From Pseudothermotoga thermarum DSM 5069 (GTDB lineage: Bacteria > Thermotogota > Thermotogae > Thermotogales > DSM-5069): 64,000 nt of DNA. The stretch's first letter is position 1, and every line of letters starts with the position of its first letter. Made by a program: the position numbers and the translations under genes. The stretch covers positions 1,042,014 through 1,106,013 of the forward strand of contig NC_015707.1 of the NCBI RefSeq assembly GCF_000217815.1, written 5' to 3'. Under the pieces are notes generated by a model. That model had not been told where the DNA came from, ran no database searches, and saw nothing but the letters and a program-made list of their open reading frames with translations. Below, piece after piece: positions 1 through 64,000 of this stretch.

Positions 1-1
1 A

Positions 2-1222
2 AACATAAAAGTTGTGCTTCATGAAATGCGCCCGATCAAAATGACGCCGGTTCATAAAACTGGTTTGTTGGCAGAACTTGTATGCAGCAACTCCTTGAAA
101 TCAGACGATATTGAAAATGCTTCTGGACTTTTGAAACGTGAATTGGAGCTTCTTGGGTCAATGTTGATCAAAGTTGCAAGACAAACAGCTGTGCCAGCCG
201 GAAAAGCCTTGGCTGTTGATAGGGAAAAATTTTCTCAGCTTGTCACACAAGAAGTACTCAACGCTGGGGTAGAAATTGTACGTGAAGAAATTTGTGAGAT
301 TCCGGACGATAAAAATATATGGATAATAGCAACTGGACCTGCAACCAGTGAAGCTTTGGCACTGTGGTTAGAAAAAGTTGTCGGGGATCATTTGTATTTT
401 TTCGATGCTGTTGCACCGATAGTTTCAGCTGATAGCATAGACTATTCCAAAGTCTTCTTTGCAGACAGGTACGGTGTTGGTACAAACGACCACATAAACT
501 GTCCGATGAACAAGGAAGAGTACGAAAGATTTTACGAAGCTCTTGTGAACGCTGAAGTACAACCAATGGAAGGATTTGACACATCGCTTTTGTTTGAAAG
601 ATGTAAGCCGATAGAAGAAATAGCCAGAACGGGAAAGGAGGCTTTACTTTTTGGTCCTCTTAGACCTGTTGGAATAATCGATCCTAGAACTGGCAAGCAA
701 CCTTACGCTGTGGTCCAACTGCGAAAGGATAACATGGAAGGTACACTTTACAACTTAGTGGGCTTTCAAACACGTCTAAAATGGGGTGAACAAAAGAAGG
801 TTATTCGAATGATACCTGGTTTGGAAAATGCCGAAATAGTTAGATATGGGGTTATGCATAGAAACTTGTACATTGATTCGCCAAGAGTTTTGAATCAGTT
901 TCTACAACTCAAGAAAGACGGTAGGATCTTTTTTGCCGGTCAGATCACCGGTGTTGAAGGTTATGTGGAATCGATTGCCACAGGTTTGTACGTTTCCTTG
1001 AACGTTTTTAGATTGATGAACGGGATGGAGATGGTACAATTGCCGAGGGACACTTTAATAGGTTCTTTGATAAACTACGTTACTCAAAGCAAGCTTGGAA
1101 GGCTTCAACCAATGTATGCGAATTACGGTTTGTTGAATTTATCCAAGCGCGATAGAAAAGAGATTGCAAAGCTTTGTCTTGAAAGTTTGGAAACATTTTT
1201 GAATACAGTCAACTGGGTTTAA
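2..1222 (+). CDS. trmFO: TrmFO, tRNA (uracil-54) C5-methyltransferase, 5' end missing
   Basis: Folate- and FAD-dependent enzyme that makes ribothymidine at position 54 of the tRNA T-loop. The reading frame is already open at base 2 (NIKVVLHEMRP), so the first 20 or so residues, with the GxGxxG flavin-binding loop, lie outside the window. Family-typical stretches are visible: HEMRPIKMTPVHKTG, ELVCSNSLKS, VGTNDHINCPMN, FFAGQITGVEGYVES near the C-terminus. A GTG at base 14 is in frame but should not be taken as the start, because homologous sequence continues upstream of it. It is followed at 12 bases by fapA. Identification is firm; only the N-terminus is unknown. Confidence 0.95.
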   Translation, partial: NIKVVLHEMRPIKMTPVHKTGLLAELVCSNSLKSDDIENASGLLKRELELLGSMLIKVARQTAVPAGKALAVDREKFSQLVTQEVLNAGVEIVREEICEIPDDKNIWIIATGPATSEALALWLEKVVGDHLYFFDAVAPIVSADSIDYSKVFFADRYGVGTNDHINCPMNKEEYERFYEALVNAEVQPMEGFDTSLLFERCKPIEEIARTGKEALLFGPLRPVGIIDPRTGKQPYAVVQLRKDNMEGTLYNLVGFQTRLKWGEQKKVIRMIPGLENAEIVRYGVMHRNLYIDSPRVLNQFLQLKKDGRIFFAGQITGVEGYVESIATGLYVSLNVFRLMNGMEMVQLPRDTLIGSLINYVTQSKLGRLQPMYANYGLLNLSKRDRKEIAKLCLESLETFLNTVNWV

Positions 1223-1234
1223 GGGGGATAGGAG

Positions 1235-2623
1235 TTGAAGATACAGGCAAAGATTGGTGAAAATGGGTTAGAATATTACATCACTGTTGTTCCGGAAGGC
1301 GAAGAAAGTCCAACCAAAGAGCAAATTTTGGAGTATTTGAAATCCCAAGGGGTTGTCTACGGCATTCAGGAACAAGCCATAGAAGAGCTTGTAGCAAAAA
1401 AGCTCTACGGAGTACCTGTGCTTGTTGCTATTGGGAAACGTCCTGTGGACGGAGAAGATGGACAGGTTATACTGATAAAAGAACAAAAGGAAGAAGAACT
1501 CCAAGCTCAAAAAGGCACCGTTGATTTGCGTGAACTTCCAAGTCGAACAAGGCAAATCGTCAAGACGGGTCAAAAAGTGGCGCAGATAATTCCCCCTACC
1601 CCGGGTGTTGAAGGGTACAACGTTTTTGGACGTGTCCTTAATCCAAAACCTGGCCGACCAGCTCAGGTGAAACTGGGTAAGAATGTGAAGACAACTGAAG
1701 ATGGAATGTACGTGGAAGCAAGCAAAGATGGAATTTTAGTTGCTAAGCCTGATGGAACCATAGAGGTTCAAGAAATTCTTGTGATAAAGGGTGACGTTGA
1801 TTATGCAACCGGAAACATTGACTTTCCTGGAGAAGTGGAGATATCCGGCGATGTTAAGCCTGGTTTTACGGTGAAAGCCAAAGGAAACATAAACATAAAT
1901 GGTGTGATAGAAGCCGCAACCGTTATCTCCTATGAGGGTTCTATAAATGTATTGGGTGTGAAAGGTCGCGAACGCGGACTTGTGAAAGCAAAGGGTAACG
2001 TCCAAGCGAAGTTTTTGGAAAACGCCATAGTTGAATCCGATGCAAATGTGATCGTGACAGGCCCAATAACAAATTCTCAAGTGAAGGCAAAGCTGGAAGT
2101 TAAAGCTTTAGGAAACAAGGGAATAATAGTTGGAGGTATCATCAGCGCGGGATATCTTGTTGAAGCGGAGGAAATAGGATCACCTTTGGGAGTGAAAACA
2201 GTTGTCGAAGTTGGATTGGATCCTGATCTCATGGAAAAAATAAAAATTTTGAAGGCAAAAATCGAGTTGGACAAAGAAAACCTTGGTAAGTTAGCTTCGG
2301 CCTTTAAGATGTTAAAGGAAACAATAGAAAAAACTAAAGGAGAAATTCCGGCTGAAAAAATAGAAACCTATAGAAAACTTGGACAAGCATTGATAAACCT
2401 GAGGGATAGCGTGGAGAAGGCTTCGCAAGAGTTAAAGATGCTAGAGATAGAAATTTACGAAAAATATAAAAGTGCAAAAATTGTGGCTAGGAAAATTCTC
2501 CATCCCGGCGTTGAAGCTCAAATTCTTCAAAAGAAATTCTATGCCGATAAAGCTTTGGAAAAGGTGATAATAGAGTTGGACAATGAGAATAGAGAAATTA
2601 GACTTGGAGGATACTCTGGATGA
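1235..2623 (+). CDS. fapA: FapA/DUF342 family polymer-like protein
   Basis: A 462-residue DUF342 (FapA) protein. The middle part (about residues 150-330) is rich in short glycine-containing beta repeats such as GNININGVIEA and GSINVLGVKGR, which fits a right-handed beta-helix. Residues of about 335-420 are charged and heptad-like, predicting a coiled coil. Some FapA-type proteins affect flagellar assembly or polar localisation, and others have no known role; the function here is not known. Starts at TTG 1235 after GGGGGATAGGAG. Its last four bases overlap the ATG of the mannose-6-phosphate isomerase gene, so the two are probably translated together. Confidence 0.8.
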   Translation: MKIQAKIGENGLEYYITVVPEGEESPTKEQILEYLKSQGVVYGIQEQAIEELVAKKLYGVPVLVAIGKRPVDGEDGQVILIKEQKEEELQAQKGTVDLRELPSRTRQIVKTGQKVAQIIPPTPGVEGYNVFGRVLNPKPGRPAQVKLGKNVKTTEDGMYVEASKDGILVAKPDGTIEVQEILVIKGDVDYATGNIDFPGEVEISGDVKPGFTVKAKGNININGVIEAATVISYEGSINVLGVKGRERGLVKAKGNVQAKFLENAIVESDANVIVTGPITNSQVKAKLEVKALGNKGIIVGGIISAGYLVEAEEIGSPLGVKTVVEVGLDPDLMEKIKILKAKIELDKENLGKLASAFKMLKETIEKTKGEIPAEKIETYRKLGQALINLRDSVEKASQELKMLEIEIYEKYKSAKIVARKILHPGVEAQILQKKFYADKALEKVIIELDNENREIRLGGYSG

Positions 2624-3459
2624 TTTTCAAATCCGTTTTTCAGTTTCGCCCCATGCCATGGGGAAATTTTCTTTTAAATCATATTTTCAAACTGGAAGAG
2701 CAAAACCCAATTGGAGAAGTCTGGTTGCTTTCCGATCATCCTTTGATGAAAACCAAACTTCTAGACGAAGACGGAAAAGAATACGATCCATCGATATTGC
2801 TTGATTGTTTCAATCTAAATTTGCCAAGATTCCCACTGCTTTTAAAACTCATCTCTTCATCGCAATGGTTGTCGGTTCAAGTTCATCCAGACGATGAGAT
2901 TGCCAAGAAAATTGAAAATGAACCGTGGGGAAAAACCGAATGCTGGTATTTTCTCCAAAATAGTTTGGTTGCTTTTTTAAATCCAAATTCTGACTTTGAA
3001 CAATGCTTAGAGAAAAACGACTGGGCTGAAAATTTGGTTTTCTTAAAGCCAGAAAAAGGTGATTTTATCTTCATACCCGCTGGTTTGGCGCACGCTCTGG
3101 GACCTGATTCAATGTTGATTGAAATTCAGCAATCTTCTGATTTAACATATCGAATATACGACTGGGGAAGAAAAAGAGAAACACACTTGGAAAAGGCAAA
3201 GCTTTCTTTAAAAAAGTTTGATCTTGATAAACTTTTCATCTCCAGCTTTTGCCATTTTGAATCGGAATACTTCGAAATCTACAAAGTTATCGGCAGAACT
3301 TACTTGGCATCGAATGCAATTGTCATAGCGCTCGAGGAAGGAAAAATAAACGAAAACAAAGCGAATGTCTATGATACTTATGTTGTTGTAAACGAAAAAC
3401 CAACAAAAGTGGAAGGAACCTTCCTCGTGATAAAACTTGGAAAAAAGTGGTTTTCTTAA
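2620..3459 (+). CDS. manA: Mannose-6-phosphate isomerase, type I
   Basis: Interconverts fructose-6-phosphate and mannose-6-phosphate. The 279-residue protein shows the type I cupin metal site: Q87 and H89 in SVQVHPDD, E107 in GKTECWY, and H158 in IPAGLAHALG, the usual Gln/His/Glu/His zinc ligands. It is near the short end of the family and lacks the extra helical domain of longer fungal forms. ATG 2620 overlaps the fapA stop. The gene ends 5 bases before a perfect stem-loop that separates it from convergent acpP. Confidence 0.9.
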   Translation: MIFKSVFQFRPMPWGNFLLNHIFKLEEQNPIGEVWLLSDHPLMKTKLLDEDGKEYDPSILLDCFNLNLPRFPLLLKLISSSQWLSVQVHPDDEIAKKIENEPWGKTECWYFLQNSLVAFLNPNSDFEQCLEKNDWAENLVFLKPEKGDFIFIPAGLAHALGPDSMLIEIQQSSDLTYRIYDWGRKRETHLEKAKLSLKKFDLDKLFISSFCHFESEYFEIYKVIGRTYLASNAIVIALEEGKINENKANVYDTYVVVNEKPTKVEGTFLVIKLGKKWFS

Positions 3460-3463
3460 CGAA

Positions 3464-3490
3464 GATCGCCGGCATTTTAAGCCGGCGATC
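3464..3490. terminator. Stem-loop between convergent manA and acpP
   Basis: Perfect 10-bp inverted repeat, GATCGCCGGC and GCCGGCGATC, with a 7-base loop (3474-3480). It sits between two genes that end toward each other. Neither strand has a long T-run straight after the stem, so it may act as an RNA end-stabiliser or a weak bidirectional terminator rather than a textbook intrinsic terminator. Confidence 0.65.
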
Positions 3491-3492
3491 GA

Positions 3493-3858
3493 TCAAAATT
3501 CCTCTTCTTCATCGTAATCTTCATCTTCGTCGTATTCAAATTCATCTTCATCTTCGTATTCAAATTCCTCTTCTTCTTCAATTTCTTCTTCCTCTTCTGT
3601 TTCTTCGGTTTCTGCAACTTCAAGCTGGCTCAACAGGTTTTCAATGATATCTCCCACAGTTCTTATTTTTTCCAGATTTTCATCTGGTATCGTCACTCCA
3701 AACTCATCTTCTATGGCCATGGCTAGATCGACCAGATCAAGGGAATCTGCACCAAGATCGTCCACAAGATCTGCATCTTCCACTACGTCATCAACGTCAA
3801 TTCCAAGTTTTTCAGCCACAAGTTCTTTTACTCTCCTGATAACTGTTTCCTTGTCCAC
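3493..3858 (-). CDS. acpP: Acyl carrier protein with long acidic C-terminal tail
   Basis: Carries growing acyl chains on a phosphopantetheine arm in fatty-acid synthesis. Residues 1-78 are a normal ACP, with the modified serine S39 in DLGADSLDLVDL and the helix III region IPDENLEKIRTVGDII. Residues of about 80-121 are an added tail made almost only of Glu, Asp, Phe and Tyr. It includes two similar blocks, EFEYEDED and EFEYDEDED. Bacterial ACPs usually stop at about 75-85 residues. The GTG start at 3858 follows AGGAGGG. The gene stands alone, with a 52-base gap to ecfT upstream on the same strand. Confidence 0.92.
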   Translation of the reverse strand: MDKETVIRRVKELVAEKLGIDVDDVVEDADLVDDLGADSLDLVDLAMAIEDEFGVTIPDENLEKIRTVGDIIENLLSQLEVAETEETEEEEEIEEEEEFEYEDEDEFEYDEDEDYDEEEEF

Positions 3859-3910
3859 CAGTTTCCCTCCTAACTTAAATTGTGATCCGCTTTATGAAGT
3901 ATACACCAAA

Positions 3911-4681
3911 TCATACCACAGTCAACAATGTTATCGTTAGACAAGTCATTGCTGTCAGAAAAACGTCTGAAAATGAGAAAGTGATCTCATAAAAGCTTGT
4001 CACGTGATTCGAAAAGCCAAATCTTCTAGCTTCCATTGCCGTTGCAATTCTTTCAGCTTTCCTTAGGGCTGATACCAAAATTGGTACAACAAGTACTGGT
4101 ATGGCAAAGAATTTTTTGAAAGGATTTTTGGTGTTTAAATTCCACCCTCTTAGCTTGTAAAGCATCATCATTTTCACGGTTTCTTCAAAAACCAATGGGA
4201 TGAATCTGAAAGCCAACTGCACTACAAAAAGAAGGTCGTTCAAAAACGTGTTTTGCAACCTCACTTTTTGCAGTAAAATCTGCAAAGTTCTTACGAACAC
4301 AAAGGGATTCGTTGTTCTTGCAAACACGTAAAACAAAAGAAAAACCGCGCAAATTTTCAGTGCATTTTCGAAAGAAGAAAGAATTGTTCCAATACCTGGT
4401 TGTCTTATCAGTGAAAAATCCCCAAGGAATACCAGAACAATTATTAACCAAACATTTTTGAGATCTTTTAGATAACTTGTAATCGGTATCCTTGAAAGAA
4501 TTATCAGAAAGGTTAAAAATGAAAACAAAGTGGTATAATTTGCTATGGAGAACGAGGACTTCAAAAAAATGTAGAAAGACATTCCCACTGCTATCAAAAA
4601 TTTTGTAATGGGATTTGTTTTATGGAGAATCGAGTTTTTTTCAACAAATTTCGCAGTTGTAAGATTTACTATCCCAAACAC
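3911..4681 (-). CDS. EcfT-type transmembrane subunit of an energy-coupling factor importer
   Basis: A 256-residue integral membrane protein of the EcfT/CbiQ family. In ECF vitamin and metal importers this subunit couples the two ATPases to a substrate-binding S component. Several hydrophobic helices are visible: about residues 27-60, 72-90, 105-125 and at the C-terminus. The diagnostic cytoplasmic coupling motif ERIATAMEARRFG is near residue 215. No EcfA ATPase or S component is next to it in the window. It is divergent from flgM, and its start codon lies within a few bases of the flgM promoter. Confidence 0.82.
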   Translation of the reverse strand: MFGIVNLTTAKFVEKNSILHKTNPITKFLIAVGMSFYIFLKSSFSIANYTTLFSFLTFLIILSRIPITSYLKDLKNVWLIIVLVFLGDFSLIRQPGIGTILSSFENALKICAVFLLFYVFARTTNPFVFVRTLQILLQKVRLQNTFLNDLLFVVQLAFRFIPLVFEETVKMMMLYKLRGWNLNTKNPFKKFFAIPVLVVPILVSALRKAERIATAMEARRFGFSNHVTSFYEITFSFSDVFLTAMTCLTITLLTVV

Positions 4682-4687
4682 CCCGCC

Positions 4688-4714
4688 TTAAGAATTTTAT
4701 CATTAGGTCGATAA
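4688..4714 (+). promoter_or_regulatory. Sigma-28 (FliA)-type promoter for flgM
   Basis: TTAAGAAT (4688-4695), 11 bases, then GTCGATAA (4707-4714). The general bacterial sigma-28 pattern is TAAAGTTT-N11-GCCGATAA; the -10 part matches at 7 of 8 positions. Transcription would begin near 4720, right at the flgM ribosome site (AGGAGGG from 4721). Position before an anti-sigma-28 gene supports the reading, but it is a sequence match only. Confidence 0.6.
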
Positions 4715-4733
4715 TCAATAAGGAGGGAAGAAG

Positions 4734-4997
4734 ATGACGGAAATAAACAGAATCGAAGGACCAGTTCCACCGCAGCAACCAAAAGCTCCTCAGATCAGCA
4801 GGAAACGTGAAAACACTTTGGAAGGTTCTGCCTTTGTAAAATCTGAAAGTTTGAACATAATCGAGTTAGTGAAAATGGCAAAAGAAAGCCCTGAAGTGAG
4901 ACAAAAGTTGGTTGATCAAATTCGTCAAGCCATAGAAGCCAACGTGTACAACGTTGATCCTGAAAGAATTGCAAGGCGGATCTTAAGTGAGCTCTGA
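4734..4997 (+). CDS. flgM: FlgM, anti-sigma-28 factor
   Basis: Binds FliA (sigma-28) and holds back late flagellar genes until the hook is finished and FlgM is exported. The 87-residue protein has a polar, proline-rich N-terminal half expected to be disordered. Its C-terminal sigma-binding part, SPEVRQKLVDQIRQAIEANVYNVDPERIARRIL, is close to the family pattern. ATG 4734 follows AAGGAGGGAAGAAG. It overlaps flgN by 11 bases. A sigma-28-like promoter lies directly upstream, which would give feedback control. Confidence 0.93.
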   Translation: MTEINRIEGPVPPQQPKAPQISRKRENTLEGSAFVKSESLNIIELVKMAKESPEVRQKLVDQIRQAIEANVYNVDPERIARRILSEL

Positions 4998-5460
4998 AGA
5001 AAAGCTTTTGGTCGAAATTTTAAAAAAGGAAGAAGTGCTGCTAAACCAAATAAAATCAACGCTATCAGAATACGAGAAAGCAATTATCTCGAAAGATTTA
5101 ACGCTATTATCAAATTTGCTCGACAATCTTTATCTGGCTGTTGAAGAATTTGAAACTGTTGAGGAACAAAGAAACCAGCTTTTTGAAAGAATTAAAAGTC
5201 AGCAAAACTTACCATCTGAATTGACGTTTTACAGCTACGCTTTGGAAAGAGAAGAAGTGATGAAAAGCCTTTTTGAAGTTGTGAAACAGATGAACGAAAT
5301 ATCTTTGTTAACCAGCAGGCTCAAGGACATTTTGGATTTCAACCTCAATTACATTGAAACTTTGATCTCCGCTCTTGTCCCCTCGGAAAAGCCTACCTAC
5401 GATCAGAGGGCAAACATTTCCAAAAACCCCGCAAAGGGGAATTTTGAGTTTCAAGGTTAA
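4987..5460 (+). CDS. flgN: FlgN, chaperone for hook-associated proteins
   Basis: A 157-residue, mostly helical protein expected to escort FlgK and FlgL to the flagellar export apparatus. Sequence alone is weakly conserved; the call rests on the FlgN-like helical pattern (residues 1-130), on size, and on its place between flgM and flgK, the usual order. The last 25 residues are polar and probably flexible. Starts at GTG 4987, inside the end of flgM, so translation is likely coupled. Confidence 0.82.
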   Translation: MSSEEKLLVEILKKEEVLLNQIKSTLSEYEKAIISKDLTLLSNLLDNLYLAVEEFETVEEQRNQLFERIKSQQNLPSELTFYSYALEREEVMKSLFEVVKQMNEISLLTSRLKDILDFNLNYIETLISALVPSEKPTYDQRANISKNPAKGNFEFQG

Positions 5461-5485
5461 AAACCATCCGTTGGTTTGTCGATAA
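5458..5485 (+). promoter_or_regulatory. Sigma-28-type promoter for flgK
   Basis: TAAA (5458-5461), 16 bases, then GTCGATAA (5478-5485). The -10 octamer is identical to the one before flgM, and the spacing is within one base of the general TAAA-N15-GCCGATAA pattern. It overlaps the flgN stop codon and lies 58 bases before the flgK start. It would allow flgK-flgL-fliW-csrA to be raised separately from flgM-flgN. Confidence 0.55.
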
Positions 5486-5543
5486 ATATTTAGGATTTGA
5501 AACTTGAATGTAGAAAAATTCAATTGAACAAGGAGGTTTGAGC

Positions 5544-8126
5544 TTGCCGGGTTTGACGCTTTTTGGTTCCTTAAACACTGCTTTGCTTGGTGTGTACACA
5601 CACAAACTTGCAATGAATGTGGTTGGCCATAACGTGGCTAATGCCAACACGGAAGGCTATTCACGTCAAAGGCCAGTGATAATGAACACCCTTCCGCTTG
5701 TAACAACCACACTTGGCAATGCTTTCATCCACATTGGTAGAGGTTCTTATGTTAAAAACATAGAACGTATACGCGATGCTTTTTTGGATATTCAATACCG
5801 ACAAGTTTCCAACCGATATTCTTTTTACGAAACGATTTTCTCCAACCTGCACTATTTGGAGCAGCTTTTTGCCGAACCTGGAAATTCGGGCATAAGAGCT
5901 TACTACGATACTTTCCTTGCAGCTGCTGAGGAGGTAATTTCGGACCCGACAAACGTCGCTGCAAAAAGGCAGTTTGTGACAGCCGCACAGCAAATGGTTA
6001 TGAACATACAAGACATCTACAACAGGATACAACAACTTAGAGAAGATATAAACAACGAAATAGCTTTGAAGGTGAGCAGAATCAACACGTTGGTTTCAAA
6101 CCTTGCAAGGATCAACGAGCAAATTCGAATTGCCACAGCACTTAGAGCCACACCGAACGACTTGATGGACGAGCGAGACAGAATTTTGGATGAACTCTCA
6201 AATTATGCCAACATTTCTTACTACACCACAACTGATGGTCAAACGATTCTTTCGATTGGAGATCAAATTGTTCTCGCTGGATCCACGCAAATTCCAATAA
6301 GGGTTGTGGAAAGACCTTATGGAAAAGGTTTCTACGAGCTTTTTGTGGGAAATTCCAAGTTAACCATAACCGATGGAAGTTTAAAAGCTTTGATAGATTT
6401 AAGGGATTCAACACTTGTCAAATACATGAGTTATCTTGATGAGTTTGCTTTGAATTTATCTGACAAAATCAACTTGATTCACCGATGGGGATTTGATTCA
6501 ACCGGAAAGATTTCAGGCTTGAATTTCTTTACACCTATTACTGCAACTAGAGACACCGACCCAGCAATCTTCAGAATCCTAGGAAGCAGGCAAATGGTTG
6601 GTGGACCGATAAGATACGTCACGGGCTTGAATGGATTTTCAGAAGATCAAATACTAAACACAGTTTTCAACGCTTCCGGTAAGCTAGTTCTTTTTGATGG
6701 ATCAAGTGATTTTGATCAGATTGACGTTAATGCTGGCATGGATGTTGGTAGTTTGATTGGTAACATCAGCTCGTGGTTAAGTCTGTCTGTCGGTTCTCAT
6801 AGCCCATCTGCAAGTGCGACAGCTTACAGATTGTACTTTGAAGCTAACAATGTCAACCTGCGTGACACCCTCATCATAGACACTTCAAACTCAAACCTTG
6901 CCAGAATGGGATTTGCAACAGAGCAGAAGAAGTTTATAACAATAAGCGATTTGAGCAATGTGTCTGCTGGTCAGTACGAATTGACGTTTGAAGGCGTTAG
7001 AAAAGATGGGAGCAAAGTTTCTCAGAGTATAACGTTGAACATAACCTCTAATACAACGTTATCTGATGTCGCTTCTGTTATCAATTCACTCGATGTTGTC
7101 AAAGCTGAAATCATAGATGGATCGCTTGTTTTTATACCAACCTCAGATTACGAATTTGATACAAGCCGCATTAGCATAACTGACCCAAATGGTTTTCTTA
7201 CAAGAGCAAAAGCCACAAGCCAGACGTACACGGTTTTAAAGCCATCCGAGACACTCGAAAATATCTTTTCAAGCAACGTCACTTTTGATCCAACGCAGGG
7301 TTTTCAAATCGTAATCAACAACACTCGAATTCACATAGATCCCACCGTTGATACTCTACAAACGCTTGTAAACAAAATCAACGCGGCAGGAACAGGTCTA
7401 ATAGTTGATCTAACACCAAGAGGAGCTTTGGTTTTCAGAGCAGGAAGAGATTTTGAATTCAACTTGAGAAACTTCACCATCAAAGGTCCATTGGGATTCT
7501 TTGAAGCCGTTGGCTTTGTCGATGAAAATGGTAATCCAAATGATTTTGATGAAGATTGGTCTGAAGAATACACCTTGATCAGCAAGGGTGAAGATTTTTC
7601 AACAATCAGACAAAGATTATCGGTAGCAGAGTTATTGGCTGTTGATCGTCGCGAGACATACGAACCGTATTTTTTTGTCAACCAATGGAGCGTATCAAGC
7701 GCACTGTTGATGAACGCAGAAGCTTTAGCCGTTGATCTTGGGATAGCTTTAAGCAATGATACATGGAACGCCACATCCTTTAAACCAACAGGCAGAAGTA
7801 ATACTGAGATTATGAACCTCATATCAACCTCGCGTTACGATAGATTCCTTGCCAACGGTAAGGAGAATTTCTACGAATACTTTGGTGGAATTGTTGCAGA
7901 GCTTGGTGTGGAAACAGAAACGGTTTTGAAGATGAAGGAAAATACAGACAGATTGAAGCTGGAAATCGATCAAGAGAGAGAAAGGGTAAAAGGTGTCTCA
8001 CTTGACGAGGAAATGGCAAACATGATAAAGTACCAACATGCCTTTGGAGCCGCTGCACGCGTTATAACGGCCATCGACGAAATGATAGGCAGGGTTATAG
8101 ACCGTCTTGGAGTGGTCGGAAGATAG
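5544..8126 (+). CDS. flgK: FlgK, flagellar hook-associated protein 1
   Basis: Joins the hook to the filament. The N-terminus (LNTALLGVYTHKLAMNVVGHNVANANTEGYSRQRP) and C-terminus (GVSLDEEMANMIKYQHAFGAAARVITAIDEMIGRVID) are the standard FlgK coiled-coil ends that pack together in the tube. The protein is about 860 residues, well above the 450-650 usual for the family. The extra length lies in the central, surface-exposed part (about residues 330-700). TTG 5544 is preferred over TTG 5538 because it sits 7 bases after GGAGG; the other is only one base away. Followed after 12 bases by flgL. Confidence 0.93.
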   Translation: MPGLTLFGSLNTALLGVYTHKLAMNVVGHNVANANTEGYSRQRPVIMNTLPLVTTTLGNAFIHIGRGSYVKNIERIRDAFLDIQYRQVSNRYSFYETIFSNLHYLEQLFAEPGNSGIRAYYDTFLAAAEEVISDPTNVAAKRQFVTAAQQMVMNIQDIYNRIQQLREDINNEIALKVSRINTLVSNLARINEQIRIATALRATPNDLMDERDRILDELSNYANISYYTTTDGQTILSIGDQIVLAGSTQIPIRVVERPYGKGFYELFVGNSKLTITDGSLKALIDLRDSTLVKYMSYLDEFALNLSDKINLIHRWGFDSTGKISGLNFFTPITATRDTDPAIFRILGSRQMVGGPIRYVTGLNGFSEDQILNTVFNASGKLVLFDGSSDFDQIDVNAGMDVGSLIGNISSWLSLSVGSHSPSASATAYRLYFEANNVNLRDTLIIDTSNSNLARMGFATEQKKFITISDLSNVSAGQYELTFEGVRKDGSKVSQSITLNITSNTTLSDVASVINSLDVVKAEIIDGSLVFIPTSDYEFDTSRISITDPNGFLTRAKATSQTYTVLKPSETLENIFSSNVTFDPTQGFQIVINNTRIHIDPTVDTLQTLVNKINAAGTGLIVDLTPRGALVFRAGRDFEFNLRNFTIKGPLGFFEAVGFVDENGNPNDFDEDWSEEYTLISKGEDFSTIRQRLSVAELLAVDRRETYEPYFFVNQWSVSSALLMNAEALAVDLGIALSNDTWNATSFKPTGRSNTEIMNLISTSRYDRFLANGKENFYEYFGGIVAELGVETETVLKMKENTDRLKLEIDQERERVKGVSLDEEMANMIKYQHAFGAAARVITAIDEMIGRVIDRLGVVGR

Positions 8127-8138
8127 GGGTGATGGGAA

Positions 8139-9029
8139 ATGAGAGTAACAGATAGAATGATAAGCGATCGTGTGTTGGCTAACATTCAGTCGAGTATTTC
8201 AAGGATTGCAAAATTGCACGATCAACTTTCCTCTGGTTTGGCTGTCAGATATCCCAGCGATGATGCCATCGTTGCCACTAGGTCTTCAAATTTGGAATCC
8301 AGGCTGAGGGAAATCGAACAGTATAAAAGAAACCTCAATCAAATGCAAAGCATCGTCAATGCTTACGATTCAACACTTCAAGAGATAAGCACAATTTTAG
8401 TCAGGATTCGTGAGCTTTCAGTTCAAGCAGCAAACGGAACGCTCTCGCCTGACGATCGCAAAGTGATAGCCGAGGAATTGAAACAAATAAAGCAACACCT
8501 CATTCAGGTTGCAAACACTCAGGTTGGTAACGACTACATCTTCGCAGGTTATGCTTCAGACAAACCACCGGTTGATGAATCGGGCAAAATAGTTTTGGAT
8601 TCGTTCAAAGCAGGTTCTAGGTCTGTCAACGTTCTCGGTTACACCTTAAACTATGGTTTGACGGTTTATGATCTTTTTGTCACGGATACCAACGAAAGTG
8701 TTTTTGAAATAATCGACAGAACTGTTGATGCACTTGAAAAGAACGATCAATCAAAACTTTCAACGATTTCTCTATCGAGTTTGGAATACCTTGAAAAGCG
8801 GCTGTCAGAAAACATCGCAAAGGTTGGAGCCAACCAGAGAATGGCAGAGTTAATCTCAGGTAGGTTGGAAGATTTGAACATTTACCTTACAGAGTTTGTC
8901 TCAAAAGAAAGGGACGCTGACTTGACAAAGGTGATAACGGATCTTTCGATGCAACAAGCAGCACTTGAAGCGGCTTTAAAATCCGCAGCGCGAGTTTTGA
9001 GAACAACTTTGGTTGACTTTATAACCTGA
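8139..9029 (+). CDS. flgL: FlgL, flagellar hook-associated protein 3
   Basis: Second hook-filament junction protein, 296 residues, the usual length. The flagellin-like N-terminal helix is clear (MRVTDRMISDRVLANIQSSISRIAKLHDQLSSG), as is NTQVGNDYIFAGYASDKPP in the middle. The C-terminus is the matching helix, rich in Ala and Gln. ATG 8139 follows AGGGGTGATGGGA. It is in the flgK operon and is followed after 10 bases by fliW. Confidence 0.94.
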   Translation: MRVTDRMISDRVLANIQSSISRIAKLHDQLSSGLAVRYPSDDAIVATRSSNLESRLREIEQYKRNLNQMQSIVNAYDSTLQEISTILVRIRELSVQAANGTLSPDDRKVIAEELKQIKQHLIQVANTQVGNDYIFAGYASDKPPVDESGKIVLDSFKAGSRSVNVLGYTLNYGLTVYDLFVTDTNESVFEIIDRTVDALEKNDQSKLSTISLSSLEYLEKRLSENIAKVGANQRMAELISGRLEDLNIYLTEFVSKERDADLTKVITDLSMQQAALEAALKSAARVLRTTLVDFIT

Positions 9030-9039
9030 GGTGTTTGGT

Positions 9040-9513
9040 ATGACCTACACAACAAAACTTGGAGCAATTGACGTTGAGGATCAGGATATAATTGTCTTTG
9101 AACAGGGATTGCCGGGTTTTGAAAATCTTAGAAAATTCGTTGTCGTGTCTTTGGAAAGTACCGAACCGATTAAATGGCTGGTGTCTTTGGAAGAATCTAG
9201 TGTGGCTTTTCCAATAGTCAACCCGTGGTTGGTGAGAATCGATTACACATTGACTTTGTCAGAAGAAGATGTTAAACAGCTGCAGGTTGAAAGCGAACAA
9301 GATGTGGAAGTTTTCGCCATTTTGACGATACCTCATGACGATCCAAAAGCTACAACGATCAACCTTTTGGCACCGGTAGTTATAAACAAAAAACTTCGAA
9401 AAGCTCGTCAAATAATTCAGGAAGGTACAAATTATCAAATAAAACATTTGGTGACAGATGAAATTGAAAGAAGCAAAAATCTTTTGAAAAACAAAACCAG
9501 CGAGGGTGAATAA
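9040..9513 (+). CDS. fliW: FliW, flagellar assembly factor and CsrA antagonist
   Basis: In bacteria that carry it, FliW binds either flagellin or CsrA. When flagellin is used up in the filament, freed FliW blocks CsrA and flagellin translation resumes. The 157-residue protein has the family opening TKLGAIDVEDQDIIVFEQGLPGFE and the block TIPHDDPKATTINLLAPVVIN. ATG 9040 is preferred to GTG 9031 because TGAGGTG ends 6 bases before it. The next gene is csrA, starting one base after the fliW stop, which matches the functional pairing. Confidence 0.93.
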   Translation: MTYTTKLGAIDVEDQDIIVFEQGLPGFENLRKFVVVSLESTEPIKWLVSLEESSVAFPIVNPWLVRIDYTLTLSEEDVKQLQVESEQDVEVFAILTIPHDDPKATTINLLAPVVINKKLRKARQIIQEGTNYQIKHLVTDEIERSKNLLKNKTSEGE

Positions 9514-9514
9514 G

Positions 9515-9739
9515 TTGCTTGTAATAAGCCGAAAACCCGGGGAAGCATTTGTCATAGGAAGCGATGTGATCGTTAAAATACTCAAAATCGAAGGATCCGA
9601 GGTGAAAATTGGCATATCTGCACCACAACATGTTAAAATCTACCGATGGGAGATATACGAAAAGGTGTTACAGGAAAACAAACTAGCCTCGCAAACTTCT
9701 CCTGAAAATGTTAAAGATTTGCGTGAGGTGATAAAATGA
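9515..9739 (+). CDS. csrA: CsrA, RNA-binding translational regulator
   Basis: Small dimeric beta-strand protein that binds GGA motifs in mRNA leaders and typically represses translation of flagellin. The sequence LLVISRKPGEAFVIGSDVIVKILKIEGSEVKIGISAP is a clear CsrA. TTG 9515 is chosen because it gives the conserved N-terminus MLVISRKPGE and lies 6 bases after GAGGGTG; the in-frame GTG 9506 would add three unconserved residues. It overlaps gatC by 4 bases, so flagellar and translation genes run on without a break. Confidence 0.93.
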   Translation: MLVISRKPGEAFVIGSDVIVKILKIEGSEVKIGISAPQHVKIYRWEIYEKVLQENKLASQTSPENVKDLREVIK

Positions 9740-10026
9740 TCAAAGTTGACGATGCTCTTGTCAAAAGATTGGAAGAACTTGCAAGGTTGAAACTGACGGA
9801 TGAACAGCGAAAATCAATTCAAAAAGATATGAATGAAATCCTACAGTACATGGAACTTTTGAACGAGGTGGACGTCAGCAACGTAGAGCCAATGTACACA
9901 CCGGTGGAGGAAAGCGCAACTCTTCGCGAAGACGAAGTGAAACCCTTTGAAAACTTGCATTTGCTCAGATCCAATTTCCCCAAGGAACGGTCCGGTCACA
10001 TAGTTGTTCCCGGAATACATGCTTGA
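9736..10026 (+). CDS. gatC: GatC, Asp-tRNA(Asn)/Glu-tRNA(Gln) amidotransferase subunit C
   Basis: Small stabilising subunit of GatCAB, which converts misacylated Glu-tRNA(Gln) or Asp-tRNA(Asn) to the correct amide. The 96 residues show the family pattern: VDDALVKRLEELARLKLTDEQ at the start, MNEILQYMELLNEVDVSNVEPMYTP in the middle and LREDEV later. GatA and GatB are not in the window. ATG 9736 overlaps the csrA stop. Confidence 0.93.
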   Translation: MIKVDDALVKRLEELARLKLTDEQRKSIQKDMNEILQYMELLNEVDVSNVEPMYTPVEESATLREDEVKPFENLHLLRSNFPKERSGHIVVPGIHA

Positions 10027-10345
10027 TTGGAGAGATGCCGAAAGGCTGGCTGTAGAGTTTCTCAAGAAAAAAGGCTTTAAAATAATTGAGAAAAATTATC
10101 GAACAAGGTTTGGCGAAATAGACATAATTGCGAGGTACAAAAAGTACCTCGTTTTTGTTGAAGTTAAAAGCGGTAAAAGCGAGTATTTACCAAGAACGAA
10201 AGTTGATGAAAGAAAGCTTCGAAAAATCGAAATGGCTGCAAACGATTATTTAAAGAAACATCCCCTTGAGGTCGAAGGTTATAGAATAGACGTGGTCGAA
10301 ATAACACAAGATGGTATAGAGCACTTTGAAGGGATCAACTTGTAG
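10019..10345 (+). CDS. YraN/UPF0102 family nuclease-like protein
   Basis: About 108 residues. The UPF0102 core is present: AERLAVEFLKKKGFKIIEKNYRTRFGEIDIIARYKKYLVFVEVKSG. This is a restriction-endonuclease-like fold with E-x(n)-D-x(n)-EVK acidic residues. A DNA-processing role is assumed for the family but poorly shown. ATG 10019 overlaps the end of gatC; an in-frame TTG at 10004 is possible but lies further inside gatC. The gene is 12 bases upstream of smpB. Confidence 0.85.
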   Translation: MLDWRDAERLAVEFLKKKGFKIIEKNYRTRFGEIDIIARYKKYLVFVEVKSGKSEYLPRTKVDERKLRKIEMAANDYLKKHPLEVEGYRIDVVEITQDGIEHFEGINL

Positions 10346-10357
10346 GAGGGAAAATAC

Positions 10358-10807
10358 ATGGAGATAATTGCGGTTAACAAAAAAGCCAACGATTATGAGA
10401 TTATAGAAAAATACGAAGCAGGAATAGAGCTAAAAGGTACGGAAGTGAAATCCCTCCGGGAAAAAAACGTCAGCTTTAAAGATTCCTTTTGCCGCATCAA
10501 AGATGGGGAAGTTTACCTTTTGAATCTTCACATAAGCCCTTACAGATTTGCCAACATCTTCAACCATGATCCGGAAAGACCAAGAAAGCTTTTACTCCAC
10601 AAGAGGGAAATCAAAAGACTGAGTGGTAAGCTTTCGGCTGGAGGTTATACACTCATACCAACTAAGATTTATTTCAACGACAAAGGTAAGGTAAAGGTTG
10701 AAATAGCGCTTGCGAAAGGAAAGAAAAAGTACGACAAGCGTCAAGAGATAAAAGAGAAGGAGATAGAAAAACGCTTAAGGTCGATCATGAAATACAGGGG
10801 AAGATGA
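10358..10807 (+). CDS. smpB: SmpB, tmRNA-binding protein
   Basis: Binds tmRNA (SsrA) and brings it to stalled ribosomes for trans-translation. The 149 residues include the family blocks [47 protein letters not shown] and the basic C-terminal tail [19 protein letters not shown] 10358 follows AGGAGGGAAAATAC. The ssrA RNA gene was not found in the window. Confidence 0.96.
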
Positions 10808-10810
10808 GCC

Positions 10811-11683
10811 TTGGAGTTGATCGTCGATCAGGAAAATTTCTACGCAAGGATTGACAAATTTTTGAGGAAAAATCTTAAAAATGTTCCGCTTTCCGAAATA
10901 TACAAGTTTTTGAGGAAAGGGCTTGTTAAGGTCAACGGGAAAACCGTTAGAGAACCGTCTTATGAAATACAAGTTGGAGACAAAATCACTGTGGATGCGG
11001 ATTTATCTGTTTATCAACGGGATGAAAAAGAGCTTAGACCCGTTCCAATCAAGCTTGACATTCTTTACGAAGACGAAAATTTGCTTGCGATAAACAAAAA
11101 ACCCAACATAGCTCTTCACCCTGGTGAGGGAACGAAAGGCACAACTCTAATACAAGGTTTGATGTTCTACGGAAAGAAAAAAGGCTTCAAGCCTTATTTG
11201 GTTCATCGCTTGGACAGAGAAACATCTGGGGTACTTTTGGTTGCCAAAAATCCAAAAACTGCCCGAACATTGAGTCAAATGTTTCGTGATAGATTGATCG
11301 AAAAAGAATACTTGGCTTTGGTGCACGGCATTCTGAAAGGCAAAGGTGTCATTGACAAACCTTTGGATGGGTTGGAAGCAGTGACCGAGTACGTGGTTTT
11401 GAAAAACTTCGATAACGTCACCTTGGTTAGAGTTCTACCACACACCGGTAGAACCCATCAAATAAGAAAACACATGGCGATGATAGGTCATCCTGTTGTA
11501 GGCGACAAACTTTACGGGATAAAGGAAGTTAACGAATTTTTCAAAGAAAAGTACAAACTCAGAAGACAATTTCTTCATTGCTTAAGGTTGGTTTTTACCA
11601 ACCCAAGTTTTTATGGAAAACTTGTTATCAAAGCTCCTTTGCCGGACGATTTACAACGCGTTCTAGAGGAGCTTTCAAAATGA
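10811..11683 (+). CDS. RluD-type 23S rRNA pseudouridine synthase
   Basis: A 290-residue RluA-family pseudouridine synthase. An S4 RNA-binding domain covers about residues 10-75 (RIDKFLRKNLKNVPLSEIYKFLRKGLVKVNGK). The catalytic domain follows, with the active-site aspartate D135 in VHRLDRETSGVLLVAKN and the motif PHTGRTHQIRKHMAMIGHPVVGD. The exact target uridines cannot be told from sequence, so no strict rluD symbol is given. TTG 10811 is the apparent start. The stop overlaps the next ATG. Confidence 0.9.
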   Translation: MELIVDQENFYARIDKFLRKNLKNVPLSEIYKFLRKGLVKVNGKTVREPSYEIQVGDKITVDADLSVYQRDEKELRPVPIKLDILYEDENLLAINKKPNIALHPGEGTKGTTLIQGLMFYGKKKGFKPYLVHRLDRETSGVLLVAKNPKTARTLSQMFRDRLIEKEYLALVHGILKGKGVIDKPLDGLEAVTEYVVLKNFDNVTLVRVLPHTGRTHQIRKHMAMIGHPVVGDKLYGIKEVNEFFKEKYKLRRQFLHCLRLVFTNPSFYGKLVIKAPLPDDLQRVLEELSK

Positions 11684-12972
11684 GGTTGATAGTCGTTGTT
11701 TTTTTCACTTTGTTTTCCATAGTTTCCTTTTCTGCGTTGGTTTTGGTGAACCTGTACGATGAAACAGGTTATCTTGTTTTGGACAAGGATTTTCCAATAG
11801 TTTTCAAAGCCTCGTTGAGGGAGAAAAAGGCCTTCAAAGATTTCGTTGTAGATTTCTTTGAGCCTGTAGAAATAGCTGTTAGCTATATTCCTATGCCCAA
11901 GGAAAGCTTTTTGATCACTGAAAAAGGCTTCATCGTTGGGACAAATAATTGTGATTTGAACATTTCAGCCGAGATCTTTCAAAAGTTGTTTGAAAACTTT
12001 CAATGTTCTTTTCAACCAATATCGGTTATCGTCGATGAATATCCCGTGGAGATTTTCCAGGATAAAATAATTGTCAAAAAAAATATCTCTAAGCAAAAAT
12101 TGAAAGAATTTCTTTCCATCTTTTTTCAACCAAAAGATGTCGAAAAACTTGTCAAAATCTATTCTGGTCCCGGTACCTACACCCTGTGGCAAGCCGAAGA
12201 TTACGTTCATTTTGCAGAAATTTCCTTTCCTGGTATTGGTGGAACTATCATCCCAATTTTCAAGTATCCAGAAGAAAGGTTTGAACTTACTTGGTATTTG
12301 AACGGCCAAAAGCACGTGGGAATTTGTGTTACCTTCGGCGTGGGTGAAAACAACATCAGCTGTTTTATCGAAGACGAAAAACTATTCGATACGAAAATAT
12401 TCGTGACACCAGTTCAATTTGTCGAAGTCGAAAAATCATTGGAACTTGGGGAAAGATATAATCTAGCAGGTATTTTCCCAAGCGGACTTTCTTCCATCGA
12501 TGGACTTGTTGGCAAAGTTTTGATTTTGTCTTTCGAGCCCGACAAGATAGTTTTGGAAAAAATATCTATCGTTGATTCAACTGCTCCACAGATTGATTTG
12601 GTTTTGAACAAATTGTCTGAAAGGTTTTACAGGATCAACGTCGATGTTTTTGATCATTCTGCTGTGAAAACTGATGTCTTTTTGGATGGCGAAAAATTAC
12701 CTTTCTTAAGTGGTTTGATCGAATTGAACAGTGATTTTCATTTGATAACTGTTATCGCGGAAGACAACTTTTCAAATCAAAATTTTCTTGCGAAAATCGT
12801 AAGAAGACCTTTGCAACCTTGCACTGAACATATGATCGTTTTTTCGAAGGAAAGAGTTTTAGATATAGGAGGTTTTAAATTTGTATCTCCATACATGAGA
12901 TTCTGGGTCAAGGAAGACGCAAAAACAAGGGTGATGATCGATGGCGTTGAAAAGATCTTTGATGAGAATTAA
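11680..12972 (+). CDS. Exported protein of unknown function
   Basis: A 430-residue protein I do not recognise. Residues of about 1-20 (MRLIVVVFFTLFSIVSFSAL) form a signal peptide or membrane anchor. The rest is beta-rich and polar with no cofactor motifs. Around residues 290-375 there is an Ig-like stretch (DSTAPQIDLVLNKL...FLDGEKLPFLSG), a pattern found in extracellular adhesion or scaffold domains. ATG 11680 overlaps the rluD-type stop as ATGA, with no separate strong ribosome site. Its end overlaps the next membrane protein gene by 32 bases, so the two may be partners. Confidence 0.7.
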   Translation: MRLIVVVFFTLFSIVSFSALVLVNLYDETGYLVLDKDFPIVFKASLREKKAFKDFVVDFFEPVEIAVSYIPMPKESFLITEKGFIVGTNNCDLNISAEIFQKLFENFQCSFQPISVIVDEYPVEIFQDKIIVKKNISKQKLKEFLSIFFQPKDVEKLVKIYSGPGTYTLWQAEDYVHFAEISFPGIGGTIIPIFKYPEERFELTWYLNGQKHVGICVTFGVGENNISCFIEDEKLFDTKIFVTPVQFVEVEKSLELGERYNLAGIFPSGLSSIDGLVGKVLILSFEPDKIVLEKISIVDSTAPQIDLVLNKLSERFYRINVDVFDHSAVKTDVFLDGEKLPFLSGLIELNSDFHLITVIAEDNFSNQNFLAKIVRRPLQPCTEHMIVFSKERVLDIGGFKFVSPYMRFWVKEDAKTRVMIDGVEKIFDEN

Positions 12973-14251
12973 AAAATTGTGTTTTTTTGCCTTTCTGATA
13001 GGAACTGTTTTGTATTTGGTCTATTTTATTCCGTTGAGGATCAAAAGCGATCAAGCCGGTTTAAGATACGCACTAGGTTTTACACAAGATGAAAAGCTCA
13101 TAAAGCTTACCAGCGGTACTTTGGTTTGGGTGATTGAACCTGGTGATTTTATTCAACCATACATGAAATACGTTGTTTTCCGTGGAAATTTTTCGCAATT
13201 TGATCCAAAGCAGTACGCTGTAGATGCGGATCGATACAACGTTTGGATTGGCCTGCTTGAATTCAACGAAAGTTTGCCTTTCACAAAGCAAATTTTGGAA
13301 GTTAGAGGCAAAAAGGATCAATTTTTCAGAGTTCACACCATCAGGCAGGAAGAAGTTGTCAAGATGAAGCTTGATACCAAGATGTTTTACCACAGATTAC
13401 GACGTGCCATTCTTGAAAGAAGTATCGATATGATCTGGATCCAGCCCGTTGAAAACATTGACTTGGATTTTGTGTTGTCTAAGCTACAAAGAGAATTTGG
13501 AGAACCAACAGATCTTCCCACAGTTCAAAAAATTTCAAACGTTTTTCCCTTCATACCCTTTACGCTTTTGACGCTGCTTGTTTTTCACTTTAGCCTTATC
13601 CTTGGGATAGCAAGCTTTGCGGTGGTTTTCACCGACTTAAACCTTGCAATCTTTGCTGTCTCAATCTTGGCGACGGTTACAACTTATTTTGCCGTTAAAA
13701 ATAAAAAGTATTTGCCGATTTTGTACTTGCTCATAGGTCTTTTAACCTATGCTGCACTTTCCAGGTTTGAATTTTTGAACGACCTTCGACAGTTTAGAGG
13801 GGTTAAGTTGTCTTTGATGGCTTTGCCGTTTTTTGTGACGCTTAATCTTTTGTTTGAAAATCGAGATCTGTTGATCCGTTACAAAAAATATCTTCCATAT
13901 TTTGCTGTTGCAGTTGGTGTGGCTGGGTTTTATTACCTATGGCGTTCGGGTAACTTTGCCTTTGTACCGAACGTTGAAAGAAAGGCAAGGGATTTTATAG
14001 AATCAATCTTGTGGGTTCGACCGAGGCTGAAGGAAGTCGTTGGTTATCCTGCTTTTTTCATTTCTCTTAGCTTTTCCAAAAATCGTTTGATATCGTTCCT
14101 TCAAATTCTTGGAGCCATAGCTTTGGTTTCTACCTTCAACACTTTTTGCCACATCAAGACACCTTTGGTAGTATCACTTTACAGGTCTTTGTTCTCAATC
14201 TTGCTGGGCTATATAACTTTTTATGTTTTAAGGAGATTTGTAAAATGCTGA
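12941..14251 (+). CDS. Multi-spanning membrane protein, DUF5693-like
   Basis: A 436-residue protein. One N-terminal helix (about residues 12-30) leads to an outside domain of about 150 residues, then a block of hydrophobic helices from about residue 200 to the end. The stretch YYLWRSGNFAF followed by ESILWVRPRLKEVVGYPAFF resembles the DUF5693 family of Firmicutes and Thermotogota; this is from memory and needs a profile search. Function unknown, probably envelope-related. ATG 12941 lies 7 bases after AAGGGTG, inside the preceding gene. Confidence 0.65.
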   Translation: MALKRSLMRIKKLCFFAFLIGTVLYLVYFIPLRIKSDQAGLRYALGFTQDEKLIKLTSGTLVWVIEPGDFIQPYMKYVVFRGNFSQFDPKQYAVDADRYNVWIGLLEFNESLPFTKQILEVRGKKDQFFRVHTIRQEEVVKMKLDTKMFYHRLRRAILERSIDMIWIQPVENIDLDFVLSKLQREFGEPTDLPTVQKISNVFPFIPFTLLTLLVFHFSLILGIASFAVVFTDLNLAIFAVSILATVTTYFAVKNKKYLPILYLLIGLLTYAALSRFEFLNDLRQFRGVKLSLMALPFFVTLNLLFENRDLLIRYKKYLPYFAVAVGVAGFYYLWRSGNFAFVPNVERKARDFIESILWVRPRLKEVVGYPAFFISLSFSKNRLISFLQILGAIALVSTFNTFCHIKTPLVVSLYRSLFSILLGYITFYVLRRFVKC

Positions 14252-15186
14252 ATATATACGATCCAGATTACCTTAACAGGTTGAAAAAGCTGAGGACAAA
14301 AAGGCAGCAAATAGTAATGCTTTTAAGCTCTTTAGATAAAATTTCCCAAGATGAATTGAAGTCATTGCAAAGACTTTTCATTGGTCCTATCAAAGATAAA
14401 GAGATCAACTTTTTAAAGTTCAGAGAAAATTTGATATTTCTTTTGAAAGGTAAAGGAGTTCTGTTGGACAAACTTGAAGTTTTTGCCAAAAATTTGAATC
14501 TCCCAATCTTAGCAGGTTTGGAGGTTCTTTTTTGGCTAAAGCCTTCAAAGTTTCCACCTTTCGCACAAGAGATGTCTAATTTTATTGGAGAGACGGATTT
14601 GATAGGGTATGTCAGAGAAGCTCGAAGGTTACTCAAAACATATGGCATGCAGGATTTCATTGAACTGCAGGCAGCTTTGATGAAAGACGATGACGATTTG
14701 GATCAACTTGCTTCTAAAATAAACGCCATCACCATTTACAACTGCTATCGAATTAATCGTTACATTCCGATCGTTGAAAACCTTGATTCATTAGCGAAAG
14801 AAGAATTGATGAATAAATTGAAAACACATGAGTATATTATCTCGGCTTTGTTTCGAAAGCCAAAGTGTCCTATAATCTTAGATGGAAGCAACATTTACAA
14901 ACTTAGAGGAATGCTGAAAGACATCGAATTCGTGTTGGAAAAGCTGGCGTACGAGGATGATTTTTATTATCCGTTCGCCGTTGTTTTCGATAGAAACATC
15001 GTCTACCTTGCCAAAAATGAAATCGAAGAATGGCTTAAAAGTAAACATGCCATATTTCATTCTCCAGCCGACGAGATAATAATAAAAATGGCTTTGGAAA
15101 ACAAGGCAGTTGTTGTAAGTTGTGATAGATTTCTAGAATGGAACGTCAACATTAAGAGGATAAACCCAAGGAGGTTTTTCGAATGA
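14245..15186 (+). CDS. NYN/PIN-like ribonuclease domain protein
   Basis: About 313 residues. The N-terminal 200 are helical and unrecognised. The C-terminal 110 look like a NYN/PIN-type nuclease domain: IILDGSNIYKLRG (D213), VVFDRN, SPADEIIIKMALENKAVVVSCDRF (D276, E277, D294). These acidic residues are placed as in metal-dependent PIN-like RNases of the Zc3h12a group. Substrate unknown. ATG 14245 follows AAGGAGATTTGTAAA and overlaps the previous stop; the stop overlaps queA. An upstream in-frame start would run far into the previous gene and is not used. Confidence 0.7.
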   Translation: MLNIYDPDYLNRLKKLRTKRQQIVMLLSSLDKISQDELKSLQRLFIGPIKDKEINFLKFRENLIFLLKGKGVLLDKLEVFAKNLNLPILAGLEVLFWLKPSKFPPFAQEMSNFIGETDLIGYVREARRLLKTYGMQDFIELQAALMKDDDDLDQLASKINAITIYNCYRINRYIPIVENLDSLAKEELMNKLKTHEYIISALFRKPKCPIILDGSNIYKLRGMLKDIEFVLEKLAYEDDFYYPFAVVFDRNIVYLAKNEIEEWLKSKHAIFHSPADEIIIKMALENKAVVVSCDRFLEWNVNIKRINPRRFFE

Positions 15187-16172
15187 AGCTCAGCAATTTT
15201 GATTACCACTTACCTGAGGAATTGATAGCCCAACATCCCGTTGAGCCTCGGGATTCTTCAAGACTTATGGTGGTGAACAGAAAAACCAAAACTTTTGAAC
15301 ACAGAATTTTCAGGGATATCGTGGAATATCTATATCCTAAGGATTTGCTTGTGCTCAACAACACCAGAGTGATTCCAGCAAGGCTTTTTGCCTTTAAAAA
15401 CAACGCAAAGATAGAAGTTTTTCTGGTTGAGAAGGTTAAAACCTCTTTGTGGAAGTGCATGGTAAAACCAGGAAAAAAAGTAAAAGTCGGTGATATTTTA
15501 GATTTTGAAGGTTTTCAAGGAAAGTGCATAGACAGATTGCCAGATGGGCTTAGGTTGATTGAATTTAACGCCAACGACGATGAAATACTCAGCCATGGTC
15601 ATACACCACTTCCTCCGTACGTAAAGACAAACGTTGAGATGGAACGCTATCAAACGGTGTACGCCAAATACAATGGTTCTGTTGCCGCTCCAACGGCTGG
15701 CTTACATTTCACCGAATCTTTGCTTGAAAATATCAAGTCAAAAGGAGTGAAAGTGGTTGAGCTAACCCTTCATGTTAGCGTTGGAACCTTTAGACCAGTC
15801 AAAACGGAGGATATAACAAAGCACACCATATATCCTGAGTACTATTCAATACCCGATGAAGTTGTTCAAGAAATTAACAATACCAAGCTTAATGGAGGAA
15901 GAGTCATCGCGGTTGGTACAACAGTTGTAAGAGCGCTTGAAACTTATGCTTTGACCAAACAAACTGCTGGAAAGACCGATTTGTTCATCTACCCTCCGTT
16001 TGAATTCAAAATAGTCGATTGCTTGGTAACGAATTTTCACCTACCAAAATCAACTTTGTTAATGCTTGTTGTGGCTTTTGCAGGTTATGATTTGATAATG
16101 AATGCTTATCAAGAGGCTATCAAGTTGAGATACCGCTTTTATTCATTCGGAGATGCGATGTTGATAATTTAA
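15183..16172 (+). CDS. queA: QueA, S-adenosylmethionine:tRNA ribosyltransferase-isomerase
   Basis: Adds the cyclopentene-diol precursor to preQ1 in tRNA during queuosine synthesis, using the ribose of S-adenosylmethionine. The 329-residue sequence is typical: FDYHLPEELIAQHPVEPRDSSRLMV, LLVLNNTRVIPARLF, AAPTAGLHFTESLL, HVSVGTFRPVK and VTNFHLPKSTLLMLV. ATG 15183 overlaps the nuclease gene by 4 bases. Confidence 0.97.
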   Translation: MKLSNFDYHLPEELIAQHPVEPRDSSRLMVVNRKTKTFEHRIFRDIVEYLYPKDLLVLNNTRVIPARLFAFKNNAKIEVFLVEKVKTSLWKCMVKPGKKVKVGDILDFEGFQGKCIDRLPDGLRLIEFNANDDEILSHGHTPLPPYVKTNVEMERYQTVYAKYNGSVAAPTAGLHFTESLLENIKSKGVKVVELTLHVSVGTFRPVKTEDITKHTIYPEYYSIPDEVVQEINNTKLNGGRVIAVGTTVVRALETYALTKQTAGKTDLFIYPPFEFKIVDCLVTNFHLPKSTLLMLVVAFAGYDLIMNAYQEAIKLRYRFYSFGDAMLII

Positions 16173-16182
16173 GGTGATATCT

Positions 16183-17175
16183 ATGCATCAAAAGCTTAGC
16201 ATTGAAAGAATTTTCATCGACCCAAGACAAACATTCTTCAAGATACTTGAGCTTCCTTACGAAGCTTTGGAAGAGTTTGTTAAAAATCTTCCTTTAGGAA
16301 TCAGTTTGGACCGCTTCGAAGGATTAGCTGAGAACTTACCAACAGGTGAAAAGTCTTTGGCAGAACAAATAATCGAAGACCTTGCCTTTGAGAGGTTGGA
16401 TGATACCACGGAGAAAGTCGCCGAATACATCGCTTACAATTTGGATGAAAGAGGCAGAATGTTGGTTTCGATTTCAGAGGTTTGCGAGAAATTCAAAGTA
16501 AGTGAAGAAGTGGTTCTAAAAGCCATACAAGCTATAAAGAACGTAGGACCAGATGGTGTGTTGGATGGCGAAGTAAAAGGCTTTGGACAAGCTTCAAGTT
16601 ACGTGGAACCGGATATTGAAATAAAGAAGGATTATTCTGTTGAAGTAAAGGATTTCAATTTTACAATTTCAAGTCATCAAAAAGATCAATTCAAGTTGTT
16701 TGCCTTTTTCTATGAAGCTTTGAACAAGCGCAAGGAATATCTTTACGAGCTTGGAAAAATCGTTGTTGAAACCAATAAAGATTTCCTTGAGCAAAGAAAA
16801 CTTTACCCATCCAAAGTAAAAATGTGCGAAGCCGCACGAAGAATTAATCTTTCTTTGTCCGCGGTTTCAAAGCTTATCAAAGGAAAATACATAAAAACGC
16901 CCGTTGGTATTTTTCCACTCAAAATTTTCTTTGGTCGCAAAGTTGAGATGGACTACCTTTTTGGTGTCATGGTAAAGATTTTGCGTGAAAATCCAAGCAT
17001 AACTGATAAAGAGCTCTCCGCTATCCTTGCAAAAAACGGCATTTTCATAAGTCGTCGCACTGTGAACAAGTACAGAAACATTCTTGTCAAAAATCTTTCT
17101 GAAAAGAAGGGATCAAATGAGATGCCTTTTGTTTTTGAACGGAAAATACGGCGAAAGAGAGGAAATAAAGCTTGA
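16183..17175 (+). CDS. rpoN: RpoN, compact sigma-54 factor
   Basis: Alternative sigma factor that directs RNA polymerase to -24/-12 promoters and needs an AAA+ activator. The RpoN box ISRRTVNKYR is at about residues 289-298. The preceding HTH region LSLSAVSKLIKGKYIKTPVGIFPLK is also standard. At about 330 residues it is shorter than the usual 430-500. The N-terminal region I (residues 1-40) is present but poor in glutamine, and the core-binding part after GPDGVLDGEVKGFG appears to lack about 60 residues. ATG 16183 follows AAGGTGAT; GTG 16174 is too close. No sigma-54 activator is in the window. Confidence 0.88.
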   Translation: MHQKLSIERIFIDPRQTFFKILELPYEALEEFVKNLPLGISLDRFEGLAENLPTGEKSLAEQIIEDLAFERLDDTTEKVAEYIAYNLDERGRMLVSISEVCEKFKVSEEVVLKAIQAIKNVGPDGVLDGEVKGFGQASSYVEPDIEIKKDYSVEVKDFNFTISSHQKDQFKLFAFFYEALNKRKEYLYELGKIVVETNKDFLEQRKLYPSKVKMCEAARRINLSLSAVSKLIKGKYIKTPVGIFPLKIFFGRKVEMDYLFGVMVKILRENPSITDKELSAILAKNGIFISRRTVNKYRNILVKNLSEKKGSNEMPFVFERKIRRKRGNKA

Positions 17176-17746
17176 CCCAACCGATTTGTTGATAGCAGTT
17201 GATGGAGGGGTCAAATTTTTGCTTTCACGTGGTTTATTACCACATATCTTTGTGGGAGACGCCGATTCGGTTGATCAATCTCAGTTAAAGATGCTTGAAA
17301 AAAGTGGTTGTGAGGTGATGCTTTATCCTCAGGAAAAAGATGAAATAGACGCAGAACTTGCAATCGAAGAGGCTATCAAAAGGCAAGCTCAGCAGATAAT
17401 CGTTGTGGGCTGGAAGGGTGATAGGATAGACATGATCCTTGCCTTGATTTATCTGATGGCTCGTTGCAAAGTGCCTATAAAAGCGGTGTCTGACGATCTT
17501 GAAATGGGAACGGTGAGTGGAGAAGCTTTACTCGAAGCAGAAGTTGGTGAAAAGTGGTCAATTCTTCCAATATGTGGCGATGCTTCAAAGGTTACTTTGA
17601 AAGGGTTCAAATACAATCTTTGCGAAGCAGTTATGCCTTGTTTAAAACCTTTTGGTGTTAGCAACGTTGCTCTTTCAAACCGTGTTTTCATAAGTGTCAA
17701 AGAAGGAAAGGTGGTTTATTTTAGATGGAGAAGAGAACCGTTGTGA
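17117..17746 (+). CDS. thiN: Thiamine pyrophosphokinase
   Basis: Transfers pyrophosphate from ATP to thiamine to make thiamine diphosphate. About 209 residues with LIAVDGGVKFLLSRGLLPHIFVGDADSVD, EKDEIDAELAIEEA and VVGWKGDRIDMILALIYLM, the family's nucleotide- and thiamine-binding blocks. The ATG at 17117 gives the conserved N-terminus MRCLLFLNG. It overlaps the rpoN 3' end by 59 bases, a long overlap that suggests coupled translation. No thiamine riboswitch precedes it. Confidence 0.9.
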   Translation: MRCLLFLNGKYGEREEIKLDPTDLLIAVDGGVKFLLSRGLLPHIFVGDADSVDQSQLKMLEKSGCEVMLYPQEKDEIDAELAIEEAIKRQAQQIIVVGWKGDRIDMILALIYLMARCKVPIKAVSDDLEMGTVSGEALLEAEVGEKWSILPICGDASKVTLKGFKYNLCEAVMPCLKPFGVSNVALSNRVFISVKEGKVVYFRWRREPL

Positions 17747-18804
17747 TTGTCGGCGCAACTGGGTCCATAGGTCTTCAAACTTTGGATGTCCTTTCTAAAC
17801 TGACTTTCTTCAAGTTAATTGGCATAACATATCATTCAAACGAAGAACTGGCGATGAGGATAGCAAAGGAATACAAAATTGAAAACATCGTTTGCACAAT
17901 GAACGGATTACAAAAGCTTTTTGAGTTGTTTGAAAGACTTCGCCCTGATATAACTGTTGTTTGTGTTCCTGGTTTTGTAAGCCTACCTATTACTTTGAAG
18001 GCAATAGAATGTTGTAAAAGGGTTCTTCTTGCAAGCAAAGAAGCTCTTGTGTGTGGTGGTTGGCTTGTTAGAAGTTGGGTTAGAAAATTCAACGTGGAAC
18101 TTTTACCGGTTGACAGCGAGCACAACGCGCTTTTTCAAATAATCGAAAAAGATGTTGAAAAAGTTTTGATAACTTCCTCAGGTGGTGCTTTGAGGGATTG
18201 GAAGCTTGAAGATCTTGAGAAAGCAACCGTCAAAGATGTTTTAAACCATCCGGTCTGGAAAATGGGAAAAAGGATCACCGTTGATTCTGCAACGATGGTC
18301 AACAAAGCTTTCGAAGTTCTTGAGGCTTGCGAACTTTTTTCGCTTCAAAGTGATCAAGTCGAAGTTTTGATTCACAGACAAGGAATCGTTCATGCCGCGG
18401 TTTTTTTGAAAGACGGCACAGTTAAAATGCACGTTGGTTATCCCGACATGAGGATACCAATTGCTTTTGCTTTGACCTATCCGCACAGGTATTACTCAAA
18501 CCCAACTTGGCCCGATTTGATCAGTACCCCCTTATCTTTTGGACCGGTCGATCAACGTAGATATCCATGTTTTCACATCGTCTACGAAATATCCAAAGAC
18601 TACGCCAAAAGAACAGCTTACAACGCTGCAGACGAGGTTGCCGTTAACGCTTTTTTGAATGGACGAATCAAGTTTACGGATATCTGTAAAGTGATCATCA
18701 AAGTCGTTGAAAAAACGACTGGAACGTGCCGCGATTTAAAAGACCTTGAAGAAATAGACCAAAGGAGTAGAATCTTAGCTGAAGAGGTGATCAAATGTCT
18801 GTAG
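17725..18804 (+). CDS. dxr: Dxr, 1-deoxy-D-xylulose-5-phosphate reductoisomerase
   Basis: First committed step of the MEP isoprenoid pathway. The 359 residues show the NADPH loop VGATGSIGLQTLDVL, the metal and substrate blocks LLPVDSEHNALFQ, SSGGALRD and HPVWKMGKRITVDSATMVNKAFEVLEA, and HRQGIVHAAVFLKDGTVKMHVGYPDMR. ATG 17725 overlaps thiN by 22 bases. Two genes later ispG encodes another step of the same pathway. Confidence 0.97.
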   Translation: MEKRTVVIVGATGSIGLQTLDVLSKLTFFKLIGITYHSNEELAMRIAKEYKIENIVCTMNGLQKLFELFERLRPDITVVCVPGFVSLPITLKAIECCKRVLLASKEALVCGGWLVRSWVRKFNVELLPVDSEHNALFQIIEKDVEKVLITSSGGALRDWKLEDLEKATVKDVLNHPVWKMGKRITVDSATMVNKAFEVLEACELFSLQSDQVEVLIHRQGIVHAAVFLKDGTVKMHVGYPDMRIPIAFALTYPHRYYSNPTWPDLISTPLSFGPVDQRRYPCFHIVYEISKDYAKRTAYNAADEVAVNAFLNGRIKFTDICKVIIKVVEKTTGTCRDLKDLEEIDQRSRILAEEVIKCL

Positions 18805-20279
18805 TTTATTTTTTGCTCATTTTGATGGCAGTTATAACCGTTCATGAACTTGGCCATTTTGTGTTCGCAAGGATGTTTGGCGTAGACGTTTTGGAATTCG
18901 CCATCGGTTTTGGACCAAAAATTTATGAAAAGAAAGGGAAAAGAACCAATTTCAGAATAAACGTTTTTCCAATCGGTGGTTACGTGAGGTTAGCCGGAGA
19001 AGACGTTTCTGAAAACTATACTGAAGGAGTCGTTCCTATCACGAGTAAACCTGCTTGGCAAAGGCTTTTGATTTTCGCTTCAGGTCCGATATTCTCCATA
19101 CTTGCTGGTTATTTTCTCTTCATTCTGATCGTCGCATCTTGGGGAATACCTGTGGTCGGAATAGCACAAGTTGAAGCAGATTCACCCGCACAAATGGCTG
19201 GCTTGCAACCCAACGACTTAATAATAAAAGTCAACGGCAGCAGAGTTTACGACAGTTATACTGTAACTCAAATAGTGCGAAGAGGTAAACCAGTAAAACT
19301 CACAATTTTAAGGGAAGGAAAGTACCTCACTGTGGAAGTTCAACCTGTTTTGTTTGAGGAGAACCACTTTCTAACGCTCACCGGTGTGATGGGAACACCA
19401 GGAACAACGATAGAAAAAATATCTGGAAGAGACCTTGAGCCACAGTTTATAAACTCGCTTGTTAACCAATTCGTGTCGATAGAATTTTCCGAAGGAAAAT
19501 TGTTTGGTACCTTAAGGGCTTATCAATACATGCCAAGTCGGTATGCGATAGGCTTTTACTTTTCAGGTGCTTCCAATGTCTTTAGAAAAGATTTTCCTCC
19601 ATTTCAAAAAGAAGATGTCCTTTTGGCCATTAACGGTTTTGAAATTAAAAACAACGTTGACTTGGCAAGGGCATATCAGCTTTTAATCGTTGGACAAGAT
19701 GGATATTACCTTGAAGCAAACGGAAGAAAGGTCGTCTTTGATAGTTATGGCTTTCCACCCGAAGTTGAGGTGGAAGTTTTGCGTAAGGGAAAAGTTGAGA
19801 AGATTTTGATCTCCAGCAATCTTTTACGAACCATCTTTGAACAGCCTGGAGCTTTTCAACCTAGTATTTCAAACATGAAACTCAAAAACCCCTTGGAAAC
19901 AATCATCGTTGCAGTTGACAGATGTAACAAGGTTGTATTGATGATGTACCGAACGCTTTTCGGGGGAAGATTGCGCGAAACAGGGGGTTTTGTGGGACCA
20001 ATTGGACTTGTCTCAGTTGTATCTGAGGCTGCAAAAGTGGGTTTAGAACAGGTGCTAACGCTTGTGGCTTTTATAACCATGAGCCTTGGTATTTTTAACC
20101 TTTTACCGCTGCCTGCTTTGGATGGAGGACGTATTGCCTTTTCGCTTTTTGAAATGATAACGAGAAAGAAAATCGATCCAAAGATTGAGGCCATAATCCA
20201 CACAATAGGTTTCGTTTTGCTGATGATGTTCATGATCTTTGTGACTTTCTCAGATGTGGGAAGGTTGCTTGAACGATGA
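18795..20279 (+). CDS. rseP: RseP-type site-2 protease
   Basis: Intramembrane zinc metalloprotease of the M50 family, which cuts membrane-spanning segments such as those of anti-sigma factors or leftover signal peptides. The HExxH motif is in the first helix (VHELGH, residues 16-21), and the third ligand region is [12 protein letters not shown] near the C-terminus. A PDZ domain is clear at about residues 112-190; a second, PDZ-like stretch follows from about 270 to 345. The protein is 494 residues, longer than the usual 350-450. It overlaps dxr by 10 bases and ispG by 4, the common dxr-rseP-ispG order. Confidence 0.94.
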
Positions 20280-21310
20280 GAAAAGCTGTTAGAGTTGGAA
20301 AAGTGATCATAGGTGGAGGAAGTCCTGTATCAATACAATCCATGACGAACACACCAACTGTCGACGTGGAGAAAACAGTTCAACAAATCGTTGAACTTCA
20401 AATGGCTGGATGCGAAATAGTGAGGCTCGCCATACCGGATTTTGAAAGCGCAAAAGCTTTGAAGCAGATAAAAGAAAAGGTTTCCATACCGCTGGTGGCA
20501 GATATACATTTTGATCACAGGTTAGCGATAGAATCAATCAAAAACGGTGCCGATAAAATCCGAATCAATCCTGGAAACATTGGGGCAAAATGGAAAGTAC
20601 AAGAAGTGGCAAGGGTTGCCAGTGAATACAAAGTGCCAATTCGAGTTGGATCGAACAGCGGTTCGATACCGAAAGAGTTTGAAAAATACGAACGTTCAGT
20701 TGCGCTTGCCGAAGCGGCTTTGAGGGAAGTTAGGTACTTAGAAGAGGTTGGATTTGAAAACATAGTGGTTTCGGCAAAAAGCACAGATGTTCTTGAAACA
20801 ATAAAGGCAAACGAATACATAGCATCAAAGGTTGATTATCCCATTCACCTCGGTGTTACAGAAGCTGGAACCTACGAAATGGCTGTGATCAAATCTTCGA
20901 TAGCTTTAGGCTATCTTCTTTTGAAAGGCATTGGGGATACGATACGCGTTTCGATTGCAGGAGATCCCGTCAAAGAAGTAGTTGTGGCAAAGAAGTTATT
21001 AATAGCTTTGGGTTTAAGAAAAGGTGGACAAGTGATAGCTTGCCCTACCTGCGCCAGGGCCGAAATAGATGTTGAAGAAATAGCAAAAAAGATAGAACCT
21101 CTTGTCGAGAAAACCAACTTAACTGTTGCTGTGATGGGATGTGTGGTCAACGGTATAGGGGAAGGAAAACATGCCGATATCGGTGTTGCTGGAACCAAGT
21201 CAGGTGTTGTGATATTTAGAAAAGGAGAAATTTTAAAAACAGTTTCCCACACAGATCTTGAAAAAGAATTGATGGAGCTTTTGAACAGCGTGATGAATGA
21301 GAAAACTTAA
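20276..21310 (+). CDS. ispG: IspG, 4-hydroxy-3-methylbut-2-enyl diphosphate synthase
   Basis: [4Fe-4S] enzyme of the MEP pathway that converts MEcPP to HMBPP. The 344-residue compact bacterial form has [17 protein letters not shown]-like opening residues, the cluster cysteines in [11 protein letters not shown] and [21 protein letters not shown], and [12 protein letters not shown] in the TIM barrel. ATG 20276 overlaps rseP. It is the last gene of the long co-directional run that begins at flgM. Confidence 0.97.
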
Positions 21311-21338
21311 TTTTGGAGTAATTTTGTCGAAATATTGA

Positions 21339-21360
21339 AATTGTACACTAATTGTACACT
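21339..21360. repeat. Tandem 11-bp repeat upstream of osmC
   Basis: AATTGTACACT occurs twice, end to end, in the 71-base gap between ispG and osmC. The period is about one helix turn. Within it, TACACTAATTGTA is an imperfect inverted repeat loosely like operators of OhrR-type regulators that control osmC/ohr genes in other bacteria. A regulator site is an inference. No good -35/-10 pair was found around it. Confidence 0.5.
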
Positions 21361-21381
21361 ATTTGCTGGAGGTGAATAACG

Positions 21382-21816
21382 ATGGAAGTAAGTTTCTCTG
21401 TACATGCAAAATCTTTATCAAAAACTTTGACCGAAGTAAAGGCTAGAAATTTCACTATCTACATCGATGAGCCACCAAATCTTGGTGGTCAAGACAAAGG
21501 TGCCACTCCCGTTGAATATTTACTTGCAACTCTTGCAGGATGTATAAACGTGGTTGGAAGTTTGGTTGCAAAAGAAATGGGTATCAACTTTGAAAACTTC
21601 GAGATCGAAATCAAGGGTGTTTTGGACCCATCAAAATTCCAGGGAAAGCAAACAAATGAACGCGCTGGCTTTAAGAAAATAGACGTAAACATAAAAGTTA
21701 AAACCAACGCTGAAAAGCAGCTTGTTGAAAAATGGCTTGAAACGGTCAAAAATCGTTGTCCAGTTTCCGACAACCTCGTCAATCCAACTCCTGTAAGCTT
21801 TAATTTAAACGTCTAA
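21382..21816 (+). CDS. OsmC family thiol peroxidase-like protein
   Basis: A 144-residue OsmC/Ohr-family protein, which in other members reduces organic hydroperoxides through a cysteine pair. Both expected cysteines are present: C54 in LAGCINVVGS and C126 in NRCPVSDNL. The opening SVHAKSLSKTLTEVKARNFTIYIDEPPNLGGQDKGATPVEYLLATLAG is typical of the YhfA-like branch. ATG 21382 follows GGAGGTGAATAAC. It is monocistronic, ended by a strong terminator. The exact substrate cannot be told. Confidence 0.88.
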   Translation: MEVSFSVHAKSLSKTLTEVKARNFTIYIDEPPNLGGQDKGATPVEYLLATLAGCINVVGSLVAKEMGINFENFEIEIKGVLDPSKFQGKQTNERAGFKKIDVNIKVKTNAEKQLVEKWLETVKNRCPVSDNLVNPTPVSFNLNV

Positions 21817-21833
21817 GCGACTTTTGATAAAAC

Positions 21834-21870
21834 AAAAAAGGGGAAGTCCAAAACGGACTTCCCCTTTTTT
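21834..21870. terminator. Strong bidirectional terminator after osmC
   Basis: A 16-bp stem: six A and GGGGAAGTCC (21834-21849), loop AAAAC, then GGACTTCCCC and six T (21855-21870). It has the U-run on both strands, so it can end osmC from the left and the tRNA-Glu transcript from the right. Confidence 0.9.
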
Positions 21871-21900
21871 CAAAATGACGGGACCTCGAACTTTAAAGCC

Positions 21901-21975
21901 TGGTAGCCCCACGGGGAATCGAACCCCGACCTTCGGACTGAGAATCCGACGGACTTGCCGTTATCCTATGGGGCC
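21901..21975 (-). tRNA. tRNA-Glu (anticodon CTC)
   Basis: A 75-base cloverleaf with encoded CCA (TGG at 21901-21903 on the plus strand). The acceptor stem GGCCCCA pairs with TGGGGCT, with a G-T first pair. The anticodon arm TCGGA-TTCTCAG-TCCGA gives CTC (complement of 21940-21942). The T arm is CGGGG-TTCGATT-CCCCG. A promoter is visible upstream and a shared terminator downstream. Confidence 0.93.
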
Positions 21976-21986
21976 ACACCAAGTAT

Positions 21987-22014
21987 TTTATACCACAATT
22001 TTTGTGTTTTTCAA
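21987..22014 (-). promoter_or_regulatory. Promoter for tRNA-Glu
   Basis: On the minus strand, TTGAAA (22014-22009), 16 bases, TATAAA (21992-21987). The predicted start is a few bases upstream of the mature tRNA 5' end at 21975. It matches the housekeeping sigma pattern well and lies in the 58-base gap after uxuB. Confidence 0.7.
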
Positions 22015-22033
22015 GCCCTAAAATTTATCTACT

Positions 22034-22858
22034 TCACACACCAGAATAGGCGTTGAATCCACCGTCGATTGGTATTACGGCTCCCGTTACAAACTTTGAA
22101 GCATCCGAGGCCAACCAAATGCAAACACCTATCAGATCATCTGGATCGCCGAATCTTCCCATTGGTGTGTGGTCGATTATAGCTTTTCCGCGAGGAGTTA
22201 AGTTGCCATTCTCATCCACCAAAAGGTATCTATTTTGATGCGTCAAGAAGAAGCCAGGAGCTATTGCATTGACTCTAACCTTTTTGTTGTACTCCAGTGC
22301 AAAATAAACCGCCAACCACTGAGTGAAGTTGCTTACGGCAGCTTTTGCGGCAGAATATCCCACAACTCTTGTCAGCGGTCTATATGCTGCCATTGAGGAG
22401 ATGTTGATTATCGAACCACCCTCCGGATTCTTGGCAATCGTTTTTCCAAAAACTTGGCACGGCAAAATGGCTCCTCCAAACAAGTTCAAATTCACAACTT
22501 TTTGAAGGGCGTCAAAGGGCAAATCGAAAAAGCTTAGCTCAGGTGAAGTTGTGGCTTCCTTTATGTTTCCACCAGCGGCGTTCAATAAAACGTCGACTTT
22601 TCCAAAATCTTTTATGATCTCATCGTGTGTTGCTTTTATGCTGTCTAGGTTTAAAACATCCATGTAATATCCCTTTGCGTCTATGCCTTCTTTTCTCATA
22701 TCTTCAGCTACAGCTTCTGCGTTTTTTATATCACAAATTGCTATTTTTGCCCCACATTTTCCCATTCCCTTTCCAATGGCAGATCCAAGAACTCCTGCTC
22801 CACCTGTGATAACAACCACTTTTCCTTCCAAACTGAACATCTCCAAAATTGATCTCAT
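22034..22858 (-). CDS. uxuB: SDR-type D-mannonate oxidoreductase (fructuronate reductase)
   Basis: Short-chain dehydrogenase of 274 residues, similar to the UxuB/YjmF type that reduces D-fructuronate to D-mannonate with NAD(P)H. The cofactor loop is VITGGAGVLGSAIG, the structural motif is NAAGG and the catalytic part is INISSMAAYRPLTRVVGYSAAKAA (Ser, Tyr, Lys). ATG 22858 lies 8 bases after AGGAGG and overlaps the uxaE stop. Pairing with uxaE makes fructuronate the expected substrate. Substrate choice is inferred from context, since SDR sequences are poorly specific. Confidence 0.82.
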   Translation of the reverse strand: MRSILEMFSLEGKVVVITGGAGVLGSAIGKGMGKCGAKIAICDIKNAEAVAEDMRKEGIDAKGYYMDVLNLDSIKATHDEIIKDFGKVDVLLNAAGGNIKEATTSPELSFFDLPFDALQKVVNLNLFGGAILPCQVFGKTIAKNPEGGSIINISSMAAYRPLTRVVGYSAAKAAVSNFTQWLAVYFALEYNKKVRVNAIAPGFFLTHQNRYLLVDENGNLTPRGKAIIDHTPMGRFGDPDDLIGVCIWLASDASKFVTGAVIPIDGGFNAYSGV

Positions 22859-24339
22859 TTTTCAATCCTCCTTTCCAAGCCAAGCAAACTAAGATGTTTT
22901 CTCATATGTTTTTCGACAAAATCGTAATGTAAGTCTTCGTTCTCCTGAAGTACCTTCAAAATTCTTTCCTTGAACAACCATCTTCCATTTTCATCTTTTG
23001 CCGTTAAAACCGAACCGTAGGTTATATGTATCAACTGTCTTGAATCTGGCATGTCTAAAAGTTTTACAAGTTCCTCATTTTTCATTTTGTCAACGTCTGG
23101 TATCTTGGAAAGGTCAGTTGTCACGTGGTAAGATTTTCTATCCTGCTCAAATTTGGTTAAAGCAAACTTGTGGATTTCCCTGTAAAGCTCCGGATCTTTC
23201 ACCGCTACAACTCTTATTGCTTCTAGATAATTTGTCCCAGCCGTTTTCACGTGGAACTCTCCTTCCGTTGCTTCAGAGAAGATCGGATAAACACTGAATT
23301 TATCGCTGCCAGAATGCAAAGAAAGCTTGTAGCCACCCAGTTCTTTTGATATCTTTGAATGCGTGATAATCTCTTTTCTAAACATTTCCATGTCTCCTAT
23401 GTAGTCAATACCTTTCTGCCATTCTCCAGAAAACCTTAAAGCGAGTGTTTTAAAGTCTATTCCGCGTCTTCTAAGTTCTTTGACTATGAAAATGTGGGCA
23501 AGTGGTGTGGTCGGTACGGCAGTTTCGTCGATGGAAACCTCAAAGTCAAACGGTTTGCCCTTTGCTTTCAAAACATCGTAGCATTTACAAACATGTTCGA
23601 TCGCATCTATGTAGGTCACAAATATTTCGGCAAATTCCTCATCGGTCATTCTAAATTCGAAGTCTTTGAACTTGTAAAGCTTCCCAACGTATCTCATCTC
23701 AAGTTCACGTCTTATTTTGTTGTCTTGATAAAGACTTTGAAATTCTTTTTGACTTAATTTTGAGACATCCTTGATGTGATCTGAAGGATCCACTGTATAC
23801 ATTGTAAAACCCTCGTTTGAAGCTTTTTCTAAGTCCTCTATTTCTTTCACATGGTCTGCATCTGCACCAAATTCAAAGTTATAACCACTTTCAAAAACCC
23901 CCCAGACTGCATCGTCAAGGACGTCTTTGTACGTCCGACCAGTTCTGGAAAGTTCCCTGACCGACTGTTGAGCAAAAATCGGAAAAACCTCAAAATCCTT
24001 TGCCACTTTGGCATGAGCAGGTGTTGCAAGACCGATTCTGTCGCCAAAACCAAAAGAAGCTTTTTTGTTGATCGTGGTTGGATTTAAATTGATAATTTTT
24101 CTCAAAGCTAGCAAATTTTCGTGTGTTTTTTTGCACATTAAAACATCATTTGATCCAATTTGCCCGATCTTTTGTCCATCGAAAAGTTGACATATACCCT
24201 TTTTTCCCACAACAAACAATAATTTTTCTTTTCCATCGTTTCCAAGGAAAAAATAAGAATCTGTAATTATTCGTAACGAAGATCCATAGACCTTAAAACG
24301 ACCCGGAAAAGCTTTTAAAAATTCCTCAAGTAATTTCAC
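22855..24339 (-). CDS. uxaE: UxaE, tagaturonate/fructuronate epimerase
   Basis: Interconverts D-tagaturonate and D-fructuronate, a step first described in Thermotoga maritima hexuronate breakdown. The 494-residue protein has the characteristic block ASFGFGDRIGLATPAHAKVA, then FPIFAQQSVRELSRTGRT and ESGYNFEFGADADHVK. Start is GTG 24339, after AAGGAG. It lies between the DeoR regulator and uxuB with 4-16 base spacing, forming one operon. It links the product of the divergent inositol operon, tagaturonate, to mannonate. Confidence 0.9.
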   Translation of the reverse strand: MKLLEEFLKAFPGRFKVYGSSLRIITDSYFFLGNDGKEKLLFVVGKKGICQLFDGQKIGQIGSNDVLMCKKTHENLLALRKIINLNPTTINKKASFGFGDRIGLATPAHAKVAKDFEVFPIFAQQSVRELSRTGRTYKDVLDDAVWGVFESGYNFEFGADADHVKEIEDLEKASNEGFTMYTVDPSDHIKDVSKLSQKEFQSLYQDNKIRRELEMRYVGKLYKFKDFEFRMTDEEFAEIFVTYIDAIEHVCKCYDVLKAKGKPFDFEVSIDETAVPTTPLAHIFIVKELRRRGIDFKTLALRFSGEWQKGIDYIGDMEMFRKEIITHSKISKELGGYKLSLHSGSDKFSVYPIFSEATEGEFHVKTAGTNYLEAIRVVAVKDPELYREIHKFALTKFEQDRKSYHVTTDLSKIPDVDKMKNEELVKLLDMPDSRQLIHITYGSVLTAKDENGRWLFKERILKVLQENEDLHYDFVEKHMRKHLSLLGLERRIEK

Positions 24340-24354
24340 TTTACACCACTCCTT

Positions 24355-25119
24355 CTATACTTTGTAAACTTCCATCCCTTTTTCCAAAAGATATTTTTCA
24401 CATTCAGGTGGTATTCCAAAATCAGTTATCACGCCGTCTATTTCTTCTGGTGTTGCAAATGAGGCAAAGGCACTTCTATAGAATTTTGTTGAATCGGTCA
24501 CGATATATACCTTTGATGAACTTCTTATCATTGCTTTTTTAACATCAGCCTCAACAATACTTGGTGTCATAAAGCCTTTTTCGAACGAAAAACCGGTAGT
24601 TCCAAGGAAAGCTTTGTCGACGTTTATTTCCTCCAAAAATTTCAAAGTCCATGGTCCAACGAGGGATAAACTGTTTTCCCTTACAACCCCACCCAATACT
24701 AAAACTTCGATACCCAATTCTATCAATTTTGCCGCTATGAAGACGTTGTTTGTAACAACAGTTATTGAATTGAACTTAGCTTGTCTAAGTTCAAAGGTCA
24801 CGTAATAATTTGTGCTACTGCTATCGAGAATTATTGTATCACCATCGGTTATGAGTGAAACAATTTTTTTAGCTATTCGCCTTTTTTCGGCTTGTTTTTG
24901 ATGAATTTTCCTTAAAAAATTCCATTCAGAGCGTGAATGATCGGGAAGCATAGCTCCTCCATGTGTTCGAACCAAAAGTCCATTTGCTTCCAAAGCGTCA
25001 AGATCTTTTCTAATGGTTACACTACTTACCTTGAACTGCTCTACAAGTTCTTCAACTGTGACTTTACCGTTTTGTTTTAGTATTTCAATTATCATTTTCC
25101 TTCTTTCTTCTGTAAACAT
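24355..25119 (-). CDS. DeoR-family sugar-responsive repressor
   Basis: A 254-residue DeoR protein. The N-terminal winged HTH is KVTVEELVEQFKVSSVTIRKDLDALEANGLLVRTHGGAML. The C-terminal sensor domain has ISLITDGDTIILDSSSTNYY-like and SITVVTNN motifs, then GVITDFGIPPECEKYLLEKG; it usually binds a phosphorylated sugar intermediate. ATG 25119 follows GGGGGTG. It is the first gene of the uxaE-uxuB operon and faces iolM, so it is the likely local repressor of both sides. The effector is unknown. Confidence 0.9.
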   Translation of the reverse strand: MFTEERRKMIIEILKQNGKVTVEELVEQFKVSSVTIRKDLDALEANGLLVRTHGGAMLPDHSRSEWNFLRKIHQKQAEKRRIAKKIVSLITDGDTIILDSSSTNYYVTFELRQAKFNSITVVTNNVFIAAKLIELGIEVLVLGGVVRENSLSLVGPWTLKFLEEINVDKAFLGTTGFSFEKGFMTPSIVEADVKKAMIRSSSKVYIVTDSTKFYRSAFASFATPEEIDGVITDFGIPPECEKYLLEKGMEVYKV

Positions 25120-25155
25120 CGTTTACACCCCCTACAATATCATAACAAACTGATG

Positions 25156-25197
25156 TTTCGAAATTCAAATTCGAAAGTCTTCATTTTATTTCGAAAT
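25156..25197. promoter_or_regulatory. Cluster of TTCGAA boxes, candidate DeoR operators
   Basis: Three TTCGAA cores lie at 25157-25162, 25170-25175 and 25190-25195. Two are extended to TTTCGAAAT, and the last is a full palindrome ATTTCGAAAT at 25188-25197. A related AACGAAAT lies at 25220. They sit just upstream of the DeoR gene in the divergent gap. DeoR proteins often bind repeated TTTCG-type boxes, so an autoregulatory operator is likely, though inferred. Confidence 0.6.
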
Positions 25198-25294
25198 TTG
25201 CAGATACAAAAAGAAATAAAACGAAATAAAAACCAAAATCAAACTTATTCGCCAGCATTTGGGCTTAATTTCTGTTAAACAACTTTTTCTAAGC

Positions 25295-25322
25295 TTGATT
25301 TTATGTTGAAAATATTTATACT
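25295..25322 (+). promoter_or_regulatory. Promoter of the iol operon
   Basis: TTGATT (25295-25300), 16 bases, TATACT (25317-25322). This is a good housekeeping-type promoter 58 bases before the iolM start. It is the only clear plus-strand promoter in the 261-base divergent gap and should drive the 16-kb operon. Confidence 0.65.
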
Positions 25323-25336
25323 TAAAGTAACCTAGC

Positions 25337-25357
25337 TTGAGGCACGAAGTGCTTCAA
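25337..25357. promoter_or_regulatory. Imperfect palindrome downstream of the iol promoter
   Basis: TTGAGGCAC, spacer GAA, GTGCTTCAA: 8 of 9 arm positions pair. It lies about +8 to +28 from the predicted start, where a repressor would block transcription. It does not resemble the TTCGAA boxes, so a second regulator, or an RNA hairpin in the leader, is possible. Confidence 0.5.
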
Positions 25358-25380
25358 ACGTATTTTCAGGGGGAATTCCT

Positions 25381-26568
25381 GTGAAAGCAGTTAGATTACA
25401 TGCCAAATGGGATCCAAAACCTGATTTTAAGCTTGGACCAAAAGATATCGAAGGCAAGCTAACGTGGTTAGGTAGCAAGGTTTGGAGGTATCCCAAGGTT
25501 GTAGTCGAAGAAGTGCCTGAGCCAAAAATTCAAAAACCAACGGAGGTCATCATCCAAGTAAAAGCGTGCGGTATCTGTGGCAGCGATGTACACATGGCTC
25601 AAGCTGACAAAGATGGATATATTCTTTATCCTGGCTTAACTGGTTTCCCAGTAACCTTGGGTCACGAGTTTTCTGGAATAGTTGTTGAAGCAGGACCAGA
25701 AGCGATAAACAGAAGGACGAACAAAAGGTTCGAGCCTGGAGAACCTGTAACTTCTGAAGAAATGTTCTGGTGCGGTATTTGTAGACCATGTGCTGAGGGT
25801 TATCCAAACCATTGCGAGAACTTGAGAGAAATTGGTTTTGATGTAGACGGTGCTTTCGCAGAGTATGTTGTGTCCGACGCAAAATACCTTTGGAGCTTAC
25901 GAGAACTTGAAAACGTCTATACTGGCGACAAGCTGTTCTTAGCAGGAAGTTTAGTTGAACCAACGTCTGTTGCGTATCATGCTGTTATAGAACGCGGCGG
26001 AGGTATTCGACCTGGTGACAACGTGGTGATACTTGGTGGAGGTCCAATAGGACTTGCCGCGGTTGCAATACTTAAAAGAGCAGGCGCTGCGAAGGTGATT
26101 CTTTCTGAACCTTCCGAAAAAAGAAGAAATCTTGCAAAAGAACTTGGAGCCGATGTTGTTGTAGATCCAACGAAAGAAAATTTGGTTGACGTTGTTTTGG
26201 ACAGCACAAACGGAATGGGAGCCAAATTGTATTTGGAAGCAACAGGGTTGCCACAAATCGTTTGGAAAGATATTGAGGAAATAATTTGGAGAGCACGAGG
26301 TGTTAACTCCACAGTGGTGATCGTCGCTAGGGCGGATGCCAAAATACCTTTAACAGGAGAGGTTTTCCAAGTTAGAATGGCTCGTGTTGTCGGCTCGCAA
26401 GGGCATTCTGGTCATGGAAACTTTCCAAGAGTTATAAGCTTGATGGCTTCTGGTATGGATATGACGAAAATCATTTCAAAGGTAGTGAAACTCGAAGAAA
26501 TCCCAGAATACATTATAAGACTTCAAACCGATAAGGAACTTGTCAAAGTAACCATGCTCAATCCGTGA
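25381..26568 (+). CDS. iolM: IolM-like zinc alcohol dehydrogenase
   Basis: A 395-residue medium-chain zinc dehydrogenase. Catalytic-zinc residues are in KACGICGSDVH and GHEFSG; a cysteine-rich structural-zinc-like segment is CGICRPCAEGYPNHC. The NAD loop is VILGGGPIGLAAVA. It resembles T. maritima TM0412 (IolM), which oxidises 2-keto-myo-inositol, in length, in its unusual N-terminus (MKAVRLHAKWDPKPDF) and in gene context. This is from memory. GTG 25381 follows AGGGGGAATTCCT. It is the first gene of the operon. Confidence 0.85.
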   Translation: MKAVRLHAKWDPKPDFKLGPKDIEGKLTWLGSKVWRYPKVVVEEVPEPKIQKPTEVIIQVKACGICGSDVHMAQADKDGYILYPGLTGFPVTLGHEFSGIVVEAGPEAINRRTNKRFEPGEPVTSEEMFWCGICRPCAEGYPNHCENLREIGFDVDGAFAEYVVSDAKYLWSLRELENVYTGDKLFLAGSLVEPTSVAYHAVIERGGGIRPGDNVVILGGGPIGLAAVAILKRAGAAKVILSEPSEKRRNLAKELGADVVVDPTKENLVDVVLDSTNGMGAKLYLEATGLPQIVWKDIEEIIWRARGVNSTVVIVARADAKIPLTGEVFQVRMARVVGSQGHSGHGNFPRVISLMASGMDMTKIISKVVKLEEIPEYIIRLQTDKELVKVTMLNP

Positions 26569-26579
26569 GGTGAATGATT

Positions 26580-27566
26580 ATGGAAAAAGTCAAAGTAGGG
26601 CTTGTTGGAGCAGGAGGGATTGGTCAAGTTCATCTTGAAATCTTGTCAACCTTTGATGATGTAAAAATAGCCGGTGTTATGGATATAGATGAATCTCGTG
26701 CTAGACATGTTGCAGAAAAGTATCAAGCAAGGGTTTACACTAACCTTAAGGATATGAAAAATGATGGAATTGATGCTGTTTACATAACCACTCCAAACAA
26801 GACTCACTTCAAATACGCCATGGAAGCTTTAGAACTTGGTTTTAATGTTTTCTGCGAAAAGCCTATGACAACATCTTTGGAGGAAGCTATAGAACTTGAA
26901 AAGAAGGTTAAGGAGAAAAACGCTGTTTTCCAACTCGGTCACAACAGAAGGTTTGCCTATGTTTATTCCTTTATGAAACAAAAGATTGAGTCCGGCGAAT
27001 TAAAACCATACTCATTTCAAATAAAAATGAACAGAGGGGAGTTGTTAAATCCGCCGTGGACAAGCGATAGAAACTATACAGGAGGTTTTCTCTACGAAAG
27101 CACTGTGCATTTGTTTGACATGGCGTGTTGGCTCTTTGGAGACGTTGAGGAAATGTTCGTGCTTGGCAAAAAAAGTATCTATCCAGATTACGACGATTGG
27201 GCAATTGTGATGAAAATGAAAAACGGAATCTTAGGTACCTTCACTTCTTGTGCTCATGCAAGTTGGATGATTCCATTTGAAAGAGTAGAAGTTTACGGTG
27301 AGCACATGATGATGTCAAATGACGAAATGGAAAAAGTTCACTTTTGCAAAGGCTTGGGGAAAGAAGTTGAGAGTCACGATTACACCAAAGTGGATTTCAA
27401 AGAAAAATGGGGATATGTTAGAGAAAATCGAGCTTTTATCGATTGTGTTAAAGAACATAAAACTCCGCCAGTAACCGTCAGCGATGGAGTTAGAGTTATT
27501 CGAATAATCGATGCTTGTTACAAAGCGGTTGAATCTGGAAATCCGCACGTAAGATTGGAGGGATAA
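26580..27566 (+). CDS. iolG: IolG-like myo-inositol 2-dehydrogenase
   Basis: Gfo/Idh/MocA-family NAD-dependent dehydrogenase, about 328 residues. The Rossmann loop is VGLVGAGGIGQVHLE and the family signature EKPM appears in NVFCEKPMTTSLEEA. The C-terminal part has the usual substrate-binding sheet (GGFLYESTVHLFDMACWLFG). In an operon with iolM, iolN and iolO, the first step of inositol oxidation is the best reading. Start ATG 26580 is preferred over 26574 for spacing from GAGGTG. It ends 2 bases before iolN. Confidence 0.85.
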   Translation: MEKVKVGLVGAGGIGQVHLEILSTFDDVKIAGVMDIDESRARHVAEKYQARVYTNLKDMKNDGIDAVYITTPNKTHFKYAMEALELGFNVFCEKPMTTSLEEAIELEKKVKEKNAVFQLGHNRRFAYVYSFMKQKIESGELKPYSFQIKMNRGELLNPPWTSDRNYTGGFLYESTVHLFDMACWLFGDVEEMFVLGKKSIYPDYDDWAIVMKMKNGILGTFTSCAHASWMIPFERVEVYGEHMMMSNDEMEKVHFCKGLGKEVESHDYTKVDFKEKWGYVRENRAFIDCVKEHKTPPVTVSDGVRVIRIIDACYKAVESGNPHVRLEG

Positions 27567-27568
27567 TT

Positions 27569-28537
27569 GTGTCAAAGTGGCAAATACCGCCTGAAGGCGG
27601 GCACATGGAGCGTCCAAGTGGTGTGTATTTTCAAACTATGACAATGAAAGAGATACAAGAAAGACTTCAAAAATGTGACTTGATAATAATACCAGTTGGA
27701 AGTACAGAAAACCATGGTCCAAATGCTCCAACGGGTGAAGATACTTTTTTGGTCACCAGGATGGCTGAACAAGTTGCACTTAGAACAGGATGTACCGTAG
27801 CTGAACCAATATGGTATGGTTACCATCCTTACCATCACATAGGGATGCCCGGGACAGTTCCAGTTAAAGACGAAGCGTTCATCGATTATCTTGTAAGTGT
27901 TATCGCTGGTTTTTGGAACACAGGTTTTAGGAAACAAATTCTTTTGAATGGTCATGGTCAAGAATTTGTCATACCCGTTGCAATTCACAAATTTGCAAAG
28001 ATTTTCCAAGTACCAGCAATGATATTCAACGTCAATTGGTACCACGCAATACAAGATAAATTCAAAACCAAAGAAGAAGGAGGACCGTATGAGACGCGGT
28101 TCATTCACGCCGACGAGGTGGAAACTTCCTGGAGTTTGGCACTGTTTCCAGAATTCTGCCATCAAGAATGGGCGGTTGATACTACTCCACGTGGGTATTT
28201 ACCGGAAGGACACATAGACAAAGCAGGGAACTTACTCCATCGACCAATAGCTTGGTATGGACATGTTGGAGGAGGACCTATTGAGGTTGCAGCTTATCCA
28301 GAGGGAGTTGTAGGAAAAGCAACTGCAGCAGACGCCAACAAAGCCAAGGAGGGTATAGAAGCTTTCCTGGATTACCTTGAAAAACTTGTAAGAGACATTA
28401 TGGAAAAATATCCTCCAGGGAAGCTTCCACCAGCCAACGAGCTTTCGCAAAGATCTCAAGAAGAACTTGAAGCGGTTTTGAAAAAACCGTTTGAAAAGGG
28501 TTGGAGGAGCATATACAGTATAGGTAACATGTGGTAA
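27569..28537 (+). CDS. iolN: IolN-like creatininase-family hydrolase
   Basis: A 322-residue member of the creatininase fold. Metal-site residues are visible in PVGSTENHGPNAPTGED and LLNGHGQE, with HADEVETSWS later. In T. maritima the family member TM0413 (IolN) opens the inositol-derived ring to give 5-keto-L-gluconate. Gene order beside iolM and iolG supports the same role. GTG 27569 follows GGAGGG. A creatinine amidohydrolase label would be misleading here. Confidence 0.82.
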   Translation: MSKWQIPPEGGHMERPSGVYFQTMTMKEIQERLQKCDLIIIPVGSTENHGPNAPTGEDTFLVTRMAEQVALRTGCTVAEPIWYGYHPYHHIGMPGTVPVKDEAFIDYLVSVIAGFWNTGFRKQILLNGHGQEFVIPVAIHKFAKIFQVPAMIFNVNWYHAIQDKFKTKEEGGPYETRFIHADEVETSWSLALFPEFCHQEWAVDTTPRGYLPEGHIDKAGNLLHRPIAWYGHVGGGPIEVAAYPEGVVGKATAADANKAKEGIEAFLDYLEKLVRDIMEKYPPGKLPPANELSQRSQEELEAVLKKPFEKGWRSIYSIGNMW

Positions 28538-28541
28538 TATC

Positions 28542-28557
28542 GGGGGCTTTTGCCCCC
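28542..28557 (+). other. GGGGGC hairpin between iolN and binding-protein gene
   Basis: GGGGGC, loop TTTT, GCCCCC, starting 5 bases after the iolN stop and just before the ribosome site (GAGGGGGGA) of the binding-protein gene. No U-run follows. It may mark an RNA processing or partial termination point that separates enzyme and importer messages. Confidence 0.5.
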
Positions 28558-28576
28558 ATAGCGAGGGGGGATTTTT

Positions 28577-29506
28577 GTGAAAAGGTTGCTGGTGCTTGGG
28601 GTTATCATGTTAACGGTTGTTGCATTCAGCTTCACATTTTACGTTGTATCACATGGTGGTCCAGCTGATCCGTTCTGGGGCGTTGTCATGAAAGGAGTTC
28701 AGGATGCAGCTCAAAAATTCGGTGTAAACGCAATTTACCTTGGCCCAGAGAAATTTTCGATCAAAGAATTTATCGACCTAGTCAACAGTGCCATTGCGAG
28801 AAAACCGGATGGATTGGTTGTGACGATGACCAACCCTGTTGCTTTAGATGAACCGTTGCGTCAAGCAATCAAGATGGGAATACCAGTTGTAGCTATCAAC
28901 GTTCCGGATGATAGACCTGTTGGAGAAAGAATACCATACTTGTGCTATGTGGGGATGAATGAATATCTTGCAGGAGTTTATGCAGCAAGAAGAATGCTTC
29001 AAGAATTTACACCGAAACGAGCAGTGGTAGCGATTCACGAGCCAGGGCACGTTGGGCTTGAAGCAAGAGCAAAGGGTATTGCCGATGTTCTTGGAGAGAA
29101 GAAGATCCCAGTGGAGAAACTTGATATTACCACAGATCCAACAAAAGCTTTGACGTTGCTAAAGAGCTACTTGATGAAATACCCGGATACAGATGCTATC
29201 TTCACACTTGGGCCGCTTGGCGCTCATCCAGCTATTCAACTAGTTGAAGAAGAGAAGCTTGTTGGAAAGGTCAAAATAGGTGCCATAGATCTTACGCCAA
29301 AAATAACTGAAGCAATCAGAAAAGGTGTAGTAGTTTTTACAATTGATCAGCAACAGTACCTGCAAGGATATTTACCAATTGTCTTTTTGTACATGTACAA
29401 GACATATGGACTTATACCGGTTGGAGATGTTCTAACTGGCCCATTCATTGTAGATAAATCAAACGTTGATATTGTTGAGGAAACCGTCAAGGCTGGATAC
29501 CGTTGA
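28577..29506 (+). CDS. ABC sugar importer, binding protein (ribose/inositol type)
   Basis: A 309-residue periplasmic-binding-protein type 1 domain with a signal peptide (residues 1-18, VVAFSF). The core includes SHGGPADPFWGVVMKGVQDAAQKFG, AIARKPDGLVVTMTNP and AIDLTPKITEAIRKGVVVFTIDQQQYLQGYLPIVFLYMY, typical of the RbsB group that binds monosaccharides and cyclitols. Being inside the iol operon, free inositol or a related cyclitol is the likely ligand, inferred only. GTG 28577 follows GAGGGGGGA. A strong hairpin separates it from its permease gene. Confidence 0.85.
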   Translation: MKRLLVLGVIMLTVVAFSFTFYVVSHGGPADPFWGVVMKGVQDAAQKFGVNAIYLGPEKFSIKEFIDLVNSAIARKPDGLVVTMTNPVALDEPLRQAIKMGIPVVAINVPDDRPVGERIPYLCYVGMNEYLAGVYAARRMLQEFTPKRAVVAIHEPGHVGLEARAKGIADVLGEKKIPVEKLDITTDPTKALTLLKSYLMKYPDTDAIFTLGPLGAHPAIQLVEEEKLVGKVKIGAIDLTPKITEAIRKGVVVFTIDQQQYLQGYLPIVFLYMYKTYGLIPVGDVLTGPFIVDKSNVDIVEETVKAGYR

Positions 29507-29515
29507 GAAAATCTC

Positions 29516-29547
29516 ATGGCTGGCCCCAACTTCACGGGGTCAGCCAT
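29516..29547 (+). terminator. Stem-loop after the RbsB-type gene
   Basis: ATGGCTGGCCCC (29516-29527), 7-base loop, GGGGTCAGCCAT (29536-29547) with one G-T pair. It starts 10 bases after the stop. Only a short mixed T-run follows, so it likely slows or trims transcripts and leaves more binding-protein message than permease message. Confidence 0.65.
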
Positions 29548-29578
29548 AGTTATTGATTTTTCCAAAGGGGGGAAATTT

Positions 29579-30547
29579 TTGCAGCAGCAAAAAAATTTCT
29601 CCGTTATTCCATTATTCCGGATCAAGGAACTTGGTGCAATCGTAGGTGTTGGGATCTTCTTTGTTGTTTTCTCTATGATTTCAAAGCGATTTTTGAGTAT
29701 AGACAACTTTTTCAACACATTGACCATGGCTGCGGAGCTTGGAATCATAGCAGCTGGCGTTTGCATGTTGATGATAAGCGGAGAATTTGACCTATCTGTT
29801 GGAGCAGTTTTTGCCGTTGTGTCTATGACATTTGCTTTACTTATAAACAATGGTTTTGATCCTCTTTTTTCACTGTTTATCTCGCTTTTTTTATCCGCTC
29901 TTGTGGGACTTGTCAACGGTTTGGTAACTGTTAAGACGGGTATACCTTCTTTTATAACGACTCTTGGAATGATGATGTTTTGGAGAGGAATCCTGCTCGC
30001 TGTGACTGGTGGTTTTCCCATAATGCTTCAAAAACGTGTTCCTTTGCTCAACTATTTTGGTGGACGAATTTACGGTGGGCTTCGCTATTCAGCTATTTGG
30101 TTTATCATTTTAGCTTTTGTAGTGTGGTTCATCCTTGAAAGAACTCGTTATGGTAATTGGACATTTGCCACGGGTGGTAATCTTGGTGCTGCGAAAGCTC
30201 TTGGTGTACCAACGGAGAAAATTAAAATCTCAAATTTTGTGATAAGTTCCCTTTTAGCTGGCTTTTCAGGTATCACAACTTTTGCAAGATTTAGGATAGT
30301 CGACCCAACCTTTGGACTTGAAATGGAACTTGAGGCAATTGCTGCATGTGTTATGGGTGGAACATTGTTGACTGGAGGATATGGAAGCGTCCTTGGAGCG
30401 GCGGTAGGAGCTGTGATGATAAGCATGGTTCGAAATGGTCTTGTTCTTGCTGGTGCCCCTGCTTATTGGTATCGTGCTTTCATTGGAGTCATTTTGATTG
30501 TGGCTGCCGTAATCAATGCAAGAATTCGAAAGAAGGTGGCAGGATGA
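29579..30547 (+). CDS. ABC sugar importer permease (RbsC type)
   Basis: About 322 residues of the BPD_transp_2 family, with 8-10 membrane helices. Recognisable family text: GEFDLSVGAVFAVVSM, ALVGLVNGLVTVKTGIPSFITTLGMMMFWRG, TGGNLGAAKALGVPTEKIKISNFVISSLLAG and GGTLLTGGYGSVLGAAVGAVMISM. TTG 29579 lies 6-7 bases after AAAGGGGGG; an upstream in-frame TTG at 29516 would translate the hairpin and is rejected. The stop overlaps the ATPase start. Confidence 0.9.
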   Translation: MQQQKNFSVIPLFRIKELGAIVGVGIFFVVFSMISKRFLSIDNFFNTLTMAAELGIIAAGVCMLMISGEFDLSVGAVFAVVSMTFALLINNGFDPLFSLFISLFLSALVGLVNGLVTVKTGIPSFITTLGMMMFWRGILLAVTGGFPIMLQKRVPLLNYFGGRIYGGLRYSAIWFIILAFVVWFILERTRYGNWTFATGGNLGAAKALGVPTEKIKISNFVISSLLAGFSGITTFARFRIVDPTFGLEMELEAIAACVMGGTLLTGGYGSVLGAAVGAVMISMVRNGLVLAGAPAYWYRAFIGVILIVAAVINARIRKKVAG

Positions 30548-31293
30548 GCGAACTGCTTGTTGAAATGAGAGGGATAAGCAAAAGATTTGGAAAAGTTCAG
30601 GCTTTAAAGAAAGTTGATTTCAGCGTGAAAAAGCAAGAAGTAGTAGGTCTTCTTGGAGACAACGGAGCGGGAAAGTCAACGTTGATAAAAATTCTTGTCG
30701 GGTACTATCAACCAGATGAAGGGGAAATCTATTTTGAAGGTAAACGTGTTCAATTCCGCTCTCCGCGCGAGTCTAGAGACCTTGGAATTGAAACTGTGTA
30801 TCAAGATCTTGCCTTAGTCAATCTTATGCCGTTGTGGAGAAACTTTTTTCTTGGCAGGGAATTGATGATAAAATTTGGTCCTTTCAAGTTTTTGAAAATC
30901 AAAGAGATGAAAACACAATCGTTGAAGATTTTGAAAGACATCGGTATAACTTTTCGAGACCCTGATGAAGCGGTTGCCATGATGTCTGGTGGCGAACGAC
31001 AAGCTATTGCAATTGCCAGAGCTATACATTTTGGTGCCAAACTTTTGATAATGGATGAACCCACTGCAGCTCTTTCGGTGGGAGAAACAAAGAGGGTTTT
31101 AGAACATATACTTGAAGCAAAAAAGAAAGGAATATCGGTAGTTTTCATAACTCATAACATTTACCACGTTTATGAGGTTGCAGACAGGCTAGTGATATTG
31201 GAAAAGGGTGAAAAAATAGGAGATTACAAAAAGGATGAAGTAACCCCACAGCAAGTTATGGACATAATCGCTGCCTCAGCTGGTGTGAAATGA
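30544..31293 (+). CDS. ABC sugar importer ATPase (single-domain RbsA type)
   Basis: A 249-residue ATPase: Walker A GDNGAGKST, Q-loop TVYQDLALV, signature MSGGERQAIAIARA, Walker B LLIMDEPTAALS and switch ITHN. RbsA is normally two ATPase domains in one chain (about 500 residues); this is one domain and would work as a homodimer. ATG 30544 overlaps the permease stop as ATGA. Confidence 0.9.
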   Translation: MSELLVEMRGISKRFGKVQALKKVDFSVKKQEVVGLLGDNGAGKSTLIKILVGYYQPDEGEIYFEGKRVQFRSPRESRDLGIETVYQDLALVNLMPLWRNFFLGRELMIKFGPFKFLKIKEMKTQSLKILKDIGITFRDPDEAVAMMSGGERQAIAIARAIHFGAKLLIMDEPTAALSVGETKRVLEHILEAKKKGISVVFITHNIYHVYEVADRLVILEKGEKIGDYKKDEVTPQQVMDIIAASAGVK

Positions 31294-31302
31294 GGGATAA
31301 GT

Positions 31303-32127
31303 ATGCAAATGACTTTCATTGGTCATGTATCAAAGGACATTAACAAGACTTTAAGAGCAACTACAATCGCACCAGGTGGGGGAGTTTATTACGGAAGTAT
31401 AGCGGCAAGCAGGCTTGGTGCAACTTGTTCTGTTATAACCAAATGTGCCGAGGAGGATAAGACCTTATTTGCCGAGATGACCCAAGCGGTTGCTGCTGTT
31501 TTTTTCAAAAGTAGTCAAAGGACGACAACAATAGAGAATCTTTACCCATCTGATAATCCAGATGATCGAATCAGTAGAGTTCTTAGTTTAGCGGATAGCT
31601 TTTCGCTGGATGATATTTTGCGAATCGAAAGTCAGATATTTGTTATAAGTGCCCTTTGGCACGGGGAAATACCAGAAGATTTGCTGCCGATCCTTAGGAA
31701 AGGTTGTGACCTTCTAGCGCTGGATGCTCAAGGTTTTCTTCGAAATATTGATTCAAACGGTCAAATGGTGTATTCAAAATGGGACAGATTGGACCTTCTG
31801 AAACTTGTGGATGTTTTCAAAGTTGATAGTAAAGAAGCCTTCGTTCTAACTGGTCATAAAGATCGGCTTACTGCTTGCCAGAAGATTAAGGAGCTTGGTG
31901 TCAAAATAGTTTTACTCACACACAATCAAGGTGTTTGTGCCTACGACGGCAAGAATTTTTATGAAGCAAAGTTTGCACCTTACAAACTTGAGGGAAGAAC
32001 TGGTCGTGGAGATACTTGTCTTGCAAGTTTTTTAGCTTCTTTTGATCAACCACTTGATGTTGCTGTGAAGATATCGGCGGAGGTGACCTCGAAAAAAATG
32101 CAATATCCTGGTCCTTACAAGGGTTAA
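31303..32127 (+). CDS. iolK: IolK-like PfkB-family kinase
   Basis: A 274-residue PfkB/ribokinase-fold protein. It keeps the C-terminal anion-hole motif as EGRTGRGDTCLASF, with the catalytic Asp. The opening FIGHVSKDINK, the pair RTTTIENLY, and the ending KKMQYPGPYKG resemble the PfkB protein TM0415 of the T. maritima iol cluster (from memory). Its substrate there was not among the assayed steps I recall. ATG 31303 sits 9 bases after the ATPase gene. Phosphorylation of a pathway intermediate is possible. Confidence 0.78.
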   Translation: MQMTFIGHVSKDINKTLRATTIAPGGGVYYGSIAASRLGATCSVITKCAEEDKTLFAEMTQAVAAVFFKSSQRTTTIENLYPSDNPDDRISRVLSLADSFSLDDILRIESQIFVISALWHGEIPEDLLPILRKGCDLLALDAQGFLRNIDSNGQMVYSKWDRLDLLKLVDVFKVDSKEAFVLTGHKDRLTACQKIKELGVKIVLLTHNQGVCAYDGKNFYEAKFAPYKLEGRTGRGDTCLASFLASFDQPLDVAVKISAEVTSKKMQYPGPYKG

Positions 32128-32144
32128 AAAGGGGAGGTGTTATT

Positions 32145-33131
32145 GTGAAGAGGTTTTTGCTGGTTGCTATTCTGTGTTTTGCAACGCTGATTTTTGCTGA
32201 ACAAGTTCTGCATATGTATACTGCTCTTGATGAAAACGAATGGCCAATTTATGTCAAGGCATTCGAACAAGCCACAGGAATCAAAGTTAACGTTGTGAGA
32301 ATGTCTTCAGGAGAAATTTTGGCAAGAATTGAAGCTGAGTCAAAAAATCCTCGTGCAAGTATTTGGTTTGGAGGACCTGCAGTTGATCATATTGCTGCAA
32401 AGAAAAAAGGACTTCTTGAACCATACAAATCTGCTGCAACGGAAAAAGTTCCGGAAGCTTTCAAAGATCCAGAAGGTTATTGGGTTGGATTTTACTTTGG
32501 GGCAATAGGATTTGGAACCAACACAGAGCATTTGAAACAGCTTAAAGTCGATCCACCAAGATCATGGTATGACTTACTCAAGCCAGAATTCAAAGGTAGG
32601 ATCGCTGTTGCGTATCCATACACTTCTGGAACTGCTTATACAGTGCTGGCAGCACTTGTGGCAATAATGGGGGAAGACGAGGCTTTCAAATACTGGAAAG
32701 AACTTGATAAGCAAATTCATCATTACACCAAATCTGGCTCAGCACCTGTAACTGAAGCTGGTTTGGGAGAAGTAACGATAGCTATAGCTTTTGCCCACGA
32801 TATTATTGCAAAAGGTATTGCGAAAGGTTATCCTCTTGTTTTGACTTTCCCGAAAGAACCTACAGGTTATGAAATAGGAGCCATGTCTCTTATCAAAGGA
32901 GGACCCGAGCCAGAGTTAGCCAAAAAGTTCATCGATTGGATGCTCTCAGCAGAAGCCCAAAGTTTGTTCAAGCAATGGTACAGAATTCCAATCAATCCCG
33001 ACGCAGAAGTTGCGCCTGGCGCGGTAAAAATGCAAGATGTAAACGTAGTATCGATGGACTTTGACTATTTCGGAAGGGAAAAGGACAGACTCATTGAAAG
33101 ATGGAAAGAAGAAATCGAATACGGTAAGTGA
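32145..33131 (+). CDS. ABC importer binding protein, AfuA/FbpA type
   Basis: A 328-residue type 2 binding protein with a signal peptide ending at FAEQ. Family text: HMYTALDENEWPIYVKAFEQATGIKVNVVRMSSGE, ASIWFGGPAVDHIAAKKKGLLEPY, and IDWMLSAEAQSLFKQW. This group is often labelled iron-binding. However, the iron-binding tyrosine pair of true FbpA is not evident, and AfuA itself was later shown to bind sugar phosphates. Placed among inositol genes and before a HAD phosphatase, an anionic organic ligand is more likely than iron. Confidence 0.8.
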   Translation: MKRFLLVAILCFATLIFAEQVLHMYTALDENEWPIYVKAFEQATGIKVNVVRMSSGEILARIEAESKNPRASIWFGGPAVDHIAAKKKGLLEPYKSAATEKVPEAFKDPEGYWVGFYFGAIGFGTNTEHLKQLKVDPPRSWYDLLKPEFKGRIAVAYPYTSGTAYTVLAALVAIMGEDEAFKYWKELDKQIHHYTKSGSAPVTEAGLGEVTIAIAFAHDIIAKGIAKGYPLVLTFPKEPTGYEIGAMSLIKGGPEPELAKKFIDWMLSAEAQSLFKQWYRIPINPDAEVAPGAVKMQDVNVVSMDFDYFGREKDRLIERWKEEIEYGK

Positions 33132-33139
33132 TCTGTTTT

Positions 33140-33163
33140 GGCGCGGGCTTTTTTGCTCGCGCC
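33140..33163 (+). terminator. Stem-loop after the AfuA-type gene
   Basis: GGCGCGGGC (33140-33148), loop of six T, GCTCGCGCC (33155-33163) with one G-T pair. It lies 9 bases after the stop and 35 bases before the permease start. Confidence 0.65.
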
Positions 33164-33197
33164 ATTAGATTTTCCTTAAAAAGTGAGGTTTGAGTTT

Positions 33198-34874
33198 ATG
33201 TATATCAAGCAAATTAAAAGAGTTTTAAATGAACCTGTATTGTTGTTTCTGATAGTTTCTTGCTGGATATTGCTAGCTCTTTTTATGCTTTATCCATTGA
33301 TAATGGTTGGTTTGAAAAGTTTTCAACCAAGACCTGGAATCTTTGGACTTGACGTTTATCGAACGATTTTTACCAGAAGATATTTTATAACCCCCATCTT
33401 CAACACTCTAAAGCTTGGTGTCACTGTAGCATCCATAGGGGTTCTCATAGGTTATCTCTTTGCTTATTCAATAGTGAAAGTAAATATTCCATTGAAAGCA
33501 ATTTTCAGAACGATTGCCATATTTCCCATAGTTTCTCCACCATTCGTTGTGGCGTTATCGTTGATTATGTTGCTTGGAAGGAACGGTATTCTAACAAAAA
33601 CAATTTTCGGTGGTAAAGCACCTTTTCAAATATACGGATTTTGGGGATTGGTCATTGTTGAAACCTTGGCTTACTTTCCAACGGCTTTCATGACAATCGA
33701 AGCAGTTTTGTTATCCATAGGTTCTGATCTTGAAGAAGCTTCGATGAGTCTTGGTTCTGGAAAGTGGAGAACTTTTTGGACAGTGACTTTTCCTCTTTCC
33801 ATGCCTGGAATACTATCTGCTTGGTTATTGGTTTTCTCTCAATCGATGGCAGATTTTGGAAATCCGCTGATACTTGGTGGTCGATTCCAAGTGTTAAGCG
33901 TTGCTGCATATTTGGAGATAACAGGTTCTTACAGAATTTCTCATGGTTCTGCTCTTGCTGTTTTGCTTTTGATTCCAAACTTAATAGCGTTCTTCGCCCA
34001 ACGGTACTGGCTTTCGAGAAAATCGTATGTTACAATCACTGGGAAACCTTCTTCAATAAAAGTGCTAGAACCTCCTTGGTGGGTGAAGATGATTTTCATC
34101 TTAATATGTTTGGTGCTTATCGCAGGAATACTTTTGATCTACGGTACAGTTTTTATAGGTTCGTTCACAAAACTTTGGGGTGTTGATCACAATTTTACGC
34201 TTGCTAACTACAAGTACGCCTTTGGAAGAACAACCTTAAAGTACTTAATTGATACACTTCTTCTTGCTTCGGTTGCGACACCAATTTGTGGTGTGCTAGG
34301 TATACTTATAGCTTATTTGGTTGCAAGAAAAGAGTTTCCGACTAGAAGGCTTATGGAGGCAACTGCTTTGCTTGGCTTTGCAGTCCCTGGAACAGTGTTT
34401 GGTATAGGTTATCTTCTTGCCTTCAACGACAAACCGATGGTACTTACCGGCACCGCTTTGATAATAATTTTGGTCTTTATCTTTCGTGAATTAGCTGTTG
34501 GTGTGCAGAATGGTGTAGCTGTCTTGTATCAAATAGACAAATCAATAGAAGAAGCATCCTTAGACTTAGGTGCAAGCAGCGGCAAAACTTTTTGGAGGAT
34601 AACCATGCCTTTACTGATGCCAGCATTTTTCAACGCTTTGTTCACAGCTTTTGTCAGAAGCATGACGGCTATAAGCGCTGTTATTTTCGTGGTATCTGCT
34701 CGTTGGAACTTACTAACAGTTCGAATACTTGGAGCCGTTGAAAACGCAGATCTTGCACAAGCTGCTGCTTTAAGTTGGATTTTGATAGCCATAGTTCTTT
34801 TGGCAATGTTTCTACTTAGGTTTTTGACAATTAACTTCTCCTATCAGGTCAAGCTCAGGGGGATAGGAGTATGA
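33198..34874 (+). CDS. Fused double permease of AfuB/FbpB type
   Basis: About 558 residues with two copies of the MetI-type permease domain in one chain, each with an EAA-type coupling loop: EEASMSLGSGKWRTFWTVTFPLSMPG in the first half and EEASLDLGASSGKTFWRITMPLLMPA in the second. This fused layout is typical of AfuB, FbpB and related importers of anions. ATG 33198 is preferred to GTG 33183 because it lies 9 bases after GAGG. It overlaps its ATPase gene by 4 bases. Confidence 0.88.
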   Translation: MYIKQIKRVLNEPVLLFLIVSCWILLALFMLYPLIMVGLKSFQPRPGIFGLDVYRTIFTRRYFITPIFNTLKLGVTVASIGVLIGYLFAYSIVKVNIPLKAIFRTIAIFPIVSPPFVVALSLIMLLGRNGILTKTIFGGKAPFQIYGFWGLVIVETLAYFPTAFMTIEAVLLSIGSDLEEASMSLGSGKWRTFWTVTFPLSMPGILSAWLLVFSQSMADFGNPLILGGRFQVLSVAAYLEITGSYRISHGSALAVLLLIPNLIAFFAQRYWLSRKSYVTITGKPSSIKVLEPPWWVKMIFILICLVLIAGILLIYGTVFIGSFTKLWGVDHNFTLANYKYAFGRTTLKYLIDTLLLASVATPICGVLGILIAYLVARKEFPTRRLMEATALLGFAVPGTVFGIGYLLAFNDKPMVLTGTALIIILVFIFRELAVGVQNGVAVLYQIDKSIEEASLDLGASSGKTFWRITMPLLMPAFFNALFTAFVRSMTAISAVIFVVSARWNLLTVRILGAVENADLAQAAALSWILIAIVLLAMFLLRFLTINFSYQVKLRGIGV

Positions 34875-35959
34875 GTGATTACTATGTTGAAGTAAGAAAC
34901 CTGACTAAAGAATTTAAAGAATTTGGATCTTCTGGAAAAGTAGTAGCTGTAAACAGTATCACTTTTGGTGTTAAGAAAGGACAAATGGTAACATTGCTTG
35001 GACCATCTGGATGTGGAAAAACGACTACTTTGCGTTTGATAGGTGGATTTGAAATACCAACAAGCGGTGAGATATTGATAGATGGTGTAGTGGTCAATGA
35101 TCTTCCTCCGAATAGAAGACCGACGGCAATGGTTTTCCAAAGCTATGCCCTTTTTCCCCATATGAATGTTTTTCAGAATGTCGCTTATGGTTTGAAGAAT
35201 AAACGCTTACCAAAGGAAAAGATAAGAGAAAAAGTTCTAAGCATGCTAGCCATAGTTGGATTAACTGGTCTTGAAAAAAGATACCCAAGCCAACTATCCG
35301 GAGGACAGCAACAAAGAGTCGCCTTGGCAAGAGCTTTAGTTGTTGAGCCAAAGGTTTTGCTGCTTGATGAACCTTTGTCAAACCTTGATGCAAAATTAAG
35401 AGAACAAATGAGGATAGAATTGAAAAAGATTCAAAAAGAGCTTGGTATAACAAGTATATATGTGACGCATGATCAATTGGAAGCCATGGTTTTGTCAGAT
35501 TATATCGTAGTTATGAAAGACGGGATAATAATGCAGCAGGACCCCCCAGACATAGTTTACAAATTCCCTGCCAACCGATTTGTCGCTAGTTTCATAGGTA
35601 AAGCCAGCTTCATAAAGGTGCTCGTTTTAAAATGCGAAAACAAATTTTGCAAAGTCAAATTGCCAAACGGAAAGATCGTGGAAGTTCCAATTCGAGTGGG
35701 AGCGCATTTTAAAGAAAATGAAGAAGTTTTTCTGATGATGAGGCCTGAAGGTGGAAAATTTGTTGATTCAGATAAAAGTATGCTTACAGGAGTTGTGATA
35801 ACAAGAATTTTCACTGGTTCAACAGCATACTTTGAAGTAAAAACAGATTATGGGATTTTGGCTGTGGAAATTCAAAATCCCAATCTTTCAAAACTTCCAG
35901 AAATCAACGAGAATGTTGGTATTACTTACGACAAAGAATCTATGACGGTGGTGAGGTGA
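34871..35959 (+). CDS. ABC importer ATPase, AfuC/PotA type with TOBE domain
   Basis: A 362-residue ATPase with Walker A GPSGCGKTT, signature LSGGQQQRVALARALV, Walker B LLLDEPLSNLD and H-loop YVTHDQLEA. Residues of about 245-362 form a TOBE-like regulatory domain. ATG 34871 follows GGGGGATAGGAG. It completes the AfuABC-type importer with the two genes before it. Confidence 0.9.
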   Translation: MSDYYVEVRNLTKEFKEFGSSGKVVAVNSITFGVKKGQMVTLLGPSGCGKTTTLRLIGGFEIPTSGEILIDGVVVNDLPPNRRPTAMVFQSYALFPHMNVFQNVAYGLKNKRLPKEKIREKVLSMLAIVGLTGLEKRYPSQLSGGQQQRVALARALVVEPKVLLLDEPLSNLDAKLREQMRIELKKIQKELGITSIYVTHDQLEAMVLSDYIVVMKDGIIMQQDPPDIVYKFPANRFVASFIGKASFIKVLVLKCENKFCKVKLPNGKIVEVPIRVGAHFKENEEVFLMMRPEGGKFVDSDKSMLTGVVITRIFTGSTAYFEVKTDYGILAVEIQNPNLSKLPEINENVGITYDKESMTVVR

Positions 35960-35960
35960 T

Positions 35961-36767
35961 TTGAGACTTTTGGTCTTTGATTTGGATGGAACGCTGTTGG
36001 AGGATGATCATAGCTTGTCGAAAGAAACTGTCCTGATGCTTGAAAAGTTAGTTGAAATGGGTTTTCTTTTCACAGTTGCAACTGGAAGATCTTTGAAAAA
36101 TTCATATGGTTATCTGGAAAGACTCCCTATAAATTTGCCTGTTATACTGTTCAACGGCGCAAGAATATACAATCTTGCTGAAAAAAGATATTTGTTTCAA
36201 GAAGTCTTGGAAAACAATGCTGTGGCGTATTTTCTTGAAATTTTCAAAGCTTGTACTTTCGATGTGGCTGTTTTCTTTTTCATTGGAGAAGATGTTTTTT
36301 CCTACAATCCGCTCTCTGCTGCGGCAAGCTATCTTTGGAGAGATTCTCTTACATATATATCTGTTAACGATTGCAAATTTGCTTTGCAAAAACCAATCAC
36401 CAAGATTGTAATTTCAGCAAGCAAAGATATTCTTGACAATTTTCAGTTGATTCTTAAGCAATCACTTGACAAACAGGTTCAAATTGTTCGCTCTGAAAAA
36501 GACATCATTGAAATACTTCCTTGTGGTGTCAACAAAGGAGCAGCACTCGAACGACTTTGTAAGATGTACAATATTGATTTTTCTGAGGTAGTTGCAGTTG
36601 GAGACAGCTGGAACGATGTGGAAATGCTCAAGATTGCTGGTTTTGGAATAGCGGTTGGCAATGCAACTGAAGTAATCAAACATGTAGCAAAATTATCAAT
36701 ACCGAAAAAAGGTTTTCAGCTTGTGAATCAATTGTACAAACTCATCAAGGAAGGTGAACTAAGATGA
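35961..36767 (+). CDS. HAD-family (Cof type) sugar-phosphatase-like protein
   Basis: A 268-residue Cof-type HAD phosphatase: motif I VFDLDGTLL, motif II VATGRSL, lysine region PCGVNKGAALERL and motif IV VAVGDSWNDVEMLKIAGFGIAVGNA. These enzymes remove phosphate from sugar phosphates and similar small molecules. TTG 35961 follows the ATPase stop by one base, and the stop overlaps iolO. Its place between an AfuABC-like importer and iolO suggests it dephosphorylates an imported phosphorylated compound. Confidence 0.82.
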   Translation: MRLLVFDLDGTLLEDDHSLSKETVLMLEKLVEMGFLFTVATGRSLKNSYGYLERLPINLPVILFNGARIYNLAEKRYLFQEVLENNAVAYFLEIFKACTFDVAVFFFIGEDVFSYNPLSAAASYLWRDSLTYISVNDCKFALQKPITKIVISASKDILDNFQLILKQSLDKQVQIVRSEKDIIEILPCGVNKGAALERLCKMYNIDFSEVVAVGDSWNDVEMLKIAGFGIAVGNATEVIKHVAKLSIPKKGFQLVNQLYKLIKEGELR

Positions 36768-37609
36768 AACTTTCACTTGTGATAAGCACTACCGACGCGG
36801 CTTTTAACTCTTTGGCTTTCAAGGGGGATCTTGTGAAAGGAATAGAGCTTGCCAAGAAAATTGGTTACGATGGCGTTGAAATAGCAATCAGAGATCCAAA
36901 GCTTGCAGATGTTAATCTCATTAAAAAGGTTGTTTTGGATTTCAAAATACAAGTGGTTGCCATAGGTACAGGTCAAGCGTATCTTGCTGAAGGATTGAAT
37001 CTGATCGATGAGGATGAAAACATCAGAAAGAAGGCTTTTGAAAGGCTGATTGATCACATAAACTTTGCTTCAATTTTTGGTGCAAAAGTCATCATTGGCT
37101 TTATTAGAGGCAAAAAGAAAAATAGAGATGAGAAACAAGTACAAAAACTTTTTATCGAACAAATCGCAAAACTGGCAGATTATGCTCAACTGTTGTCTGT
37201 GCAACTTGTAATTGAACCGCTGAACAGGTACGAAATAGATTTTCTCAACACTTTGGATGAAACTTACGAACTTGTCAAAGTTTTGAACCATGACAGTGTG
37301 GGGATTCTCGCCGACACGTTTCATATGAACATAGAAGAACCAAGGATCGAGGAAAGTTTAGAAAAAGTAAAGGACAAATTGTATCACTTTCATGTAGCTG
37401 ACAGCAATCGATGGGCTCCTGGTGCCGGGCACATTGATTTTGGTTCCATAATTAGAACTCTTCGAAAGATTGGCTACAACAGTTTTTTGTCTGTTGAGTG
37501 CTTACCATTACCAGGTGGAGCGGAAAAAGCTGCAAGACTGGCTTATGAAACGCTCAAGAACATTATTCTTGATTTTGAGAAGATTTCAAAAACACTTGAA
37601 CAAACTTAA
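36764..37609 (+). CDS. iolO: IolO-like 5-keto-L-gluconate epimerase
   Basis: A 281-residue xylose-isomerase-like TIM barrel. Metal and catalytic residues are in LVIEPLNRYEIDF, GILADTFHMNIEE, HFHVADSNRWAPGAGHIDF and FLSVECLPLPGG. The opening MKLSLVISTTDAAFNSLAFKG and these blocks closely follow T. maritima TM0416 (IolO), which turns 5-keto-L-gluconate into D-tagaturonate (recalled, not searched). ATG 36764 overlaps the HAD gene by 4 bases. Its product is the substrate of UxaE encoded across the divergent gap. Confidence 0.88.
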   Translation: MKLSLVISTTDAAFNSLAFKGDLVKGIELAKKIGYDGVEIAIRDPKLADVNLIKKVVLDFKIQVVAIGTGQAYLAEGLNLIDEDENIRKKAFERLIDHINFASIFGAKVIIGFIRGKKKNRDEKQVQKLFIEQIAKLADYAQLLSVQLVIEPLNRYEIDFLNTLDETYELVKVLNHDSVGILADTFHMNIEEPRIEESLEKVKDKLYHFHVADSNRWAPGAGHIDFGSIIRTLRKIGYNSFLSVECLPLPGGAEKAARLAYETLKNIILDFEKISKTLEQT

Positions 37610-37665
37610 AAACTATTTGGCATAGTGTCGCTAGGAACATCATTTTCCAAGGGGGAGGTGTGATT

Positions 37666-38820
37666 ATGAGAAAAGGTTTAATTCTTCTTGCAAGTTTGTT
37701 GCTGATAACCTTTGCTGCTTTAGCTCAAGAAGATGTTCCCATTAAGGTTACTTTGACAATGATGGTAGCTGGAGATCAAAACATGGTTGACTTCTTCGAG
37801 TACGAAGTTGGTCCAGAGTTTAGAAAACTGTATCCAAACGTGACCTTGAAAGTCATCGGTACTGGACCTGGCGATGCTGGTTCACAGCAGATAGTGCAGC
37901 AACTCAAACTTGAAAAAGAGTCTGGGAAAGACAAATGGTCAATTGATTTAGTCGTGATCCATGAAACTGGTGCCATTTGGGCTATTGAAGCTGGGTTGTT
38001 AAAACCGTACACTGAATTCTTAACGTACAGAAGATTATTAGTTCGAGGCACCGAAAAAATGGCTTTGGGAGTTAATGTGGAAGGGTATGTAGTACCAATG
38101 TTCCACAGCCAAGTTGTGCTTGCGTACAATCCGAAATTTGTAAAGGATCCACCTAAATCGTACGCTGAGTTGGTTGAGTGGGTGAAAAAGAATCCCGGCA
38201 AGTTTGGTTACAACGGCATCAAAGGTGGTATGTCTGGTGTTGGATTCGTCTTTGGATGGGTTTACTGGAAGTCTGGGTATATGGATATCTACACGAAGGG
38301 ACCATATGACAAAAAATACGAAGAAAACTGGCCACAAATTTTCGCCGAGCTTAAAGAATTCAATAAATACGTCACAATTACAGCTGGTAACGCCGGAACG
38401 TTGGATGCATTGAATCGTGGCGAGATCTGGATGGGGCCTGTTTGGGTTGACATGCTTTATACTTGGATGCGCGAAGGTAGAATGGATCCGAACATAAGAA
38501 TCGTCCTACTGGCTCCCGGAATGCCTGGTCAGCCAATGCATTTTGCAATACCAGCGAAAGCGGCAAATCCAGACTACGCCTTCAAGTTCATTGAATTCAT
38601 GCTGTCTCCAAAAGTTCAAGCTAAATACATAGTGGAGCGCTTCAACTGGTATCCAGCAATTGGAGACGATTACGTCGCACCCTATCTAAGTAAGGACGTG
38701 TTGGATCGCCTCTACAAGGACGTGAAACAAGCCGACCTTGTCAAGTATGGCAAACCTATGCCGCTTCTTGGGTACAAGCAGGATATGCAGGAAGCATACG
38801 AAAAATGGGTTGAAAAATAG
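37666..38820 (+). CDS. ABC importer binding protein, family 1
   Basis: About 384 residues with a signal peptide (GLILLASLLLITFAALAQ). A type 2 extracellular solute-binding protein with an acidic, aromatic-rich cleft (VFGWVYWKSGYMDIY, GEIWMGPVWVDMLYTW). Ligand unknown; aromatic residues fit a sugar-like ligand. ATG 37666 is 7 bases after GGAGG (GTG 37660 overlaps that site). It heads the third importer of the operon after a 56-base gap, the second longest in the run (66 bases precede the fused permease). Confidence 0.78.
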   Translation: MRKGLILLASLLLITFAALAQEDVPIKVTLTMMVAGDQNMVDFFEYEVGPEFRKLYPNVTLKVIGTGPGDAGSQQIVQQLKLEKESGKDKWSIDLVVIHETGAIWAIEAGLLKPYTEFLTYRRLLVRGTEKMALGVNVEGYVVPMFHSQVVLAYNPKFVKDPPKSYAELVEWVKKNPGKFGYNGIKGGMSGVGFVFGWVYWKSGYMDIYTKGPYDKKYEENWPQIFAELKEFNKYVTITAGNAGTLDALNRGEIWMGPVWVDMLYTWMREGRMDPNIRIVLLAPGMPGQPMHFAIPAKAANPDYAFKFIEFMLSPKVQAKYIVERFNWYPAIGDDYVAPYLSKDVLDRLYKDVKQADLVKYGKPMPLLGYKQDMQEAYEKWVEK

Positions 38821-38828
38821 TTCTAAAT

Positions 38829-38849
38829 AGCAGGGGCCTTGCCCCTGCT
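38829..38849 (+). terminator. Stem-loop after the third binding-protein gene
   Basis: AGCAGGGGC (38829-38837), loop CTT, GCCCCTGCT (38841-38849): a perfect 9-bp stem starting 9 bases after the stop. A short T-poor tail follows, so readthrough to the permeases is expected. Confidence 0.7.
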
Positions 38850-38877
38850 TAATTTATGCCGCTTTGAGGTGGTGAAT

Positions 38878-39711
38878 ATGAAACACAAACGCTTCCGTGA
38901 AGCTTTCTTTGGTTTTTTGCTGATCCTCCCATCTTTGACTATTCTTGCTTTTTTGTATTTTTATCCTCTAGTAACATCTATTTGGACCAGTTTCATTGCC
39001 AACAACAAGATCAGCTTGTTGAACTACAAAAAAGTTGTAGAATTGTATCTTCGCGATGTGATTTACTCTGTTGGAATTACTGTGGCGACTGTCTTAATTG
39101 TTTCTATGCTGAGTATAGCAATAGCCGGATACCTGCGTTTTAGACAATGGAAATTTCTTGATATAATGTATAGACTTCCACTGTTCATTCCATTTCTCAT
39201 CGTTGGGCATGCAATGAGAATTTTCCTTGCGCCACATGGAACGTTGAACAATTTTTTGACACGCTTAATAGGTGTCAAAGAACTACCCGGCTTGTCAAGA
39301 TCTTGGATTGGACTTCTGTGGGCTTTTATATGGGTGATGACACCATATGCAGCAATAGTCGTTGTCGGGGCATTTAGGGCACTCGATAATTCTTACATAG
39401 AAGCTGCCCAAAGTCTTGGGGCATCAAAACTCAAGGTCTTGTTTACAATCATTATTCCAATGTGCAGATCGTCAATAGTGGTTACAATGATTCTAACATT
39501 TGTTAGAACCATCAGCAGCTTAACAATACCAGCACTTGTTGGGCCAAATTCTCCTGCGATGATAACGATAGATATGATGTTCAGGATTAATTTCTTCAAC
39601 GATTGGGGAGTTGCCAACGCATTGGGAGTAGTCTCTTATCTAATTGTTGTAATTCTTGCTGTTTACTATCTTAAATTTATGTCCGCTGAAAGAGGAGGTA
39701 TAAAGGGATGA
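38878..39711 (+). CDS. ABC importer permease (MetI/MalF-like)
   Basis: About 277 residues, six membrane helices, with the EAA loop EAAQSLGASKLKVLFTIIIPMCRSS. ATG 38878 lies after GAGGTGGTGAAT and gives a start with positive residues (MKHKRFREAF) before the first helix; the in-frame upstream ATG would begin inside the hairpin region. It overlaps the next permease by 4 bases. Confidence 0.86.
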   Translation: MKHKRFREAFFGFLLILPSLTILAFLYFYPLVTSIWTSFIANNKISLLNYKKVVELYLRDVIYSVGITVATVLIVSMLSIAIAGYLRFRQWKFLDIMYRLPLFIPFLIVGHAMRIFLAPHGTLNNFLTRLIGVKELPGLSRSWIGLLWAFIWVMTPYAAIVVVGAFRALDNSYIEAAQSLGASKLKVLFTIIIPMCRSSIVVTMILTFVRTISSLTIPALVGPNSPAMITIDMMFRINFFNDWGVANALGVVSYLIVVILAVYYLKFMSAERGGIKG

Positions 39712-40517
39712 AAAGAATATCGATATTTTCGTTAACGATAAAGGCGGCAGTAATTGCGTTGATCTTGGGTATTATGATTGGACCGTTGGTTGGAATAGTT
39801 ATCTGGAGTTTTGCCAAAACTTGGTACTGGCCAAGTCCGTTACCTCAAGAATACACCCTTCGGTACTGGAGGGATGTCTTCACACAAGGAAGAGTGCTGA
39901 ACTCGCTTCGCTTAAGTTTGATTATTGCCCTAGTAACGGTTGGTCTTTCGATCTTGGTTTCGATACCTGCAGCGTACGCCTTTGCTCGCTACAAAATACC
40001 TTTTGAACGACTTTTGTTACTGTTGTTTTTGATGCCACAAGCATTTCCACAACTACCAGTCTTCATAAATCTTGCGAAGATTTTCTCAAGAATTGGTTTG
40101 AGGGGAAATGTTTGGGGTATAATTCTTGCACACACCATGGCTTCAATGGTTTTCGCAATATGGATAATAACTGCAACGTTCAAATCAATTCCGGTGGAGC
40201 TTGAGCAAGCGGCACAAAACCTTGGAGCAAATAAGTTTGTAACATTTAGGACCATCACACTTCCTCTTGCACTTCCTGGGATAATTGCAAGTTCAATATA
40301 TGTTTTCCTTTGGTCAATGGGTGAATTCAACGCCGCGTTTTTCATAGGCGCGCCTTTCATACAAACCGCGCCGGTTTTAATGTACACAGCAAGTATGGGA
40401 TACAACATGCAAATAGCAAGTGTGATCGCGCTCGTTTTGACGATACCTTCCTTGGTGTTCATGATTCTTATCGAGAAATTCTTAAAAGCCGAATATCTCG
40501 CTGGCTTGGGAGGATGA
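39708..40517 (+). CDS. ABC importer permease (MalG-like)
   Basis: A 269-residue permease with six predicted helices and the EAA loop ELEQAAQNLGANKFVTFRTITLPLALPG. Partner of the preceding permease. ATG 39708 overlaps the previous stop; its own stop overlaps the ATPase ATG. A tight cluster suggests one complex. Confidence 0.88.
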   Translation: MKRISIFSLTIKAAVIALILGIMIGPLVGIVIWSFAKTWYWPSPLPQEYTLRYWRDVFTQGRVLNSLRLSLIIALVTVGLSILVSIPAAYAFARYKIPFERLLLLLFLMPQAFPQLPVFINLAKIFSRIGLRGNVWGIILAHTMASMVFAIWIITATFKSIPVELEQAAQNLGANKFVTFRTITLPLALPGIIASSIYVFLWSMGEFNAAFFIGAPFIQTAPVLMYTASMGYNMQIASVIALVLTIPSLVFMILIEKFLKAEYLAGLGG

Positions 40518-41563
40518 GAACAATGGAAGTTGTTAAAGTTCAAGGTCTCAAGAAATATTACGGAGAGGTCAAAGCCTTGGATGATGTGACTTTCTCTATA
40601 TTTGAATCGGAAATACTGGCTGTCATCGGTCCAAGTGGATCTGGCAAGACAACTCTATTAAGGGCAATAGCTGGTTTTGTGAACTTAGATTCTGGTAGGA
40701 TAATCATAAACTCACGCGATGTGACCAATGTTCCTCCGGAAAAACGAAATGTATCTATGTTCTTCCAAAATTACGCACTTTGGCCACACATGACTGTTTA
40801 TGAAAACGTGGCATACGGTTTGAAAATTCGAAAAATGAGCAAAACAGAGATCAGAGAAAGGGTAGAATGGGCGTTGAACTTTCTGGAGATAAGCCATCTT
40901 GCCAATAGAAAACCATCCCAATTATCGGGTGGCCAGCAACAACGAGTTGCGCTGGCAAGAGCTATTGTGGTTAAACCGGATGTTTTGCTCCTTGATGAGC
41001 CGTTGTCCAACCTTGATGCCAAGATAAGGACTAGGATAAGATCTGAACTGCGCGAACTGTTGAAGAAGTTAAATATACCCACTCTCTATGTCACGCATGA
41101 TCAAGAAGAAGCCCTCAGCATAGCGGATCGAATAGCTGTGATGAATCATGGGAAAATCTTGCAGCTTGGTACACCACAGGAAATATACAAAAACCCCGTT
41201 GACGTTTTTGTCGCCGACTTTGTTGGAGCAAATAGTTTGATTCGAATTAAAACTAAATCCGGTGAGCAAATCAAAGTTGGAAACAAAATTTTTGTTGCGA
41301 AAGATGATTTTTTAACTCTCGTCATAAGAGTGGACGAAGCTGATTTGCTGTCAGCAAAACAATTGACCGCTGAAAACGTACCTGAGCAAAATCTCATACT
41401 AAAAGCAGTTGTTGTTGACAAGCTTTTTTTAGGATCAAAATACAAATATAAATTGAAAATTGATGAAATAGAAGAATATGTATATTTAAACAGCAACAAG
41501 ATTTATGCAAATGGTGACAAAGTGATCATAGCCATACCAGCAGGAAGCTATTTTGTGTTTTAA
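40514..41563 (+). CDS. ABC importer ATPase with TOBE-like domain
   Basis: A 349-residue ATPase: Walker A GPSGSGKTT, signature LSGGQQQRVALARAIV, Walker B LLLDEPLSNLD, H-loop YVTHDQEEA, and a C-terminal TOBE-like domain (about 240-349). ATG 40514 overlaps the permease stop; ATG 40523 has better spacing from GGGAGG and may be the true start. Last gene of the iol operon. It could in principle also energise the arabinose importer, which has no ATPase of its own; that is speculation. Confidence 0.88.
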   Translation: MRTMEVVKVQGLKKYYGEVKALDDVTFSIFESEILAVIGPSGSGKTTLLRAIAGFVNLDSGRIIINSRDVTNVPPEKRNVSMFFQNYALWPHMTVYENVAYGLKIRKMSKTEIRERVEWALNFLEISHLANRKPSQLSGGQQQRVALARAIVVKPDVLLLDEPLSNLDAKIRTRIRSELRELLKKLNIPTLYVTHDQEEALSIADRIAVMNHGKILQLGTPQEIYKNPVDVFVADFVGANSLIRIKTKSGEQIKVGNKIFVAKDDFLTLVIRVDEADLLSAKQLTAENVPEQNLILKAVVVDKLFLGSKYKYKLKIDEIEEYVYLNSNKIYANGDKVIIAIPAGSYFVF

Positions 41564-41567
41564 ATTC

Positions 41568-41600
41568 GTCAAATGTTCAAGATGCTTGGCATCATTTGAC
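41568..41600. terminator. Nested inverted repeat between convergent genes
   Basis: Outer arms GTCAAATG (41568-41575) and CATTTGAC (41593-41600), and inner arms GATGC and GCATC (41581-41585, 41589-41593). It lies between the end of the iol operon and the end of the MFS gene, overlapping the latter's stop. There is no U-run, so it is a weak terminator at best. Confidence 0.4.
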
Positions 41601-42854
41601 TGCTTCGCCTTTCTTGACAAAGCTCATTGTGATGGCTGAAAGTATCACAAAGCCTATTGAAAAAGGTATCAGTGAGGCATAACCAGCTGTATCTATGAAA
41701 ACACCTGCCAAAGGTGGAGCAAAGATGTTTGCTGCCATTGAAAAGAAGTAATACAAACCGGTGTACCCTCCAACTTTTTCCTGAGTGGTCATATCCACGA
41801 CCATCGGCAAAGAATTAACGTTTACCAAAGCCCATCCAGCACCACTGATTGCGAAAAGAACAAAAAGCTGCGTCAAAACGTTCTTGCCCGCCGAAAGTCC
41901 AGCAACGACAACGACTATTAGTAAACAAGTTATTAAAACGGAAAGACCAAGCAAAATCGTTCGTTTTCTTCCAAGCTTTGAACCCACCAAACCTGCCGGA
42001 ATTGCAGCAAGCATAAAAGTCAAAGAGAACACACCAAGAACAAGTGCTCCAGTGCTCTCAGATATGCCAAGGTAAAATTTCGCATAACTTGTGAAGAACG
42101 TTTCCAACGCGTTGAAACCTATGAACCAGAAAAGTATGGAAAGAAGCATGAACAAAAGACTTCTTTCCTTAGATTTAAAGGTATCCTTGAGATTGCTCAA
42201 AAGTTCTTGATTTCCTTTCTTTACAGTTTCAAAGACGCTGAGATTTACCTTAGATTTCACCGTATATTCTTCAGGTTCTTTGATGAAAAAAACGATGAGA
42301 ATATTCGCCCCAAGCATCATCAAAGCGCCAACGAAAAACGGATAAGCATAATTTGCATCATACAAAGGTTTGCCGGCAAAATAGGCGAGCAACGCTCCAA
42401 GACCACCCATGAAGTTGATAATTCCGTTAGCCTGGCTTCTAAACCTTGATGGCGTTATATCGGGCATCAGCGCAATTACAGGTGAACGAAACAGCGCCAT
42501 GGCAAAGTTCATGATTATTATCACAAGCATCATCAACGGTAAAGAGCCAATGCTTCTTGCCATTGGAATCAGCATGAAAAAGATTGCGGCTATCGGTGCT
42601 CCACCCAGTATGTACGGTTTTCTTCTTCCAAGTTTGGTTCTTGTTTGATCACTCAACGTTCCTATATATGGCAACATGAAGATCGCAAAGATGTTGTCGA
42701 TGGTCATTATCGCGCCTATGACGAAGGAACTGAGGGCGAAATCTTTAAGGAAAATCGGAACATAGGCGTTGTACAGAGGCCAAAGCACACTGATGCCAAA
42801 AAATCCAAAACCAAGGAGAAAAATCTTGGAATAACTGAACCTTTCCATGTTCAC
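41592..42854 (-). CDS. MFS sugar transporter, GPH/sucrose-porter-like
   Basis: A 420-residue transporter with about 12 hydrophobic helices. The loop between helices 2 and 3, GTLSDQTRTKLGRRKPYILGGAP, is typical of the glycoside-pentoside-hexuronide and sucrose-type MFS porters, so a sugar or glycoside substrate is likely. GTG 42854 is 6 bases after GGGGG; ATG 42848 is the alternative. It starts 22 bases after the HTH gene and probably shares its transcript. Confidence 0.82.
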   Translation of the reverse strand: MNMERFSYSKIFLLGFGFFGISVLWPLYNAYVPIFLKDFALSSFVIGAIMTIDNIFAIFMLPYIGTLSDQTRTKLGRRKPYILGGAPIAAIFFMLIPMARSIGSLPLMMLVIIIMNFAMALFRSPVIALMPDITPSRFRSQANGIINFMGGLGALLAYFAGKPLYDANYAYPFFVGALMMLGANILIVFFIKEPEEYTVKSKVNLSVFETVKKGNQELLSNLKDTFKSKERSLLFMLLSILFWFIGFNALETFFTSYAKFYLGISESTGALVLGVFSLTFMLAAIPAGLVGSKLGRKRTILLGLSVLITCLLIVVVVAGLSAGKNVLTQLFVLFAISGAGWALVNVNSLPMVVDMTTQEKVGGYTGLYYFFSMAANIFAPPLAGVFIDTAGYASLIPFSIGFVILSAITMSFVKKGEAVK

Positions 42855-42876
42855 ACTTATCCCCCTTTCTTAAAGT

Positions 42877-43770
42877 TTATACCTCCACCATGTGTTTTAG
42901 AATTCTATTCAACTTTCTTCTTATCCTACCATCTTCCTCGCACCAGTAAGCTGCACACAAGGCCTGTGGTTTTAGCGAATACTCGACCGAAAACGCTTTT
43001 AACACTTCTGAATCTTGCAATGCGATTGAAAACCGAGTATTTTCATATTTCGCGTAGTTTCTCAAAAATTTGTTCAACAGTTTTCTATCTTTTTCTTCAA
43101 GTTCCATATACCTTTGCAAAAATTTCTCGAATTTATCTTTACTCATCCTCTCAAAAACATTCTTTACCAGATTTTTCCTTGCCTCAATATATGGGTGAGC
43201 TTCAAATGCGTCACAAATAAATCTTATAAGCAATAGATTGGTACCATCAGCTTTTTGAAAATCCTTATTCATAACTGTCAGTAAATTGATTCCTTTTGTG
43301 CCTTCAAGTTGTGCAGAATATGTTGCCAATAGAAGCTTCTTTCTTTCGACTGAATCCATATTGTGAAGATATTCAAAGGTTTCTCGAAAAAGCCCATCGA
43401 TTTGCGACTTTATCTTTTCGCACAAGAATGGCTTGAAGGTAAGAATAGTTTCCTTATTAACATATGGAAGGATTTTGAATATTGTCCCACCTTTTATGCT
43501 TTTAAACTTTCCATTCAAAAGCTTAGAAAGATTTGAACGACTGATGCCCGTTCTTCTTGAAAGTTCTGAGATATTGCTGCAAAGTGATCTAATGCAATTT
43601 CTCAGCTCTAAAGTATTTTCATACATAGAAGTCGATAGGTCAAGTTGCGAAAAAAGCGCAAGTTTTTCCTGTGCTTCCAATGTCTTCTGTACTTTCTTGC
43701 CCTTAGAAAGCATTATCTCGACAGTCTGATACATTCGATAGAAATCCCCAATCTGTTCGTACAGTGTCAT
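42877..43770 (-). CDS. HTH protein of unknown function
   Basis: About 297 residues. An XRE-like helix-turn-helix is visible at about residues 65-95: NISELSRRTGISRSNLSKLLNGKFKSI. The rest is helical, with no enzyme motif, and might form a ligand- or partner-binding domain. The start is unsure: ATG 43770 lies deep in the previous gene, while ATG 43734 has GGGG 9 bases upstream. It is flanked by a TPR-like gene and an MFS gene on the same strand, so it may regulate them or the divergent exporter. Confidence 0.6.
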   Translation of the reverse strand: MTLYEQIGDFYRMYQTVEIMLSKGKKVQKTLEAQEKLALFSQLDLSTSMYENTLELRNCIRSLCSNISELSRRTGISRSNLSKLLNGKFKSIKGGTIFKILPYVNKETILTFKPFLCEKIKSQIDGLFRETFEYLHNMDSVERKKLLLATYSAQLEGTKGINLLTVMNKDFQKADGTNLLLIRFICDAFEAHPYIEARKNLVKNVFERMSKDKFEKFLQRYMELEEKDRKLLNKFLRNYAKYENTRFSIALQDSEVLKAFSVEYSLKPQALCAAYWCEEDGRIRRKLNRILKHMVEV

Positions 43771-44452
43771 TAATATCCAGCGAATATAGCGATGCCTCCT
43801 CGAGTTCCCTATACCATCCCATCGTGTAGATACATTCTTTGGAGAACTTTAAAGCAATCAGTGGATGTTTGTTTTTAATATACCAAGCAGCGTTGTTTAA
43901 AGCTGCAATCATCGCGGTTGGATGAGGAATTTTGTTAGCAATTTTATAGGCTTGAACAAGTTCATGTAGTGCCATCGATATCTTGCTCTCGCGATAATAC
44001 TTCCTTGCTTGAGCTATTTTGATGAAAACCACTGCCGAAGGATCTTCAAAGTATTTTCTTCCCCACGTTCGAATATAGGTTTTTGTTTTTCCGTCATAGA
44101 AGTTATTCGTGACAATTGTGATTATCAGCTTTCTCGCAATCGGAGGAATGTTTGAAAAATTGTCTTTCAGCTCACGCAACAGTTTCTCCGTTTTATCGTT
44201 GCCAGTTCGAATCAATACAGATAACTTTTTTGCAAGAAGAAGATATTTGATTGTGAGCGAGCGTGCATATCTGAGTCCTTTTTCCACAGTTTGTATGCTT
44301 TTTTCAACATCATCCTTCCAATCGCTCACAACAGTTTTCAGAAAGTATTGTTCATCCCTTTCGGAAAATTTGACTCCATATATGACTAACGGTTTAGCGT
44401 AATAACCATGTTTAAAAAGAACCTTTAAAACCTGCTGAAACAACTTACTCAC
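43703..44452 (-). CDS. TPR-like helical protein
   Basis: About 249 residues, nearly all helical. The C-terminal half has TPR-like helix pairs (ARKYYRESKISMALHELVQAYKIANKI and AALNNAAWYIKNKHPLIALKFSKECIYTMG). No catalytic motif. GTG 44452 is chosen because AGGGGGAAA lies about 9 bases upstream; an in-frame TTG 44491 is weaker. Its end overlaps the HTH gene by up to 68 bases. TPR-plus-HTH pairs often sense peptides or proteins, so a link with the divergent exporter is possible but not shown. Confidence 0.6.
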   Translation of the reverse strand: MSKLFQQVLKVLFKHGYYAKPLVIYGVKFSERDEQYFLKTVVSDWKDDVEKSIQTVEKGLRYARSLTIKYLLLAKKLSVLIRTGNDKTEKLLRELKDNFSNIPPIARKLIITIVTNNFYDGKTKTYIRTWGRKYFEDPSAVVFIKIAQARKYYRESKISMALHELVQAYKIANKIPHPTAMIAALNNAAWYIKNKHPLIALKFSKECIYTMGWYRELEEASLYSLDINDTVRTDWGFLSNVSDCRDNAF

Positions 44453-44541
44453 GGATCTTTCCCCCTGTGATGTTATTACGACGGAGAACAAATATGTTGT
44501 TACTGAATAAATTATAGTGAAATCAAAAGTAGAATAGACAG

Positions 44542-44613
44542 ATGTTTTTGAAACAACGATGTTTGATTTTCAGGTGTTTACTGGTATGCAGCAATAATGG
44601 AGTGATGAAATGA
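44542..44613 (+). other. Possible 23-residue cysteine-containing peptide ORF
   Basis: An ATG-to-TGA frame of 23 residues with cysteines at 7, 12 and 16, directly upstream of a peptide-type ABC exporter gene (44641). The position is attractive, but no Shine-Dalgarno site precedes it and short frames arise by chance. Listed only as a candidate. Confidence 0.15.
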
Positions 44614-44640
44614 TATAAAAAATATTAGGAGGTACTGATT

Positions 44641-46164
44641 ATGACGATTTCGTTTGAAAAATACGCTCAAAATCTCACAAAATTCGAGCGAAAGTACAAA
44701 AAACATTATCCACTACTATTTTTCATGAACTTCTTATTTCTAACAACAAACATTCTTACACCTTTGATCATCAAGGCACTGATTGATAACGTATTTCAAA
44801 ATCGTAATATTGTTGAAATTTTTCTTTTTGGCGGCTTGTACTTAGTAGTTCTCTTCCTTCAGTCCTTAGTTATGTATAGGATGAATTACTCTGCGTTCAA
44901 GCACTTGATTAACAAATCACAAGTAAAAGAATCAAAAAGTCTTTTTGCAAAAATACTGGCTTTACCATTTCGAGACCCGAATACTCAAAACGCAAACAAT
45001 TACCTATCGGTTTTTTTGAGGGATATACCGAAAGCAACAACAGGGGTGTATCTTGGAAAATTGCAGTTTCTGTTTAACTTGATTTTCTTTATCGCTCTTC
45101 TTTGTATACTATTTATCCTCAGCATGAAATTAACTATTCTTGTTATTGCCAGTGCTTTATTGTTTTACTTTTCAACAAGGTTTATAAAGAAAATCGTAAT
45201 CAGCTGTTCTGCGAAAGACAGAGAAGATTACCAATTGTTCTTGAAAAGATTCAAAGAAATCTTTGAGGGAATGTATACTTTAAAGCAATATCCTGACTCA
45301 AAAGTCACCGAAAAATTTGCCGATTTGAGTGCAAAAAGATGGATCAAATCAAATTTGAGACTGAGAATATCGAATGAATTATCCAATAGGAACATTGAAA
45401 TAAACAAAGAAATTGGCAAAGCTTTAGTGATTTCGATGGGTATCTACTTGCTTTTAAAAGGTGAAGTAACCGTCGGAACGCTTGCAGCGTATCAATTGTA
45501 CATGACATGGGTATACGATTCAATACGAATGATGATCACAGGTTTGATGATGTTCTTTTCCAGCTTACCCAACTGGGAAAGTTTTATGAAAATTTTCTCA
45601 AATCCTTCTGAGAAAACGGGAAACCAAATTCTACACAGTTTCCAAAGCCTAAAACTTGAAAACGTTGAATTCAGATACAACGACCTCAAAGTCCTTAACG
45701 GAGTCACAATTGAGATAACCGCAGGCGAAAGACTTGCGATAGTAGGCGGTTCAGGTGAAGGCAAAAGTACGTTGGTATCGCTTTTCAACGGATTTCTAAC
45801 CTCTTCAAGTGGTAAAGTACTCATTAATGATATTCCGATCGATGAATATTCACTTTCGTCAATTCGAAGAAAGATTCTCGTTGTTCGTCAAAACGATTAT
45901 CTTTTTGACACGTCAATAAAAAACAACATTACCTTGTTTGAGGACTATTCACAAGAACAGATAGAAAGAGTTTTGAAGGTGTGTGAATGTGATTTTGTTT
46001 ACCAATTAGAAGATGGGATAGATACGGTGGTTGGGGAAAGAGGAGCGAGGCTATCTGAGGGGCAGAAGCAGAGGATAGTACTTGCAAGAGCTTTGATACG
46101 GAAGCCAGAAGTATTGGTTTTGGATGAAGCAACATCTGCAATAGACAGTGGAGACTTAGGGTGA
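44641..46164 (+). pseudogene. ABC exporter, 5' part, cut by IS256-type insertion
   Basis: A half-size exporter with N-terminal membrane domain (six helices in about residues 20-300) and an ATPase: Walker A GGSGEGKST, signature LSEGQKQR, Walker B VLVLDEATSAID. The frame enters the insertion element after codon 503 and ends in four foreign residues, so the H-loop and C-terminus are lost. ATG 44641 follows AGGAGGTACTGATT. Substrate unknown; peptide or drug export is usual for the family. Removing the element and one target copy restores a continuous 570-residue protein. Confidence 0.88.
46142..46150. repeat. Left target-site duplication of the insertion sequence
   Basis: TAGACAGTG, repeated exactly at 47462-47470 on the other side. 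The exporter reading frame crosses from here to the right copy as ATA-GAC-AGT-GAA-GCA when the element is removed. Confidence 0.88.
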
Positions 46165-47462
46165 ATTTTGTGTCTGGACAAAATACCTCAGTTGAAACAT
46201 CTGGTTCAGCTCATACATACATCCCTTTACCCTCATTATCCCGTTCCTCCATTTTGTCTCCCTCAGGTTCTTCCTGTGCAAATACACGCTTAACTCCAAT
46301 AGCTCAACACTCCCAAAATATCCCCCACTTTTTATCCTTACTCGCTCTATCTTGCTGTTTATGCTCTCCACCGCATTCGTCGTGTATATGTATCCCCTCA
46401 ATTCCTCAGGATATTTCGTATATGCCACGTATTTCTCTTTCTTACCCTCCAAATATCTCACAAAACTCGGATACTCCTCTTTGTACTTCTCAAGCAGCTT
46501 CCCCATCTTCCCTAATGCCTCTTCATAGCTGAGTTTCTTCAATTCGTCCAACCCTTCCTTGAACCCCTTCGCATCCTCTCGCTTCATTTGCCTATCCGCA
46601 TTCCTCTTCAAATGCTTCACACAAAGCTGGTGATCCGCTAATGGATATACCATCCTTATTATCTCCCCTAATCCACTTAAATCGTCGCTTACTACTACCA
46701 TCACCCTCTTCAAGCCACGTCTCACCAAATCCTCAAATACCTTCCCCCATTCCACCCTGCTCTCCTTACCCAAATACGTGTACAAACCGTATATGTCCTT
46801 CTTCCCCTCCATGTCTATCCCCAATACTATGTAACATACCCCATACCTTACTTTCCCTTCTTCCCTTATCTCACTGTGGTAACCATCTATTATTAGCGCA
46901 AATGCCTCACTCGGTAGCTCCCTCTCCTTGAACCATCTCAATTCTTCCTTCAACCCTTCCTTTATCCTCTCAAGCTCCTTCTCCGAGTATGGTAACCCTA
47001 ACCTCTTCAAAACACTCATTATCTCAGACTCCGAAAACCCACTCGCTATCATCGATTCCAATAACTTAACATACGATTCGTCCAGCCTCTTGTACTTTTC
47101 CTTCAATAAATGTGGCCTAAAACCGCCTTTCCTCGTCCTCGGTACTTCAAGTTCCAAAATTCCATACGTGCTGTAAAGATCCCTTTCATACTTCCCGTTC
47201 CCTTTGTCCCCTTCCTCAGTCTCAAGATATATCTTTCTCTCTGAAAGCATTATCGTGTTCAAAAGCCTTTCAAACAAATCTGCAAGTGTTTCCCTTTGCT
47301 TTTGATCAGAATCATCCGCATATTCCTTAAGCAACATCTCTAAAGACCTTTTCTTGACTTGTTCAAAGTATTCCCTGTCTTCCAGAAATTTGTTCGACAT
47401 GCCCGACACCTCCTTATTGTACAATAATCTTACCACCAGACACAAAATTATCCGAACTCCCT
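46151..47462 (-). mobile_element. IS256-family insertion sequence
   Basis: An element of about 1312 bp inserted in the ABC exporter gene. The ends are imperfect inverted repeats that share AATTTTGTGTCTGG, plus scattered outer matches over about 27 bp. It is flanked by direct repeats TAGACAGTG (46142-46150 and 47462-47470); one T is shared with the element end, so the target duplication is 8 or 9 bp, as expected for IS256. It carries one intact transposase gene, transcribed opposite to the exporter. Confidence 0.93.
46156..47400 (-). CDS. IS256-family transposase
   Basis: A 414-residue DDE transposase (Transposase_mut family). The three catalytic parts are FALIIDGYHSE (first Asp), VMVVVSDDLSGL (second Asp) and YTTNAVESINSKIERVRIKSGGYFG (Glu). 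The signature region LADHQLCVKHLKRN is also present. ATG 47400 gives MSNKFLEDREYF and lies 8 bases after AGGAGG; the frame is open 15 codons further upstream but without a ribosome site. The gene looks complete, so the element may still move. Confidence 0.93.
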   Translation of the reverse strand: MSNKFLEDREYFEQVKKRSLEMLLKEYADDSDQKQRETLADLFERLLNTIMLSERKIYLETEEGDKGNGKYERDLYSTYGILELEVPRTRKGGFRPHLLKEKYKRLDESYVKLLESMIASGFSESEIMSVLKRLGLPYSEKELERIKEGLKEELRWFKERELPSEAFALIIDGYHSEIREEGKVRYGVCYIVLGIDMEGKKDIYGLYTYLGKESRVEWGKVFEDLVRRGLKRVMVVVSDDLSGLGEIIRMVYPLADHQLCVKHLKRNADRQMKREDAKGFKEGLDELKKLSYEEALGKMGKLLEKYKEEYPSFVRYLEGKKEKYVAYTKYPEELRGYIYTTNAVESINSKIERVRIKSGGYFGSVELLELSVYLHRKNLRETKWRNGIMRVKGCMYELNQMFQLRYFVQTQNSP

Positions 47463-47470
47463 AGACAGTG

Positions 47471-47673
47471 AAGCAGAGGGAAGAATACTTGATAGGATAT
47501 TCAGCGAAGTGAAAACTATCATAATCATTTCGCATAGACTTTCAACGATTAAGAAGGCAACAAGAATAATCGTTCTTGATCAAGGTAGAATTGTTTGTGA
47601 GGATACTCATGAGAATCTTTTGAAAAACTGTGGGGTCTATAAGAAGGTTATGCAGAGACAACTAATAGATTAG
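47471..47673 (+). pseudogene. ABC exporter, 3' remnant after the insertion
   Basis: Continues the exporter frame: EAEGRILDRIFSEVKTIIIISHRLSTIKKATRIIVLDQGRIVCEDTHENLL, ending at TAG 47671. It holds the H-loop histidine (ISHRLSTI) missing from the 5' part. It has no start of its own and would not make a protein. Confidence 0.88.
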
Positions 47674-47707
47674 TTGTTTCATTTCTCTTTCAGAATAAGA
47701 CAAAAAA

Positions 47708-48472
47708 TCAAACCACAAGTTTGTCAAAGTCCTTCGGTACAAGAATCTCACCAGAAAAATGTTTTCGAGCACTTTGTACGAGGTTTTCCTCTTGCCCATC
47801 CAGTTCGTTGCCAAGATGAACAAGACAAAGCATTTTCACACCTGCTTGTTGGGCCATTCGAGCGGCATCCTCAACTGTGCTGTGTCCTTCTTTTGGTCCA
47901 GTTAAAAGTTCACTGCACGTTGCTTCGTGAATTAAAACAGTTGCCTGCTTTGCAAAATCAACTATGGTTTCACATGGCTGTGTATCGCTTGTGTACACAA
48001 CTAACGCATCATGGGAAGATATTTTCAATCCAATGTTTTTTATGGAATGACAAACTGGAAAACACTCAACGGTGATGAAGTCAGTATTGATCACTTGTTG
48101 TCTTTCACTAATCGGAACAACCTGTAAAGTAAAGCCAAGTTTTTCTTCGAAAAGATCGAACAAAGAAAGAAATTTCTCCAAAAAATCAAAGTATTCCCTT
48201 AAGATATAGACATACAGAGGTTTCTTTCTTCCACTCAGTCGGATCATCTCCAGAAAAGATGGCAAACCATAAACGTGATCAATATGCCGGTGTGTAATTA
48301 TCAAGTGATCAACTGTTTGCACAGGATCACATCCAGCCTTCAGGAGTTTGCCGAAAACGTTACCTGGACAGTCAATCAAGATATTATCAATTAACAAAGA
48401 GGTATTATCACGATTTGTTGAACTCACCGCCCCCGATGTTCCAAGGAAAACTATCCTCACAATCTTCACCAA
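47708..48472 (-). CDS. MBL-fold metallohydrolase, RNase Z-like
   Basis: About 254 residues of the metallo-beta-lactamase fold. The metal motif is ITHRHIDHVYGLPSF (HxHxDH) with later ligands in CHSIKN, YTSDTQP and EATC/GHST. The opening IVFLGTSGAVSSTNRDNTSLLI is shared with RNase Z, though the length is short and the flexible tRNA arm is not evident, so it may be another hydrolase. The start is uncertain (TTG 48472, GTG 48469 or GTG 48460); no Shine-Dalgarno site is seen and a TATAAT lies only 5 bases upstream of 48472. Confidence 0.75.
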   Translation of the reverse strand: MVKIVRIVFLGTSGAVSSTNRDNTSLLIDNILIDCPGNVFGKLLKAGCDPVQTVDHLIITHRHIDHVYGLPSFLEMIRLSGRKKPLYVYILREYFDFLEKFLSLFDLFEEKLGFTLQVVPISERQQVINTDFITVECFPVCHSIKNIGLKISSHDALVVYTSDTQPCETIVDFAKQATVLIHEATCSELLTGPKEGHSTVEDAARMAQQAGVKMLCLVHLGNELDGQEENLVQSARKHFSGEILVPKDFDKLVV

Positions 48473-48497
48473 GATGATTATACAACTGTTCTAAAAA

Positions 48498-48506
48498 TGT
48501 TATACT
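48498..48506 (+). promoter_or_regulatory. Extended -10 promoter for iolI-like gene
   Basis: TG-T-TATACT (48498-48506) in the 84-base divergent gap, 50 bases before the ATG. The -35 position holds only TTATAC, a weak match, so the extended TG would carry recognition. On the other strand TATAAT (48482-48477) may serve the MBL gene. Confidence 0.45.
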
Positions 48507-48556
48507 AATCACGAAGTTTAATGCTCATTATGCTAAAGCAAAAAGGGGGATTTTTG

Positions 48557-49360
48557 ATGACCCCCACCTTCAACGGTGCCACAACGATCAAAACAGATTT
48601 GTTAACAGATATCAGATGTGCAAGTCAAGCAGGTTTCAAAGCTTTGGAGATATGGAAAACCAAATTGTTGACAGAGCTAAAAGAAAGGGACATCGAATTC
48701 ATCGCAAAACAGTTTAAGGATTATTCAATACTTCCAAGTACTATCAACTCGGTCGAGCAATTTACCTTCTGTGAAGATTTTGAACAAAAAAAGAAGGAAT
48801 TTGAGCTGCTTTCCAAAATCGCAAGCAAAATTGGTGTTGAAACCATCATCGTTGTCCCTGGTTTTGTAAAAGCTATGCCGTCTGCAGAGGAAATAAAAGA
48901 AAAGACGAAAAAGGCTCTGAGGGAATTTTCTGATCTTGCGAAGTTGTACAACGTCAAGATAGGTTTTGAGTTTCTTGGATTTGAGAACTGTTCTGTGAAC
49001 AATCTTAAGATGGCCCTTGAAATAGTCGAATCACTTGATAGAGAAAACGTTGGTCTTGTGATTGATACCTTCCATTTCTTCACTGGCGGTTCATCCTTTG
49101 AAGATCTCAAGAGAACTCCCTCAGAGAGAATATTCGTTGTTCATGCGAATGATCTGCCACGATTAAACCACAAACCAAAAGACTCCGATCGAATTATGCC
49201 AGGAGATGGAATCCTGCCATTGAAAGAGTTTCTCACTGTTGTAAAACAAATTGGATACAAAGGTATAGTATCGGTTGAACTTTTCAACGAAAAATATTGG
49301 CAACTTGATCCGTGTCTTGTCGCCAAGGAAGCTTACCAAAAATTAACTCGTTTGCTTTAA
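48557..49360 (+). CDS. IolI-like inosose isomerase, TIM barrel
   Basis: About 267 residues of the xylose-isomerase-like barrel. It resembles Bacillus IolI (2-keto-myo-inositol isomerase) in its opening TFNGATTIKTDLLTDIRCASQAGFKALEIW, in VKIGFEFLGFENCSVNN, and in ENVGLVIDTFHFFTGGSS, with metal ligands Glu, Asp, His and a final Glu in GIVSVELF. Comparison is from memory. ATG 48557 is 7 bases after AGGGGG; upstream in-frame ATGs lack this site. The 3' end overlaps the convergent IclR gene by 18 bases. It would link inosose isomers to the iol operon. Confidence 0.72.
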   Translation: MTPTFNGATTIKTDLLTDIRCASQAGFKALEIWKTKLLTELKERDIEFIAKQFKDYSILPSTINSVEQFTFCEDFEQKKKEFELLSKIASKIGVETIIVVPGFVKAMPSAEEIKEKTKKALREFSDLAKLYNVKIGFEFLGFENCSVNNLKMALEIVESLDRENVGLVIDTFHFFTGGSSFEDLKRTPSERIFVVHANDLPRLNHKPKDSDRIMPGDGILPLKEFLTVVKQIGYKGIVSVELFNEKYWQLDPCLVAKEAYQKLTRLL

Positions 49361-50119
49361 AACATCTTCCTTTGCACCGAGACGTTTAGAGATTTCCTTG
49401 GCGGTTTTCATAACCTCCTGCGCTACAACTTTTATCAGTTGATCACTGAAAACGCTTGCAGCGCCAGTTACGCTTATTGCACCTATCACATTGCCTGTGT
49501 AATTAAAAACAGGAGCACCCACGCAAGCTATACCAGGTTCATTTTCTTCCATGTCCACCGCATAACCTTGTTTTCTGACTTTTTCAAGCTCTTCAAGTAA
49601 CTTTGATTTATCCGTTATCGTATTTGGGGTTTGCTTTGTCAAAGTAACATGACTTAAGTATTCTTGAAGTTCTTCCTTTGGCATAAAAGCCAAAATAGCT
49701 TTTCCAAAAGCGGTTGAATAAAGTCTCATTCGCATCCCAATCCTAGACACAGTTGGTATAGTTCTAGCACTTTCAACTTTATCGATATAAACTCCCTCAA
49801 AACCATCTTTTAGCGCAAAGTGTACAGTCATGCCTGTTCTTTCCATCAAATCGACGAGGAATGGATGAGCAATTTCCCCGACTTGAACGTTTCTAAGTAT
49901 AATGCTTCCAAGTTCCACGATTTTGTAAGAAGCATGGTATTTAAGAGAATATGGATCTTTTGAAAGATAACCGCATTTTGTAAGTGTTTCCAAATGTTTA
50001 TAAGCAGCAGGTGGGGTGATGTTCATATACTCGGCGACATCTTGAATTCTAGCCCCACCGTTTTTTGAAATTACATATTCTAAAATCTTCAAAGCTTTTT
50101 CAACAGAACCTATGGTCAT
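49343..50119 (-). CDS. IclR-family regulator of the KDG branch
   Basis: A 258-residue IclR protein: N-terminal winged HTH (IGSVEKALKILEYVISKNGGARIQDVAEYMNITPPAAYKHLETLTKCGYL) and C-terminal effector domain (GRTGMTVHFALKDGFEGVYIDKVES...YAVDMEENEPGIACVGAPVFNYTGNVIGAISVTG). ATG 50119 is 8 bases after GGAGG. It follows kdgK in the same transcript with 14 bases between, as with the KdgR-kdgK pairing in T. maritima. Likely effector: 2-keto-3-deoxygluconate or a related acid, inferred from context. Confidence 0.87.
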   Translation of the reverse strand: MTIGSVEKALKILEYVISKNGGARIQDVAEYMNITPPAAYKHLETLTKCGYLSKDPYSLKYHASYKIVELGSIILRNVQVGEIAHPFLVDLMERTGMTVHFALKDGFEGVYIDKVESARTIPTVSRIGMRMRLYSTAFGKAILAFMPKEELQEYLSHVTLTKQTPNTITDKSKLLEELEKVRKQGYAVDMEENEPGIACVGAPVFNYTGNVIGAISVTGAASVFSDQLIKVVAQEVMKTAKEISKRLGAKEDVLKQTS

Positions 50120-50133
50120 ATACGATACCTCCA

Positions 50134-51156
50134 TTATCTTTGTACTCTTCCTGCCCCTCCACCTTTCATAAGACTCAAAACTTCATCCACACTTACTTGG
50201 TTGAAATCGCCAATTATGGTGTGCTTTAGACAAGATGCCGCGACTGCAAACTCTAAAGCTTCTTGTGGCTTCATATTATTTATTAAACCATAAATTAGTC
50301 CAGCTGCAAACGAATCTCCTGCGCCAACACGATCAACGATGTAAATGGTGTAGTGTTTGCTGACCAAAAATTCGTCGTTAACAAGTAAAACGCCAGACCA
50401 ACCATTCACGTTGGCAGTGATACTCTCTCTCAAAGTTATCGCGACCATCTTGAAGCCAAATTGTTCCCTGAGTCTTCTTGCAACTTGTTCGTATCCTTTC
50501 AGACTGAGCTTTCCTTCCTGAACATTTGACTCATCGGCTTTTATTCCAAAAACTTTTTCGGCATCTTCTTCGTTTGCAAACAGGATATCAACGTATTTCA
50601 CCAACTGGCTCATGACTTGGTTTGCCTTTTGTGGACTCCAAAGTTTGGCTCTGTAGTTCAAATCACACGAGACAGTTAAACCTTTTTCCTTTGCTTTTTG
50701 AACTGCTTGTAGGCATGCTTGAGCAAGGTTATCACTCAAAGCAGGCGTTATTCCTGTGAAATGAAACCAGGATGCGTTTTCAAAAATTTTATCCCAGTCG
50801 TAATCCTCAGGTTTCGATAGGGCAAAAACAGAATTTGCTCTGTCGTATATCACCTTTGACGGTCTTTGAGAAAACCCAGTTTCAAGAAAATAAATTCCAA
50901 GTCTACCTTCTGCAAATTTTATGAAAGAGGTGTCAACACCGTATTGTCTTAAGGTTCGCAAAACTGCCAAACCAAACTCGTTGTTAGGTAGTTTAGTCAC
51001 AAAAGCTGCCGGAACACCAAAACTAGCGAGCGAAACGGCAACGTTTGCTTCCGCCCCTGCATAACTTACTTCAAAACTGTTGGCTTGAACAAAACGAACA
51101 TAACCAGGCGTAGCCAGCCTCATCATTATTTCACCAAAAGTCACAACTTTTGACAT
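50134..51156 (-). CDS. kdgK: KdgK, 2-keto-3-deoxygluconate kinase
   Basis: PfkB-family kinase of about 340 residues that makes 2-keto-3-deoxy-6-phosphogluconate, the entry to the lower Entner-Doudoroff route. The opening KVVTFGEIMMRLATPGYVRFVQANSFEVSYAGAEANVAVSLA and the ATP motif VDRVGAGDSFAAGLIYGL are typical. ATG 51156 lies 7 bases after AGGGGGTG, giving MSKVVTFGE; an upstream in-frame ATG (51231) is inside the promoter region and rejected. It would serve the mannonate stream coming from uxuB. Confidence 0.92.
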   Translation of the reverse strand: MSKVVTFGEIMMRLATPGYVRFVQANSFEVSYAGAEANVAVSLASFGVPAAFVTKLPNNEFGLAVLRTLRQYGVDTSFIKFAEGRLGIYFLETGFSQRPSKVIYDRANSVFALSKPEDYDWDKIFENASWFHFTGITPALSDNLAQACLQAVQKAKEKGLTVSCDLNYRAKLWSPQKANQVMSQLVKYVDILFANEEDAEKVFGIKADESNVQEGKLSLKGYEQVARRLREQFGFKMVAITLRESITANVNGWSGVLLVNDEFLVSKHYTIYIVDRVGAGDSFAAGLIYGLINNMKPQEALEFAVAASCLKHTIIGDFNQVSVDEVLSLMKGGGAGRVQR

Positions 51157-51190
51157 TTTCCACACCCCCTGATGAATTTCACCAAGATAA

Positions 51191-51218
51191 AGTTTACCAT
51201 CACAAAACAAATAGTCAA
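51191..51218 (-). promoter_or_regulatory. Promoter for kdgK-iclR
   Basis: On the minus strand TTGACT (51218-51213), 16 bases, TAAACT (51196-51191), about 35 bases before the kdgK start. The pattern is good for the housekeeping sigma factor. Confidence 0.6.
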
Positions 51219-51353
51219 ATTTATTTTCCAAAGGTTAAGCAGAAAACCTATAATAGCTCTAACTTTAAGCATGCATGCAGGGGTCATATAGAATTTACAA
51301 AAAGTCGGTGAGTTAAGAATCACTTAGAATTATTACTCACAGGAAAACAAAAC

Positions 51354-51383
51354 TTGACTTGAGAGTGTACGTCATGATAAAAT
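51354..51383 (+). promoter_or_regulatory. Promoter of the liv operon
   Basis: TTGACT (51354-51359), 18 bases, TAAAAT (51378-51383) with TG one base upstream (extended -10). It is the clearest promoter in the 296-base divergent gap between kdgK and livJ. The rest of that gap toward kdgK holds the kdgK promoter; no gene was seen in it. Confidence 0.65.
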
Positions 51384-51385
51384 GT

Positions 51386-51405
51386 TTAACGTACAAAAAC
51401 GTTAA
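51386..51405. promoter_or_regulatory. Palindromic operator candidate at the liv start
   Basis: TTAACGT, 6-base spacer, ACGTTAA: perfect 7-bp arms that cover the predicted transcription start. A repressor bound here would block the liv operon. The regulator is unknown. Confidence 0.55.
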
Positions 51406-51407
51406 TA

Positions 51408-51427
51408 GCTCACAAATCTTTGTGAGC
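51408..51427 (+). promoter_or_regulatory. Perfect 9-bp inverted repeat in the liv leader
   Basis: GCTCACAAA, TC, TTTGTGAGC. A 2-base loop makes an RNA hairpin strained, so a protein-binding palindrome is as likely. It lies 25 bases before the livJ ATG, just ahead of the ribosome site. Confidence 0.5.
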
Positions 51428-51452
51428 AAAAATCCTTCGAGGGGGTAGAAGC

Positions 51453-52690
51453 ATGCGAAAACTCTTGATTATCGTGGTGTTAGCACTATCTCTGCTGGTG
51501 TTTGCTCAGGAGGTCTCAAGATCGGTGCCATTTTTCCATTGACCGGTCCAGCTGCAGCGACGGGGACAAAGATTAAATATGCCATTGAAGTTGCTCAGGA
51601 AATCATCAACGGAGTTTATCCGGATCTCGACGTACCACTTGCTAAGACATCAGGACTTCCAAATCTCGGCGGGGCAAAAGTGCAGTTTATTTTCGCAGAC
51701 CATCAAGCAAATCCAGAACTGGCAATGGCAGGAGCTGAGAGATTGATAACTAGGGAAAAAGTAGTTGCTTTAATTGGATGTTATCATTCTTCTTGTACAA
51801 AACCAGCGAGTCAAGTTGCTGAAAAATATGGTATACCCTTTGTGGCTGGTTCTTCAAGTTCTGCGGCATTAACCGAAAGAGGTTTGCAGTGGTTCTTCAG
51901 AATAGCTCCTCATGATGGGTTGGAAACCGATTTCTTCTTTGAATACCTTAGGTATTTGAACGGGAAATATAATGCGAATGTAAAACGTGTGGCAGTTGTC
52001 TATATAGACAACGAATATGGAGTTCACGCGGCACAGATGGTCAAGGAAAAGATAAAGAATTATCCGGAATTCACCTTGGTTGCCGATGTAAAATATCCAG
52101 TAAACGCCACAAACGTTGATATCGAGGTTCAGAAAGTGAAAGCTGCGAAACCAGATGCTGTTTTCCATGCTTCATATATAGGTGATATGACAATGTTTGC
52201 GAAGAAGTACAAAGAATTCAACGTTGCTCCAAAGGTTGTTCTGTCTTACTGTGGAGGTTATCATGATCCACAGTTTGTGATCAACCTTGGCAAAGACGCT
52301 GATTTCTTCTCTGGGGGAGCTGCAACTACACCTGTTCTCATGCCATTGTTGCCAGCCCTTGCAAAGATCAATGAAATGTACAAAGCAAAATCCGGCGTGG
52401 ATATCGACGGTCCGACTTTGGAAGACTTTGCCTCGGCTCTTGTAATAGCTGAAGCCATAAACTTAGCAGGCTCAACGGAACCCACGAAGATTCTCGAAGT
52501 ACTCAGAAACCACACATTTGAAGCTCCATATGTGCTCAGTGGTAAGATAAAGTTTGGACCAGATGGTCAGAACATTTACAACCCCAACGTCATGACGCAG
52601 ATAATCAACGGTGTCTACGAGGTTGTCTGGCCTGAGCGGTTCAGAACAAAGGAACCAGCCGTTCCAATGCCAGATTGGTCAAAGAGGTAA
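51453..52690 (+). pseudogene. LivJ-type branched-chain amino-acid binding protein, frameshifted
   Basis: Type 1 binding protein for leucine, isoleucine, valine or a similar ligand. ATG 51453, after GAGGGGG, opens a fine signal peptide (MRKLLIIVVLALSLLVFAQ), but this frame ends at TGA 51540. The mature protein (GLKIGAIFPLTGPAAATGTK onward to TAA 52690) lies in the -1 frame and has no start codon upstream of TTG 51539. The switch must fall at about 51508-51514, where one G seems lost from CAGGAGG(G)TCTC. The remaining 390 or so codons look intact, so the change is recent, or a sequencing error. Confidence 0.85.
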
Positions 52691-52719
52691 AAAATCGAGA
52701 TCTGTTGCTGAGAGTTTAT

Positions 52720-52740
52720 AAGGGGGACGTTGTCCCCCTT
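52720..52740 (+). terminator. Stem-loop after livJ
   Basis: AAGGGGGAC (52720-52728), loop GTT, GTCCCCCTT (52732-52740) followed by TTC. It lies 30 bases after the stop and 28 before livH. The stem is strong and the T-run short, so partial termination or RNA stabilisation is expected. Confidence 0.7.
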
Positions 52741-52768
52741 TTCAAAATTTTCAGAGAGAGGGGTGTTT

Positions 52769-53623
52769 ATGCTAGGACAACTGATTCTCACAGGTATCTT
52801 GATAGGATCAGTGTATTCTTTGGTTGCAGTTGGTCTTACTCTCGTATGGGGATTGATGGATATAATCAACTTCGCTCACGGCGACTTTATGATGATATCA
52901 ATGTACGTAGTTTTTTGGCTTTACAGTCTTTTTAATCTCGACCCTCTCGTTTCTTTACCTGTGGCAGCCGGTGTGGCAGCATTGCTTGGACTAGTAACCT
53001 ATCAGTTCGTGATCAAACGGGTTCTCAATGCTCCTGGTTTGATGCCGTTGCTCGCAACTTTTGGTTTAAGTCTGTTCATTAGGAATCTTGCACAGTTCCT
53101 ATGGAGCCCGAACTATCGTTTTGTTAGTCAGTCCTTAGTGAGTGACAAGAGATTTTTTGTCGGTAGCCTCGTAATAGGTCTGCCCCAACTGGTAGCTGCA
53201 CTTGGAAGTGTCACTATGACGTTACTAATTGCTTTGTTCATTAAAAAAACCAAAACAGGAAAAGCTATTCAAGCTACTGCTCAGAGTAGGGATATAGCCG
53301 AATTGATGGGTGTTAATACCCAAAGAATATACGCCATAACTTTTGCTTTATCCGGCGTTTGCGTCGGTGTTGCAGGCACATTTCTCTCGAATATCTTTCC
53401 TGTTTACCCGGAATCAGGTGCCATGTATGGGTTGCTGGCATTCGTTATTGTAGCGTTGGGTGGTTTTGGAAACATCTGGGGTGCCTTCTATGCAGGATTA
53501 TTGATAGGATTAACCGAGACTCTCGGCGGATTCTACTTAGGAACACAGTTCAAATATGCTCTTGCTTTCTTAATATATCTACTTGTTTTGCAGTTCAGAC
53601 CTAAGGGTCTATTTGGATGGTGA
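52769..53623 (+). CDS. livH: LivH-type permease
   Basis: About 284 residues with 8-9 membrane helices, BPD_transp_2 family. Family text: GQLILTGILIGSVYSLVAVGLTLVWGLMDIINFAHGDFMM, TAQSRDIAELMGVNTQRIYAITFALSGVCVGVAG and ALGGFGNIWGAFYAGLLIG. ATG 52769 is chosen for AGAGAGGGGTG just upstream; an in-frame ATG or GTG near 52730 would be inside the hairpin. It overlaps livM by 7 bases. Confidence 0.92.
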   Translation: MLGQLILTGILIGSVYSLVAVGLTLVWGLMDIINFAHGDFMMISMYVVFWLYSLFNLDPLVSLPVAAGVAALLGLVTYQFVIKRVLNAPGLMPLLATFGLSLFIRNLAQFLWSPNYRFVSQSLVSDKRFFVGSLVIGLPQLVAALGSVTMTLLIALFIKKTKTGKAIQATAQSRDIAELMGVNTQRIYAITFALSGVCVGVAGTFLSNIFPVYPESGAMYGLLAFVIVALGGFGNIWGAFYAGLLIGLTETLGGFYLGTQFKYALAFLIYLLVLQFRPKGLFGW

Positions 53624-54606
53624 TGATGCGTATGATGCAAAAATTCAGGCTACTTATGATTCTCATGATTTTGCTTTTCATACTTCCGCTTATTGTCAGA
53701 GAAGTTCATTTCCAACATACGATGATAATGCTTGTACTCTTCGCTGGGCTTGGCGAAGCCTGGAACATCATAACAGGTTTTGGAGGCCAGACCTCCTTCG
53801 GACATGCAGCGTTTTTTGGTATAGGAGCGTATACATCGACTGTTTTATTCCACAAATTCGGTATTTCTCCGTGGGTTGGAATGCTTCTAGGGGCTGTTGC
53901 AGCGACTGTAGTAGCTGTTCTTGTGAGTTATCCTTGTTTTAGGCTAAAAGGGCATTATTTTGCAATAGCAACGCTAGCGGTTGCAGAGATCATCAAGCAA
54001 TTGTTCATCAGCTGGGATTATGTTGAAGGCGCTACAGGAATATCTATTCCCGTTGTAAAGGATAGTTTCGTTGCTATGCAATTTCATCAATCAAAGATCC
54101 CATACTTCGTAATAGCTTATCTTTTATTCCTTATTTCTACAATCGTTGCAATCGTAATTGAGCAAAACAAGATGGGATATTATTTGAAAGCTCTTAGAGA
54201 AAGCCATGAAGCAGCTGAGGCGCTTGGTATAAATACCACCAATTATAAACTTTCAGCAATGGCAATAAGCGCAGCATTAACTGCTGTCATGGGAACAGTC
54301 TATGCTCAGTATATCCTGTACATCGACCCTTTTATGGTTTTTGGACTTGATATTTCGATGAAAATAGTACTTTTAACTGTCCTTGGTGGAATTGGAAATA
54401 TATATGGTCCGATAATCGGTGCCAGTATATTGATACCACTTTCTGAGTATACTCGTGTAAGCTTGGGAGGCACAGGAAAAGGTATAGACTTGATGATTTA
54501 CGGTGTACTGATAGTGCTTATCGTATGTTTTGAACCAAAGGGAATAATAGGAATCGTTAGGACTTTTAGAAGAAGGAGTGTCAGCTATGGCAAGACCGCT
54601 GCTTGA
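53617..54606 (+). CDS. livM: LivM-type permease
   Basis: A 329-residue partner permease: LFAGLGEAWNIITGFGGQTSFGHAAFFGIGAYTS, YPCFRLKGHYFAIATLAVAEI, KALRESHEAAEALGINTTNYKLSAMAISAALTAVMG and TVLGGIGNIYGPIIGASILIPL. Several close starts are possible (53617, 53620, 53623, 53626). Its end overlaps livG by 20 bases. Confidence 0.92.
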   Translation: MVMMRMMQKFRLLMILMILLFILPLIVREVHFQHTMIMLVLFAGLGEAWNIITGFGGQTSFGHAAFFGIGAYTSTVLFHKFGISPWVGMLLGAVAATVVAVLVSYPCFRLKGHYFAIATLAVAEIIKQLFISWDYVEGATGISIPVVKDSFVAMQFHQSKIPYFVIAYLLFLISTIVAIVIEQNKMGYYLKALRESHEAAEALGINTTNYKLSAMAISAALTAVMGTVYAQYILYIDPFMVFGLDISMKIVLLTVLGGIGNIYGPIIGASILIPLSEYTRVSLGGTGKGIDLMIYGVLIVLIVCFEPKGIIGIVRTFRRRSVSYGKTAA

Positions 54607-55342
54607 AGTAAATGGTATCACGATGAAATTCGGAAGCCTTGTCGCAAACGACAACGTTTCCTTTGTAGTTAACGAAGGAGAAATAGTCAGTTTAATCGGT
54701 CCAAACGGTGCAGGAAAGACCACACTTTTTAACTGTATAAGTGGTTTTTACAAGCCTTTTTCTGGAAAAGTGTTGTTTGATGGCAAGGATATCACAGGTA
54801 AAAAACCACATCAAATAGCAAAGATTGGTTTGACAAGGACCTTTCAAATAGTCAAACCACTTCTTGATATGACGGTTTTCGATAATGTGCTTACTGGTGC
54901 TTTTTTGAGAGCAAAGACCAGAAAAGAGGCAGAAAAAATAGCAAACGAAGTTCTCGAATTAACGCACCTTTACGATAAAAGATTTATGCTTGCGGCAAAC
55001 CTAACGATAGCCGATAAAAAGAGGTTGGAAATAGCGCGCGTCTTGGCAACACAACCACGAATGATAATGCTCGACGAAGCTATGGCAGGTTTGAACCAAA
55101 CGGAGATAAAAGAAGCTGTGGAACTGTGTCTTAAGCTCAATCAACAAGGAATCACATTGCTTATCGTAGAACACATCATGGAAGCGATTATGCCTATTTC
55201 AAACAGAATAGTTGTCCTTAATGCTGGTAAAAAGATAGCAGAAGGTTCTCCAGAGGAAATTGCAAACAACGAAGAGGTTATAAAAGCCTACTTGGGGGAG
55301 AGATACCATGCTAAGAGTAAAGAATCTAACCGTCGGGTATAA
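54587..55342 (+). CDS. livG: LivG-type ATPase
   Basis: About 251 residues: Walker A GPNGAGKTT, Q-loop TFQIVKPLL, Walker B RMIMLDEAMAGL, switch IVEHIM. The signature region reads LTIADKKRLEIARVLA, where the usual LSGGQ-type LSYGxQR is replaced by IADKKRLE, an unusual feature. ATG 54587 lies 8 bases after AAGGAG; GTG 54578 is too close. It overlaps livF by 35 bases. Confidence 0.9.
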   Translation: MARPLLEVNGITMKFGSLVANDNVSFVVNEGEIVSLIGPNGAGKTTLFNCISGFYKPFSGKVLFDGKDITGKKPHQIAKIGLTRTFQIVKPLLDMTVFDNVLTGAFLRAKTRKEAEKIANEVLELTHLYDKRFMLAANLTIADKKRLEIARVLATQPRMIMLDEAMAGLNQTEIKEAVELCLKLNQQGITLLIVEHIMEAIMPISNRIVVLNAGKKIAEGSPEEIANNEEVIKAYLGERYHAKSKESNRRV

Positions 55343-56012
55343 CAGCGTACCAGTTGTTTTTGATGTTTCAATTGAGGTTAAAGAAGGCGAATTTGTTGCA
55401 ATCATAGGCTCAAATGGTGCTGGAAAATCAACCATTTTGAAAACAATAGCGGGTTTGTTAAAACCGATGTCAGGTGAAATTGAATTTTTGGGCAAGAAGA
55501 TACACACTCTTCCAGCACATGAAATAGTCAAGCTTGGTATCGCTATGGTCCCAGAAGGAAGACATGTTTTCGGAAAAATGAGTGTGTTGGACAATCTCCT
55601 CATGGGAGCTTACACGATAAAAGATAAAGAGAGAATAAAGCAAAATATTGAAAAAATGTTTGAGATTTTTCCAATCCTCAAAGAAAGACAAAATCAAAAG
55701 GCTGAGACACTTTCCGGTGGAGAGCAACAAATGCTTGCCATCGCTCGTGCTTTGATGGCTGAACCAAAACTTTTGCTCGTAGATGAAATGTCTCTTGGCT
55801 TGATGCCCTTGATGGTTGAAAAAGTTTTTGACATCATGATAAAGGTCAAGAGTACAGGGATATCTATTCTTATGGTTGAGCAAAGAGTTCAAGAATCGCT
55901 TGAAATAGCAGATAGAGCCTATGTTCTTCAAACAGGTAGAATTGTAGCAGAAGGAGAAGCAAGAAAACTGTTGGAAAGCGATTTGATAAAACGAGCTTAT
56001 TTGGGAATGTAG
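55308..56012 (+). CDS. livF: LivF-type ATPase
   Basis: A 234-residue ATPase: Walker A GSNGAGKST, signature LSGGEQQMLAIARALM, Walker B LLVDEMSLGLMPL, and MVEQRVQESLEIADRAYVLQTGRIV at the end. It completes the livJHMGF set. ATG 55308 lies inside the livG end. It is followed by a 40-base gap to gnd. Confidence 0.93.
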   Translation: MLRVKNLTVGYNSVPVVFDVSIEVKEGEFVAIIGSNGAGKSTILKTIAGLLKPMSGEIEFLGKKIHTLPAHEIVKLGIAMVPEGRHVFGKMSVLDNLLMGAYTIKDKERIKQNIEKMFEIFPILKERQNQKAETLSGGEQQMLAIARALMAEPKLLLVDEMSLGLMPLMVEKVFDIMIKVKSTGISILMVEQRVQESLEIADRAYVLQTGRIVAEGEARKLLESDLIKRAYLGM

Positions 56013-56052
56013 ATGTGATAAAATATTTTCACAGCAAAGGAGGTGCAAAAAA

Positions 56053-57459
56053 TTGAAAGCACAAATTGGGGTCGTAGGTTTAGCCGTTATGGGACAAAAT
56101 CTTGCTCTAAACATTGCTAGGAAAGGTTATATTGTAGCAGTTTATAACAGAACTTCGGAAAGAACAAAAAACTTTGTAGAACAAAGAGTCAAAGGTGAGA
56201 AAATTGTTGCTGCATATGATCTAAAGAGCTTTGTGGAATCGTTAGAAAGACCAAGGAAAATTATTTTGATGGTTAAAGCCGGTTCTCCTGTTGATGAAAT
56301 GATCGATGAACTTTTACCTTATCTTCAAGAGGGAGATCTTTTGATCGATGCTGGAAATTCTCATTACGAAGATACGAACAGAAGACTTGAAAGACTCTCA
56401 AAGATGGGAATATTGTTCCTTGGAACAGGAGTATCAGGTGGAGAATACGGAGCTTTGCATGGTCCATCCATAATGCCAGGAGGAACAAAAGAAGCTTACA
56501 AATTGGTTGAAGAAATTTTTTTGAAAATTGCTGCAAAGACGGAAGATGGTCCATGCTGCACGTACGTCGGAGATTATTCAGCAGGTCATTTTGTTAAAAT
56601 GGTTCACAATGGCATTGAGTACGCAATAATGCAAGCCATAGCAGAAGTTTACGATATCATGAGAAAAGTGCTTGGCTTGCAACCAAAGGAAATAGGAGAG
56701 ATTTTCAAAAAGTGGAATGAAGGCGAACTGTCATCGTTCCTTGTCGAAATAACCTACAAGATAATGGAGAAAATCGATGAAGAAACAGGAAAACCAATGG
56801 TTGATGTGATACTCGATAAAGCAGAACAAAAAGGCACTGGAAAATGGACGGTTGAAGCTGCTTTGGATTTAGGAGTACCAACTCCTTCTTTAAACCTTGC
56901 AGTTGTTGCAAGGGTTCTTTCACACTTCAAACAACAAAGAATGGAATTGTCAAAGCTCTATTGGCAAAAGCCAATTGTTAAAGCAGATAAGAATTTGATC
57001 GAATATCTTGAAAAAGCTTTGAGCCTGGCAATGTTTCTTGCATACTCACAAGGGCTTTGGTTGATAAGCGAAGCTTCAAAAGCTTTCAACTATGGAGTAA
57101 ACCTGCTGGAAATTCTTAGAATTTGGAAAGGCGGTTGCATAATCAGAGCAAAAATGATTGATTTTTTGAGAGAAATATTGAAAGAGAATCCTTCCAACGT
57201 GAACTTGCTTGAAAGCCAAAAAACGGTGGAATATCTAAAGCCAAGGATTGAACCTACGTTGAAGGTTTGCCAAATCGCAAGGGAAGCTCAAATACCAACA
57301 CCCGTTTTGAATTCTTCTCTTGATTATTTGTTCTCGATGAAAGAAGCAAACTTACCGGCAAATCTGATTCAAGCTCAAAGAGACTTCTTCGGTGCCCACA
57401 CATTCGAAAGAATTGATAAACCTGGTATCTACCATATAGAATGGCAACCTCTTGAATAA
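56053..57459 (+). CDS. gnd: 6-phosphogluconate dehydrogenase, decarboxylating
   Basis: Oxidises 6-phosphogluconate to ribulose-5-phosphate and CO2, giving NAD(P)H. The 468-residue long form: cofactor motif GLAVMGQNLALNIARKGY, substrate block GTGVSGGEYGALHGPSIMPGG, catalytic region HFVKMVHNGIEYAIMQ and KGTGKWTVEAALDLGVPTP. TTG 56053 follows AAAGGAGGTGCAAAAAA. It lies on the plus strand after the liv operon and may be read from it. A strong terminator follows. Confidence 0.96.
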   Translation: MKAQIGVVGLAVMGQNLALNIARKGYIVAVYNRTSERTKNFVEQRVKGEKIVAAYDLKSFVESLERPRKIILMVKAGSPVDEMIDELLPYLQEGDLLIDAGNSHYEDTNRRLERLSKMGILFLGTGVSGGEYGALHGPSIMPGGTKEAYKLVEEIFLKIAAKTEDGPCCTYVGDYSAGHFVKMVHNGIEYAIMQAIAEVYDIMRKVLGLQPKEIGEIFKKWNEGELSSFLVEITYKIMEKIDEETGKPMVDVILDKAEQKGTGKWTVEAALDLGVPTPSLNLAVVARVLSHFKQQRMELSKLYWQKPIVKADKNLIEYLEKALSLAMFLAYSQGLWLISEASKAFNYGVNLLEILRIWKGGCIIRAKMIDFLREILKENPSNVNLLESQKTVEYLKPRIEPTLKVCQIAREAQIPTPVLNSSLDYLFSMKEANLPANLIQAQRDFFGAHTFERIDKPGIYHIEWQPLE

Positions 57460-57487
57460 AAAAGGCGGGTTTTTCACCCGCCTTTTT
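57459..57487. terminator. Bidirectional terminator between gnd and araB
   Basis: AAAAAGGCGGGT (57459-57470), loop TTTTC, ACCCGCCTTTTT (57476-57487): a perfect 12-bp stem with U-runs on both strands. It ends gnd and the arabinose operon, which meet here. Confidence 0.9.
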
Positions 57488-59006
57488 ATAACTTTGGCAT
57501 GAGATGTTTAACCGATTCATACAACTCTTTGAATATCTCATAGTATTTGTCGTAAATCTGTTTGTTTTGAGGATCTGGTTCGACAACTTCTTTGTATCTG
57601 ACCCATTCTTTTATCCTTTCAGGTCTGTCTATAACGCCCACTCCAAGTCCTGCCAAGAATGCATCTCCAAACGGTGCCTCAACAAGGCTAGCAACTTGTC
57701 TCATCTTAAAGCCGGTGACATCCGCAAAAATTTTGACCCAAACATTTGACTTTGAAACTCCTCCAACAATCCAGCATTCGTCGCTCAACTTCAAGCCGGC
57801 TTTCATACCCTCTTCCATGTTGTGCCTCAGCGCGTAAGCTGCACCTTCCATCAATGCTCTATAAATGTGTGCCCTTTTGTGGTAAAGTGTTACACCAAAG
57901 ATGACGCCTTTTGCAAACGGATCCCATATTGGAGATCTTTCGCCCATAAAGTAAGGCAAAACCACTATGCCTTCACTTCCTGCTGGAATATTTGCAACTT
58001 CCTTGTCGAACAGTTGGTAAGGTGAAATACCCGTTCTTTCTCCAACGACGGTTTCAGTTTCTCCAAACTGTTCTTTAAACCATCTTGCCAAAGCCCCAGT
58101 TGTTGCTGAACCACCGAATGTGTAGATTCTTTCGGTGTCGTAAACTACATAAGGATAGCTCACCAGACCAAACGGAAGCTTCTCACCCTTGTGAACCGTT
58201 CCCCAGCAGGTAGATGTGCCAACCATTGCAACATGTTCACCTTCTTCGAGTGCACCTGCAGAAAGCTGGGCAACCGGAGCATCAATGCCACCAGCAACTA
58301 TCGGTGTTCCTTCAAGTAAACCGCACAGTTGAGCAGCCTCTTTCTTCACTTTGCCAACTACATCTGAAGATTTGACTATTCTTTCTGGTAAGTATTCCTT
58401 CGGTATTCCCAAAGCTTTGCACATTTCATCAGACCAAGTTAGCTTTTTCAGATCAAACACTCCACCCAAGTTTCCAGCCGAGGAATAGTCGGTAACTATT
58501 TCACCGGTTAAAAGGTATATCACGTAATCTTTTGGGGAAATGAACTTGTAGATCTTTTTCCATATCTCTGGTTCGTTGTTTCTGATCCACATGATCTTTG
58601 TAAAGCCAAAATAGGAATCCACGTAGTTACCGGTGATGCCAAATATCATATCCTTTGGAATGTTCTTCTTGACCCATTCTGTTTCTTCAACTGCCCTTCT
58701 GTCCATCCATATCAAGCAAGGTCTTAAGGGATTCATATCTTTGTCAACGGGTACCCCTGACCCTCCGTAAAGACCACTTATCGCCAAACCAGCTATTTGA
58801 TTTTTCGGAACGTTTGATTTTTCAACCACTTCTTTGACCGTTTCAAAAACAGCTTTTGCCCAAGTATCTGGCCACTGCTCCGCCCAATTGGGCCGTGGTG
58901 TTATTACCTGATACTCCCTGCTTGCTTCGGCAATCACATTGCCTTTTTCGTCCACAAGAACAGTTTTAGTACCTTGTGTGCCTATATCGCTCCCAAGTAA
59001 GTACAT
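57486..59006 (-). CDS. araB: AraB-type FGGY kinase (L-ribulokinase candidate)
   Basis: A 506-residue FGGY kinase. N-terminal LGSDIGTQGTKTVLVDEKGN and the C-terminal ATP part GEHVAMVGTSTCWGTVHKG, FGGSATTGALARWF and ECWIVGGVSKSNVWVKIFADVTG. It lies in a cluster with araD and an arabinofuranosidase, so L-ribulose is the likely substrate; by sequence alone it could be a xylulokinase-like enzyme. ATG 59006, 9 bases after AGGAGG, gives MYLLGSDIG; the longer frame has no support. Confidence 0.82.
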   Translation of the reverse strand: MYLLGSDIGTQGTKTVLVDEKGNVIAEASREYQVITPRPNWAEQWPDTWAKAVFETVKEVVEKSNVPKNQIAGLAISGLYGGSGVPVDKDMNPLRPCLIWMDRRAVEETEWVKKNIPKDMIFGITGNYVDSYFGFTKIMWIRNNEPEIWKKIYKFISPKDYVIYLLTGEIVTDYSSAGNLGGVFDLKKLTWSDEMCKALGIPKEYLPERIVKSSDVVGKVKKEAAQLCGLLEGTPIVAGGIDAPVAQLSAGALEEGEHVAMVGTSTCWGTVHKGEKLPFGLVSYPYVVYDTERIYTFGGSATTGALARWFKEQFGETETVVGERTGISPYQLFDKEVANIPAGSEGIVVLPYFMGERSPIWDPFAKGVIFGVTLYHKRAHIYRALMEGAAYALRHNMEEGMKAGLKLSDECWIVGGVSKSNVWVKIFADVTGFKMRQVASLVEAPFGDAFLAGLGVGVIDRPERIKEWVRYKEVVEPDPQNKQIYDKYYEIFKELYESVKHLMPKL

Positions 59007-59031
59007 GCTTTTACACCTCCTGCGCTTTCGT

Positions 59032-59880
59032 TCATTTGATAGCTCCAAGAGTCAAACCTCTTATCAAGAACCTTTGTGTAATCAAAGCGAATATCACTAC
59101 AGGCAACATTGTCACCAAACCCGCAGCCGATAGTGGTCCCCACGCCACTCTCCAACCAGTTATGTATCTTCCAAGATACACAGGCAAAGTTTGAGCAGAA
59201 GCGTTACTTGTTAAAACCAACGCTAAAAGGAATTCTCCCCAGCTTTGTATGAACGAAAGAATGGCTGCCGCCGCCAGGCCAGGGGCACTGAGTGGCAAAA
59301 CAACGTAAATGAAAGTTTTTGTTGCTGATGCGCCATCTATGTAAGCAGCTTCTTCTATTTCCTGAGGTATTTCGTTGAAGAATGATATCAACAACCATAT
59401 TGACAAAGCAGTAGTTGGAACAAGGTATGGCAATATTAAGGCAAACCATGTGTTGAGCAATTTAATCCTTGTGAATATCACATACAGTGGAATTGCGCTG
59501 GCTATAGGTGGTAAGAATCTCATGGATATGAACCATCCGACCAAACCGGTTCCACCTATTTTAGTTCGCGATATTGAGTAAGCTGCCAAAGCTGCTATGA
59601 ATGTTGAGACTATAGAAGTAGTTGTTGCAACTACAATGCTGTTTCTCAAGAACGGTTTGATACCAGCAATCGATGTAGTTGTGGTACCAAAGGTTGTGGA
59701 TCCCGTGCCAAGGAAATTTGACAAAGTCCACTTCGTTGGCCAAAAAGTGGGCGGCAAAGTAAACCATTCAGCTTCCGGTTTAAAAGCGGTTATGACAATC
59801 CAATAAATTGGGAAAAGAAAGAACACAAGAACAATCGTAGTTATTGCAAATTTGATTGTTATCGTTATTTTTCTTTTCAT
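59032..59880 (-). CDS. ABC sugar importer permease (MalG type)
   Basis: A 282-residue permease with six helices and the EAA loop EIEEAAYIDGASATKTFIYVVLPLSAPG. CUT1 class, for oligosaccharides or arabinose. ATG 59880 overlaps the stop of its partner. No ATPase gene is in the cluster. Confidence 0.9.
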   Translation of the reverse strand: MKRKITITIKFAITTIVLVFFLFPIYWIVITAFKPEAEWFTLPPTFWPTKWTLSNFLGTGSTTFGTTTTSIAGIKPFLRNSIVVATTTSIVSTFIAALAAYSISRTKIGGTGLVGWFISMRFLPPIASAIPLYVIFTRIKLLNTWFALILPYLVPTTALSIWLLISFFNEIPQEIEEAAYIDGASATKTFIYVVLPLSAPGLAAAAILSFIQSWGEFLLALVLTSNASAQTLPVYLGRYITGWRVAWGPLSAAGLVTMLPVVIFALITQRFLIRGLTLGAIK

Positions 59881-60773
59881 ATTCTCCTCTCCCTTTCAAG
59901 CCCAAGTTCTTTACCTATGTTGAGTATCCTTATCAACATGTTGACGAGAACCATCGAGACTATCACCAAGATGACGCAAAGTGCAGAGCCGTATCCAATG
60001 TTCCAACCATATGACACAGTTACTTTGTAGGCGTAAAAGCTCCAAGTAGAAGTTGCCGTTCCAGGCCCACCGAAGGTTGTCATGTATACGATATCAAATG
60101 TTTTCAACACATCTATAACCCTAAGTAAGAGTGTCACATATACGATTGGCCTAAGCAAAGGAAATTCGATGTATCTAAACAGTTTCCAACCGCTTGCGCC
60201 ATCAACCTTTCCAGCATCTAAAAGATCTTTGGGTAAAGACTGCATAGCCGCGTATAATATTAGAAAAACAAAAGGTGTCCACTGCCAAATTTCAACGATC
60301 ATTACAGCTACTTTGGCGCTAGTTGCTTTTCCAAACCATTCAATTTTTTGAAATCCTAACAGACTAAGAAAATAATTCACAGGTCCAAAAATGTAGTTGA
60401 ATAACATTTTCCAAGCAAAACCTCCAACTGCGGCTGGTACCATCATTGGCAATAAAAACAAGGATCTAATTACTTTCTCGCCAATTAATCCACGTATCAA
60501 ATAAGCTAATCCCAAACCTGCTAACATTTCTATAGGTACAGCAATCAAAAGTAATAAACCAGTATATTCGATTGAAGAAATAGCTAATGGATCGCGGAAA
60601 ATGTCAGCATAATTTCTCAAACCTATAAATTTTCCAGTATTTGGTTTGGAAAGATCTAAGTCTGTGAAAGATGAATAAAGCATATACACAAAAGGATAAA
60701 TAGTCATAACAAGAAAAAGAACTATCGCAGGTAGCACCAGGGTCAAAGCAATTTTTCTGTTTAACATCAGCAT
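59877..60773 (-). CDS. ABC sugar importer permease (MalF type)
   Basis: A 298-residue permease, six helices, with DLLDAGKVDGASGWKLFRYIEFPLLRP as the EAA loop and FVYMLYSSFTDLDLSKP near the N-terminus. ATG 60773 is 7 bases after GAGGTGG. It lies 60 bases after the binding-protein gene, with a hairpin between. Confidence 0.9.
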   Translation of the reverse strand: MLMLNRKIALTLVLPAIVLFLVMTIYPFVYMLYSSFTDLDLSKPNTGKFIGLRNYADIFRDPLAISSIEYTGLLLLIAVPIEMLAGLGLAYLIRGLIGEKVIRSLFLLPMMVPAAVGGFAWKMLFNYIFGPVNYFLSLLGFQKIEWFGKATSAKVAVMIVEIWQWTPFVFLILYAAMQSLPKDLLDAGKVDGASGWKLFRYIEFPLLRPIVYVTLLLRVIDVLKTFDIVYMTTFGGPGTATSTWSFYAYKVTVSYGWNIGYGSALCVILVIVSMVLVNMLIRILNIGKELGLERERRI

Positions 60774-60793
60774 AGGATATCCACCTCAAATAT

Positions 60794-60822
60794 GAACGGG
60801 AGAGCTTGGCGCCCTCCCGTTC
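60794..60822 (-). terminator. Stem-loop after the arabinose binding-protein gene
   Basis: GAACGGGAG (60794-60802) pairs with CTCCCGTTC (60814-60822). On the minus strand it begins 11 bases after the binding-protein stop and precedes the MalF-type gene. There is no U-run, so readthrough to the permeases is expected. Confidence 0.65.
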
Positions 60823-60832
60823 AATTTTTAAA

Positions 60833-62158
60833 TCATTTGCCAAGGATTCTTTCCCATTCATCTGCAAGTTTTTGTAGCGTTTCAATTGTCAATGGTAGTT
60901 CTCCAGCAAGGATTTTTGCAAAGTAAATGTTGGTGACGTCTTCAAGTTTGGGTTCTTCTGGTATTCTTGGCCTGAATGTCTCATCGGCGTATATAGCTGG
61001 CAAAGCAGAAACCCATGGTATTGCTTTTTGAGCTTCCGGATCTTCTAGCGTTGACTTTCTAACGGGAGCTATTGCAAATCTGATGAGTTTTTCTTTGTCT
61101 GCCCATTTTGAAGTAGCAAATTGTATGAATCTAAAGGCAGCTCTTTGTTTCTCTTTTGTTGTGAACGCGTTGATTCCTAAAGCCCAGTTTCCTGCCACAG
61201 ATCTGCCAGGCATTGGAGCTATTCCAATCTTTTTGTCTGCTGGTTGCAACACCGGTGAAGATGCAAATTGCAAATATGGGTTAGTCCACTGTGGAACCAT
61301 TGCCACTATTCCTTTGGCAAAGTATTCTATCGTTTCTCCGTAATCTGATCCAAGAGGATCAGGTGCATACGGCAACAAGGCTTTTATGTCTTCAAAAGCT
61401 TTCAAACCAAATTCGTTTGCAAAGGCTGGTTTTCTATCCGCTGTGAAATAATCTCCATAATCGATGTCAACTGGGCCAAGTTTTGCCAAACCTTCTGGGC
61501 TTCTTCTGTACGGACCAAAGAACAACAAATACATGTAGAACATTGTGTGAGTTGTTGGGAACATCAAAGCTATTCCGTACTCTGTTGGAGAATTTTTGTT
61601 GTATTTCTTTGTGAAGAATCTGGCAACATCTACAGCCTCTGCCCAAGTTGTTGGTACTCTTAAAGGCCTACCAAACATTTGTTCAAACTGTTGTTTAATT
61701 TTTGGATCTTCGAACAAATCTTTTCTGTAGTAGAACAGCATTGTGTTGTTAAAATACGGGAAGCCTACTAGCTTACCATCCCATATGCTTAAATCTCTTG
61801 CGAGTGGAAGTAAGTCATCAAAGTCGTAATCTGGGTCAACTAAATCTGGATTTTCTTTCATGAATTGGAACAAATCCACACACCCTTGACTAACTGCCCC
61901 AGCTGTCATGACGTCCCAGTTGAAAACATCAAACGCAGCTGATTTTGCGGCAATGTCAGCCAAAATTCTTGGATAGAGTACTTCCCACGACAGGACTGTG
62001 ATTTCCACTTTTACATCGGGATTTCGCTTCATGAATTCTTCGGCAAGCCACTTGAGTGAATCAGCATTGTCTGAGCAAGCAACGACGCTGATAGTTACTT
62101 GGGCAAAAACTATAGAAGCTACCAAGGCAACCAGCAACAAAAGCACTTTCAACCTCAT
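60833..62158 (-). CDS. ABC sugar importer binding protein, arabinose cluster
   Basis: A 441-residue family 1 binding protein with a signal peptide (VLLLLVALVASIVFAQ). Mature part: DNADSLKWLAEEFMKRNPDVKVEITVLSWEVLYPRI and GIALMFPTTHTMFYMYLLFFGPYRRSPEGL. Ligand is likely L-arabinose or arabino-oligosaccharides from context. ATG 62158 follows GAGGAGGTGTTTTT. It is the most upstream importer gene, followed by a hairpin. Confidence 0.85.
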   Translation of the reverse strand: MRLKVLLLLVALVASIVFAQVTISVVACSDNADSLKWLAEEFMKRNPDVKVEITVLSWEVLYPRILADIAAKSAAFDVFNWDVMTAGAVSQGCVDLFQFMKENPDLVDPDYDFDDLLPLARDLSIWDGKLVGFPYFNNTMLFYYRKDLFEDPKIKQQFEQMFGRPLRVPTTWAEAVDVARFFTKKYNKNSPTEYGIALMFPTTHTMFYMYLLFFGPYRRSPEGLAKLGPVDIDYGDYFTADRKPAFANEFGLKAFEDIKALLPYAPDPLGSDYGETIEYFAKGIVAMVPQWTNPYLQFASSPVLQPADKKIGIAPMPGRSVAGNWALGINAFTTKEKQRAAFRFIQFATSKWADKEKLIRFAIAPVRKSTLEDPEAQKAIPWVSALPAIYADETFRPRIPEEPKLEDVTNIYFAKILAGELPLTIETLQKLADEWERILGK

Positions 62159-62203
62159 AAAAACACCTCCTCGCTAGAAAAGTTATGGAAATGCATAAAT
62201 TAA

Positions 62204-62842
62204 TCATTTTTGCCCATATTTTGTGTGATATTGATTGTACAATTTATCAACCTCCTGTGGATCCATTGCAATAGGATTACCAGCTAAAATTGCATAATAG
62301 CTTGCTTTTGCAACTTCTTCAAGAAAGATTGCCTTTTTTAAAGCATCCTCCAAAGATGTGCCTGCAATGAGTACTCCGTGCTTTCTCAATAGAACTGTTC
62401 CAGATTTTCCCATTACTTTCATTGCAGCTTTGCCTATGGCTTCAGAACCAACGGGTGCATACTCTGTGATCGGAATTTTTTCACCAAAAACATCTGCGTG
62501 TGCTGTGCAAAGCACAGGTATTTCCCTTTCCAAAATTGCCCAAACAGTTGCGAATGTTGAATGAGTGTGGATAACAGAATAAACCCAATCGAGATTTTTG
62601 TACAGATACAAGTGCGTAGCTGTATCAACCGATGGCTTTTTATTCCCTTCGACAATGTTTCCGTCCAAATCCACCACGACGAAATCTTCAGGCTTCAACG
62701 AAGAATAAGGCACTCCCGATGGTTTTATTATCACATGATTTTGTATTCTCACACTGATATTTCCGCTTGTATAAGCAACCAAGTTGTATCTTTCAAGCAT
62801 CATATGAGCTTCGTAAAGCTCTTGCTTTTGTTTTTCGTACAT
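62204..62842 (-). CDS. araD: AraD, L-ribulose-5-phosphate 4-epimerase
   Basis: Class II aldolase-fold epimerase that makes D-xylulose-5-phosphate. The 212-residue protein has LVAYTSGNISVRIQN, IIKPSGVPYSSLKPED and the zinc histidines in VIHTHSTFAT and LLRKHGVLIAG. ATG 62842 follows AAAAGGGGGAAGCTGA. It is between the GH51 gene and the importer. Other class II aldolases, such as fuculose-phosphate aldolase, are similar, but context favours AraD. Confidence 0.87.
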   Translation of the reverse strand: MYEKQKQELYEAHMMLERYNLVAYTSGNISVRIQNHVIIKPSGVPYSSLKPEDFVVVDLDGNIVEGNKKPSVDTATHLYLYKNLDWVYSVIHTHSTFATVWAILEREIPVLCTAHADVFGEKIPITEYAPVGSEAIGKAAMKVMGKSGTVLLRKHGVLIAGTSLEDALKKAIFLEEVAKASYYAILAGNPIAMDPQEVDKLYNQYHTKYGQK

Positions 62843-62856
62843 TCAGCTTCCCCCTT

Positions 62857-64000
62857 TTATGATCTTTCTACTTCTATCACAGTGCAAGAGTGTGGTTCGA
62901 AGGTAAATTCAAATTCCTCATCAACTATTGTTGTCTTTTCAACAATATCTACAACATTCGGTTTTTCCAAAGTATTTCTTGCTTTGATATCTGGACCGTT
63001 GAGTACGTAAACTTTTGCTTGCTTCTTTCCACAACCTTTGATTTTGATTGGACAACGTATTTCTGAATCTTTGTTGTAGTTTACAACTGCCAGATACAAC
63101 TTTTTCCCATCTTCTGAAATCGTTGCAGTTGCGTCCAAAAGCTTTGCATCGTAGACTTTAAACGGCGTTTTGAAGTAGAACATTTTTCCTTCTATATCGT
63201 AAGTTTCTGTTTCAACAATTGTTTCAACGAGTTTTTCTCCGCTGTGATTAACTATTAACTCGAAAGCTTTATAAACGGGCGTCAAAATTATTCCGTTTTT
63301 CTCCGTGTGTATTGCTCCAAGTGCGTTGACAAGCTGAGCGAGATTTGCTATTGGAACAATGTCGCTGATTCTTTGAAGCATTATCAAAACTCCGCAGGCG
63401 AAAATACCATCGGTTAGATCGTAAGGTTCTTCAAGTTTGTTATCCATTACTCTGTACCAAACATTCCATTCATCGAGCGCGATTTTTATTTCATTCCTTC
63501 GCTTTGTTCTGCTTGTTTCTATCAGCCTTTTAAGACCTATAAGCCTTTGTTCTAGCAAATAAACTGTGGACACCGTTTCGTAGTAGTTTTCAGATCCCGT
63601 GTAAAAGTGGTAAGAAATGTAGTCAAAAACATCTCCGGCTTGGTTTAAAACCTTTAGATTCCATTCATGGTCATCACATCCAACTGCTATTGTTTTTATC
63701 GAAGGATCGAAAACTTTCATCCATTTTGCGTATTCTTTGGCAACTCTTGCATATTCATCGGCTGTCATATGCCCAACTTGCCATTCACCATACATCTCAT
63801 TTCCTATACCCCAGAATTTGACGTTATATGGCTCTGGATGACCATATTTTCTCCTAAGTTGAGCATAATATGTGTTACCTTTTCCATTACAGTATTCCAA
63901 CCAATGAAGTGCCTCGTCCAAGGTACCAGTTCCAAGGTTAACACAGATATATGGTTCTGCTTTGATTTCACGACAGTATTCGATGAATTCATCTGTACCA
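62857..64000 (-). CDS. abfA: GH51 alpha-L-arabinofuranosidase, N-terminal part missing
   Basis: Releases L-arabinose from arabinan and arabinoxylan. The frame is open to the window end, so about the first 100 residues are missing. Catalytic acid/base Glu is in FWGIGNEMYGEW and nucleophile Glu in IALDEWNVWY. Family text GTDEFIEYCREIKAEPYICVNLGTGT and RRKYGHPEPYNVKFWG is clear, and the C-terminal beta-sandwich ends FTFEPHSCTVIEVERS. The ATG at 63921 is internal. It has no exported-protein evidence in the visible part; the family is often cytoplasmic. Confidence 0.94.
   Translation of the reverse strand, partial: GTDEFIEYCREIKAEPYICVNLGTGTLDEALHWLEYCNGKGNTYYAQLRRKYGHPEPYNVKFWGIGNEMYGEWQVGHMTADEYARVAKEYAKWMKVFDPSIKTIAVGCDDHEWNLKVLNQAGDVFDYISYHFYTGSENYYETVSTVYLLEQRLIGLKRLIETSRTKRRNEIKIALDEWNVWYRVMDNKLEEPYDLTDGIFACGVLIMLQRISDIVPIANLAQLVNALGAIHTEKNGIILTPVYKAFELIVNHSGEKLVETIVETETYDIEGKMFYFKTPFKVYDAKLLDATATISEDGKKLYLAVVNYNKDSEIRCPIKIKGCGKKQAKVYVLNGPDIKARNTLEKPNVVDIVEKTTIVDEEFEFTFEPHSCTVIEVERS

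Follow-up and report, generated by a model that had tools for sequence, protein, structure and literature searches.

A one-base frameshift separates signal peptide and mature domain in a livJ-type gene of the published Pseudothermotoga thermarum DSM 5069 genome

The stretch of DNA analysed here (the window, 64,000 nucleotides) comes from the hot-spring bacterium Thermotoga (Pseudothermotoga) thermarum DSM 5069, where it occupies positions 1042014-1106013 of a single-contig chromosome of 2,039,943 bp. The strain is the type strain LA3 of the species, originally Thermotoga and now Pseudothermotoga thermarum, and its finished genome has been published (PMC4148951). On its plus strand the window carries a LivJHMGF-type (HAAT) operon, comprising a Peripla_BP_6 binding protein, two BPD_transp_2 permeases and two ABC_tran ATPases, in which the binding-protein gene, livJ, is interrupted by a frameshift in the published assembly. 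A ribosome-binding site, AGGGGG (51440-51445), can be read in the sequence, and most orthologues have a G-rich site at the equivalent position of the alignment. It is followed by a short signal-peptide ORF (51453-51542) that runs from ATG 51453 as MRKLLIIVVLALSLLVFAQEVSRSVPFFH to a TGA at 51540-51542. This ORF consists of MRKLLIIVVLALSLLVFAQEV, with a typical 20-residue signal peptide, and eight out-of-frame residues, such that AQEV is followed by SRSVPFFH and the stop; against the intact orthologue of genome G004 it matches residues 1-21 (score 62). The mature substrate-binding protein (51515-52690, Peripla_BP_6) lies in the -1 frame relative to the signal-peptide ORF and ends with TAA at 52688-52690. 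Traced back to the previous stop, the mature frame offers 31 codons, and the sole ATG, GTG or TTG among them is the TTG at 51539-51541, which is internal to the protein and would cost it the signal peptide and the first strand. A preliminary description of this DNA had placed the two parts in different frames, with no usable start upstream of the mature one, and both statements are confirmed. It was also right that the rest of the binding-protein sequence is clean, with no stop in 382 codons, and that the other liv genes are intact: the genes for the LivH-like permease (52769-53623), the LivM-like permease (53617-54606), the LivG-like ATPase (54578-55342) and the LivF-like ATPase (55308-56012) are all open, of normal length, and carry their Pfam domains. 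The next gene downstream is gnd, for 6-phosphogluconate dehydrogenase (56053-57459), which also follows livF in three relatives.

Of the ten further genomes in the family, eight have an orthologue of livJ, at 77-83% identity and always in the same J-H-M-G-F operon order. All eight read in frame from the signal peptide to (V/I)KIGAIFPLTG, so that each has the in-frame signal peptide that the binding protein lacks here, and at the frameshift junction (51513-51517) the window is one base shorter than every one of them, at about 51513-51516. The frame is therefore broken where close relatives are intact, as in a recent pseudogene. The preliminary description had named an extra G at 51512-51514 as the base to look for in relatives; they are indeed one base longer, but that particular G would give Gly where they have Val or Ile. 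Because the relatives keep Val/Ile, a site one to three bases beyond it suits the gap better, outside AGGAGG, and on the alignment the exact position of the missing base within the junction is ambiguous.

Both halves of the gene are undecayed. Differences between livJ and its nearest relative are dominated by third positions (56/32/219 at codon positions 1/2/3), and its terminal branch in a maximum-likelihood protein tree measures 0.178, compared with 0.164 for two other lone lineages. Stops would arise from 147 of 3438 possible single changes (4.3%). With a fourfold-site distance to the nearest relative of about 1.8, half of which (about 0.9 substitutions per site) was assigned to the DSM 5069 branch, drift without constraint along the full branch would be expected to leave about 44 stops in the mature frame, and there are none. 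Any unselected period should thus amount to less than about 7% of the branch, a rough bound given that fourfold sites are near saturation. Since neither half has decayed, the lesion is either very recent or absent from the cells. We also considered relaxed selection on livJ as a sign of an older loss and rejected it, because livF, a gene of the same operon, shows the tendency too. At sites that do not vary among the other sequences, livJ has 22/268 unique changes and livF 15/134; the two other lone lineages have 11/257 and 14/260 for livJ, and 9/128 and 6/125 for livF. The rate in livJ is mildly raised and not gene-specific.

The reading that we favour, with a probability of roughly 0.62, is a genuine and very recent one-base deletion that makes livJ of DSM 5069 a null allele. 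We infer, then, that the cells do lack the base and that the lesion has a physiological effect. The undecayed sequence agrees with so recent a loss, but a sequencing error predicts it too, which counts against a genuine deletion. The main rival is that the base was lost only from the consensus of the assembly, by error, the gene being intact in the cells; this strikes us as possible if rather unlikely. Such an error would account for a signal peptide and a mature part that are both clean, without a trace of lost selection, within an operon that is otherwise whole and conserved in eight relatives. The stated error rate of the assembly, less than 1 in 100,000, is compatible with up to about 20 errors (PMC4148951), and a large survey of frame transitions expects sequencing errors to account for most singleton frameshifts validated by similarity (PMC3711429). 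But this is a finished genome, sequenced to 142x with Illumina and 6.8x with 454 and polished with the Illumina data (PMC4148951), and the lesion does not fall in a homopolymer, where 454 indels usually occur. The assembly has, moreover, very few other frameshifts in conserved genes. A census of about 490 orthologues, covering 1.24 Mb of the 2.04 Mb genome and deliberately including livJ as a positive control, found clean disruptions only in livJ, a transposase gene and fliI, from which we conclude that indels are not widespread in the assembly. Several other candidates from the census were discarded: the N-terminal flags other than livJ and the transposase were ORFs overextended upstream into neighbouring frames, a 119-codon ORF near 724 kb is antisense to a longer ORF, and most of the in-frame "stops" preceded the real start of the gene. 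The published annotation of the genome counts 69 pseudogenes (PMC4148951). The alternative framed in the preliminary description, a very recent knock-out or a sequence error, is supported; whichever of the two applies, deletion or sequencing slip, the cause is an ordinary event.

Readings in which the break is functional fare worse. The same description had proposed phase-variable control in the G-rich CAGGAGGTCTC, and a single-base lesion in the gene of an exported protein is in keeping with reversible switching by slipped-strand mispairing at the junction. Yet CAGGAGGTCTC contains neither a tandem repeat nor a run of more than two bases, the AGGAGG period is three bases and would leave the frame unchanged, and none of the eight relatives, all in frame, varies in repeat length at the junction, so that we hold this proposal to be exceedingly improbable and do not retain it. 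The only long run near the junction is TTTTT at 51531. A full-length protein might still be made if ribosomes shifted by -1 within the overlap (51515-51540), for example on A-TTT-TTC (51530-51536) with AGGAGGT (51508-51514) as an upstream stimulator. The direction is the one required, the T run and the Shine-Dalgarno-like element stand in the right order, and the mature frame is visibly under purifying selection, although that selection is mainly history from before the lesion. We nonetheless think such frameshifting very unlikely: all eight relatives do without a shift, so that the frame transition is not conserved, the heptamer is imperfect, AGGAGGT lies about 15 bases ahead of it, a long spacing, and no downstream structure is predicted (fold z +1.04). 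The combined proposition, that the broken frame is real and that AGGAGGT-stimulated -1 frameshifting still yields the exported protein as a lineage-specific rescue, is a little more doubtful again. Transcriptional slippage would fit no better, as the A or T runs linked to it in bacteria are about nine bases long (PMC1088944), and T5 is well under that length. Finally, a leaderless cytoplasmic protein could be imagined from the internal TTG 51539, which is in frame with an open frame beyond it and AGGAGGT ahead, or from a non-canonical start after AGGAGGT. To this we give next to no credence, because AGGAGGT is about 24 bases from the TTG, too far, and the product would have neither an export signal nor the first strand, KIGAIFPL, which is retained in every orthologue.

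If the deletion is genuine, strain DSM 5069 would have lost one base very recently at the signal-peptide/mature junction. Translation from ATG 51453 would yield a 29-residue signal-peptide fragment and terminate at 51540, and the mature domain would go unmade, or the internal TTG would give small amounts of it with no export signal. The importer would thereby be left without its own periplasmic partner. The loss may have occurred in culture, where it would be tolerable given a rich medium and two more systems of the same class. These two further Peripla_BP_6 systems, one a complete operon at 643956-648633 and the other at about 1244 kb of the genome, have intact signal peptides; with their exported binding proteins available, loss of livJ need not starve the cell. 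The preliminary conclusion that livHMGF would be without an exported partner therefore holds for this operon if the lesion is real, but a branched-chain role is not supported by the curated models, and two intact systems exist elsewhere. Our literature search found no proteome of the species.

What the importer carries is a separate question. No subunit reaches the NCBIfam cut-offs for branched-chain amino-acid importers: in bits against cut-off, J (the LivJ/LivK models), H, M, G and F score 71.9/477, 127.9/379, 121.8/366, 242.7/362 and 232/441, though these cut-offs may be narrow. The binding protein also falls far under the curated cut-offs for urea binding proteins, and among solved structures it comes closest to 8WCH (E 4e-69), with E. 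coli LivJ and LivK far behind; a literature search found no paper naming PDB 8WCH. Between 48521 and 59048 of the window, the neighbours of the "liv" genes are a 2-keto-3-deoxygluconate (KDG)-type kinase, an IclR/KdgR-like regulator, a xylose-isomerase-like or epimerase-like TIM barrel, gnd and an FGGY kinase. The last two also lie downstream of the operon in three relatives. These neighbours suggest a substrate other than branched-chain amino acids, and a sugar-acid-type ligand is a reasonable guess. The branched-chain label, unsupported by the curated models, is uncertain, and on present evidence the name branched-chain amino-acid importer should not be used for this transporter.

Outside the window, fliI (genome 41616-42998) has a single in-frame TAA at 42468 (TRWAMA*REVGLA) in a frame that is otherwise clean. 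It is the only gene for the flagellar export ATPase, with no second copy in the genome, and the description of the species includes flagella and motility, so that the nonsense codon suggests a recent loss at the level of the strain. Two fresh, isolated losses of dispensable traits, in livJ and fliI, would fit culture drift or domestication. The transposase gene of the census, at genome positions 445465-446639 and likewise outside the window, is split by a frame change into overlapping halves. Within the window, an ABC exporter-type ORF (44641-46164) stops abruptly (...LDEATSAIDSGDLG) at the start of an opposite-strand transposase ORF (46156-47445) and looks like a gene whose C-terminus was cut off by an insertion sequence. 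The importance of the livJ lesion is mostly for annotation and strain quality. If it is real, it and the fliI nonsense codon suggest that the sequenced type-strain culture has lost traits for which the species was described, and such losses should be kept in mind when physiology is inferred from the genome; if it is an error, one position in a reference genome is wrong.

Compared with known systems, the livJ lesion most resembles the singleton frameshifts of finished prokaryote genomes (PMC3711429), being a one-base frame transition in one species, with intact homologues elsewhere and neither a repeat nor a conserved slip site; only its exact place, at the signal-peptide junction, is distinctive. 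With the pseudo-pseudogenes rescued by A9 or T9 slippage (PMC1088944) it shares a broken frame and a conserved downstream part, but the longest run in the livJ overlap is T5 and no such rescue is expected. The operon itself resembles LivJ/HAAT-class binding proteins with LivHMGF in fold family (Peripla_BP_6, PF13458), in J-H-M-G-F order and, among the relatives, in the signal peptide. It differs from that class in the frame break between signal peptide and mature part, in scoring far below the branched-chain amino-acid cut-offs, and in its sugar-acid catabolism neighbours.
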